Source of the DNA: an uncultured Anaerolineaceae bacterium
GTDB lineage: Bacteria > Chloroflexota > Anaerolineae > Anaerolineales > Anaerolineaceae
Length of the DNA stretch: 34,788 nucleotides
Assembly: GCA_927443345.1 (NCBI GenBank)
Contig: CAKMKJ010000087.1
Location: 1 to 34,788, forward strand
Direction of reading: 5' to 3'
Shown here one piece after another: positions 1 to 34,788 of the stretch (positions within the stretch are counted from its first letter, which is position 1; the number at the start of each line of letters is the position of its first letter). Position numbers and translations under genes: made by a program. A model generated the notes under the pieces. The model had not been told where the DNA came from, did not search any database, and saw nothing but the letters and a program-made list of their open reading frames with translations.

Positions 1-894
1 GGATATATTCGCAGAAATGATCCCATCAATTATCCATTGTGTATTCTGGTCGTTAAGATCATGACTGACCAATTTTATTTTTCCAAGTTTTCCAGCTTGC
101 TTAAACACATCCACGATGATATTTAACGAATCCATTTCAGTGGTGTAAATCCCGACCAAATCGGGAGTTTGAGAAATTTCTAATAGAAGGTTGTTTTTCA
201 GAGATTGTTCATCCATGAGACTGCGATCAAAACATTGGATGATTTCAAGATTTTGAAATTTTTCAGATAGCGTGTGAAGAAAACCATTCTTTCGTAAAAC
301 GAGATTATCCTGGATAAATATCCCTATAACGATAACCTTTCCTTTGCCTCCAGTCAGTTCTCCTATGGCTTGGGCTGCCATTTGTCCTTCCTGGAAAGAA
401 TCTGTACCCACATAAAACAATCGCTCACACGGTTCGTCTGTGATCCAATTATATGAGCGGAAGATTTCACGTACGCTGGTAACAATATTGTTTAGAGATT
501 CTGCCAATGCGCCCTGATCTTTGCCAATTTCTCCAAAATGTCTTGTTGAGGAGGTAATCCGGCGGGTTAAATCACCTTGCGTTAACGAGGTTAATGCGCC
601 TGAGAGCGTCGGCAGTTCATTGGTTGAAAGTGAAATCCCTGCTTTTGTGAGTTCTTCTGAGATGTCATTATTCAATGAATTAGCGTTGGCTAACACTACA
701 AAAACAAAACTACCAATTATTCCCACCGCAATCATTGACCTACCCAACCATACCGTCGCAAGAAAAGATTGTGGCAACGCCAGCAAAACTAATCCAGCTA
801 CACCTAATCCAAGAAGGATTATTCCAAGCACAATTGTTAACCAAAGTTTTCGTTTTTGATTCATTTTTTCACCAATTCTCGCCAAAAAAGACAT
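1..894 (-). CDS. Membrane sensor with PBP-like ligand domain, 3' part outside the window
   Basis: An open frame of 298 codons runs from an ATG at 894 off the left edge. A GGAGG ribosome site lies 8 nt upstream (903-907). Residues 17-41 and about 50-70 are two close membrane helices joined by a short loop, so no sizeable extracellular domain is present between them. Residues about 71-145 look like a HAMP or helical linker, with LTQGDLTRRI followed by a GEIGKDQGALAESLN segment. From about 152 the protein resembles the second half of a sugar-binding type 1 periplasmic binding domain: FYVGTDSFQEG, GGKGKVIVIG, PDLVGIYTTE, KLVSHDLND and WIIDGIISANI. The N-terminal part of that fold is not seen. The C-terminal output domain lies outside the window; a methyl-accepting, histidine kinase or other signalling domain is possible. 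The architecture is seen directly; the sensor role is inferred. Confidence 0.72.
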   Translation of the reverse strand, partial: MSFLARIGEKMNQKRKLWLTIVLGIILLGLGVAGLVLLALPQSFLATVWLGRSMIAVGIIGSFVFVVLANANSLNNDISEELTKAGISLSTNELPTLSGALTSLTQGDLTRRITSSTRHFGEIGKDQGALAESLNNIVTSVREIFRSYNWITDEPCERLFYVGTDSFQEGQMAAQAIGELTGGKGKVIVIGIFIQDNLVLRKNGFLHTLSEKFQNLEIIQCFDRSLMDEQSLKNNLLLEISQTPDLVGIYTTEMDSLNIIVDVFKQAGKLGKIKLVSHDLNDQNTQWIIDGIISANIS

Positions 895-1212
895 TCTCGC
901 TACCTCCAAAATGATGATGAAATACATAAAGCATAAGAAAAATATGCAGATAAAACGCAATACCTCGGGTCATGAACCTAGCCAATAATTTATCCAAACC
1001 CCTGCTAAAAGGTTTTTGGATTCTATTCTTGTAGCTTACCAGTAAGGAGAAATCCGGTTTTGCCCACCTAACAACGGATATGATGTGTTTATAAGAATGA
1101 AGACATATTCATTTTATTAAAAAAATTTAATGTTAGCCATAAAAGATACATGAAAACCTTTTTGCCAAATTTTGAGATCAAAAATTTTATATTTATTAGA
1201 AATTTATGTTCT

Positions 1213-1290
1213 TGCTGTTGGAATGAATCGTAACTTTTTTTGATGGTTTATAATAACAACTTGTTATTATATCTGAATAAAAGAAAGCAA
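1213..1290 (+). repeat. Upstream repeat, copy A (partner at 3001-3079)
   Basis: This block shares about 85% of its bases, by eye and with two one-base gaps, with 3001-3079. Shared parts include TTTTTTGATGGTTTATAATA and CTGAATAAAAGAAA. It lies about 110 bp before the GT87 start, whereas copy B abuts the desulfurase start codon. It contains a TATAAT hexamer at 1249-1254, but no good -35 box at normal spacing. The pair brackets the AT-rich GT87 gene. Confidence 0.75.
1250..1270. promoter_or_regulatory. Perfect 21-bp palindrome overlapping a TATAAT box
   Basis: Arms ATAATAACAA and TTGTTATTAT flank a single central C. The left arm overlaps the TATAAT at 1249-1254, where a repressor would block RNA polymerase. 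The matching place in copy B (about 3038-3058) keeps the sequence but has lost the exact symmetry. It is a candidate operator; no cognate regulator is evident nearby. Confidence 0.4.
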
Positions 1291-1401
1291 TACTTCAAAT
1301 TTAAGGAATAATCAAAGAAGTACAAATGTGATTTCAATTGATAGAATCTTTTTTTGCGTTCAAGAATCGACCCAATTTTCAACTTTTTTGAAGGAACATA
1401 A

Positions 1402-2730
1402 ATGAATAAATCAGTGAATAGATTACAATCCCTAAAAATATTTTTTCTTGTTTTCTTTGCATTTCTATCACTCCTTTCGTTATTTAGGATTATTTCAAAT
1501 ACAATTAGCAGTCTTGGGGCAACAGATTTTCACAGTTATTGGTATTCTGGTTTATTTGTAAGAGAAGGGAAAGATCCCTTCGAAGCATATTTCAAGAATA
1601 TTGAATTGAATGTTCCCATTAAATTCCTTGATGGAAAGCATGTGTCAACTCCTCCAGTTGCTCAAGCCGGACTTGCCATTACCCCTGCGAATACGGCCCC
1701 CATTATTTTAATCATGACGCTTTTTTCCTACTTCTCCTGGCCGGTTGCAAAAATCTTATGGATGGTCTGTAACTTATTACTAATAAGTGTGATTCCCATT
1801 CTTTCCTATCAGCTATATCATGCAGATAGAGTTGTTAGGAACAACAAATGGCTACTCTTTTTTTGTTTATCGTTTTGGGCTTTATTAGCAACAAGAAATG
1901 CAGCAGGAAATGGGCAAACTTCTTTAATTGTTCTTTTTCTCATGATCCTCTCAGTTTTGTTAGCAAAAAAGAATTGGATTATTTCTGGTGTTGTATTAGG
2001 CATAGCATTATCAAAATACTCAATGGTCATTTCCATTATTTTGTACTTGATGTACAAAAAAGAATTCCGAATAATAATCATAGCTCTCCTCACTCAAGCT
2101 ATTGGTCTGTTAATGTTAAGTTTTTTTACTTCATCCTCGCCTTTACAAATAATTGATGGGTATTATCAAATAATGATCAGTCATTCTGGTATGCATGGAG
2201 TGAATTTAACTGCCCTTTTCCCAAACAATCGGATATTGGCATTAGCTATTCCAATCGTATTCACAATCATTATTTTTGGTTTGACAGGATTAACCTCATA
2301 TTTTTCTAGAGGAAAATTTACACACTCTGAAACGAACATGATAGATTTTCACATCTTAAATATATTAATTTTATGGTCTTTATTAGTCGTTTATCATAGA
2401 GAATATGATGTTGTTGTCTATATTCTCTTCGTCGAATTTATAGTTTTGGGTGTAATAAGAAATCGATGGCTATTAACAAAAAACCAAAACTATGGGTTAT
2501 TGATAATCGTCGCCTTATTCACAATTTGGTTGTGTAGGCCTGGAACAATTTCCCTATCTTTCTTACCACCTCAAATTGCAAATATGTGGTTGGATTTATC
2601 AAGCAAATTCGTAATATTAATTCTACTAATAAGTTTGGCAATATTATTAACATTAATCGTCCACTTCCGCTCTAAAGCAATAGTGTCTATCGAATCAAAA
2701 GAAACAAAGAACATAAACAAAAATAAGTAG
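1402..2730 (+). CDS. GT87-family (DUF2029) integral membrane glycosyltransferase
   Basis: The protein has 442 residues and about ten or more hydrophobic helices, the usual size and form of polyprenyl-phosphate-sugar-dependent mannosyltransferase-like GT-C enzymes. Family features are the early DFHSYWYSGLFVREGKDPF segment, with the acidic residue after helix 1 that is normally catalytic, and the NGQTSLIVLFLMILSVLLAK helix region followed by a GVVLGIALSKYS stretch. It would transfer a sugar from a lipid-phosphate donor on the outer face of the membrane; donor and acceptor cannot be told. The start has GAAGGA 7 nt upstream. It stands alone, is clearly more AT-rich than the genes to its right, and sits between two copies of an ~80-bp repeat, so it may be a later insertion. 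The family call is firm at domain level only. Confidence 0.72.
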   Translation: MNKSVNRLQSLKIFFLVFFAFLSLLSLFRIISNTISSLGATDFHSYWYSGLFVREGKDPFEAYFKNIELNVPIKFLDGKHVSTPPVAQAGLAITPANTAPIILIMTLFSYFSWPVAKILWMVCNLLLISVIPILSYQLYHADRVVRNNKWLLFFCLSFWALLATRNAAGNGQTSLIVLFLMILSVLLAKKNWIISGVVLGIALSKYSMVISIILYLMYKKEFRIIIIALLTQAIGLLMLSFFTSSSPLQIIDGYYQIMISHSGMHGVNLTALFPNNRILALAIPIVFTIIIFGLTGLTSYFSRGKFTHSETNMIDFHILNILILWSLLVVYHREYDVVVYILFVEFIVLGVIRNRWLLTKNQNYGLLIIVALFTIWLCRPGTISLSFLPPQIANMWLDLSSKFVILILLISLAILLTLIVHFRSKAIVSIESKETKNINKNK

Positions 2731-3000
2731 TTTTTCGGTACCTAGTAAAACTGTCTCACTCAAAGTAGTTTTTTGGGCATGATAATCTTTCGCGGTAAGA
2801 GAATTAAATAACTACCCCAGACCAATCTAAACCCCTAATTCATCCTGATACAAAAATAAATGAGCTTCATTAAGTTGACCGAGTAACGCTTGATTGTTGA
2901 TTCTGAGAATCCTGGATTAGCAGCCTATAACCCGCCCTAGAATAGGAAACAACATCGCATTTAACACTTACTCTCATGCTAAGGGGTTAATAAACGAAGT
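2731..3000. other. Intergenic spacer, no gene seen
   Basis: The stretch between the GT87 gene and repeat copy B shows no plausible reading frame, tRNA fold or clear terminator. GC content rises towards the right. Confidence 0.45.
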
Positions 3001-3079
3001 TACTGTTGGGAATGTATAGTAACTTTTTTGATGGTTTATAATAAAAACCTGTTACTATTTCTGAATAAAAGAAAACAAC
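3001..3079 (+). repeat. Upstream repeat, copy B, promoter and leader of the desulfurase gene
   Basis: This is the partner of 1213-1290 and ends exactly at the ATG of the cysteine desulfurase gene. It carries a TATAAT at 3037-3042, so transcription would start about 30 bp before the start codon. No strong Shine-Dalgarno sequence is present; the purine run AAAAGAAAACAAC is the only candidate. Confidence 0.7.
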
Positions 3080-4291
3080 ATGGCCACACACGATTATCGA
3101 ATCGATTTTCCAATTTTGAATCCTCAGAATAATGATAAGCCGATTATCTATCTGGATACTGCTTGTCAAAGTTTGCGTCCGCGTCAGGTAATTGAAGCAA
3201 TGAATCGCTACTATACTAAATTCCCTGCCTGCAGTGGTCGCAGCAATCATCAACTGGCTGCTACTGTCACCCGCCTGATGGATGAAGCCCGTCAACAGAT
3301 GGCGCGTTTTCTCGGCGCCTCACGCATGGAAGAAATTGTTTTCACTCGCAACACCACCGAAGCCATCAACCTGGTAGCCAATGCATACGATTTTCAAACA
3401 GGGGATACAGTACTGATTGGCGGCAAAGAACACAATTCCAACCTTATTCCCTGGCAAATGCTCGTCAAACGCCGCGGTATTCATTTGAAAATATTACCTC
3501 CTCTTTCAGATGGCAGTTTCGACCTTCCGGGTTTTGAACAAGCCATATCTGGTGGCGTTAAATTAGTGTCGTTTGGCTACACATCCAACCTGGATGGTGT
3601 GACCCTGCCTGTGGAACAGATCATTAAGTTAGCCCATAAACGAGGTGCGCTCGTGATGCTTGATGCTGCACAAGCCGCCCCGCAGCGAAAGGTTAACGTC
3701 CGTGCTTTGGATGTAGATTTCCTTGCTTTATCAGGACACAAAATCCTTGGTCCTTCAGGTACCGGTGTACTATATGGCAAATACAAACTTCTGGATGCAA
3801 TGAACCCGTTTATGGTTGGAGGCGATACTGTTGCCACCTCTACTTATGAGACCTGCGAATTTCTGCCTGTTCCTGAAAAATATGAAGCTGGATTGCAAGA
3901 TTACGCAGGAGTTATCGGTCTCGGAGAAGCAGCACGCTACCTCCAGGCAGTTGGCTTTGATGCGATTCAAAAACAAGAATTGTTGCTAAACAAGATCATG
4001 ACTGAAGGAACGATAGACATGCAGGGTCTTCATTTGATCGGCCCGGCAGACCCTGCCCTGCGCAGCGGTATCTTTACTTTTTATATAGATGGCATTGACT
4101 CTCATCGAATCGCCTTAATGCTTGATCAGATGGCCAATATCTGCGTTCGCTCCGGACAACACTGTGTGCATTCCTGGTTTAATGCCAATGGCATCAAGGG
4201 GTCTGTCAGGGCTTCTGCTTATTTCTATAATACTGAAGAAGAAGCAGAACTGTTCGTAGAAAACCTCATAAAGATTAGAAAGGTGCTCTAA
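3080..4291 (+). CDS. SufS-like class V aminotransferase / cysteine desulfurase
   Basis: A 403-residue PLP enzyme of fold type I. LDAAQA (D195) should bind the pyridine nitrogen of PLP. SGHKILGPSGTG carries the Schiff-base lysine K221. RSGQHC places the candidate catalytic cysteine at C362, matching the RxGHHC segment of group II (SufS/CsdA) desulfurases, and VRASAYFYNTEEE matches the conserved C-terminal region. Group II enzymes take sulfur from cysteine as a persulfide, usually passing it to SufE, SufU or another acceptor; none is next door. Only 4 nt separate it from the DsbA-like membrane protein, so the two are probably cotranscribed and translationally coupled. Whether the true substrate is cysteine or selenocysteine, and where the sulfur goes, cannot be decided from sequence. 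Confidence 0.82.
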   Translation: MATHDYRIDFPILNPQNNDKPIIYLDTACQSLRPRQVIEAMNRYYTKFPACSGRSNHQLAATVTRLMDEARQQMARFLGASRMEEIVFTRNTTEAINLVANAYDFQTGDTVLIGGKEHNSNLIPWQMLVKRRGIHLKILPPLSDGSFDLPGFEQAISGGVKLVSFGYTSNLDGVTLPVEQIIKLAHKRGALVMLDAAQAAPQRKVNVRALDVDFLALSGHKILGPSGTGVLYGKYKLLDAMNPFMVGGDTVATSTYETCEFLPVPEKYEAGLQDYAGVIGLGEAARYLQAVGFDAIQKQELLLNKIMTEGTIDMQGLHLIGPADPALRSGIFTFYIDGIDSHRIALMLDQMANICVRSGQHCVHSWFNANGIKGSVRASAYFYNTEEEAELFVENLIKIRKVL

Positions 4292-4295
4292 CCTT

Positions 4296-5246
4296 ATGTT
4301 TTGTATCGTCGCAGCCGTTGTTCTATCCATTTTGGGAATCTTCAGTGCCGCTAATCGCCGCCTGGCCAAAGAAGCACTTGATTGTGTTTTCCGCCGCATC
4401 ACTTTTCGCCCCTGCAACACCGGGTTCGATGAAAAAATGAAAGCCAAAATTCTTGGCAAGATGATCAATCGTTCTGAAGGCACTGCGCGATTTTTAAACA
4501 AAAACTTCGAAGTTCTGGCCTGGATCTTTTTTGTTTTAATGCTTGTGTCAAGTGTGTTTCTGGTGCGCAGCTTATATTTGTTCTACACCACCGGCTCTTG
4601 CAACGGTGCCAATGATGCCGGCTTCTGTGTTTTTGACCCAACTGGAGAACATAATGAAACCTCAAGTACGGCTGAAGGTGCTTGCCCGGTGCCTGCAAAT
4701 ATTACCGATGAAGGTGGAGGTTTGACGCTTAATGGTGTAGATCTTAACCTGTGGCCGGTAAAAAACACAGAATCAGAGGATCAGTTTATTTTTATCGGCT
4801 GTTATTCTTGTGATTACACTCGCAAGGTTTATCCGGATATTCGTAGACTGGTGGATGAGTTCCAACCTGAGTTCTTCTTTGGTGAATATCCAACCAAACT
4901 CAAAACCGATTATCTTTCGCGCATTGGCTACTGCGTCTACAATCAAGATCAAGAAAAATATTGGCATATGAACGATGCTTTCTTTGCCCAAGATATCGCT
5001 TTCCTTGAAGATGTTAGCGCCACTCATGCAATCTTAACTAACCTTGGTCTGGATGCAGACGATATTGAAGCTTGCGCCGCTGAACCTGAGACCGAAGAAG
5101 AGGTTCAGAACCTTTTCGAAGAGATTCGAAATACCAACTTCTACGGCACCCCCACTATCTTCATCAATGGTGAACCGTTGGTTGGACCGAAACCCTTTAG
5201 AGTTTATGCCATACAGTTGGAGGGATTGTTCTACTGGTTGAAATAA
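4296..5246 (+). CDS. Membrane-anchored DsbA-like thioredoxin-fold protein
   Basis: The protein has 316 residues. A hydrophobic N-terminus (about 1-18) is followed by a basic, cysteine-containing segment (EALDCVFRRITFRPC) and a second helix at about 73-97. The remainder is probably extracytoplasmic. IFIGCYSCDYTRKVYP holds a CxxC pair (C169, C172) after a beta strand, and NFYGTPTIFINGEP holds the cis-proline loop (P286), both typical of DsbA/thioredoxin oxidoreductases. Additional cysteines (C102, C111, C130, C213, C260) may form structural disulfides. The likely role is thiol-disulfide exchange outside the membrane. AGAAAGGTG about 10 nt before the start serves as the ribosome site, inside the end of the desulfurase gene. 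The conserved N-terminal membrane domain suggests a specific partner, perhaps linked to sulfur handling by the upstream enzyme. Confidence 0.75.
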   Translation: MFCIVAAVVLSILGIFSAANRRLAKEALDCVFRRITFRPCNTGFDEKMKAKILGKMINRSEGTARFLNKNFEVLAWIFFVLMLVSSVFLVRSLYLFYTTGSCNGANDAGFCVFDPTGEHNETSSTAEGACPVPANITDEGGGLTLNGVDLNLWPVKNTESEDQFIFIGCYSCDYTRKVYPDIRRLVDEFQPEFFFGEYPTKLKTDYLSRIGYCVYNQDQEKYWHMNDAFFAQDIAFLEDVSATHAILTNLGLDADDIEACAAEPETEEEVQNLFEEIRNTNFYGTPTIFINGEPLVGPKPFRVYAIQLEGLFYWLK

Positions 5247-5280
5247 TTATCATCCTTGAATATGACTCGGGAGAGACCTA

Positions 5281-5910
5281 ATGATTCGGAACATCATCTG
5301 GGATGTTGATGGAACACTGTTCGACACTTACCCCTCGTTTTCTACATCCTTTCAATTAGCATTGAAAGACCTTGGATGTGATGTACCTCTGGATTGGATT
5401 AAACAGCAGGCTCGCATTTCTATTGATTTCTGTGTCAAAGCTCTCGCTGACCGCTGTCAACTTGATGAAGACTTAATCGGTGAAAAATTCGACTTCTATT
5501 ACAGCAGCAGTACCGCGCTGGACCAACCCCCTTTTGAAGGCGTAATTAAAATCTGCATATTCATCAAAGAAACCGGGGGAGAAAATCTGATTGTCACTCA
5601 TCGACGCGAAACAGGCTTGATAGAACTTTTAGACACGTTCAATATGAACCAATACTTTTCAGGTTGGACAACCGCAGATGATTCATACAAACGCAAGCCC
5701 GACCCGGAGGCATTTCTAGTCACGCTTGCCAAACACAAGCTCGCTCCGATTGAAACATTGACTGTTGGCGACCGTACTATCGACATCCTCGCCGGACAAG
5801 CTGCTGGCATAAAAACATGTCTTTTTGGCGATACGTTGCCAACCTGCCAGCCCGATCTCATTGTTCAGAATTATGCACAATTATTTGAGTGGTTAGAAAA
5901 ATCAAAATAG
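5281..5910 (+). CDS. HAD-superfamily hydrolase, subfamily IA (phosphoglycolate phosphatase-like)
   Basis: A 209-residue soluble protein with all HAD motifs. Motif I is WDVDGTLFDT, with nucleophile D9 and acid/base D11. Motif II is around LIVTHR. Motif III/IV is RKPDPEAF followed by VGDRTIDILAGQAAG. The helical cap between motifs I and II fits the C1 cap of phosphoglycolate phosphatase and beta-phosphoglucomutase relatives. It should remove phosphate from a small metabolite; the substrate is not predictable. GGGAGAG lies before the start. It is 34 nt downstream of the DsbA-like gene and may be the last gene of that transcript, which ends at the strong hairpin at 5942-5965. Confidence 0.8.
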   Translation: MIRNIIWDVDGTLFDTYPSFSTSFQLALKDLGCDVPLDWIKQQARISIDFCVKALADRCQLDEDLIGEKFDFYYSSSTALDQPPFEGVIKICIFIKETGGENLIVTHRRETGLIELLDTFNMNQYFSGWTTADDSYKRKPDPEAFLVTLAKHKLAPIETLTVGDRTIDILAGQAAGIKTCLFGDTLPTCQPDLIVQNYAQLFEWLEKSK

Positions 5911-5941
5911 ATTTATAAAACTTAACACAATTCACTATCAA

Positions 5942-5970
5942 AAACGTCCCCAAATGGGGACGTTTCATTT
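5942..5970. terminator. Bidirectional rho-independent terminator
   Basis: A perfect 10-bp stem (AAACGTCCCC / GGGGACGTTT, 5942-5951 and 5956-5965) with a 4-base loop. On the plus strand it is followed by TTTCATTTCATT; on the minus strand by TTTTTG. It lies between convergent genes and can end both transcripts. Confidence 0.85.
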
Positions 5971-5991
5971 CATTCTGAACAGTCTCGTTTA

Positions 5992-6336
5992 TTACCAGCC
6001 CTGTTTCTTGGCGAACTCGGTGATGTAGGGAATTTCAACATTCAAGCCTTTATTAGCTTTTACTGCATAAATAATGTTAATGATCCAGATTAACCAGGTG
6101 AATAAACCAATGATCGGAATAAATGACAGGATTGTTACGGCAACAATTTCAACCACACCCAGGATCAAAGCAGGAATGTAGTGATCCTTAACAAAGGGTC
6201 TGTTCTTTTTATCATCGATGAAAAGGGTGATAATTGGGAAGAGGGGGGTGAAAAGAAAACACAAAATAACCCACATTCGATCTTCACTGGTCACTTCAGG
6301 GGATGGTACCGGAGTAATATCTGGTGGTGTGGTCAT
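5992..6336 (-). CDS. DUF4870 family small membrane protein
   Basis: A 114-residue protein. A proline-rich polar N-terminus (1-20) is followed by three hydrophobic segments at about 23-40, 55-75 and 78-95. It ends in the segment IPYITEFAKKQGW, which matches the typical DUF4870 ending (P-x-I-x-x-x-A-x-K). Members resemble the Tic20-like membrane fold and have no settled function. GGAGAG lies upstream of the start. It is convergent with the HAD gene. The long gap to the LURP-one gene suggests separate transcription. Confidence 0.75.
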   Translation of the reverse strand: MTTPPDITPVPSPEVTSEDRMWVILCFLFTPLFPIITLFIDDKKNRPFVKDHYIPALILGVVEIVAVTILSFIPIIGLFTWLIWIINIIYAVKANKGLNVEIPYITEFAKKQGW

Positions 6337-6547
6337 AATCTCTCCTTGAACGAGTAATAAAGTATGAGTTTCTTCATTACAGTATACTAATTTTCTTGTG
6401 CTTAATCCACCTAATTATCAAAACCTAAAAAGGTTTGGGGGTTGTGAATTGAGTAACATAATAATCATAGTGGGAAGACCCTTTAACATCGTATTTGCAT
6501 ATTGACATTATCAATCAAGGATTCTTCTATAGTGATGAAGGTTTTTA

Positions 6548-7039
6548 TTAGTCGTGCACCATCATATCAATGGCGATGGCGACGGTGAGGATCAAGACAT
6601 CCTCCTGGTCGGGGTCAATTTCTATGCCATAAACATCAGTAAGTTTGAACCATTTTTTAGAAATTTCAGCCACACGGCGCAAGCCTTCTTTGATGGTGTA
6701 CTCATGATCCAGAATCTTGCCCTGCACGGTGAGGTCAGGACCGTTGCGAATCTTCACCGTCCAGCGGTCGCGAAAAGGTGCGATCAAGGCTTTCTGAATG
6801 AGGGCAATGCGCTTGCCTTGCATGTCTTCAATTTCCATGGTGTCTTTAATGCGCAACATGCGCTCCTGAATGCGGCATATGGGTTTGCCTTCTGCATCCT
6901 CCAAGATTAAGGTTTTACGAATACGCAGGGCCTTACCGTCTACTTTAAAGGCTTTTTGGCCTTCCTCATTTTCGATCCAATAATCGTCGCCGATTGAGAT
7001 TAATTGCTGATGAATCTTGTAACGCGTCGATTTACCCAT
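6548..7039 (-). CDS. LURP-one-related / YxjI-like protein
   Basis: A 163-residue soluble protein made of repeated short beta strands alternating with turns: YWIENEEGQKAFKVDGKAL, TLILEDAEGKPICRIQERML, TMEIEDMQGKRIALIQKAL and later WTVKIRNGPDL. This is the pattern of the tubby-like barrel in LURP-one-related (DUF567) proteins, including plant LOR and Bacillus YxjI. The central hydrophobic helix expected in the barrel is represented by VLILTVAIAIDMMVH at the C-terminus. The function is unknown in bacteria; a lipid or small-ligand binding role is often guessed. AGGAG is 6 nt before the start. It stands alone, divergent from the TspO-like gene. Confidence 0.8.
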   Translation of the reverse strand: MGKSTRYKIHQQLISIGDDYWIENEEGQKAFKVDGKALRIRKTLILEDAEGKPICRIQERMLRIKDTMEIEDMQGKRIALIQKALIAPFRDRWTVKIRNGPDLTVQGKILDHEYTIKEGLRRVAEISKKWFKLTDVYGIEIDPDQEDVLILTVAIAIDMMVHD

Positions 7040-7237
7040 TACAACTCCTGAGGATTTATGATCGTGACATGCAAGTGATTATAAATCATTGATTGTGGAA
7101 AAGATCTTTAATCCTTAGAATACTTGGTGGAATTGAGTGGGAAAAACCGTGCTAAACTTACATTGTATGGACAAGAGTTAAAAATACAGCCACAATTATT
7201 CAAAACTGGAATTTTGGTTATAAAAGGGAGTTTATAA

Positions 7238-7996
7238 ATGAATATTCGACAACTACTCAATATTTTGGGACTGCTCTTTGCCCTGTTGATGAATTTTCTA
7301 GCCAATGCCTTACCGTTAAATGGAATATCCACCGGAGAGATAAGTGACGCCATTCCGGCTCTTTTTACTCCGGCTGGATACGTTTTTGCCATCTGGGGCA
7401 TCATTTATCTGGGTCTGGTTATTTTTACCATCTACCAGGCTTTACCCTCTCAGAAGAACAATCCGCGCCTTGAAAAGATGGGGTATTGGTTTTTCATCTC
7501 CAACCTATTGAATGGCATCTGGATTTTATTCTGGCATTATGGGCTGGTGGCCCTTTCCGTGTTGGTGATGTTGGGCGTACTCTACAGCCTTTTGATGGTC
7601 TACACCAAAAGTAAAATTGGCCTCATTCGCCCGAACCACCTGGAAGCCTGGGCACTGGACATTCCCTTTGGTATCTATCTCGGTTGGATATCGGTGGCAA
7701 CCATTGCCAATATCTCCGCACTAGGAGTGGTTAGCGGCTGGAATGGCTTTGGCTTGTCCCCTGTTTTCTGGACGATCTCAGTCATCCTGGTCGGCGTCTT
7801 ACTGGCTTTTGCCATGATCTTGCGTCGCAAAGAAATAGCATATCCTTTGGTGCTGATCTGGGCCTTCGCTGGTATTTACGTCGTGCGACAGGACATCCCT
7901 GCCGTGGGATTGACTGCCGCTGTAGCTGCAGCAGCAATTTTCGTCTTTTTATTAGGCGTTCAACTAATTCAAATATTTAAAAATAAATCCAAATAA
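7238..7996 (+). CDS. TspO/MBR-like tryptophan-rich membrane protein
   Basis: The protein has 252 residues and about seven hydrophobic helices, so it is longer than classical five-helix TspO proteins (about 155-170). The first helices match the TspO signature region: LFTPAGYVFAIWGIIYLGL, followed by FFISNLLNGIWILFWHYG. It has several tryptophans within membrane helices. The longer form, with extra C-terminal helices, is common as a TspO/MBR family relative. Classical members bind tetrapyrroles or steroids, but the ligand here is unknown. GGGAG lies 8 nt before the start. A terminator follows at 8011-8043. It has no operon partners. Confidence 0.75.
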   Translation: MNIRQLLNILGLLFALLMNFLANALPLNGISTGEISDAIPALFTPAGYVFAIWGIIYLGLVIFTIYQALPSQKNNPRLEKMGYWFFISNLLNGIWILFWHYGLVALSVLVMLGVLYSLLMVYTKSKIGLIRPNHLEAWALDIPFGIYLGWISVATIANISALGVVSGWNGFGLSPVFWTISVILVGVLLAFAMILRRKEIAYPLVLIWAFAGIYVVRQDIPAVGLTAAVAAAAIFVFLLGVQLIQIFKNKSK

Positions 7997-8010
7997 TTGT
8001 TTTTCTAACA

Positions 8011-8050
8011 ATGGGGCTGCCGTTACTTTTGGAACAGCCCCATATTTAAA
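8011..8050 (+). terminator. Terminator after the TspO-like gene
   Basis: The inverted repeat ATGGGGCTG / CAGCCCCAT (8011-8019 and 8035-8043) is perfect over 9 bp with a 15-base loop. The following tract is only moderately T-rich (ATTTAAATA), so it may be a weak terminator or a processing hairpin. Confidence 0.6.
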
Positions 8051-8307
8051 TACAGGGTTTTACGTGCGGACCGGTAAATATCGAGTTTTTTGGTTATCAT
8101 ATTGGGTGCTGAAAAGGGAGCAACGAATTAGACTGCTTGATTTTAAATCAAACAAGTTCAATATCTAGATGAACCATACAATAAATCAGCTTAATCACCC
8201 GCCCTGATGGGCCGTGACATTCGGCTGGTTCAAAAATCGGTCAGAATAAGTATTCACTTAGAATTTTTGCAAGAAAAACGAATTTCCAACTTTTTTGCAT
8301 AATTAAT

Positions 8308-8347
8308 AGTGTGACTTCCTGACCTACTCAGGTGGTCACACTTTTTT
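8308..8347 (+). terminator. Strong hairpin plus T-tract without an upstream gene
   Basis: AGTGTGAC at 8308-8315 pairs with GTCACACT at 8335-8342. An inner CCTGA/TCAGG stem lies within, and TTTTTT follows to 8347. It is a textbook rho-independent terminator, yet the nearest plus-strand gene ends 310 bp earlier and already has its own hairpin. A CATAAT hexamer lies a few bases before the stem. It may end an unannotated small transcript. Confidence 0.7.
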
Positions 8348-8527
8348 ACTATTTAGCGCATTTTCCACTAGACACTTATTAATTGAGGATGAATGTTTTT
8401 TGCTTCAGAATTTAAAACCATGTGACAAAAATAAGGAGTTCAATTCCCTGCTTTTATGATAAAAACAGGGAGTGATACCAGCATTGTGATACTTGATTTT
8501 TGGTTTTTCTTTGCTATATTAAAATTA

Positions 8528-8589
8528 AGTATCCTCCGGAGCCCGCATATACTCTTTTAGAGTCTGGGCCAAGAGGGTACTCCTTTTTT
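8528..8589 (+). ncRNA. Candidate compact structured RNA (~62 nt)
   Basis: Three nested stems are visible. AGTATCCTC (8528-8536) pairs with GAGGGTACT (8573-8581) through one G-U. GCCC (8541-8544) pairs with GGGC (8566-8569). ACTCT (8551-8555) pairs with AGAGT (8559-8563) around a TTT loop. A T-tract follows at 8584-8589. Directly upstream, TTGATT (8493-8498) and TATATT (8515-8520) with a 16-bp spacer would start transcription at about 8527, the first base of the outer stem. A short self-terminating RNA fits better than a gene terminator, because no gene precedes it for 530 bp. I do not recognise a known RNA family. Confidence 0.45.
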
Positions 8590-8701
8590 GTTCCATACAA
8601 GAGTAACATTAACTCGAATTGGACACCGATTGCGTGATCTGTTGATTGAATTTTCTAATGGGATTATCAACCGATTGTATAAGCTTAATATTAGGATAAT
8701 T

Positions 8702-8730
8702 ATTGTCATCATACTATAATAAAACTATAA
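8702..8730 (+). promoter_or_regulatory. Promoter of the NTF2-SDR-FAD operon
   Basis: TTGTCA (8702-8707) and TATAAT (8725-8730) with an exact 17-bp spacer give a near-consensus sigma-70-type promoter. Transcription would start at about 8737, roughly 36 bp before the first start codon. A second TATAAT at 8714-8719 could give an alternative start. Confidence 0.7.
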
Positions 8731-8772
8731 TGTGTAACAAATTAATCAGGTACCCGGAGAAAAAACGCTTAC

Positions 8773-9207
8773 ATGGATGCACTTACTCCCGAACGATTTC
8801 GTGAACTTTGGTCTCGAACATATAATACAGAAGGAAAACCTGATTGGTCGCACATCTTCCCTTACTATCATGAAGATATCGTATTCCAGGACAGCATTCA
8901 ACGCATTGAAGGGATTGAAGCGTTTCGTGAGATGTGTGCCCGCCTTACCAAACGCTGTGAACAATTAAGCATGGAGATCAGCTCTATTGCAATGAATCCG
9001 GGTGAAATACTTTTTGATTGGAAAATGGTGATGATGTTCAACAAGTATCCATCTACACCGGTATTCGGGTGTTCCAAGTTGACACTTGGCAACGATAACC
9101 GCATTATTCACCAGCGAGATTATTTTGATTTGTGGGGCGACATTTTCAACGGAATTCCATATTTCAAAGGACCCTATCGCAAGTTTTTACGCCGGAATTT
9201 TGGTTAA
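8773..9207 (+). CDS. NTF2-like / SnoaL-fold protein
   Basis: A 144-residue protein with the alpha+beta-barrel pattern of SnoaL-like domains. A helical start (LTPERFRELWSRTY) precedes a YYHEDIVFQDSIQRIEGIEAF segment. Later strands include ILFDWKMVMMF, and the protein ends in QRDYFDLWGDIFNGIPYFKGPYRKF. The ending, with Y-F-D-L-W, is typical of NTF2-like proteins encoded beside short-chain dehydrogenases and FAD oxidoreductases. Such domains act as small-molecule isomerases or hydrolases, or simply as binding partners; no catalytic residues can be assigned. GGAG lies about 13 nt before the start. The stop is two bases from the first in-frame ATG of the next gene, so translation is coupled. Confidence 0.7.
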   Translation: MDALTPERFRELWSRTYNTEGKPDWSHIFPYYHEDIVFQDSIQRIEGIEAFREMCARLTKRCEQLSMEISSIAMNPGEILFDWKMVMMFNKYPSTPVFGCSKLTLGNDNRIIHQRDYFDLWGDIFNGIPYFKGPYRKFLRRNFG

Positions 9208-9218
9208 GGATGGCATCG

Positions 9219-10142
9219 ATGAAATGGCCTGATGAACTGATATTTATTCCAAACAGCAGAAAGACTCAGAAAACCACTACCGCTCGCATGGATGGACGCC
9301 TGTGCGTGATCACGGGTGCGACCTCTGGTGTTGGATATCACGCGGCAGATCGGTTGGCTGAGGGGGGAGCGCGGTTGGTTCTGGTGTGCCGTAATGCTGA
9401 AAAAGGCAACAAAGTAAAAGAAGAATTGGAATCCAAACACAAAACAAGTGTACAGATCGTAAAAGCTGATTTTGCTTCCCTGTCTGAGGTTAGAAATGCG
9501 GCTGCAGCTATCCTGGAGGATCACCCCCGGATAGATGTGTTGATCAATAATGCAGGAATCCATAATACCAAGAGAAACCTCACAAATGATGGTGTTGAAA
9601 CCGTTTTCCATGTTAATCATTTGGCATCCTTTTTATTCACGGAATTACTTCTGCCCCGAATTCTAACAAGCGCCCCCGCGCGAATTATCCAGATTAATTC
9701 ACAAGGCCACCGCTTCGGTGGTCTCGATTTAAACGATCTGAATTGGGATAAAAGACGTTATCATGGTCTGCAGGGCTACGGGGCTTCAAAAGTGGCCCAG
9801 CTTCTCACTGCTTGGGAGTTGGCAGATAGGCTTAAGGAGAGCGGCGTTACGATCAATGCCATGCATCCCGGAGCGGTGCGCACCAATATCGGTATGAATA
9901 ACAACTTGCTTTACCAATGGTATCAGCGTTATCTGCTATGGCCGCTGCTCAAGGATGCTCGTATTTCTGGTGAAGCGATTTACTATCTTGCCGCTGCTCC
10001 TGAAATGGCAGAAGTAAGTGGACGTTTTTTCAATTTGACGATCGACGAGAAACCTGCTGTGCATGCCCTTGATCGTGACCTTGGCAAACAGGTTTGGAAG
10101 GTTAGCAATAAGTTGACAGGGCTTGAAGCGACAGATGTTTAA
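9219..10142 (+). CDS. Short-chain dehydrogenase, retinol-dehydrogenase-like
   Basis: An NAD(P)-dependent Rossmann enzyme. TGATSGVG is the cofactor glycine motif, NNAG is conserved, the serine of IQINSQGHRFGG and the YGASK pair supply the Ser-Tyr-Lys catalytic set, and HPGAVRTNIG follows. This combination resembles RDH11-14-type dehydrogenases, which act on lipophilic alcohols or aldehydes. The longest reading starts inside the NTF2 gene at 9132. I prefer the ATG at 9219 because AAGGA lies 8 nt before it; 9210 is also possible. The protein is about 307 residues. Its neighbours, an NTF2-like protein before it and a CrtI-like flavoprotein after it, suggest a shared pathway on a long-chain or isoprenoid substrate. 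Confidence 0.82.
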   Translation: MKWPDELIFIPNSRKTQKTTTARMDGRLCVITGATSGVGYHAADRLAEGGARLVLVCRNAEKGNKVKEELESKHKTSVQIVKADFASLSEVRNAAAAILEDHPRIDVLINNAGIHNTKRNLTNDGVETVFHVNHLASFLFTELLLPRILTSAPARIIQINSQGHRFGGLDLNDLNWDKRRYHGLQGYGASKVAQLLTAWELADRLKESGVTINAMHPGAVRTNIGMNNNLLYQWYQRYLLWPLLKDARISGEAIYYLAAAPEMAEVSGRFFNLTIDEKPAVHALDRDLGKQVWKVSNKLTGLEATDV

Positions 10143-10192
10143 CTACATAATTAAGTTTTTTAATCAATTGTTTGTAATCAGAGGTAACTCTT

Positions 10193-11770
10193 ATGAAATA
10201 TGATGCCATTGTTATTGGCGGTGGGATCGCCGGTCTGACTTCAGCGGCTTTTCTTGCAAAAGCAGGCCATTCAGTGTTACTTTGCGAGAAAGAGCATACC
10301 TGCGGCGGATTGCTGAGTACCTTTGAGCGAGACGGTTTCTTTTTTGATGGCGGCATCAGGGCAACTGAGAACTCGGGCGTCTTGTTTCCAATGATCAGAA
10401 AGCTAGGGTTAGACATTGAATTTGTACCAAATAAGATCTCAGTTGGGATTGAAGACCGGGTCATCCGCATCAATGACCTGAAGTCAGTGAAAGCTTATCA
10501 AGAATTACTCAATGATTTATACCCAGAAAACAGACATGAAATTGAAGAGATCATCATTCAAATCAATAAAATCATGAAGTATATGGAAGTGCAATACGGC
10601 ATTGACAATCCGATGTTTCTGGAAATTAAGGAAGATCGGGATTACTTTATCAAAGCCATTATCCCCTGGATGTTTAAATATGCAGTGACTGCACCCAAGA
10701 TTTCGAAACTACAAGAACCGGTTGTAGATTTTTTGAGACGCTATACGCAGAACCAGAGCTTGCTGGATATCATTTGCCAGCATTTTTTCCAGGATACCCC
10801 TGCTTTCTTTGCTTTGAGTTACATCAAACTTTACCTTGAATACCAATACCCGCTTGGTGGCATTGGCACGATTGTAAAGAAGATGGTTGACTATATTAAT
10901 AATCATGGCGGAGTCATTCAGACCAATACCGAGATCCTTTCGGTTGACCCGGAAAAGAAACTTGTCACTGATTCTAGCAGCAAGAGTTATGAATACCGAC
11001 GCTTGATATGGGCAGCCGATCAGAAATTGCTGTACCGCAATATTGAGACTGAGAAGGTGATTGATTCTCGACTTCGAGAGGCAATATCAAACCGACGAGA
11101 TTTGATCAAAGACAAAACCGGAAATGACTCAGTGCTCACATTATTTCTTGCTTTGGATATTGATCCGGAGTATTTTGCCAAGATCGCAAGCGAACATTTC
11201 TTTTATACCCCTTCAAAGGTTGGACAAACAAAAGCTGGACCAATTCCTTTGGATGGAGATCGTAAAACAATTAAAAACTGGCTGAAAGACTTTTTAGCCC
11301 TGACTACATATGAAATATCTATTCCGGTGATGCGAGATGCCAAAATGGCTCCCCCAGGTAAAACAGGCCTTATCGTTAGTACCTTATTCGATTATAAACT
11401 GACGAAGCGCATCGAAGAGCAGGGATGGTATGAGGAATTCAAAGTCCACGTTGAGGCACTGATCATAAAGAATCTTGAGGTCTCAATCTATCCTGGAATA
11501 ACGGGGGCGATCATGCAACAGTTTTCATCAACGCCATTGACCATGGCAAAAACCTCCGGTAACACAGATGGCGCAATTGTCGGTTGGGGGTTCACGAACA
11601 AACCTGTACCAGCAGAAAGCAGAATACCAAAAATTCTTAAGTCGATTCAAACCCCAATCCCTGATGTATTTCAAGCGGGTCAATGGACTTACAGCCCTGC
11701 CGGGATGCCAATCTCAATCTTGACAGGGAAAATTGCAGCAGATCAGGTGATCAGAGAATTAAAAAAGTAA
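10193..11770 (+). CDS. CrtI/CrtISO-like FAD-dependent oxidoreductase
   Basis: A 525-residue flavoprotein. The N-terminal dinucleotide-binding motif is IVIGGGIAGLTSAAFLAKAGHSVLLCEKE, here read as GxGxxG followed by the acidic strand end (E32). GGLLSTFERDGFFFDGGI is the second FAD contact typical of phytoene desaturase, carotenoid isomerase and retinol saturase. The C-terminal VFQAGQWTYSPAGMPISILTGKIAADQV is the closing FAD motif. It likely desaturates, saturates or isomerises a polyene or fatty chain. GAGGTAA lies before the start. The 50-nt gap after the dehydrogenase fits an operon. No carotenoid synthesis genes are nearby, so a carotenoid role is not established. A fatty-acid-modifying role, as in other NTF2-SDR-flavoprotein clusters, is equally possible. 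Confidence 0.72.
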   Translation: MKYDAIVIGGGIAGLTSAAFLAKAGHSVLLCEKEHTCGGLLSTFERDGFFFDGGIRATENSGVLFPMIRKLGLDIEFVPNKISVGIEDRVIRINDLKSVKAYQELLNDLYPENRHEIEEIIIQINKIMKYMEVQYGIDNPMFLEIKEDRDYFIKAIIPWMFKYAVTAPKISKLQEPVVDFLRRYTQNQSLLDIICQHFFQDTPAFFALSYIKLYLEYQYPLGGIGTIVKKMVDYINNHGGVIQTNTEILSVDPEKKLVTDSSSKSYEYRRLIWAADQKLLYRNIETEKVIDSRLREAISNRRDLIKDKTGNDSVLTLFLALDIDPEYFAKIASEHFFYTPSKVGQTKAGPIPLDGDRKTIKNWLKDFLALTTYEISIPVMRDAKMAPPGKTGLIVSTLFDYKLTKRIEEQGWYEEFKVHVEALIIKNLEVSIYPGITGAIMQQFSSTPLTMAKTSGNTDGAIVGWGFTNKPVPAESRIPKILKSIQTPIPDVFQAGQWTYSPAGMPISILTGKIAADQVIRELKK

Positions 11771-12273
11771 AATGCTATCAGGAATTATTTTTCTGCTTAT
11801 TGGCCTATTCCATTTTTTAATTTCATGAACTCACACTAGACAAATTCAAGAACTCGCGGATATTGCTTGAAATGCCAAAACTGTGAGATTTCCAAACTGA
11901 AAGTGAAGTATTTCTAATCGATTTGATTACTCTATTGAGTTTGGATATCAAGAAAGCAACAACTAATTGATTTGCTGGCTAAATTCTTTTCATTAAAATA
12001 TCTGAATGGTTTAAGCCGGAATCTACTCTTGGAATTTTCCAAAAAAGGCCAAGAAATTTTTATATAGCATTGAATTACGCCAGGAAAGCCAAACCTTTTC
12101 CTCCTCAAAAAAACATAATTATTGGTTGCCAACTCGCCGAAATGCATAAGACACAGACGAAATTGTCATCGGCTAAATGCACAGGTTTCTCCTCATATTT
12201 GAATCCAACCAAATTTCGTTCGTCCACAAAATAGAAGTATAATTCGAGCGATCATTCATCGAGGTGAAAAGTA
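11771..12273. other. Intergenic region before the MFS gene
   Basis: About 500 bp without a convincing gene. A short reading frame on the minus strand (11932-12147) has no family resemblance or ribosome site. A TATAAT at 12238-12243 lies about 30 bp before the MFS start and is the probable -10 box; the -35 region (TTTCGT, 12215-12220) is weak. No terminator hairpin for the oxidoreductase operon stands out. Confidence 0.45.
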
Positions 12274-13530
12274 ATGGACGCATCAAATTCAACCAAAGAA
12301 AAAACCAGGATTCTAACGCCCACACTGATCGTGTTCATGGTAGCGATGATTCTGGCTAACCTGGGCGGACACATGTATGGTTCGCTCGAACCTATCTATT
12401 TGGAAGAACTAGGCGCATCCGTTACAACCATCGGGCTTTTTTACACGCTGTCGCAGATAGTTCCACTTGTTTTGCAAATTTTTGGCGGATGGATATCAGA
12501 TTCCATTGGGCGATTAAAAGCCATCGCCATCGGCAGCATCTTTGGCACTATCTCGCAGATCATCCTGGTTCTATCCAACGCATGGGGCTGGGTACTGGTC
12601 TCCAGCATGGTAGGCTCGGGAGCACGTTCGCTAGTTGGACCCAGTTTTGATGCATTCATCGCAGAAAATTCGTCCGAACATAACCGCGCCAGAGTTTTTG
12701 GAGTGTCACAAATGTTGTTTGGTGTTGTCGCAGTGATTGGCCCCCCCATCGGTGGCTGGATGGTGGAAAACTACAGTTTTAAAACCATGCTGGCAGCAGC
12801 AGCCCTGCTATATATTATCGCCACTGTTATCCGTTTAATCATGGCCAAACGTTCCTCCAAACACGAAAACACGGTCAATGAGCGCGTACCGCTGACAATT
12901 GACAGCTTAAAAAGCAATCTTAAACTAATGATTGGATTGGTATTCGCAGGCGGTGTGATTTCCTGGATCATGATAACAGACGGTGTGCGTGATATCGCTT
13001 TTGGAATATCCTTCAACTTTTTAAGTCTGTTCATGGAACAGGTAGTAAACCTGAGCATTCAGAACATTGGCGTCTTATTTGGCGTATTTGGACTTTTTTC
13101 CATGGCATTTATGATCCCTGGCGGATGGCTTTCAGATAAATTTGGAGAACGTCTTGGGATTATGATCGGATTCTTCTTAAATTTTATTGCTATCGGCTTA
13201 ATTGCGATATTGCCACCCTCCAGTCCAGTTTGGATGTATTATATTGGATTTTCGATCGCAGGCATCAGTATAGGATTGATTTCGCCCGCCTATCAATCTT
13301 TGATCAGTAAATCTGTTCCTGCCCATTTACGCGGCACAGCTTTTGGTTTGTTCAGCACCAGCCTGGGCATAATATCGTTGCCAGCCCCATTTATTGGCAG
13401 TTTGTTATGGAAGAATTTCTCACCGCAATTACCCTTCGCCATCACAGCAGTGGTATGTTTGCTTTCGATTATTCCGGTATGGTTCAAGTTTAAATTACCG
13501 AAAACGACAATTCCGACCACGGAAAAATAG
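12274..13530 (+). CDS. Major facilitator superfamily transporter
   Basis: A 418-residue protein with twelve predicted membrane helices in two halves, separated by a charged loop at about residues 190-215. The loop after helix 2 reads GGWISDSIGRLKAIAIG, the MFS motif-A form (G-x-x-x-D-x-x-G-R), and the second half repeats it as GGWLSDKFGERLGIMIG. This supports a proton-coupled porter or drug-efflux-type protein; the substrate is not predictable. GAGGTGA is placed correctly before the start. It is convergent with the SIS-domain gene and not part of the sugar operon, so a sugar-uptake role is only a possibility. Confidence 0.82.
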   Translation: MDASNSTKEKTRILTPTLIVFMVAMILANLGGHMYGSLEPIYLEELGASVTTIGLFYTLSQIVPLVLQIFGGWISDSIGRLKAIAIGSIFGTISQIILVLSNAWGWVLVSSMVGSGARSLVGPSFDAFIAENSSEHNRARVFGVSQMLFGVVAVIGPPIGGWMVENYSFKTMLAAAALLYIIATVIRLIMAKRSSKHENTVNERVPLTIDSLKSNLKLMIGLVFAGGVISWIMITDGVRDIAFGISFNFLSLFMEQVVNLSIQNIGVLFGVFGLFSMAFMIPGGWLSDKFGERLGIMIGFFLNFIAIGLIAILPPSSPVWMYYIGFSIAGISIGLISPAYQSLISKSVPAHLRGTAFGLFSTSLGIISLPAPFIGSLLWKNFSPQLPFAITAVVCLLSIIPVWFKFKLPKTTIPTTEK

Positions 13531-13655
13531 ACCGAAAACTAATAGTATTAACCTATTCGACCAAATCTCCCAGCTTTCCAGATATTCAGCAGGATGTGCG
13601 GGTGTGTAGTCTTTTTGGCGGTAGTTTAGTTGAATCCCAGTGAGATATGCCTTTT

Positions 13656-14693
13656 TTACTCAGTCTCAGTCACTTTGTGGATGATGCGCGGCTGGTCGGG
13701 GTTGTAGCCTTTGACGACGGTCAGGTGGTAGGCGAAAAGCTGGCCGGCAACAATGGCGGGGATGGGACTGAGCCATTCGGGTAGATCCTCGGGCAGCGGC
13801 AGAGCCACTTCGGCCAGGCCAAGCGCACGCTGGTCGTTTGAGATAACGACCATTTCTGCTTTCAGTTCATTTTTGAGTTTCAGCATCATTTCAAGCATGG
13901 AGTCTAAGACCATGCCTTTTGGCGCAACAGCCATCACCGGAAAGCCCTGGTCCACGATGGCGATGGGGCCGTGGGCAAAGTCGGCAGAAGAATAGGGTTC
14001 TGCGCCGATATAGGTCAGCTCTTTGAGTTTGATAGCCCACTCGAAAGCGGTGGCGTAGTTGTATCCACGACCCAAAACGACGCACTGCTGCATGTAGCGA
14101 TAACGCTGCGCGGCAGCGGCGATGGCACTATCCAGTTTTAGCACCTGCTCAACCCAGCCGGCGACCTTTTCAAGCTGATCCCAGGCGGAACTTTCGCCCT
14201 TAAGCGCGGCTGAAAGCATGGCCATAGTCATGAGCTGTGCAGTGTAGGTCTTGGTAGCGGCAACTGCTTTTTCGGGTCCGGCCTGAAGATCGAGGACAAG
14301 ATCCGCGGCTTGTGCCAGGGGCGAACCGGAAATGTTTGTGAGCGCCAGGGTGAGGCAGCCCTGTTTTTGACCTTCGGCCAGCACGCTGACAATGTCAGGC
14401 GACTGCCCAGATTGGGAGATGCCGATCACCAGGGCGTTGTGCAGTCGAGGGGGAGTGTGATAAAAAGTGAAAAGCGAGGGGGTGGCCAGCGCTAAAGGCA
14501 GTCCATTCACCCCACCCAAGAGATAGTTGGCATAGCGGCCGGCGTTATCCGAGGTGCCTCGGGCAGCCAGAAAAACGAATTGAATATCTCGCTTTTGAAT
14601 CTCATCTGCGGCGGCCTGGATTGTTTTGCGCTGATCTTTCAACAATGCGCTCAAACGGTCTGGCTGTTCTAATATTTCGGAATGTAAGGACAT
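13656..14693 (-). CDS. Double-SIS-domain sugar-phosphate protein (GlmS isomerase / NagB-II-like)
   Basis: A 345-residue protein with two SIS domains and no glutaminase domain. FVFLAARGTSDNAGRYANYLL and GISQSGQSPDIVSVL form the first sugar-phosphate site. VVLGRGYNYATAFEWAIKLKE followed by EPYSSADFAHGP forms the second and matches the isomerase half of glucosamine-6-phosphate synthase. Relatives without the glutaminase act as deaminases (NagB-II, AgaS) that turn an amino-sugar phosphate into a ketose phosphate and ammonia. That fits the neighbouring amino-sugar operon. I chose the ATG at 14693 because AAGGAG lies 8 nt upstream; the longer reading from 14744 has no such site. It is divergent from the LacI gene, and the region between may serve both. 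Confidence 0.78.
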   Translation of the reverse strand: MSLHSEILEQPDRLSALLKDQRKTIQAAADEIQKRDIQFVFLAARGTSDNAGRYANYLLGGVNGLPLALATPSLFTFYHTPPRLHNALVIGISQSGQSPDIVSVLAEGQKQGCLTLALTNISGSPLAQAADLVLDLQAGPEKAVAATKTYTAQLMTMAMLSAALKGESSAWDQLEKVAGWVEQVLKLDSAIAAAAQRYRYMQQCVVLGRGYNYATAFEWAIKLKELTYIGAEPYSSADFAHGPIAIVDQGFPVMAVAPKGMVLDSMLEMMLKLKNELKAEMVVISNDQRALGLAEVALPLPEDLPEWLSPIPAIVAGQLFAYHLTVVKGYNPDQPRIIHKVTETE

Positions 14694-14843
14694 GGGTGAA
14701 CTCCTTGGTTCTATTAGGTAATAGCTTAGCTCGTAAATCGTCACCTCTCGCCGCTACGCGGCTCGGGTGCTCATAAACCGCGGAATCACTAATCGACTAT
14801 TCGAGTTTCGGTTCACGGTTATCGAATTACTTAACCTTCTTAC

Positions 14844-14872
14844 TTGACAAGCCAACTTTTTATCGTTATCAT
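14844..14872 (+). promoter_or_regulatory. Promoter of the lacI-GH4-kinase-chbG-GH8 operon
   Basis: A consensus TTGACA (14844-14849), a 17-bp spacer and TATCAT (14867-14872) place the start of transcription at about 14879. This is inside the first operator copy, so a bound LacI-type protein would block initiation. Confidence 0.75.
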
Positions 14873-14897
14873 GTAACCGGTTACTGTAACCGGTTAC
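14873..14897. promoter_or_regulatory. Tandem LacI-family operator
   Basis: Two identical perfect palindromes GTAACCGGTTAC (14873-14884 and 14886-14897) are separated by one base. The central CG and the palindrome form are typical of LacI-family sites. They lie 18-42 bp before the start of the LacI-type gene and cover its transcription start, indicating autoregulation of the whole sugar operon. Close tandem placement (13 bp centre to centre) is unusual. Confidence 0.85.
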
Positions 14898-14914
14898 ATT
14901 AAGAGGTATTATAC

Positions 14915-15958
14915 ATGAAATCTTCAAGAAACGCCAGTACGATTCGGGATGTTGCACGCCTTGCAGGCGTGTCTGTCGCCACGATCAGCCGTTATCTCAA
15001 CAACTCTGCACCCTTATCCGCGGATACCGCAGAGCGCGTGCAGACAGCAATGACCGAGCTGGATTTCACGCCCCACCCCGCCGCCCGCAGTTTGGCCAGC
15101 AACAAAACCTACGCCATCGGCTTGGTCTTGAATGACATTGGCGGCGAGTTTTACACCCCTCTGCTGCGCGGCATCGAATCAATCACCAGCGCAGAAGGTT
15201 ATGATCTTCTGATCCATTCCACCAGAAACAACCAGCCTGCGAAAACGGCGCTGCCAAAAGCAATCAAACGCCGGCCGCTGAGTGAAAACAACACTGACGG
15301 ATTATTGATTTTCATCAATGCCGTGGATGAAGCCGAACTGATGCGACTCAAGAAAATCAACTTCCCCGTCGTATTGATTCACCAATCCTCACCCAAAGGG
15401 CTCGACATCCCCATGGTTACAATTGAGAACCAATCCGGCGGGCAGCAGGTGGTGGATCATTTTATCGAAGAACACAGTTGCAAGCGCATTGTGTTCGTGC
15501 AAGGTCCTCCTGACAATGAAGACTCCAAGGCGCGTGAAAAAGGTTATTTACTTTCGCTCAAAAATCATGGGCTGCCTTATGACCCTGAATTGGTGATTGA
15601 AGGTGGCTTTGAATCCGCCCAAGCATATGAAGCAGTCAAAGGATTAATTAAAAGAGGATTATCCTTCGACGCGATCTTCACCGGGGACGATGACAATGCC
15701 ATTGGCGTGATCCAAGCGCTCAACGAGTCTGGCAAACGCATCCCCGATGATGTGGCAGTAGCAGGCTTTGATGATTCACTCTTTGCGCGCATCCTGACCC
15801 CGCCGCTAACCACGGTCCGGGCACCCAACGAACTGGTGGGCGCAGAAGCCACCCGCCAACTGGTTAACCTGATCCGCGGCGAAAACACCCCGCTGCGCAC
15901 TGTTTTACCGGTAGAAATGATCATTCGCCGCTCCTGCGGATGCAAAAACCCTAGTTAA
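14915..15958 (+). CDS. LacI-family transcriptional regulator
   Basis: A 347-residue protein. The N-terminal helix-turn-helix reads TIRDVARLAGVSVATISRYL and the hinge helix is HPAARSLASNKT. A type 1 periplasmic-binding-like effector domain follows from about residue 65 (AIGLVLNDIGGEFYTPLLRG, DGLLIF, DAIFTGDDDNAIGVIQAL, VAVAGFDDS, LTTVRAP). It should repress its own operon until a sugar or sugar phosphate binds. AGAGG lies before the start. The tandem palindrome directly upstream is its likely operator. The operon it heads suggests a beta-linked glucose or glucosamine disaccharide, or its phosphate, as inducer. Confidence 0.9.
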   Translation: MKSSRNASTIRDVARLAGVSVATISRYLNNSAPLSADTAERVQTAMTELDFTPHPAARSLASNKTYAIGLVLNDIGGEFYTPLLRGIESITSAEGYDLLIHSTRNNQPAKTALPKAIKRRPLSENNTDGLLIFINAVDEAELMRLKKINFPVVLIHQSSPKGLDIPMVTIENQSGGQQVVDHFIEEHSCKRIVFVQGPPDNEDSKAREKGYLLSLKNHGLPYDPELVIEGGFESAQAYEAVKGLIKRGLSFDAIFTGDDDNAIGVIQALNESGKRIPDDVAVAGFDDSLFARILTPPLTTVRAPNELVGAEATRQLVNLIRGENTPLRTVLPVEMIIRRSCGCKNPS

Positions 15959-16007
15959 TGCAAGTCTACTTGATTTGCGTTAATCCTACTTAGAAAGGAA
16001 AGTTACT

Positions 16008-17300
16008 ATGAAAATCGCTGTCATTGGTGGAGGTTCCACCTACACACCGGAATTGGTTAATGGCTTTTTATCACGTGTGAAAGAATTGCCCGTCAGCGAA
16101 TTGTGGCTGATGGATATTGATGAAGCCCGTCTGAAAATCGTTGGCGAATTTGCCCAGCGCATGGTCGCGGCCAAAGGGTCGCCTTTCAAAGTAGTGTTGA
16201 GCACCAATCAGCGCGAATCTATCAAAGGCGCGACCTACGTTACGACTCAACTGCGCGTGGGGCAAATGCAAGCCCGCCGCGAGGATGAATATCTCGGCCT
16301 GCGCCACAACCTGGTGGGTCAGGAAACCACCGGCATTGGCGGCATGGCCAAAGCGCTGCGCACCATCCCGGTGATCTTGAAACTGGCGCAAGACATGGCC
16401 GAACTGGCACCTGGTGCGCTGCTGGCCAACTTCACCAATCCGTCGGGATTGGTCACCCAGGCACTCTCAATTTACGCCCCGGAACAGCTTTCGGTAGGTG
16501 TGTGCAACGTGGCCATTGGCGTTAAAATGCGCATAATGGAAAGTCTTGAAAAGAAATTGGGTCAGAAGATCGATCCGAGCCGGGGAGAACTGAACACCCT
16601 GGGCCTCAATCATCTCACCTGGCACCGCGGCTTTAAGCTGGATGGCGAAGAACTCTGGCCGCAGGTATTGAAAGAATTTGTAGAGGAGATGAAAACGTCA
16701 GAAGAACCTGAATTCCCGGTGGAACTGGTCGAAACACTCAAGATGATCCCCAACTATTATCTGCATTATTATTACGACACGCAGCACAAGATCGAAGAGC
16801 AGAAGAAATGGCCGCCCTCCCGCGCTGAAGAAGTGATAACACTGGAAAAAGACCTGCTGCGTGATTATGCCAACCCCAATCTGGTTGAACCCCCGGCTGA
16901 ACTGATGCAGCGCGGCGGGGCTTATTACTCCACAGCGGCGACACAATTGCTCAACGCGCATTACAATGACCTGGGCGAAACACACGTGGTCAACGTAGCG
17001 CAGCGCGGCGCCGTGCCCGGCTGGCCAGAGGATTGGGTGCTTGAAATGCCATGCAAAGTGGATAAGTCCGGCGTGCATCCGCTGCCTGCTGAACCCTTAC
17101 CAGAAGTTTGTTATGGATTGATCGCCAGGGTGAAATCTTTTGAAATGCTGACTGCCAAAGCAGCCGTCACCGGTGACCGCGACGTGTTATATGAAGCCAT
17201 GCTGGCGCATCCGCTTGGACCGTCTATGGGCGAGATCAAACCCGTGATGGAGGATCTGCTGCAAACACACAAAACCTGGCTGCCCCAATTCTGGAAATAA
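16008..17300 (+). CDS. GH4 family 6-phospho-beta-glucosidase-like enzyme
   Basis: A 430-residue enzyme of glycoside hydrolase family 4, which uses NAD and a divalent metal in a redox-assisted cleavage. AVIGGGSTYTPELV is the NAD-binding start. VGQETTGIGG and the NFTNPSG segment are conserved. GVCNVAIG supplies the metal-binding cysteine (C166 with N167), and LGLNHLTW supplies N201 and H202. This pattern is that of the CelF/ChbF/LicH branch, which cleaves 6-phosphorylated beta-disaccharides. A ribosome site AGAAAGGA precedes the start, 49 nt after the LacI gene. No PTS transporter genes are present, so the phosphorylated substrate may come from the kinase encoded next, or the enzyme may accept another phospho-sugar. 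Confidence 0.85.
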   Translation: MKIAVIGGGSTYTPELVNGFLSRVKELPVSELWLMDIDEARLKIVGEFAQRMVAAKGSPFKVVLSTNQRESIKGATYVTTQLRVGQMQARREDEYLGLRHNLVGQETTGIGGMAKALRTIPVILKLAQDMAELAPGALLANFTNPSGLVTQALSIYAPEQLSVGVCNVAIGVKMRIMESLEKKLGQKIDPSRGELNTLGLNHLTWHRGFKLDGEELWPQVLKEFVEEMKTSEEPEFPVELVETLKMIPNYYLHYYYDTQHKIEEQKKWPPSRAEEVITLEKDLLRDYANPNLVEPPAELMQRGGAYYSTAATQLLNAHYNDLGETHVVNVAQRGAVPGWPEDWVLEMPCKVDKSGVHPLPAEPLPEVCYGLIARVKSFEMLTAKAAVTGDRDVLYEAMLAHPLGPSMGEIKPVMEDLLQTHKTWLPQFWK

Positions 17301-17311
17301 CGAGGATCAAG

Positions 17312-18307
17312 ATGACCAAACATTACCTCGGCGCCGACCTCGGTGCCACCAAAACACATGTGCTGATCGCCGATGAAAATGGAAAAGTGGAAGGCTTTGC
17401 AGAAGGCGGTCCCGGCAATCATGAGGTTGTCGGTTATGACGGCTTTCAAGCGAACCTGCAATCCACCTTTAAGGAAGCTATCAAGATCGCTGGCCTAACC
17501 GCGGATGATCTGAGTGGGTCCGGTTTTGGTGTGGCCGGTTACGACTGGCCTGCAGAACGTGAACCGATTATGGCTGTGATCAATACACTTAAACTTAGTG
17601 GCGCTGTGGAATTGGTCAACGACACGCAACTTGGGTTATTGGTGGGCTCTCCGCGCGGCTGGGGGGTGACAGTGGTTTCTGGCACGGGCTGCAACTGCCA
17701 CGGCTGGGATGCCTCGCGTACACGTTTTGGCAAGGTCACCGGCGGCGGCATCTCTTGCGGTGAATTTGCGGGCGCCAGTGAACTGGTCTTCATGACTGTA
17801 CGCATGCTCTCTTATGCCTGGACGGGTCGCGGACCGGCTACAGCACTTGCAGATGTTTTCATGGAAAAATACGGCGGACCCAATTTGGACGAGTTAATGC
17901 AGAATATTCTCACCGGTAAAATTGGTCTCAACCCTGCGGATGCGAGGCTGGTTTTTCAGGTGGCTGCTACGGGTGACGAGGTAGCGCTGAATCTGATCCG
18001 TTGGGCGGGGCAAGAATTGGGCGAACTGGCTAACACCGTGATCAAACAGCTTCATTTTGAGAATGAAGATTTCGACTTGGTGCTGATCGGCAGCATGTTT
18101 GACGGCTCTCCGCTCTTGACCGAAGAAATGCAGCACACGGTCTATCCGTTCGCACCCAAAGCGCAGTTTATCCGTGCGGAAGAACCACCCGTGGTGGGCG
18201 GTCTGTTACTGGGCATGGATGCCGCCGGCTGCAAACTGGAAGGAAGCGCGCGCCTTGGAATGATCAAGAAACTGGGGTCGGGCATACGCAGCAAGGAGAA
18301 AGCGTGA
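17312..18307 (+). CDS. BadF/BadG-type kinase, N-acetylglucosamine kinase-like
   Basis: A 331-residue protein of the actin-like ATPase fold. The phosphate-1 loop is GADLGATKTHVLIAD, the middle acidic residue lies in LVNDTQLGLL, and SGTGCNCHGWD is the phosphate-2 loop. A GGGISCGEFAGASEL segment follows, then the adenosine site VLIGSMFDGSPLL. This matches the BadF/BadG/BcrA/BcrD ATPase family as found in eukaryote-like GlcNAc kinases and bacterial glucosamine kinases. It should phosphorylate a hexosamine or its disaccharide at O6 with ATP. It begins 11 nt after the GH4 gene with a CGAGGA site and overlaps the next start by 4 nt, so it is firmly in the operon. Substrate choice is inferred from the neighbours. 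Confidence 0.8.
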   Translation: MTKHYLGADLGATKTHVLIADENGKVEGFAEGGPGNHEVVGYDGFQANLQSTFKEAIKIAGLTADDLSGSGFGVAGYDWPAEREPIMAVINTLKLSGAVELVNDTQLGLLVGSPRGWGVTVVSGTGCNCHGWDASRTRFGKVTGGGISCGEFAGASELVFMTVRMLSYAWTGRGPATALADVFMEKYGGPNLDELMQNILTGKIGLNPADARLVFQVAATGDEVALNLIRWAGQELGELANTVIKQLHFENEDFDLVLIGSMFDGSPLLTEEMQHTVYPFAPKAQFIRAEEPPVVGGLLLGMDAAGCKLEGSARLGMIKKLGSGIRSKEKA

Positions 18308-19125
18308 GCAAACGGCTGATCGTTAACGCGGACGATTACGGACATACCCGGGGGGTGTCGCAAGGCATTCGCCAGGCACACCTGCGCGGGATTGTGACCT
18401 CGACGACGGCGATGATGAACTATCCCGGCGCGGTGGATGACCTACGTGAAGCCACACTCGAATGTCCGCGGCTGGGGTTGGGTCTACACCTGGTGCTGAC
18501 CAGCGGTAGTCCCGTGCTGCCTGCTGAAAAAGTGCCTGATTTGGTCGACCAGGAGGGTAAATTCTATAAATATGCCCCGTTTGTCGAGCGAATTAACCAG
18601 ATAAATTTACTCCAGGTCAACCTGGAGTGGCACGCACAGGTGGAAGCTTTCAAGAAAACCATCGGCCGCCTACCCGACCATCTGGATTCTCACCATCACA
18701 GCTCGTACTTCACACCCACCCTGTTTGAGCTGATGCTTGAACTGGCGGATGAATTGAAGGTGCCTATCCGCTTGCCATTCGGTATGCAAGGCACCGCGTT
18801 GGCTGAAATAAGCTCACCAGTCATTGGCAGCAGAATTGCGAAAAACACAATCGGCTACGCGCAAGCTTTTATTGACAATTTCTATGATGAAGGCGTCACC
18901 CTCGAAAACCTTGTTTCCATTTTGAAGCAAATTACTGAAGATCAAGAACATGATACCTTTGAGTTGATGACCCACCCCGCTGTTGTAGATGACGAGTTGT
19001 TGCGCACATCCATATATAATGAACGGCGTGCGGATGAGCTCATGCTGCTTTGCCATGGATTGACTTTTTCCGCACTCAAGGCTTGCGGCATTGATTTGAT
19101 CAATTTTTCAGACCTCAGCCAATAG
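18304..19125 (+). CDS. ChbG/YdjC-family carbohydrate deacetylase
   Basis: A 273-residue protein. RLIVNADDYG carries the metal aspartate pair (D10, D11), LGLHLVL carries H62, DHLDSHHHS gives the histidine group at 130-132, and ELMTHP is the conserved C-terminal motif. ChbG removes an N-acetyl group from chitobiose or chitotriose, which in enteric bacteria is needed before the ChbF phospho-glucosidase can act. The GTG start overlaps the kinase stop (GTGA), showing translational coupling. Its company here (GH4 enzyme, GlcNAc-type kinase, divergent deaminase-like SIS protein) is the main reason to predict chito-oligosaccharide use. Confidence 0.85.
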   Translation: MSKRLIVNADDYGHTRGVSQGIRQAHLRGIVTSTTAMMNYPGAVDDLREATLECPRLGLGLHLVLTSGSPVLPAEKVPDLVDQEGKFYKYAPFVERINQINLLQVNLEWHAQVEAFKKTIGRLPDHLDSHHHSSYFTPTLFELMLELADELKVPIRLPFGMQGTALAEISSPVIGSRIAKNTIGYAQAFIDNFYDEGVTLENLVSILKQITEDQEHDTFELMTHPAVVDDELLRTSIYNERRADELMLLCHGLTFSALKACGIDLINFSDLSQ

Positions 19126-19134
19126 AGGTAACTT

Positions 19135-20433
19135 ATGAAAAAATCCATACTTAATATCGTCGCCTTCATGTTTTTTCTGGCCGCCTGTTCGCCTGCTGTT
19201 ACTGCGATACCAGAGGCTATGACAGCGACTCAGAAAGATGTTGAAATAAGTCCAACCGCTTCCATCTTCACTCATCCGTTTCCAAACCACACCGCATACG
19301 CGCCTGGCAGCATTCTGCCCAATCACCGCACCCAGGCGCAGTTGGATGACGACGTGCGCGCCTTCTACGATTACTGGAAAGCCTCCTACGTCATTCAAGA
19401 CGGAACAGATGCAATGGGACGCCCACTCTACCGGATCGCTTTTGGTAAGAATGCAGAAGCACGGGCCAATACCGTTTCAGAAGGCCAGGGATTCGGCATG
19501 CTCATTTTGCCGGTCATGGCGGGTTACGACCCTGAAGCCCAGTTGATTTTTGACGGGTTGTGGCTTTTCGCACGCGCCCATCCCAGTGAAGTGGATGCCA
19601 GGTTAATGGACTGGAATATTGTTAAAAAAGAAGGCAATGCCAGCGCCTTTGACGGTGACGCCGACATGGCGCTTGGTCTCTTGCTCGCGGATGCGCAATG
19701 GGGCAGCCAGGCCGAGATCAATTACAAAGCCGAAGCGGATGCTCTGCTAGCCGGTATCCTTGAATCCACCATCGGACCTGATAGCCGTCTACCCATGCTT
19801 GGCGACTGGACGGATGCGTATGGCAATCCGCACAATCAGTACACACCGAGGTCATCCGATTTTATGCTGGTAAATTTTAGAGCCTATGGCAAGGCCACCG
19901 GCGACCCGGTTTGGGATGAAGTGCTTACCAACAGCCAGAAAGTCATTTTCAACCTGCAGGAAACTTACAGCCCCAAGACCGGATTGCTGCCTGACTTTAT
20001 CATCATGAGCGGTGAAGACCATACACCCGCCCCGGCTCCTGCTTATTTTTTGGAAAGCGAAAATGACGGGAATTTTTACTATAACGCGGGCCGCGACCCG
20101 TGGCGAATTGGCGCAGATGCCCTCCTCAACAATGACGCGGCTTCACGTGCTGCTGCGCAAAAAATTTCTCTTTGGGCTGAATCCACTTCTGGAGGAGAAC
20201 CAACCTCCTTCCGCGCAGGCTATGATCTAGATGGCAAGCCTTTGGAAAATAGCGACTACTCCACCACCTTCTTTGTGGCTCCGCTGGGGGTCGCCGCCAT
20301 GACCAGCCCCGATCAACAGGATTGGTTGAATTCAGTCTATGATGCGGTCTACCAGACACATGAAGATTATTATGCAGATACGGTCACTTTGCTTTGTCTG
20401 ATTACCATGACTGGCAATGCCTGGATGCCATGA
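19135..20433 (+). CDS. GH8 family secreted lipoprotein glycosidase
   Basis: A 432-residue protein. A signal peptide ends in the lipobox LAAC (C18), so the enzyme should be a membrane-anchored lipoprotein. A threonine/proline-rich linker to about 58 is followed by the GH8 domain. NTVSEGQGFGML carries the proposed general acid E116, AFDGDADMALGL is the family signature, and TPRSSDFML lies in the substrate cleft. GH8 members cut chitosan, cellulose, lichenan or xylan internally or from the reducing end. With the ChbG/GH4/kinase neighbours, a chitosanase-type role is the best guess, but a glucanase is not excluded. It starts 9 nt after the deacetylase gene. Confidence 0.82.
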   Translation: MKKSILNIVAFMFFLAACSPAVTAIPEAMTATQKDVEISPTASIFTHPFPNHTAYAPGSILPNHRTQAQLDDDVRAFYDYWKASYVIQDGTDAMGRPLYRIAFGKNAEARANTVSEGQGFGMLILPVMAGYDPEAQLIFDGLWLFARAHPSEVDARLMDWNIVKKEGNASAFDGDADMALGLLLADAQWGSQAEINYKAEADALLAGILESTIGPDSRLPMLGDWTDAYGNPHNQYTPRSSDFMLVNFRAYGKATGDPVWDEVLTNSQKVIFNLQETYSPKTGLLPDFIIMSGEDHTPAPAPAYFLESENDGNFYYNAGRDPWRIGADALLNNDAASRAAAQKISLWAESTSGGEPTSFRAGYDLDGKPLENSDYSTTFFVAPLGVAAMTSPDQQDWLNSVYDAVYQTHEDYYADTVTLLCLITMTGNAWMP

Positions 20434-20636
20434 TAAAAGAATCTCACACCACATTTATGAGGATATGGCCTCGGTGCCGTTTTAGCAAGCTGTGCTGAAA
20501 AGGAATTTTTGATTTTTTTGCTGACCTATTAATTCCCATACTTTTATCTTATTCTGCCTGTTATACCAACAGCGATCATAATCATTTACAACATAATTTT
20601 TCACTTTCATAACAGATTTCAATTTAAAACACGTTT

Positions 20637-21899
20637 TCATGGACAACGGATCAAGCCCTGAGCCCATAAGCATCCGCCGCATGCCAGGTCGGTATTGCCG
20701 AGACAATCTTCCTTGTTCTCCGTTGAAAGCTCACATCCATTACAAAAGGTACAAGGAGAAAAATCGAAACGCTGCACACGGTCACGAAGGTTGACATAAT
20801 TACTATCATTCCAAATCTCAAGCAGGTCATGTTCATTGATATTACCAAGGGAGAATGCATGTGATTCGCGAAAATGGTTCTCAACCAAGTTTTGGTTAGT
20901 GTGTAGAAGTGGCAAACAAGGAGATACACTTCCATCCCAACGAATTGAAGTGCTGCCATGTTCAATAAATGGACAGGTATCCAAAGAGCGTTGAATTTCA
21001 AATCCTGCAATTTCAAGACGATAATTCCGCGATAATATTTCGGCCAAGGGACCTTTGGTTAGCTCATTCCAGTCCATCCGAGGTAAATTCACGAGCGGTA
21101 CAGAGGTACTCTGTCGAGAGATCATATTGTGAATTGTTCGATTGTAAAGTGATTGTTCATTTAATTCAGTGGTGTGTGCTAAAACATTACTAATTGAAAA
21201 ACTTGTAGCCCCAAGATTTGTTCCGAGGCGCAAGATATCAGGCAAATCATTGATATTGCTTTTCATAGCAACAACTGCAATACCTAAATGAGGTTTACTG
21301 TTATCAATATCTGTCGCTTTATAACGAATCTGCCTAAGCGTTTTGAGATTTTCAATTACGTTTGGAAGTGAAGAACCCAAACGAACATCAGCATAACTTT
21401 CTGTTGATGATCCATCGAGTGAAACCCAAAGCATATCCAATCCTGCACGAATAAATTTCAATGAATATTCTTCGCTAAGCAAGCATGCATTAGTGATTAA
21501 CTCAACCCTGGCTCCAATATCCTTAAACCGTTTTACCCAATCGGTTATTAATGGATGCATAAGTGGTTCACCAAAGCCCCCAAAAAAAATCGTCGGCAAT
21601 GGTGTTATTGATTGAATTCCTTCAAATATACGATTAAAGGTTTCTTCATTCATAACTCCAGATTGTTCACCCCACACATTTCGCATGCAGGTACGACACT
21701 CCAAATTGCACATATTGGTTGGTTCAATATAAACCTTTGCAAGATGAGAAACAGGGCGAAACAATCTAATTTCATTGTTTCCTTCATCCAGATAAACATC
21801 AATATCTGGAACCAATCCAAAACGAGCCGCTAATTCCTGGGGGATCAGTAAATTACCATTTTTATCAATATGCGCTTTAATCAACTGCTTTTGATTCAT
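20637..21899 (-). CDS. Radical SAM/SPASM maturase of a tungsten oxidoreductase, AbrB-like N-terminus
   Basis: A 420-residue protein. Residues 5-48 (AHIDKNGNLLIPQELAARFG and the following strand) resemble an AbrB/MazE swapped-hairpin domain. The radical SAM cluster motif is CNLECRTC (C64, C68, C71, as C-x3-C-x2-C), followed by the GGFGEP SAM-binding turn and WVSLDGSS. The C-terminus is cysteine-rich, as in SPASM domains: C309, C328, C383, C386, C389, C399, C407, C410 and C419. I believe it belongs to the family annotated as tungsten cofactor oxidoreductase radical SAM maturase, consistent with its place in an AOR operon. It should modify the AOR, its pterin cofactor or a partner peptide. It starts 13 nt after the MoaD-like gene. 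Confidence 0.8.
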   Translation of the reverse strand: MNQKQLIKAHIDKNGNLLIPQELAARFGLVPDIDVYLDEGNNEIRLFRPVSHLAKVYIEPTNMCNLECRTCMRNVWGEQSGVMNEETFNRIFEGIQSITPLPTIFFGGFGEPLMHPLITDWVKRFKDIGARVELITNACLLSEEYSLKFIRAGLDMLWVSLDGSSTESYADVRLGSSLPNVIENLKTLRQIRYKATDIDNSKPHLGIAVVAMKSNINDLPDILRLGTNLGATSFSISNVLAHTTELNEQSLYNRTIHNMISRQSTSVPLVNLPRMDWNELTKGPLAEILSRNYRLEIAGFEIQRSLDTCPFIEHGSTSIRWDGSVSPCLPLLHTNQNLVENHFRESHAFSLGNINEHDLLEIWNDSNYVNLRDRVQRFDFSPCTFCNGCELSTENKEDCLGNTDLACGGCLWAQGLIRCP

Positions 21900-21912
21900 T
21901 TAGGAATTTTTC

Positions 21913-22152
21913 CTATCCTCCGCCTACCGGTGGAAATATTCCGACCACATCCCCTGCCTGTAATTTGACTGACGGTGCCTGGATTACATTATTGACGAAC
22001 ACGATATGTATTTCTTCATCAGGTATTTGCAATATATCAATGATCTCTTGTGCAGTGGCAGTATCAGGCAGATTCATTTCATATGAATTTCCAGCTTTTA
22101 TTCCGCTCTTATATCGGGTAAGCGTTGCGAATAATTTCACGTTGACAAGCAT
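21913..22152 (-). CDS. MoaD/ThiS-like sulfur carrier ending in Gly-Gly-Gly
   Basis: A 79-residue beta-grasp protein. VNVKLFATLTRY begins the fold, a TAQEIIDILQIP helix follows, and it ends in GDVVGIFPPVGGG. The exposed C-terminal diglycine is what MoaD needs for adenylation and thiocarboxylate formation. It should carry the sulfur that becomes the dithiolene of the pyranopterin. It lies between an unrecognised gene and the radical SAM maturase in the AOR operon. The stop codon sits in GGAGGATAG, so its last codons double as the ribosome site of the maturase gene. Confidence 0.85.
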   Translation of the reverse strand: MLVNVKLFATLTRYKSGIKAGNSYEMNLPDTATAQEIIDILQIPDEEIHIVFVNNVIQAPSVKLQAGDVVGIFPPVGGG

Positions 22153-22183
22153 ATTATTCTCCTAGCACGCCCATAAGATATGT

Positions 22184-22987
22184 TTACAATGATGAAATTT
22201 TATAAACAATATTGGACTGGGTAGATTTATTTTCAGATTCTACTTCCTCAGCAGGCATAAGACCTAATGTTATTTGTTGTTTATCTTTTTCAAGTTTGTA
22301 TCTGGCAAATCCTAATTCGGATAAGGATGTGAAGGGCACATATTCTACAATGGTCCAGTTATGGAGCGTTAGCTCACGTAGATAAAAAGATTGTAAAGCA
22401 CCGACATCAGATAAACCCGAAAATGCGCGCCAGTTATCTGGATCAGAAATATCTTTAAGAATGTGTTGTGGATCAATAGCAGTAAAATCTGGTGGCAAAG
22501 GCAAACCTTCTGAAGAAAGTTGCACACCAGCAAAAGTTTTTGGGAATTTTAAACTAGTAATTATTTTTGTAGCTTCAGGTTCGAATTTTTCTCGCTCGGT
22601 TTTCGGATGCGTTACCAAAAAATGCAATATGAGGAAATCATGCATCAATATTCCTGTCCATAAGCGCAGGTTATCCTTTTTTGGCAAGACTATCTCAGCC
22701 TCCAAACCAGAAGCTTCGCCGAGACGCCAGGGAGCTGAGCCAACATTTTTTGCACCAAATAAACTCGCAAGTTTTCCTAGTTGGATATTCCATAAAGGTT
22801 CAACGTTTTGACGCGCCCAGTTCCATTCTCCACGAATTTGTATTTGACCAGCACCCGAACCGTCATAATTCGGTTCGATCGCGTCAACAGTTGAAACAAA
22901 ATAATCTATGTCCTGGATTTTTTGATGGTGCCAAAAATCGGGATATGTGATTTCATATCCCCAATAAATGTGCTGAAATTCAGTCAT
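22184..22987 (-). CDS. Unrecognised protein of the tungstoenzyme operon
   Basis: I do not recognise this family. The chosen ATG at 22987 gives 267 residues; a longer reading from a GTG at 23023 would run through a perfect hairpin and is rejected. It has no signal peptide or membrane helix and no cysteine or histidine motif. Residues about 5-145 (YWGYEITYPDFWHH, GLEAEIVLPKKDNLRLWTGIL, LILHFLVTHP, IITSLKFPKTF) have the strand order and ending seen in PsbP/Mog1-type domains of stress proteins, and the second half may be a related alpha+beta unit. This fold resemblance is a guess. Its position between the AOR and MoaD-like genes suggests an AOR assembly or subunit role. Confidence 0.6.
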   Translation of the reverse strand: MTEFQHIYWGYEITYPDFWHHQKIQDIDYFVSTVDAIEPNYDGSGAGQIQIRGEWNWARQNVEPLWNIQLGKLASLFGAKNVGSAPWRLGEASGLEAEIVLPKKDNLRLWTGILMHDFLILHFLVTHPKTEREKFEPEATKIITSLKFPKTFAGVQLSSEGLPLPPDFTAIDPQHILKDISDPDNWRAFSGLSDVGALQSFYLRELTLHNWTIVEYVPFTSLSELGFARYKLEKDKQQITLGLMPAEEVESENKSTQSNIVYKISSL

Positions 22988-23000
22988 TTGATTTATTCTT

Positions 23001-23030
23001 TCCGGGTGTGGAGAAAACCCCACACCCGGA
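23001..23030 (-). promoter_or_regulatory. Perfect intergenic hairpin between the AOR gene and the next gene
   Basis: TCCGGGTGTGG (23001-23011) and CCACACCCGGA (23020-23030) form an 11-bp GC-rich stem with an 8-base loop. On the transcribed minus strand no T-tract follows; AAAGAATAAATC follows instead. It is more likely an mRNA end-protecting or processing stem than a terminator. It could set high AOR expression relative to the downstream genes. Confidence 0.65.
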
Positions 23031-23057
23031 ATAATTATAATTTAGGAAAAGGAAATC

Positions 23058-24812
23058 TTATTCTTCATGGACCCAGGCAAATACTGAGTCAAGTTGATCA
23101 TTAGTGATGGTCCACTTAACATTATGGGGCGGAAGAGATTCGCTAAGCATAAATTCAGGTGGGCGATCGTCTGCTGAAGTAAATCCGGCATGTTCATTGA
23201 ACAGTCGCTCCATTTTCAATATCTCTTTGCCTAATGAAATGACATCATTGCCGGTAATTTTCAGACCAGTGACTCCCGCTACTGATTCTGCCATTCCTTC
23301 CCAACCTTTTGCAATGTCAAGGATCGGAAATGCAATAAACAAACAATATCCAGTACTATCGATAAAAGCAGTTGCTGCCTGGAATGTAAGGGAAAGCTCG
23401 GTTTTTCCAACATCTGAAAGCGGGTCTAGTTTTCCACTCACGCCTGCAATCTCTGGTGCAATGGTGTAACCAGCAGTGTGATCTGCACCCATTGGAGTGG
23501 TTACGTAAGTCACACCGATCCCTTTAACTGCACGAGGTTCATAAGCAGGCATCGATTGACCTTTTACCACCGGAACCCGGCTAACACCAAAAGCTTTGGC
23601 TGTAGCCTCACAACCCTGACCCAGAATGCGTCCGAGAGGTGTTCCTTTTCGAATCTCATCGAAAGTCTTAAAAGCACCTTCAGCGTCGCCAAATTCAAGT
23701 AAACCGCCCTCCATCGCTACTGCGATCGTATTGCCAGCTTCGATAGTGTCCAATCCAATATCGTTACACTCTCGAGTCATTTGGGCAATATAATCCAGCT
23801 TGTCGATGCCGCAGTTAGCACCTAACGACCAGGTGGTTTCATATTCAATACAAGATGCGATTGCTTTACCCGTTTCATCAGGGTAAATATTTGAGCACTT
23901 AATGATGCATCCGGGATGGCAACCGTGACCCATTGTCCCTTCGCCGCCACGTTCTTCACAATTTTCAGCCATCGCTTCACCAGATATTTTGGTTGCACCT
24001 TCGAATTGCCCTGCACTAAAGTTTCGGGTAGGTAAACCTCCGGCTTCATTTAATAGGTTAACCAAAACGGCTGTACCATAAGTATTTAATGCACCACCTT
24101 TTTTGGTTAATCCGTGTTCCTGAATGGATTCCGTCAGTTTCTTTCGGCCTTCTTTAAACAATTCCTCATTGGAGATTTCGACACCAGGACCATCGCCAAT
24201 AATCACTATGGCTTTCACGCCACGTGCCGCCAAAACTGCACCCATACCGCCTCGTCCGGCATAACGTCCTGGTCTATTTTCAGGATCATTCACCGAAATA
24301 CCGGCATTAGATAATTTCATCTCACCAGCTTGACCAATCCCAATTACTGCCGATTTTGGATATTTCTTCCAAAGAATTTCATCAACGTCGTACATACCTT
24401 TACCGACAATATCTGAAGCAGACTCAAACTTAACACCGTCATTGTTGATTACCAGGGTGTACCATTTTCCTTTTTCTGGCGTGCCTTCAACAATTATCGC
24501 TGCCAGGCGGAGCTTTGCTATCATTTGTCCACAAAGGCCGCCCGCATTTGACTCTTTAATACCACCAGTCAGTGGGCTTTTACCACCGAATGATGTGCGC
24601 CCGCTACTGGGTGCGGCTGGAGAACCAGTGACCCATCCTGGAGCAATTACGATTTTATTATTGGGGCCGAGCGGATGACACAGAGGATCCACTTCATCAC
24701 ATACAATTGCGGATGTTAAGCCACGGCCAGCCCACTTCGACCATTTTGCCGGCACCTCCTCATAAGCTGCCTTCAAATTTGTCATGTCAATTCTTAGTAT
24801 TTTTTTTGCCAT
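23058..24812 (-). CDS. Aldehyde:ferredoxin oxidoreductase-family tungstoenzyme
   Basis: A 584-residue protein covering the full AOR length. The N-terminal domain has SGRTSFGGKSPLTGG and the pterin-contact stretch AGRGGMGAVLAARGVKAIV. The iron-sulfur cysteines are C298, C302 and C306 in CHPGCIIKC plus C490 in DSTGYC. The first spacing is thus C-x3-C-x3-C, where the classic Pyrococcus enzyme has C-x2-C-x3-C. E323/E325 and H445 (GADHTAGY) lie where the active-site acid and histidine are expected. The enzyme should oxidise an aldehyde to an acid, or the reverse, with ferredoxin, using a tungsten bis-pyranopterin. AAGGAG lies 9 nt before the start. Operon partners are two MoaD-like proteins and a radical SAM maturase. 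The substrate is unknown. Confidence 0.88.
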   Translation of the reverse strand: MAKKILRIDMTNLKAAYEEVPAKWSKWAGRGLTSAIVCDEVDPLCHPLGPNNKIVIAPGWVTGSPAAPSSGRTSFGGKSPLTGGIKESNAGGLCGQMIAKLRLAAIIVEGTPEKGKWYTLVINNDGVKFESASDIVGKGMYDVDEILWKKYPKSAVIGIGQAGEMKLSNAGISVNDPENRPGRYAGRGGMGAVLAARGVKAIVIIGDGPGVEISNEELFKEGRKKLTESIQEHGLTKKGGALNTYGTAVLVNLLNEAGGLPTRNFSAGQFEGATKISGEAMAENCEERGGEGTMGHGCHPGCIIKCSNIYPDETGKAIASCIEYETTWSLGANCGIDKLDYIAQMTRECNDIGLDTIEAGNTIAVAMEGGLLEFGDAEGAFKTFDEIRKGTPLGRILGQGCEATAKAFGVSRVPVVKGQSMPAYEPRAVKGIGVTYVTTPMGADHTAGYTIAPEIAGVSGKLDPLSDVGKTELSLTFQAATAFIDSTGYCLFIAFPILDIAKGWEGMAESVAGVTGLKITGNDVISLGKEILKMERLFNEHAGFTSADDRPPEFMLSESLPPHNVKWTITNDQLDSVFAWVHEE

Positions 24813-24881
24813 TGCAGTAATCTCCTTCCTTTTCTCTTGGTTGGTTGTAATTATTGCGTTTTGCCCGAAAATATGTATTGC

Positions 24882-25235
24882 TCAATTCTTTTGATATGAA
24901 TGATACATAGCCCCTAGTTTATCGAGCGTTTCTTTGAGTCCTGCTGAGATGGGAAGTCCATCACGATATTGGTACGGATATAGACGGTCAACTGAAAAAA
25001 TACCTACGTGATCACCATCATTGAGCAACTCGTTAGCATTTGTACTAATCCCCGGAACTTCGCAAAGAACTGCGTTGATGAACAAATAACCTCTTTCTTC
25101 TTCGGGAATTCCCAGCAATTGCAGTAATTCGTGTTTCCCTGATCCTGGAATTACCTTTATATCTGTTTGAGCAACATGCTTCCCGCCCCCAAACCTCGCA
25201 AGGGAGCCATACAAACTTACATTTACAGTGATCAT
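24882..25235 (-). CDS. MoaD-like beta-grasp protein lacking C-terminal Gly-Gly
   Basis: A 117-residue protein, first in the AOR operon. The core aligns with the other MoaD-like protein by eye: VNVSLYGSLARFGGG against VNVKLFATLTRYKSG, LLGIPEEERGYLFINAVL against ILQIPDEEIHIVFVNNVI, and GDHVGIF against GDVVGIF. Where the other ends in PPVGGG, this one continues SVDRLYPYQYRDG and a 24-residue tail rich in charged residues. It therefore cannot be activated as a normal sulfur carrier unless it is cleaved. It may be a structural subunit, like the small beta-grasp partners of some AOR-family enzymes, or a scaffold for cofactor insertion. Confidence 0.75.
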   Translation of the reverse strand: MITVNVSLYGSLARFGGGKHVAQTDIKVIPGSGKHELLQLLGIPEEERGYLFINAVLCEVPGISTNANELLNDGDHVGIFSVDRLYPYQYRDGLPISAGLKETLDKLGAMYHSYQKN

Positions 25236-25300
25236 AATTGTTTCAATCAGCGACTCATATTTTTCAATTACAGCAAATAAGAAATTAATATAAAACTAAG

Positions 25301-25318
25301 CGATACTTAAGTTTATCG
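25301..25318. promoter_or_regulatory. CTTAAG-centred near-palindrome before the AOR operon
   Basis: CGATACTTAAGTTTATCG is nearly symmetric about CTTAAG and shares the 11-mer ACTTAAGTTTA with the terminator palindrome 90 bp away (25395-25405). It lies about 65 bp before the first start codon of the AOR operon. It may be the site of an activator or repressor; the adjacent LuxR-type response regulator is one candidate. The evidence is only positional. Confidence 0.35.
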
Positions 25319-25380
25319 TTTTTGATAATGGTTTACACCAGTAAAAAGAATAGGTTCGTTCAGAACAAAATGGTTGAATA

Positions 25381-25408
25381 ATAAAAAAACCTAAACTTAA
25401 GTTTAGGT
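25381..25408 (-). terminator. Terminator of the HK-RR transcript
   Basis: A perfect 20-bp palindrome (arms ACCTAAACTT and AAGTTTAGGT, 25389-25408) is followed on the minus strand by TTTTTTTAT (25381-25389). It lies 65 bp beyond the response regulator stop and separates that transcript from the AOR operon. Confidence 0.75.
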
Positions 25409-25473
25409 GTCAATTTTGTCCTTAGTGAATCTTTTCTGGTCTGAATCGACAGACTTGTCCTTACGAAAAAGAA

Positions 25474-26115
25474 CTATTCAATCAAATGGTTTCTGCGTGC
25501 TATTGAAACTGCTTCACCACGACTATTTGCTTCAAACTTTGAAAGGATATTGGAAACATGGAATTTAATCGTTGACAGGCTGAGTGTAAGTTCTGCTGAT
25601 ATCTCGGTATTGCTTTTGCCTATCGATAATAACGCCAACACTTGCTTCTCTCGTATGGTTAGCTCGATAGTAGGCGTTTTTGCAGTAGATGGCTGACTGT
25701 CTGACAAAGGGGCGCTTGCTGGTGAATACGACACGTTGCCAGAATTTATATTACGGATGATATTAGCAAGTTCATTTGCAGTGGCGTCTTTATACAGGAA
25801 TCCAGAAATGCCAGCCTTGAATGCATCATCAATTAATTGAGATTCAGTAAAGCTGGTAAGCGCGATAATCTTGATGCGAGGGAATTTTTTATGAATTTTT
25901 TGTGTGGCGTGTAATCCATCCATGTTTGGCATAATGAGATCCATTAATATAATGTCCGGATTTAGTTTCGCTGCAAGATTTACAGCTTCAACACCATTCA
26001 CAGCCTCACCAACCAAATCAAGATCGTCAAAAGCCATTAAAAACATTCGTAAACCACTGCGAACCATCGCATGGTCATCGACAATAAGAATGCGAATAGG
26101 GTTTGCGTGGATCAT
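25474..26115 (-). CDS. NarL/FixJ-type response regulator
   Basis: A 213-residue protein from the ATG at 26115. The receiver domain begins ILIVDDHAMVRSGL (acidic pair) and carries the phospho-acceptor D59 in DIILMDLIMPNMDG, then LTSF and LYKDAT with the conserved lysine. The C-terminal LuxR helix-turn-helix is LTIREKQVLALLSIGKSNTEISAELTLSLSTIKFHVSNILSKF. I chose 26115 over the longer reading from 26142 because it overlaps the kinase stop as ATGA and has GGAG 7 nt upstream. It should be phosphorylated by the kinase encoded just before it. The adjacent AOR operon, on the same strand, is a plausible target. Confidence 0.9.
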   Translation of the reverse strand: MIHANPIRILIVDDHAMVRSGLRMFLMAFDDLDLVGEAVNGVEAVNLAAKLNPDIILMDLIMPNMDGLHATQKIHKKFPRIKIIALTSFTESQLIDDAFKAGISGFLYKDATANELANIIRNINSGNVSYSPASAPLSDSQPSTAKTPTIELTIREKQVLALLSIGKSNTEISAELTLSLSTIKFHVSNILSKFEANSRGEAVSIARRNHLIE

Positions 26116-27332
26116 GTGGTCTCCAAATCTTGATTTACCCATTTAAGTCGAACAGTAGTCCCTTGATCTATCTGGCTTTTTATCGAAAGTTTTGCGCCAA
26201 TTAATTCAGCTCTTTCTTTCATAATCTTAAACCCCAAATGAAAAGGAGAATCTTTTGATTCGACAAAACCACGACCGTCATCAGTGATGGTTAAGGTCGC
26301 ATTTTTACAACGACTATCTGGCGATTTGCCGTCTTGTTTTAAAACAATCGAAATGTTGTCTGCTTCTGCATGCTTAATAATATTGTTGATCGCCTCTTGT
26401 GTGATTCTATAAAAAGTAAGTCGCACATCAACAGGCATTGTTTTTTTATTGTCGCAAAAATAGGTAACTGGTTTACGCAATCTTCCTGATGCTGCTTCTG
26501 CAATTTGCCTGATCAACTCTTCCAAACGAGCTTCTTCAATAGCACGTGGACGTAATTCTAATAATAATGAACGCATCTCTGCCAAGGCCCCACGGGTTAA
26601 CAATTGAAGTTCACTCAACCCTTCAAGACCCTGGGCAGGATCAAGTTCGAATACTTTGGGCAATGACTCAGCTATTAAACTGGCAGAAAAAAGATTCTGA
26701 ATTACAGAATCATGTAATTCACGAGCCAAACGGTTTCGTTCCTGGTTTACTGCTTGCAATTGTGCATTTAATCGCAGCCTTGCATTATCAATCGCCAAAG
26801 CTGCCTGAATTGAAAAGTCAATTGCCAAATCTAATTCGTCATCATTTAACTTGTGTCTTTTAACAAAAAATAATGTCAACACGCCATAACTCTCGTTACG
26901 GATCTCAATTGGTACAGATAAGATTGAACGATATTTACGAGTCAACCCTTCAAAAGAATCAACCTGTGCAGGGCAAAAATCAGATTTATTTAGAATTTCT
27001 GAAAGATTTGTGCAAAAGACTGGTTGTCTGCATAAATAAGCTTTTCTTGTTGTGATTTTTTCAAGCACTGGACCGGCAGATTGAATATGGTCAACCGAGA
27101 GCCCCACCACAGATTGAATTACTAATTCATCGTCCGAATTTAGGCGATATATTGCTACAGCATCAGCACTAAGCAACGGCAGAGCTTGATGGACAATAAA
27201 ATCCAGGAGTTGGTCGAGTGGCAAATCGGAATTTAGTGCCGAGAGCGTGCTGCGCAAACTCACTGCAACCAATCTCCGGCGTTCAAGTTCTGCCATCTCT
27301 TTATATGAAATAGTTATCTCTGATTGGTTCAT
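26112..27332 (-). CDS. GAF-domain histidine kinase (HisKA_3 type)
   Basis: A 406-residue protein without membrane helices, so a cytoplasmic sensor. Residues about 30-185 form a GAF domain (LDFIVHQALPLLSADAVAIYRL to LAIDFSIQAALAIDNARLRL) with cysteines C101, C107 and C120, which could bind a metal, heme or redox cluster. NRLARELHDSVIQNLFSASLIAE is the HisKA_3 dimerisation helix with phospho-acceptor H207. The ATPase part has QEAINNIIKHAEA (N box), DDGRGF (G1) and GFKIMKERAELIGA (G2). It is cotranscribed with the response regulator through a 4-nt overlap. The signal may be redox or a small ligand; it cannot be specified. Confidence 0.87.
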   Translation of the reverse strand: MNQSEITISYKEMAELERRRLVAVSLRSTLSALNSDLPLDQLLDFIVHQALPLLSADAVAIYRLNSDDELVIQSVVGLSVDHIQSAGPVLEKITTRKAYLCRQPVFCTNLSEILNKSDFCPAQVDSFEGLTRKYRSILSVPIEIRNESYGVLTLFFVKRHKLNDDELDLAIDFSIQAALAIDNARLRLNAQLQAVNQERNRLARELHDSVIQNLFSASLIAESLPKVFELDPAQGLEGLSELQLLTRGALAEMRSLLLELRPRAIEEARLEELIRQIAEAASGRLRKPVTYFCDNKKTMPVDVRLTFYRITQEAINNIIKHAEADNISIVLKQDGKSPDSRCKNATLTITDDGRGFVESKDSPFHLGFKIMKERAELIGAKLSIKSQIDQGTTVRLKWVNQDLETT

Positions 27333-27834
27333 TAGAATAATTATAATGGAAACCGAAATTTAAATATTTCCGTAGTTTTTTACAGGCTACCCGCGCTTTA
27401 AGCAGACGGGGTTTTTCGCATTCGCAAAAACATCATCCGCCTTAAAAATCATCAAACCTATATTTCGTGCAATTTTTTGTTTAATGAACTGCATGCCTGG
27501 ATAAGGGGGGATGTTAGTCAACCTAAATGCAGTTATCAGTCATTAATCATCCGATTTGGACTATGATATGGGAGGTCGATAGCTAGTACTGAAATAGAAC
27601 AGTTGCTGATCTTTTCAAATTTTAAGAAAATGTGCAGATAAAAAAGATACTTTTACTTATGGCGAGTGTAATCAATAAAACCGATGAAGAACTATCGATG
27701 TTGCCTTCTAATGCACGTACACTTTTTGGAATATTTGTAAGATTCTTCATTTCTTGTCAATAGAAGCTAATGGATCTGTCTCAAAGAATGTTACATACTG
27801 TAAACCAAAAATTAAACTATTATACTAAGAATTA
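27333..27834. other. Intergenic region with two hairpins
   Basis: About 500 bp without a credible gene. One plus-strand hairpin at 27390-27416 (CCCG, GCTT/AAGC, CGGG) is followed by GTTTTT and looks terminator-like, but no plus-strand gene precedes it. A second inverted repeat, AACTGCAT (27487-27494) with ATGCAGTT (27527-27534), closes a 32-nt loop. The promoter of the histidine kinase must lie near 27340-27450 on the minus strand, but I cannot place it with confidence. Confidence 0.4.
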
Positions 27835-28755
27835 TTAACAGGAATATTTCTCTCCATTGCAACAACGGTTTGCATGTTTTTCCCATTCATCCCGGCTTCC
27901 AAAGAATATTACTTTGGCGATTTCCTCCCACTCTCTTACAAATTCTCTCATACCTTTTACTTTTGAACAATCAGAATAACATGCTTCATCCATAACAGTG
28001 TCAAAACTTCTTTTGAGTCGAAACTCATGATCACAAAAATTATCACCAATCGCTAATGTATGGGTTCTTTTAAAAACAAGATTTGGAAAAATAGTATGGT
28101 ACGTGATATGGTCGCACATGCAGATGGCTGCGGCGGTAAAAATCAATCCATATTGCCGTAATATTTCTACGTTGACGCATCTTGTAACATGTAGCCTCAG
28201 TTCACTTTTATCTTCAGCCAGATGCACAGTACCATCAAAGCCCTTTTCTTTATCAATTTCTGTGCCTAAATAATTGCGTGCCTGTCTAAGCCAGATTTCT
28301 ACCGAGTCAATGTTTTCTACAGGATGGTATTTGGATTTCATCATATCCAATATCACGGGAACCAAGGTGTTGGCAATGATTTTATCTGATTCCTCTGATC
28401 TAATGATCCTAGCAAGCGATTGAAAAAAGACTATAACCGGTATGTTTTCATTAAATTTTCTTCTATAAAAAATCTCTTGTTTTTTGCTTGAAAGGTTGAA
28501 TTTTTCAGGCGCCCATTGCGGTTTCTTGAACAAAATATCCCAAAGGATAGCTTTAATAAATAGAAACCTTCCTTTTGTGACTCCGAGATTTTTAATAATC
28601 TCTCTGTTTAAGGAACGTAAATAATTAAGGGGTTTTATCCTATAAGGTTGGCTTTCTAAAGGCATATTTATAGCCCACTGTTCAAATGAGAAAGTTTTCC
28701 ATTCGGTTCCAGATTCTGGTTTATCGGTGAAGATAAAAAAATCATCCTTCATCAA
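27835..28755 (-). CDS. L-2-amino-thiazoline-4-carboxylate hydrolase-family protein
   Basis: A 306-residue soluble protein that is more AT-rich than its neighbours. The C-terminal half has the features of the ATC hydrolase family: LHVTRCVNVEILRQYG, then ICMCDHITYHTIF, and the conserved GDNFCDHEFRLK near residue 245. Named members open the thiazoline ring of ATC on a bacterial route to cysteine, but most relatives are of unknown function. The last 20 residues (EKHANRCCNGEKYSC) carry three cysteines that are not part of the usual family ending and could bind a metal. It stands alone, 103 bp from the AbrB gene. I am fairly sure of the family but not of the reaction. Confidence 0.6.
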   Translation of the reverse strand: MMKDDFFIFTDKPESGTEWKTFSFEQWAINMPLESQPYRIKPLNYLRSLNREIIKNLGVTKGRFLFIKAILWDILFKKPQWAPEKFNLSSKKQEIFYRRKFNENIPVIVFFQSLARIIRSEESDKIIANTLVPVILDMMKSKYHPVENIDSVEIWLRQARNYLGTEIDKEKGFDGTVHLAEDKSELRLHVTRCVNVEILRQYGLIFTAAAICMCDHITYHTIFPNLVFKRTHTLAIGDNFCDHEFRLKRSFDTVMDEACYSDCSKVKGMREFVREWEEIAKVIFFGSRDEWEKHANRCCNGEKYSC

Positions 28756-28858
28756 AACTCACACTCCTTACGAAACCTTTCCTTGTGCAATAAAACCCCG
28801 GCAAAATGGTGGAGTCGTTATTCCCATGATCCCCCATTTAAATTCAATGTTGTGAATG

Positions 28859-29116
28859 TTAACTACGCACCTTTTTTATTGCATCGGAAATGTCAGACTG
28901 TTTCAGTCCGGCAGCTTTTGCTTGAGAACGGGCTTGCTGGATCAGGTCGTCAAAATCACTGATAACCGGTGCTTCAATGGTCTTAAGCATTACGACACCA
29001 TTTTCTCCCACAACAACAAACTGAGTCCCTTCAATGAGATTCATTTGTTTTCTGATACTTTCAGGAATAACGATTTGTCCCTTGGAGGACATTCGAGTAG
29101 TTGCTAATATGGTCAT
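28859..29116 (-). CDS. AbrB/MazE-family DNA-binding protein, no toxin partner visible
   Basis: An 85-residue protein. MSSKGQIVIPESIRKQMNLIEGTQFVVV is the swapped-hairpin DNA-binding domain of AbrB/VapB/MazE proteins. The tail (DFDDLIQQARSQAKAAGLKQSDISDAIKKVR) is the helical arm that in VapB antitoxins wraps a PIN-domain toxin. GGAG lies 8 nt before the start. A toxin gene would be expected directly after it, yet the next 100 bp are non-coding and the following gene is an ATC-hydrolase relative. It is either an orphan antitoxin or an independent regulator. Confidence 0.82.
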   Translation of the reverse strand: MTILATTRMSSKGQIVIPESIRKQMNLIEGTQFVVVGENGVVMLKTIEAPVISDFDDLIQQARSQAKAAGLKQSDISDAIKKVRS

Positions 29117-29299
29117 TGGTCATCTCCATAAATATTCTTACCAGTAAGATTGTGCCATATAAAGAAAGTAAAGGAAAATTCGGTCAAAATAATAAATGGA
29201 TCCAAGGGAATTGCCATGGCAAAGTTATCGCAAAAAAAACCAGAGAGCTAAAATAACTATTCCTGTTGATTGACCCACATTCACTATCTTGAGCCAGGC

Positions 29300-30475
29300 C
29301 TATGGCGTCCAATTCTGGGGGGCATGCCAGGTCAGCCAAACGTCAGTTCCATAACCCGGTCGGCTGTCTACTTTCAGTTTTGCACCTAGGGCTTCTGCAC
29401 GTTCGACCACCATATCTAAGCCAGGATAACCTAAGTGGGATTGTTCAGAGTCAAATATGCGACCGTTGTCATGAATGCGTAATTGGATTACATCTCCAAT
29501 ATGCTGAAGATTGATCTCAACCTGGCTTGCATTGTGTATGACAACGTTTTCCAGCGCTTCCTGGCACACACGATAAAAGACTAACTGGACTTTAGTTGGG
29601 AGTATGAATTTCCCAACAATATTTACAGCAACCGAGGTGTTGATCCGATCGGATAGCATTTCGCCTAACTTACGCAGCAGATCACCCAGGTCTAAACCGT
29701 CCAGCGCAGAGGGATTCAGTTCAGTCAGGAGACTGCGCATTTTGGCTAGAGCGCCTTTCGTCAAGCGACGCAAGTCTTCGAGAGATCGCCGTGCCTCCGC
29801 CTGATCCTTTTCCCACAATTGCGGCAAGACTTCGGCTATCAGGCTGGCGGAGAACAGAGTCTCGTTAACGGCATTATGCAGGTCGTGCGCTAAGTATTGT
29901 CGTTCTTCCAACAATTCGTACGCCGCCTTTTCAGCTGCAAGTATCGCTTCGTTGCTTTTCTTCTGGTCGGTCAAGTCGATGACCACCAGGCCAAAGCAAT
30001 CGAGAATCCCTTCTACGTTCAGGGGAATCACCGAAAGATAGACCGGCACCAGTGTTCCATCTCCGCTAGTGAGAACCAGCTCCTCGTGACGTTTCTCAGG
30101 TGTATCTTTCTTCAGCAGCGCAAGAAATATATCAAGATAATCGGGCGCTATCCAGGTGTGGATGGTGGAACTGATCACCCTTTCGAGCGGGGTTTTGAGC
30201 ATTTCGGCAAAGCAGCAGTTAGCATATAAAATTACACCCTCAGGTGTAAGGGTCATTGCGCCTTCTATCATACCCTCGATCAATGCCCGGTAAGGACGTT
30301 CAGCGCTGGTGAGGGTAAAAACCTGCTCACCTCCCGCGCCCGTGACGACGATCGCATCCACCTCGCCGCTGCGAATGGCGCGCAATGTATCTTCGGATTC
30401 TTCCAGCCGTATACGAAGCCCGGCGTTTTCATCTACAAGTTGCTTTTTATTTGGGAACGCGGTTTTCATACGCAT
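29300..30475 (-). CDS. PAS histidine kinase of the KaiBC operon, atypical catalytic residues
   Basis: A 391-residue cytoplasmic protein. Residues 12-62 (ESEDTLRAIRSGEVDAIVV, then GGEQVFTLTSAERPYR) form the coiled N-terminal segment often found in PAS kinases beside KaiC-like genes. A PAS domain spans about 62-172 (ALIEGMIEGAMTLTPEGVILYANCCFAEML). QYLAHDLHNAVNETLFSASLIAE is the HisKA_3 helix with H200. The residue after the histidine is N201 instead of the usual D/E, and the G1 box reads DNGRIF instead of DGRGF, so activity may be reduced. The gene lies 34 nt after the second kaiB and ends the operon. It probably senses or reports KaiC/KaiB state; no response regulator is adjacent. Confidence 0.82.
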   Translation of the reverse strand: MRMKTAFPNKKQLVDENAGLRIRLEESEDTLRAIRSGEVDAIVVTGAGGEQVFTLTSAERPYRALIEGMIEGAMTLTPEGVILYANCCFAEMLKTPLERVISSTIHTWIAPDYLDIFLALLKKDTPEKRHEELVLTSGDGTLVPVYLSVIPLNVEGILDCFGLVVIDLTDQKKSNEAILAAEKAAYELLEERQYLAHDLHNAVNETLFSASLIAEVLPQLWEKDQAEARRSLEDLRRLTKGALAKMRSLLTELNPSALDGLDLGDLLRKLGEMLSDRINTSVAVNIVGKFILPTKVQLVFYRVCQEALENVVIHNASQVEINLQHIGDVIQLRIHDNGRIFDSEQSHLGYPGLDMVVERAEALGAKLKVDSRPGYGTDVWLTWHAPQNWTP

Positions 30476-30509
30476 ATAAATCCTGTGTGGCGCAAATCAA
30501 AAATAGGTG

Positions 30510-30851
30510 TCAGATCTTCTTTTGTAAATCCAGCCCTACCAGAACGCGTTCACTCTTTGACATATCTCCAATGATCCGGCGCAGTGGGAGCGGCAATTTT
30601 TTGATGAGTGTCGGCGCGGCGATAATCTGCTCGCCCTGGGCAAGTTGAGGTTGTTGGTACAGGTCGATCACCTCCAACTCATAGCGCCCTTTTAAGTATT
30701 CCTCGCAGAATTTTTTGACATTCATAATGGCGCGCAAAGACTGCGGCGTCGTGCCGGTCACATATAACCGCAAGACATAGTGTATTTCAGACAGTCGGAT
30801 TAACGATTGTTCAAACTGATGAGTCGAATCGGTTACTCTCTCGGTTAGCAT
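30510..30851 (-). CDS. kaiB: KaiB-like protein, second copy in the operon
   Basis: A 113-residue protein. VLRLYVTGTTPQSLRAIMNVKKFCEEYLKGRYELEVIDLYQQPQLA is the thioredoxin-like beta-alpha-beta half of KaiB. AAPTLIKKLPLPLRRIIGDMSKSERVLVGLDL is the part that refolds in fold-switching KaiB. The family segment A-x-P-T-L with K-x-x-P-x-P is kept. KaiB binds phosphorylated KaiC rings in clocks, and KaiB-like proteins act in stress responses elsewhere. The N-terminal extension (about 25 residues) is longer than in cyanobacteria. It follows the other kaiB by 9 nt. Confidence 0.88.
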   Translation of the reverse strand: MLTERVTDSTHQFEQSLIRLSEIHYVLRLYVTGTTPQSLRAIMNVKKFCEEYLKGRYELEVIDLYQQPQLAQGEQIIAAPTLIKKLPLPLRRIIGDMSKSERVLVGLDLQKKI

Positions 30852-30860
30852 AAGATGTTC

Positions 30861-31253
30861 CTATTCCCGCGGCAGCAGATCCAATCCGATCAGCACGCGT
30901 TCGGTGTTAGAAAGATCGCCGATAATCTTACGCACAGGCACTGGCAGTTTTCGTACCAGAGTCGGGATTGCCAGAATCTGATCACCTCTCGCTAGTGTTG
31001 GATTTTCCAGCAAGTCCACTACTTCAATGAAATATTGACCTTTCAGGTGTTCTTCGCAAATTTTTTTGAGATTGGCAAAAGCCATCATGGATTTGGGCGT
31101 TTGTCCGGCAACATACAAGCGCAAGATAAAGGCATCCGATTTTGCTTGGGCGAACTGGGTTTCACTTGCGCCAACCCCCATATCCTCCCGATCTTTTTTG
31201 GGGAGTGGGGGTGCATTCAGATCGGTCTTGCGATCGACAGATTCCTTTTTCAT
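30861..31253 (-). CDS. kaiB: KaiB-like protein, first copy in the operon
   Basis: A 130-residue protein. After a charged, probably disordered extension of about 40 residues comes the KaiB domain: [46 protein letters not shown] and [33 protein letters not shown]. It overlaps the kaiC stop by 4 nt (ATGA), so it is translated right after KaiC. The two kaiB copies are clearly paralogous but differ in the extension and in many surface positions, which suggests separate partners or states. Confidence 0.9.
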
Positions 31254-32974
31254 TTCGAGTTTCCTTTCTGTCTGTTCGGTTTGGCGTCCGCTTTGCGGAT
31301 CTGAGCCATATCCACACGTTCCTGCGTCTGGTGGTCTTCTCGCGCATGTTCCTGCCCGATAATGTTCATCGCCTCGAATTCTTGTGCCTCAAACTCAAAG
31401 CGTAATGCGGTAATTTGCGCTTCCATAATTTTACGTTTGCGTTCCAGATCAAGTTTTCGCCGCTCAACATCCTGATCGTGTATTGTCTGCGCGACTTGCT
31501 CTTGCGCTTCTTGAGCCAGACGCGCCGAGCCGGTCAGCACACCCCCCGAACCGATGTAAACATCGCGCAATTCAATTCCGTGATCGGTGATAAGGAACTC
31601 GCGTATCTGGTTCGAGTGGGCCATTCCACGCGATTTCAAGATATACATGCCTCGATTGCGCTCGCCGCTGATTTCGATATCGCGCAACAAAAGCCAAGTG
31701 TCAATCAGAGATGAAATGGCAATATCGGTTTGCTCGAGTGCGCCACCGCCTGCTGTAAGATTTGTGAATAAACCGGTGATTTCTTTCATTTTCAAGAAAT
31801 CCACCAGTCGCATTAACATCGCTTTAACTTCGGTCGCATTGCCCCCCATAACGAAACTGTTCAATGGATCCACAATCACAACTTTTGGTTTGAACGCGTT
31901 GATCGCTTTGTGCATCATGGTCAGGTGCATCTCCAAGCCTGTAAAGGTGGGTCGGTTCGCCTGAAACTGGAGAAGACCTTTCTTTTCCCACTTTTGCAGG
32001 TCAATCCCGATGGAATGCATGTTGCGCATGATCTGGCTGGGAGATTCCTCAAAGGAAAAATACAGTGTTTGTTCGCCACGCTGGCAGGCGGCTGCGACGA
32101 AATGCGCGGCGAGACTGCTCTTACCAGTGCCTGCCGTGCCTGAGACGAGTACGCTGCTTCCCCGGAAAAACCCCGCACCGCCCAGCATCGAATCGAGGCG
32201 CTCAATACCGGTGGGTATACGTTGAGTGGAGGCGATCTGTTGTAGACCAAGTGAGGTAACAGGCAGTACCGAAATACCATCTTCGTCTATCAGAAATGGG
32301 TATTCGTTCGTGCCATGTGATGAGCCGCGATACTTAACCACACGCAACCGCCGCGAGGAGACCTGCTCGCTCGAACGATGGTCGAGAATGATGACGCAGT
32401 CAGAAACGTACTCTTCCAATCCATAGCGGGTCAGTGACCCTTCGCTGCGCTCGCCGGTGATGATGGCGGTCACGCCTTTCTCCTTCAGCCAACGAAACAA
32501 GCGGCGTAGTTCTGCGCGCAGGATGAGCTCATTGGGCAAGCCGGAGAAGAGTGACTCGATTGTATCCAGTACAACGCGTTTGGCTCCGATGGAGTCAATA
32601 GCCTGCCCGAGGCGAATGAACAACCCTTCCAAATCATATTCACCGGTCTCTTCGATTTCGCTGCGCTCAATATACACAAAATCAATCACCATCTTTTTAC
32701 GTGCGATCAGGTCTTTTAGGTCGAAACCAAGTGAGGCGACGTTTTGGATCAGGTCATTTTCGGTCTCTTCGAAAGCCATAAAGACGCCAGGCTCGTTGTA
32801 CTGCCTCGCGCCACGCACTAGAAATTCCATGGCGAGGAGCGTCTTGCCACAGCCAGCGCTACCACATACCAGGGTTGGCCGGCCTTTAGGCAAACCGCCA
32901 CTGGTAATTTCGTCCAACCCTTGTATGCCTGTCGGCGCTTTGGGTAGTCGCATTTTTTCTTCTGGCATATTCAT
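31250..32974 (-). CDS. kaiC: KaiC-like double-RecA-domain ATPase/kinase
   Basis: A 574-residue protein with two KaiC domains. CI has Walker A GSAGCGKT (38-45) and the catalytic FEE at 68-70. CII has GTAGTGKS (279-286) and FEE at 308-310. The autophosphorylation site of Synechococcus KaiC (T426, S431, T432) aligns with T416, S421 and S422 in [12 protein letters not shown], so the kinase residues are kept with Ser in place of the second Thr. VEIRGEMSR-like [19 protein letters not shown] follows. A tail of about 90 residues (485-574), rich in Q, E, R and K, is a predicted coiled coil in place of the A-loop region that KaiA binds. AGGAG lies 11 nt before the ATG. It heads the operon kaiC-kaiB-kaiB-PAS kinase; kaiA is absent. 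Confidence 0.92.
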
Positions 32975-33548
32975 TTCTTTTTATTCTCCTGAGAATCAGC
33001 CTTGGAAAAGCACGGCGGTTGACCGGATTCGTCCGGCATTTTTTCGCCTGATGCATGGAGTCGTATTGACACGTTTCTCTACCAGATAGTAATCAATATA
33101 TCGTTTTATTTGTAGTCGGTAAAAAATTATAAGGTATCTAACTGTTTATAAATTTTTATCCATTTATTCGCTACTAGATGAAATGACCGAATGCGTTCAA
33201 TTGGGCACAACATCCGGCTGTTTGCCCGGCGGTGCCGCTGCCGATAATGAACATCGTTCGATCCATTGTTCGCTCTTGATCGCCCTATATCTGAAACCCG
33301 GATTCCACGTCAAAAAAATTTTTCAACATTTTTATACCAGAGGGGTGATGGATGCAGCGGAACTAAGTTAACTTTAGCATAGTTTCCTCCATTTTGTATC
33401 ATTTTTAGCGATCCATATAAATTTGGACTGTGGAAATGATTTTTTTATCAGCAAGTGTGGTGGGAAAAAAAACACACATCTTATTGATTGCAAAGTCTAC
33501 CCTGTTCAATGGCAGTTTGGAGTTACTTTCTGATTATTTATCAAAGTC

Positions 33549-33592
33549 TTCAAAGTACAAATAATTGATAATTGCTTGGTAGAAAGGAATTT
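33549..33592 (+). repeat. 44-bp direct repeat, copy 1 (copy 2 at 34745-34788)
   Basis: This stretch is identical to the last 44 bases of the window, beginning TTCAAAGTACAAATAATTGA and ending in AAGGAATTT. Here it sits upstream of padR and the sequence continues; at the window end it follows the inverted repeat and the window stops. The join at the far copy shares TTCAAAG with the inverted-repeat arm. Confidence 0.95.
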
Positions 33593-33626
33593 TTCACTCA
33601 TTCATTTTCTCGGATAAATTTGCCTA

Positions 33627-33656
33627 TTGACTTCACTAGAGAAGATGTTATTATAT
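33627..33656 (+). promoter_or_regulatory. Promoter and AT-rich operator region of padR
   Basis: TTGACT (33627-33632) and TTATAT (33651-33656, 18-bp spacing, or ATTATA one base earlier) form a likely promoter. Just downstream, 33657-33690 is made almost entirely of alternating AT with self-complementary runs (ATATAT), which would suit binding by the PadR protein itself. Confidence 0.55.
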
Positions 33657-33701
33657 GATATATAATATATATGTTTTATCCTATATATGAGGAGTAATAT
33701 A

Positions 33702-34259
33702 ATGTCACTCGAGTTTGCCATCCTTGGATTTTTGAATTACCACCCCTACACCGGGTACGATCTCAAGAAGATTTTTGACAGTTCGGTGAGGCATTTTTGG
33801 CCAGCGGACCAGAGTCAAATTTATCGCACCCTTGCCAACCTGACCGAACGCTCGCTAGTGCAAATGGAAAAGGTGCCCCAGGATGACCGACCTGACCGCA
33901 AGGTGTATCACATCACCGATTCAGGCCGCGAAGAATTACGAAAATGGGTTGCCGGCCCTGCTCCATTAGACGAACCCCGCAGCGCCCCACTCATTCAGGT
34001 CTTCTTTTCAGGGATACTCACAGATGAAGAAATTTTGCAAAAATTTGAGGGTTATGCCGGGATCATGCGCATGATTCTGGAAAGATATGATCAAGTGCCA
34101 AGCCAATTAGGACCATTTGAAAAGGAAATCACCTCTCCTCGCGAACATTTCTTCTGGTTGTTGACCCTTGAGAATGGCATGCTGAGTATGAAAGCGAGCC
34201 TTGAATGGGCAGAGAGCATCATCCAACGCATAAAATCCGGCCAAGTGCCGCAAGAGTAA
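33702..34259 (+). CDS. PadR-family transcriptional regulator
   Basis: A 185-residue protein. The winged helix reads LEFAILGFLNYHPYTGYDLKKIFDSSVRHFWPADQSQIYRTLANLTERSLVQMEKV, with the conserved wing YHITDSGREELRKWV. The C-terminal Vir-type dimerisation region (EEILQKFEGYAGIMRMILERYDQV to NGMLSMKASLEWAESIIQRI) completes it. PadR proteins usually repress a neighbouring gene for detoxification, transport or redox until a ligand binds. I chose the ATG at 33702 because GAGGAG is 9 nt upstream; the reading from 33687 is less likely. The flavodoxin-like gene 9 nt downstream is the expected target and partner. Confidence 0.88.
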   Translation: MSLEFAILGFLNYHPYTGYDLKKIFDSSVRHFWPADQSQIYRTLANLTERSLVQMEKVPQDDRPDRKVYHITDSGREELRKWVAGPAPLDEPRSAPLIQVFFSGILTDEEILQKFEGYAGIMRMILERYDQVPSQLGPFEKEITSPREHFFWLLTLENGMLSMKASLEWAESIIQRIKSGQVPQE

Positions 34260-34268
34260 AGGACAATA

Positions 34269-34448
34269 ATGAAAATAACAATTCTCAACGGAAACCCGCA
34301 AGAAAGCAGTTTTAATGCTTACCTGAACCAGATTCAGGACCAACTCGAAGATAAAGGCAGCCAGGTAACCCACATCTTGCTGCGTGAATTGCCTTTGAAA
34401 TATTGGGGTATTCGGATTAACATGTGGAATGCTCCTTTGTGTACATGA
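34269..34448 (+). pseudogene. Flavodoxin-like / NAD(P)H-dependent FMN reductase, broken
   Basis: The reading frame starts 9 nt after padR. Its first 45 codons (MKITILNGNPQESSFNAYL, then VTHILLRELPLKY) look like a flavodoxin-fold NAD(P)H-dependent oxidoreductase with the N-GNP phosphate-binding loop. The next conserved residue should be the cysteine of the LKYCTGC-type segment, but at about 34404 the sequence enters the inverted repeat and codes for WGIRINMWNAPLCT before a stop at 34446. The normal protein would be about 180-200 residues. Either the gene is truly interrupted, or the contig is misjoined here. Confidence 0.7.
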
Positions 34449-34751
34449 TTCATAATTCGGATTAGTGTGTGGGTTTCTACATCCTTTCACTTTTGTACAC
34501 TCCTTTCAAAATTAGGAATAACATGTGGAAGCAATGTGGGTTTACTAAATCCAGGCACTTGGTTATTTTGGAGAAATTCTCATGACTTTAGTATATCCCC
34601 TTATTTATTGCGTTCCACATGTTATTCCTAATTTTTGAAAGGAGTGTACAAAAGTGAAAGGATGTAGAAACCCACACACTAATCCGAATTATGAATCATG
34701 TACACAAAGGAGCATTCCACATGTTAATCCGAATACCCCAATATTTCAAAG
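34393..34751. repeat. Long inverted repeat at the window end
   Basis: The left arm at 34393-34535 (143 nt) and the right arm at 34607-34751 (145 nt) are reverse complements, identical by eye apart from two single-base gaps. A 71-nt unique spacer lies between (34536-34606). The outer 11 bases of the left arm (CTTTGAAATAT) are still coding sequence of the flavodoxin-like gene, so the right arm contains an inverted piece of that gene. There is no transposase gene and no direct target duplication. Confidence 0.9.
34410..34530 (+). repeat. Degenerate 20-bp repeats inside the inverted-repeat arm
   Basis: Three related 20-mers lie at 34410-34429 (ATTCGGATTAACATGTGGAA), 34455-34474 (ATTCGGATTAGTGTGTGGGT) and 34511-34530 (ATTAGGAATAACATGTGGAA). 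They are spaced 45 and 56 bp apart. Inverted copies occur in the right arm. Multiple end repeats of this kind occur in transposase-binding regions of mobile elements. Confidence 0.6.
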
Positions 34752-34788
34752 TACAAATAATTGATAATTGCTTGGTAGAAAGGAATTT
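34745..34788 (+). repeat. 44-bp direct repeat, copy 2
   Basis: The last 44 bases are identical to 33549-33592, upstream of padR. The copy begins within the end of the inverted repeat (shared TTCAAAG) and is cut by the window end, so its true length is unknown. Confidence 0.95.

Follow-up and report, generated by a model that had tools for sequence, protein, structure and literature searches.

AOR-family enzymes are widespread tungstoenzymes, and to our knowledge no chaperone is known for the family. The locus described here, part of a 34,788-nt stretch of DNA from an uncultured Anaerolineaceae bacterium (the window), places an AOR gene among genes for two MoaD-like proteins, a radical SAM protein and a 267-residue protein (UNK), and raises the question of which of these neighbors serve the AOR and in what way. 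A sequence-only reading had proposed that the whole set is an assembly line devoted to a modified tungsten site.

Organization of the locus

As that reading had stated, five genes lie on the same strand at 20637-25235: all five ORFs are present there on the minus strand (Table 1), and the gaps between them, described as short, measure 69, 70, 31, and 13 nt from MoaD117 onward. Gene starts in the window were assigned mechanically, and the UNK ORF extends to 279 aa if an upstream GTG at 23023 is taken as the start. The set is probably transcribed as a unit of its own, because a terminator-like palindrome (25408-25389) separates the upstream regulator gene from the first gene. A response regulator and histidine kinase pair of this kind is also found upstream within 6 kb in four of the 29 other genomes with UNK. 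No Rfam match to a Moco/Tuco riboswitch was found within the window.

Table 1. Features of the AOR locus and its upstream flank
Feature	Position	Strand	Description
Radical SAM/SPASM protein	20637..21899	-	420 aa; near TIGR04317, below cut-off
MoaDgg	21913..22152	-	79 aa; GG-ending MoaD/ThiS-family sulfur carrier, B-type lineage
UNK	22184..22987	-	267 aa; two domains; putative AOR assembly factor
AOR	23058..24812	-	584 aa; W/Mo bis-pyranopterin enzyme, aldehyde ferredoxin oxidoreductase-type (Pfam)
MoaD117	24882..25235	-	117 aa; MoaD/Urm1 fold, no C-terminal GG (ORF, fold, family alignments)
Terminator-like palindrome	25389..25408	-	Between response-regulator gene and MoaD117
NarL-type response regulator	25474-26142	-	Upstream of MoaD117; candidate regulator, outside core
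GAF/HisKA_3 histidine kinase	26112-27332	-	Upstream of response regulator; candidate regulator, outside core

Linkage of UNK to AOR and MoaD genes

A search of 400 genomes of the phylum with the single UNK sequence matched two genomes, and a two-sequence profile run against 400 genomes of the order matched 32, of which 30 were counted. Those dropped were G504, where the match covered 73 residues and phmmer found no UNK in the region, and G642, where the match (E 0.004) lay inside a 701-aa frame and reached 12 bits in the neighborhood scan. Counted before these two were dropped, the matches spanned 16 of 130 genera. An AOR gene lay no more than 6 kb from UNK in 29 of the 30 genomes, as did a GG-MoaD gene in 29 and MoaD117 in 27 (two of the three misses are cut contigs); these counts are not corrected for kinship and compare with a chance linkage estimated at about 2-5% per genome. 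UNK and MoaD117 are therefore tied to AOR, as the five-gene proposal had implied, and the conserved core of the operon is AOR, MoaD117, UNK, and GG-MoaD. The one genome with UNK away from an AOR (G431) carries a 71%-identical AOR and MoaD117 on another contig. MoaA, MoaE, and ThiF occurred within 6 kb in six, three, and five of the 30 genomes, respectively; the queries for MoaA, DUF6976, MoaE, and Ubl3 were drawn from the same loci, so that one count for each is the query itself. The linkage to AOR holds across genera although the position of UNK relative to MoaDgg differs between the operons without the radical SAM gene (A) and those bearing it (B).

A scan of named loci, based on one peptide pattern by which distant UNKs could be missed, gave 23 loci with AOR near UNK in 23, GG-MoaD in 22, and MoaD117 in 21, both MoaD117 misses being contigs that start inside AOR. 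All 23 are MAGs by title, with many contigs common to the 30-genome set, and all belong to Chloroflexota, the only phylum in which UNK was seen. The window's genome encodes three further AORs, and next to them the UNK and MoaD117 profiles gave no match. Since C-, D-, and F-type AORs manage without UNK, it is no general requirement for assembling an AOR.

The AOR and the MoaD-like proteins

The AOR matched PF02730 (1.5e-57) and PF01314 (8.4e-83), with 195.1 and 279.1 bits against curated cut-offs of 29.8 and 27. Residues C298, C302, C306, C490, E325, and H445 align with residues of 1AOR, the first two cysteines being spaced one residue wider, and all six are the same in each of the 48 AORs aligned. 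Going by the literature on the Pyrococcus furiosus AOR, we take the cysteines to be those of the [4Fe-4S] cluster, and E325 and H445 to be active-site residues. We infer that the metal is tungsten, or else molybdenum. Thirty-four residues of the AORs of A and B operons, including W24, W27, W60, W117, W567, and W580, do not occur in C AORs. Mean pairwise identity is 79.2% for AOR (n=32), and UNK (48.5%, n=24; lowest 32%) and MoaD117 (54.8%, n=22) change faster.

MoaDgg belongs to the ThiS/MoaD family (PF02597, 3e-10, 40.9 bits against a cut-off of 22.5) and ends in FPPVGGG. The GG-MoaD proteins of operons with and without the radical SAM gene share 32% mean identity and form two lineages while the AORs are 70-80% identical, and for this reason the cofactor module was probably exchanged.

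The window's MoaD117 had no match in Pfam or NCBIfam, and ThiS matches were obtained for six of 16 aligned members (best 4e-5). Its predicted model resembles MoaD/Urm1 folds with Z 10.5 across 77 residues. A search of PDB sequences returned the MoaD 1vjk as a weak match (E 0.0079), followed by four deacetylase chains that matched less well still. The protein ends in HSYQKN, and a C-terminal GG is absent from all 22 aligned members. There is a conserved tail, RLYPYQYRDG followed further on by HSY, invariant at P87, Q89, Y90, R91, and G93 in 16 aligned proteins, with a variant in G431 (WPYHYR, H for Q); residues 86-96 have pLDDT below 50 in the single-chain model. The tail is also conserved in operons without UNK, and its partner is therefore not UNK alone. 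At 1e-4, a MoaD117 search matched 17 of 400 genomes, seven of them at 130 bits or more; all seven contain an AOR at least 55% identical to that of the window or are the window's own genome. The remaining matches, at 45 bits or less, look like other Ubls. In two of the seven, G192 and G361, MoaD117 does not adjoin AOR. The pairing of a GG with a non-GG MoaD-like protein is not peculiar to this operon: other Chloroflexota AOR operons have one GG MoaD-like gene and up to two non-GG ones.

Predicted fold of UNK

No relative of UNK was found in Pfam, NCBIfam, or PDB sequences. The predicted model (pLDDT 88.9) has two domains, and structure comparison assigns residues 1-152 to a Mog1/PsbP-type fold, with matches to PsbP, LpqN, EagT6, SciW, DcrB, and Mog1 at Z 10-14. 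Residues 7-152 superpose on 3lyd_A with Z 14.1 (138 aligned, rmsd 3.2), and residues 1-149 on PsbP 2xb3 with Z 13.6 (140 aligned, rmsd 3.2). UNK thus has this fold in common with the Mog1/PsbP/DUF1795 proteins but shows no detected sequence relation to them, no Mog1/PsbP/DUF1795 model appearing among the Pfam hits of 24 UNK members at E<=1, and it has an extra second domain. Structural matches of the C-terminal part are weak (BamC, Z 6.3; a Francisella tularensis protein, Z 6.8), and the fold of this domain is therefore not named firmly. The N-domain matches mix immunity proteins, lipoproteins, photosystem subunits, and chaperones at similar rank; because the fold is so diverse in function, it does not give the function of UNK. 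UNK contains no cysteine, inspection revealed no redox or catalytic motif, and no obvious signal peptide was seen by eye at the aligned sequence starts. In the literature passages covered, which draw little on subscription journals, no description of a UNK-like protein was found.

The radical SAM/SPASM protein

The 420-aa protein combines radical SAM and SPASM domains (Pfam). Its best NCBIfam model is TIGR04317, a tungsten cofactor oxidoreductase radical SAM maturase, at 2.1e-84 and 283.6 bits, under the equivalog cut-off of 380. The CX3CX2C cluster motif (C64, C68, C71) is invariant and SPASM matched in 25 of 25 aligned proteins, and an N-terminal extension of about 50 residues is of the MazE/AbrB type in relatives.

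The gene is present in nine of the 30 UNK operons, and 18 of the 30 genomes have no relative of it at E<=1e-25; the A-type genomes G427 and G605 have a 35-38%-identical relative elsewhere. In the AOR tree, the B operons are nested inside the A operons, and the radical SAM proteins of UNK operons group with those beside other, about 35%-identical AORs (both trees were built by a quick method with SH-aLRT only and gave long-branch warnings). From these data, the radical SAM gene looks like a later addition to the operon. A comparison of AORs, made to see whether a residue marks operons with the radical SAM gene as a modified one might, found none separating the groups with the gene (B and C) from the group lacking it (A) except one V/I column; one of the 13 B rows (L136) has no radical SAM gene in its operon, and the comparison is blind to a change at a residue common to all groups.

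The pairing of AOR and maturase, previously described as established, stood in part. An AOR lies within 5 kb at 12 of 27 loci of the radical SAM clade, and at 14 of the 27 neither AOR nor GG-MoaD lies within that distance, two of these being near contig cuts. The window itself and a fragment contig from G392 are left out of the 27, and two of them (L049, L062) are on short or cut contigs; G392, split over two contigs with AOR beside the other half, makes a 13th AOR-paired locus. AOR was present in 24 of 24 genomes with the radical SAM protein and in 13 of 20 without it, the latter being listed relatives and not a random draw.

Proposed roles and alternatives

We infer every function named below. 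On the best reading, UNK, probably together with MoaD117, would be an assembly factor private to this subfamily of AORs: because its gene is kept beside the AOR gene in uncultured Chloroflexota, UNK may be a dedicated AOR helper. The locus as a whole would then be a W/Mo AOR with a private assembly set, to which a cofactor-side radical SAM protein was recruited later, an account in which we place about even confidence. The GG-MoaD would supply sulfur for the pyranopterin dithiolene, and UNK would hold or position apo-AOR for cofactor insertion in the manner of TorD, NarJ, or XdhC. MoaD117 would have kept the MoaD fold and lost the GG tail, and its conserved tail, predicted to be disordered alone, may dock on AOR or on the machinery that makes MPT. 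The radical SAM protein would have arrived later, accompanied by another GG-MoaD (six of the 30 UNK operons also have a MoaA), and would act on the cofactor side instead of making a mandatory modification to the AOR chain. The coincidence of its gain with the change of GG-MoaD lineage suggests that the cofactor, and not the AOR chain, is what this radical SAM clade serves. More tentatively, UNK could be the first private chaperone for an AOR-family (bis-pyranopterin, no nucleotide) enzyme. As a two-domain protein of Mog1/PsbP type, and with MoaD117 converted from a sulfur carrier to a docking or scaffold protein, it would channel freshly synthesized W-pyranopterin into a single Chloroflexota AOR subfamily. 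A family linked to AOR in 29 of 30 genomes is a concrete candidate for delivering the cofactor to the right AOR.

Such linkage, in 29 and 27 of the 30 genomes, is also as tight as expected for a subunit, and UNK and MoaD117 could be permanent structural or regulatory parts of a heteromeric AOR that make it more stable or offer an electron carrier a surface to dock on. The 34 A/B-specific AOR residues, tryptophans among them, could be a subunit interface, and multi-subunit AORs are known from the available passages of PMC6365974 and PMC13328260. However, UNK, having no cysteine, is no Fe-S redox subunit, and both proteins change much faster than the AOR, so that we consider this arrangement unlikely, though worth keeping in sight. 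It is distinctly improbable that UNK merely travels with the operon, whether as a bystander or because it acts on something else as a ligand-binding, stress, or envelope protein. The diversity of the Mog1/PsbP fold, the restriction to one phylum, and the absence beside other AOR types would fit such a protein, but the linkage persists over 16 genera, at UNK identities down to 32% and through the change of UNK-MoaDgg order between A and B, and the UNK starts have no obvious signal peptide by eye.

The original proposal, a single five-gene line whose radical SAM member makes an essential modification to the AOR chain or at the tungsten site, now appears very improbable. It is favored by the position of the gene directly behind MoaDgg or MoaA in nine of the nine B operons that have it, by the presence of AOR in all genomes with the protein, and by the radical SAM-Ubl-AOR trios of Thermococcus (PMC11323500, as far as available). 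Against it stand the distribution of the gene, which is missing from most UNK operons and genomes, the nesting of B inside A with a single V/I column of difference, and the 14 loci that stand apart from AOR and GG-MoaD.

Comparison with known systems

Clusters that combine AOR, MoaD, and radical SAM genes have been described before, whereas UNK is, as far as the passages covered go, a new element. Iyer et al. (2006, PMC1779556) reported a strict adjacency of MoaD and AOR, in some cases joined by MoaA, MoaE, and MoeB, the same partners as in the present operon family; the passages available name neither UNK nor a SPASM radical SAM gene as a partner. In Thermococcus kodakarensis, genes for a radical SAM protein, a MoaD-family Ubl, and an AOR lie side by side (TK1064-TK1065-TK1066), a neighborhood like that of the present locus, and when the Ubl was deleted, AOR activity in one medium fell to about 54% (PMC11323500); the cluster, as described in the part available, has one Ubl and no mention of UNK.

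Class I AOR/WOR enzymes with WorX have a ThiS-like gene nearby with a predicted role in pterin synthesis (Putumbaka et al. 2026, PMC13328260, in part). They share with the present locus a single large AOR-type W-pterin subunit and the nearby ThiS-like gene, whereas the locus has two MoaD-like proteins, one without GG, and UNK; the main text of that article contains no occurrence of MoaD, Chloroflex, or Anaerolin. The aorABCDE operon of Aromatoleum aromaticum, like the present one, has two MoaD-like genes, considered putative maturation factors, but its AOR is a three-subunit NAD-linked enzyme (PMC6365974, in part), and "radical" does not occur in the main text. The mode proposed for UNK resembles that of TorD, NarJ, and XdhC, dedicated operon-encoded chaperones that ready Mo/W apoenzymes for the cofactor (PMC10609526, in the passages available). 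These chaperones serve bis-PGD or xanthine-oxidase-type enzymes and show no sequence or fold relation to UNK in the comparisons made, and it is gene linkage that supports the analogy, by which UNK would be their counterpart for an AOR.

Organization of the window operon

A row of five same-strand genes with short gaps, as the sequence-only reading had it, was borne out, all five lying on the minus strand with intergenic gaps of 13–70 nt. Domain searches confirmed three of the products: an aldehyde ferredoxin oxidoreductase-type enzyme (AOR), a GG-ending MoaD (GG-MoaD) and a radical SAM/SPASM protein. An uncharacterised 267-residue protein (UNK), and the 117-residue MoaD-like protein (MoaD117) taken alone, gave no match in these searches. 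Between the operon and the response regulator and kinase upstream of it lies a terminator-like palindrome. The genome (3.67 Mb) carries four AOR-family genes, and the UNK and MoaD117 profiles found no match beside the other three.

Features of the window operon and its surroundings
Feature	Position	Strand	Remark
MoaD117	25235-24882	minus	first in transcription order
AOR	24812-23058	minus	second
UNK	22987-22184	minus	third
GG-MoaD	22152-21913	minus	fourth
Radical SAM/SPASM protein	21899-20637	minus	fifth
TAAACTTAAGT boxes, two	25236-25473		upstream of MoaD117
PF14196 protein	27835-28755	minus	L-2-amino-thiazoline-4-carboxylic acid hydrolase family
PAS histidine kinase	29300-30475	minus	same row as kaiC (29300-32974)
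KaiB-domain gene	30510-30851	minus	same row; adjacent to next
KaiB-domain gene	30861-31253	minus	same row
kaiC	31250-32974	minus

Upstream of MoaD117 in six related operons (L133, L134, L135, L138, L140 and L141), a CGAAAGTAyAG-like motif followed by CTGTACTTT and a TATACT-like stretch was read by eye. Both these motifs and the TAAACTTAAGT boxes could be sites bound by the adjacent response regulator.

UNK and MoaD117 accompany AOR

A two-sequence UNK profile, searched over 400 genomes of the same order as the window, matched 32, of which two (one a 73-residue fragment, the other a weak hit within a large unrelated frame) were excluded from the counts. Within 6 kb of UNK in the remaining 30 genomes, AOR and GG-MoaD were each found in 29, MoaD117 in 27, the radical SAM gene in nine, a same-strand MoaA in six, ThiF in five and MoaE in three. 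Two of the MoaD117 misses (G540 and G426) are contigs starting inside AOR, and in the third (G431) AOR and MoaD117 lie together on a different contig. By chance, adjacency to AOR would be expected at about 2–5% per genome (4–10 AOR copies); the co-occurrence of UNK and MoaD117 with AOR is supported. When named species genomes were scanned separately, 23 UNK loci came up, every one in Chloroflexota and many on the same contigs as in the 30-genome set; AOR was present at 23 of them, GG-MoaD at 22, MoaD117 at 21 and the radical SAM gene at 10.

Other neighbours recur. Six of the 30 genomes have a DUF6976 (PF22396) gene on the upstream side of MoaD117 (L069, L100, L101, L102, L104 and L105). Nine encode, no more than 6 kb from UNK, a third ubiquitin-like protein whose resemblance is weak (in one member, Ub-Mut7C E 0.019; L109, L110, L111, L112, L114, L094, L122, L123 and L125). 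At L101:8306-9109 (contig shared with L135), a short-chain dehydrogenase gene sits between UNK and GG-MoaD.

Structure of UNK and MoaD117

The UNK model, built on 24 sequences (pLDDT 88.9), matches the Mog1/PsbP fold over its N-terminal 152 residues (Z 14.1 to 3lyd, 13.6 to PsbP 2xb3, 12.7 to LpqN, 12.1 to EagT6, 10.2 to DcrB and 10.0 to yeast Mog1); residues 164–267 weakly match a BamC domain (Z 6.3). UNK contains no cysteine, and none of the 24 members matched a related Pfam family. Because this fold family includes assembly factors, chaperones and immunity proteins, the function of UNK is inferred from linkage rather than fold.

Modelled with pLDDT 71, MoaD117 resembles MoaD/Urm1 structures (Z 10.5 over 77 residues). 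In place of GG it has a tail, predicted to be disordered when modelled alone, in which P87, Q89, Y90, R91 and G93 are invariant across 16 aligned proteins; MoaD117 of G431, outside this alignment, has H for Q. Since operons of type C (below) retain the tail although they lack UNK, its partner is likelier to be AOR or the MPT machinery. AOR operons of other kinds in Chloroflexota encode a single GG ubiquitin-like protein and as many as two without GG whose ends are different (such as ..DMALLYV), so that non-GG MoaD relatives adjoining AOR are a wider feature than this operon. Six such operons (L189, L190, L191, L193, L194 and L195) have one or two non-GG proteins, with ends such as ..DMALLYV, ..DMALLYKWYF and ..NMGMLYC, and one GG-MoaD.

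Operon types and the radical SAM gene

Three gene orders were distinguished: type A, MoaD117-AOR-MoaDgg-UNK (MoaDgg being GG-MoaD), without radical SAM; type B, that of the window, MoaD117-AOR-UNK-MoaDgg-(MoaA)-radical SAM; and type C, AOR-radical SAM-MoaDgg-MoaD117, without UNK (L065, L067 and L068). In the AOR tree, A and B form a single clade (SH-aLRT 98), within which B (13 rows, 12 with a radical SAM gene) is a clade nested in A (SH-aLRT 98). Among the radical SAM proteins, the 11 rows from B are monophyletic (support 100) and group with D-type proteins, apart from C. The D proteins belong to a further AOR/radical SAM type without UNK and, where paired with an AOR, accompany one that is 33–36% identical to that of the window. 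The window AOR is 70–80% identical to A-type and 54–58% to C-type AORs, whereas GG-MoaD of B averages 32% identity to A and 45% to C (22 sequences). Given the tree nesting and these opposed identities, AOR, MoaD117 and UNK appear to be the older core, and a cofactor module of GG-MoaD, radical SAM and often MoaA appears to have been exchanged or added in B. Of the 30 UNK genomes, 18 yielded no relative of the radical SAM protein at 1e-25.

The radical SAM protein is nearest TIGR04317 (283.6 bits, under the cut-off of 380), and its first 50 residues fall outside that model. This N-terminal part matches PF04014 (MazE/AbrB-type) in 10 of 25 aligned relatives (best 2.7e-5); residues 1–50 of the window's own protein gave no PF04014 match. 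MraZ matches occur in the extension of four of the 25 and AbrB-like matches in two.

Among 27 radical SAM loci drawn from 400 genomes of the phylum, AOR lies within 5 kb at 12, GG-MoaD at 13 and neither at 14; L066 has GG-MoaD and no AOR. As the gene in G392 is divided between two contigs and AOR adjoins the other half, 13 is the fairer AOR count. AOR is present in 24 of 24 genomes with the radical SAM protein, the window's own excluded, versus 13 of 20 among the listed relatives that lack it (Fisher p 0.002). By these locus and genome counts, the radical SAM-AOR link is real but loose. Only at AOR column 429 (V against I) are B and C distinguished from A, a result that gives no support for an obligatory residue modification special to radical SAM operons.

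Proposed roles and comparison with known systems

From linkage and fold, UNK and MoaD117 may ready apo-AOR for the pyranopterin cofactor, and, in operons that have it, the radical SAM protein would work on the cofactor side; GG-MoaD would supply sulfur, the known role of its family. The strongest rival explanation is that UNK and MoaD117 are instead subunits of AOR.

Several of these gene associations have precedents in earlier reports: MoaD adjoining AOR, at times with MoaA, MoaE and MoeB, known since 2006 (PMC1779556) and confirmed in archaea in 2010 (PMC2948915); an AOR operon with two MoaD-like genes in 2019 (PMC6365974); a Thermococcus radical SAM-ubiquitin-like-AOR trio in 2024 (PMC11323500); and the ThiS-like WorX in 2026 (PMC13328260). 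PA1624 of P. aeruginosa resembles UNK in its two-domain make-up, pairing a Mog1/PsbP-like with an OmpA-like domain, and is described without an assigned function (PMC7716261). Relative to these reports, the new elements are UNK, a MoaD117 that lacks GG and has a conserved tail, and evidence for the radical SAM gene as a late addition to the window-type operon.
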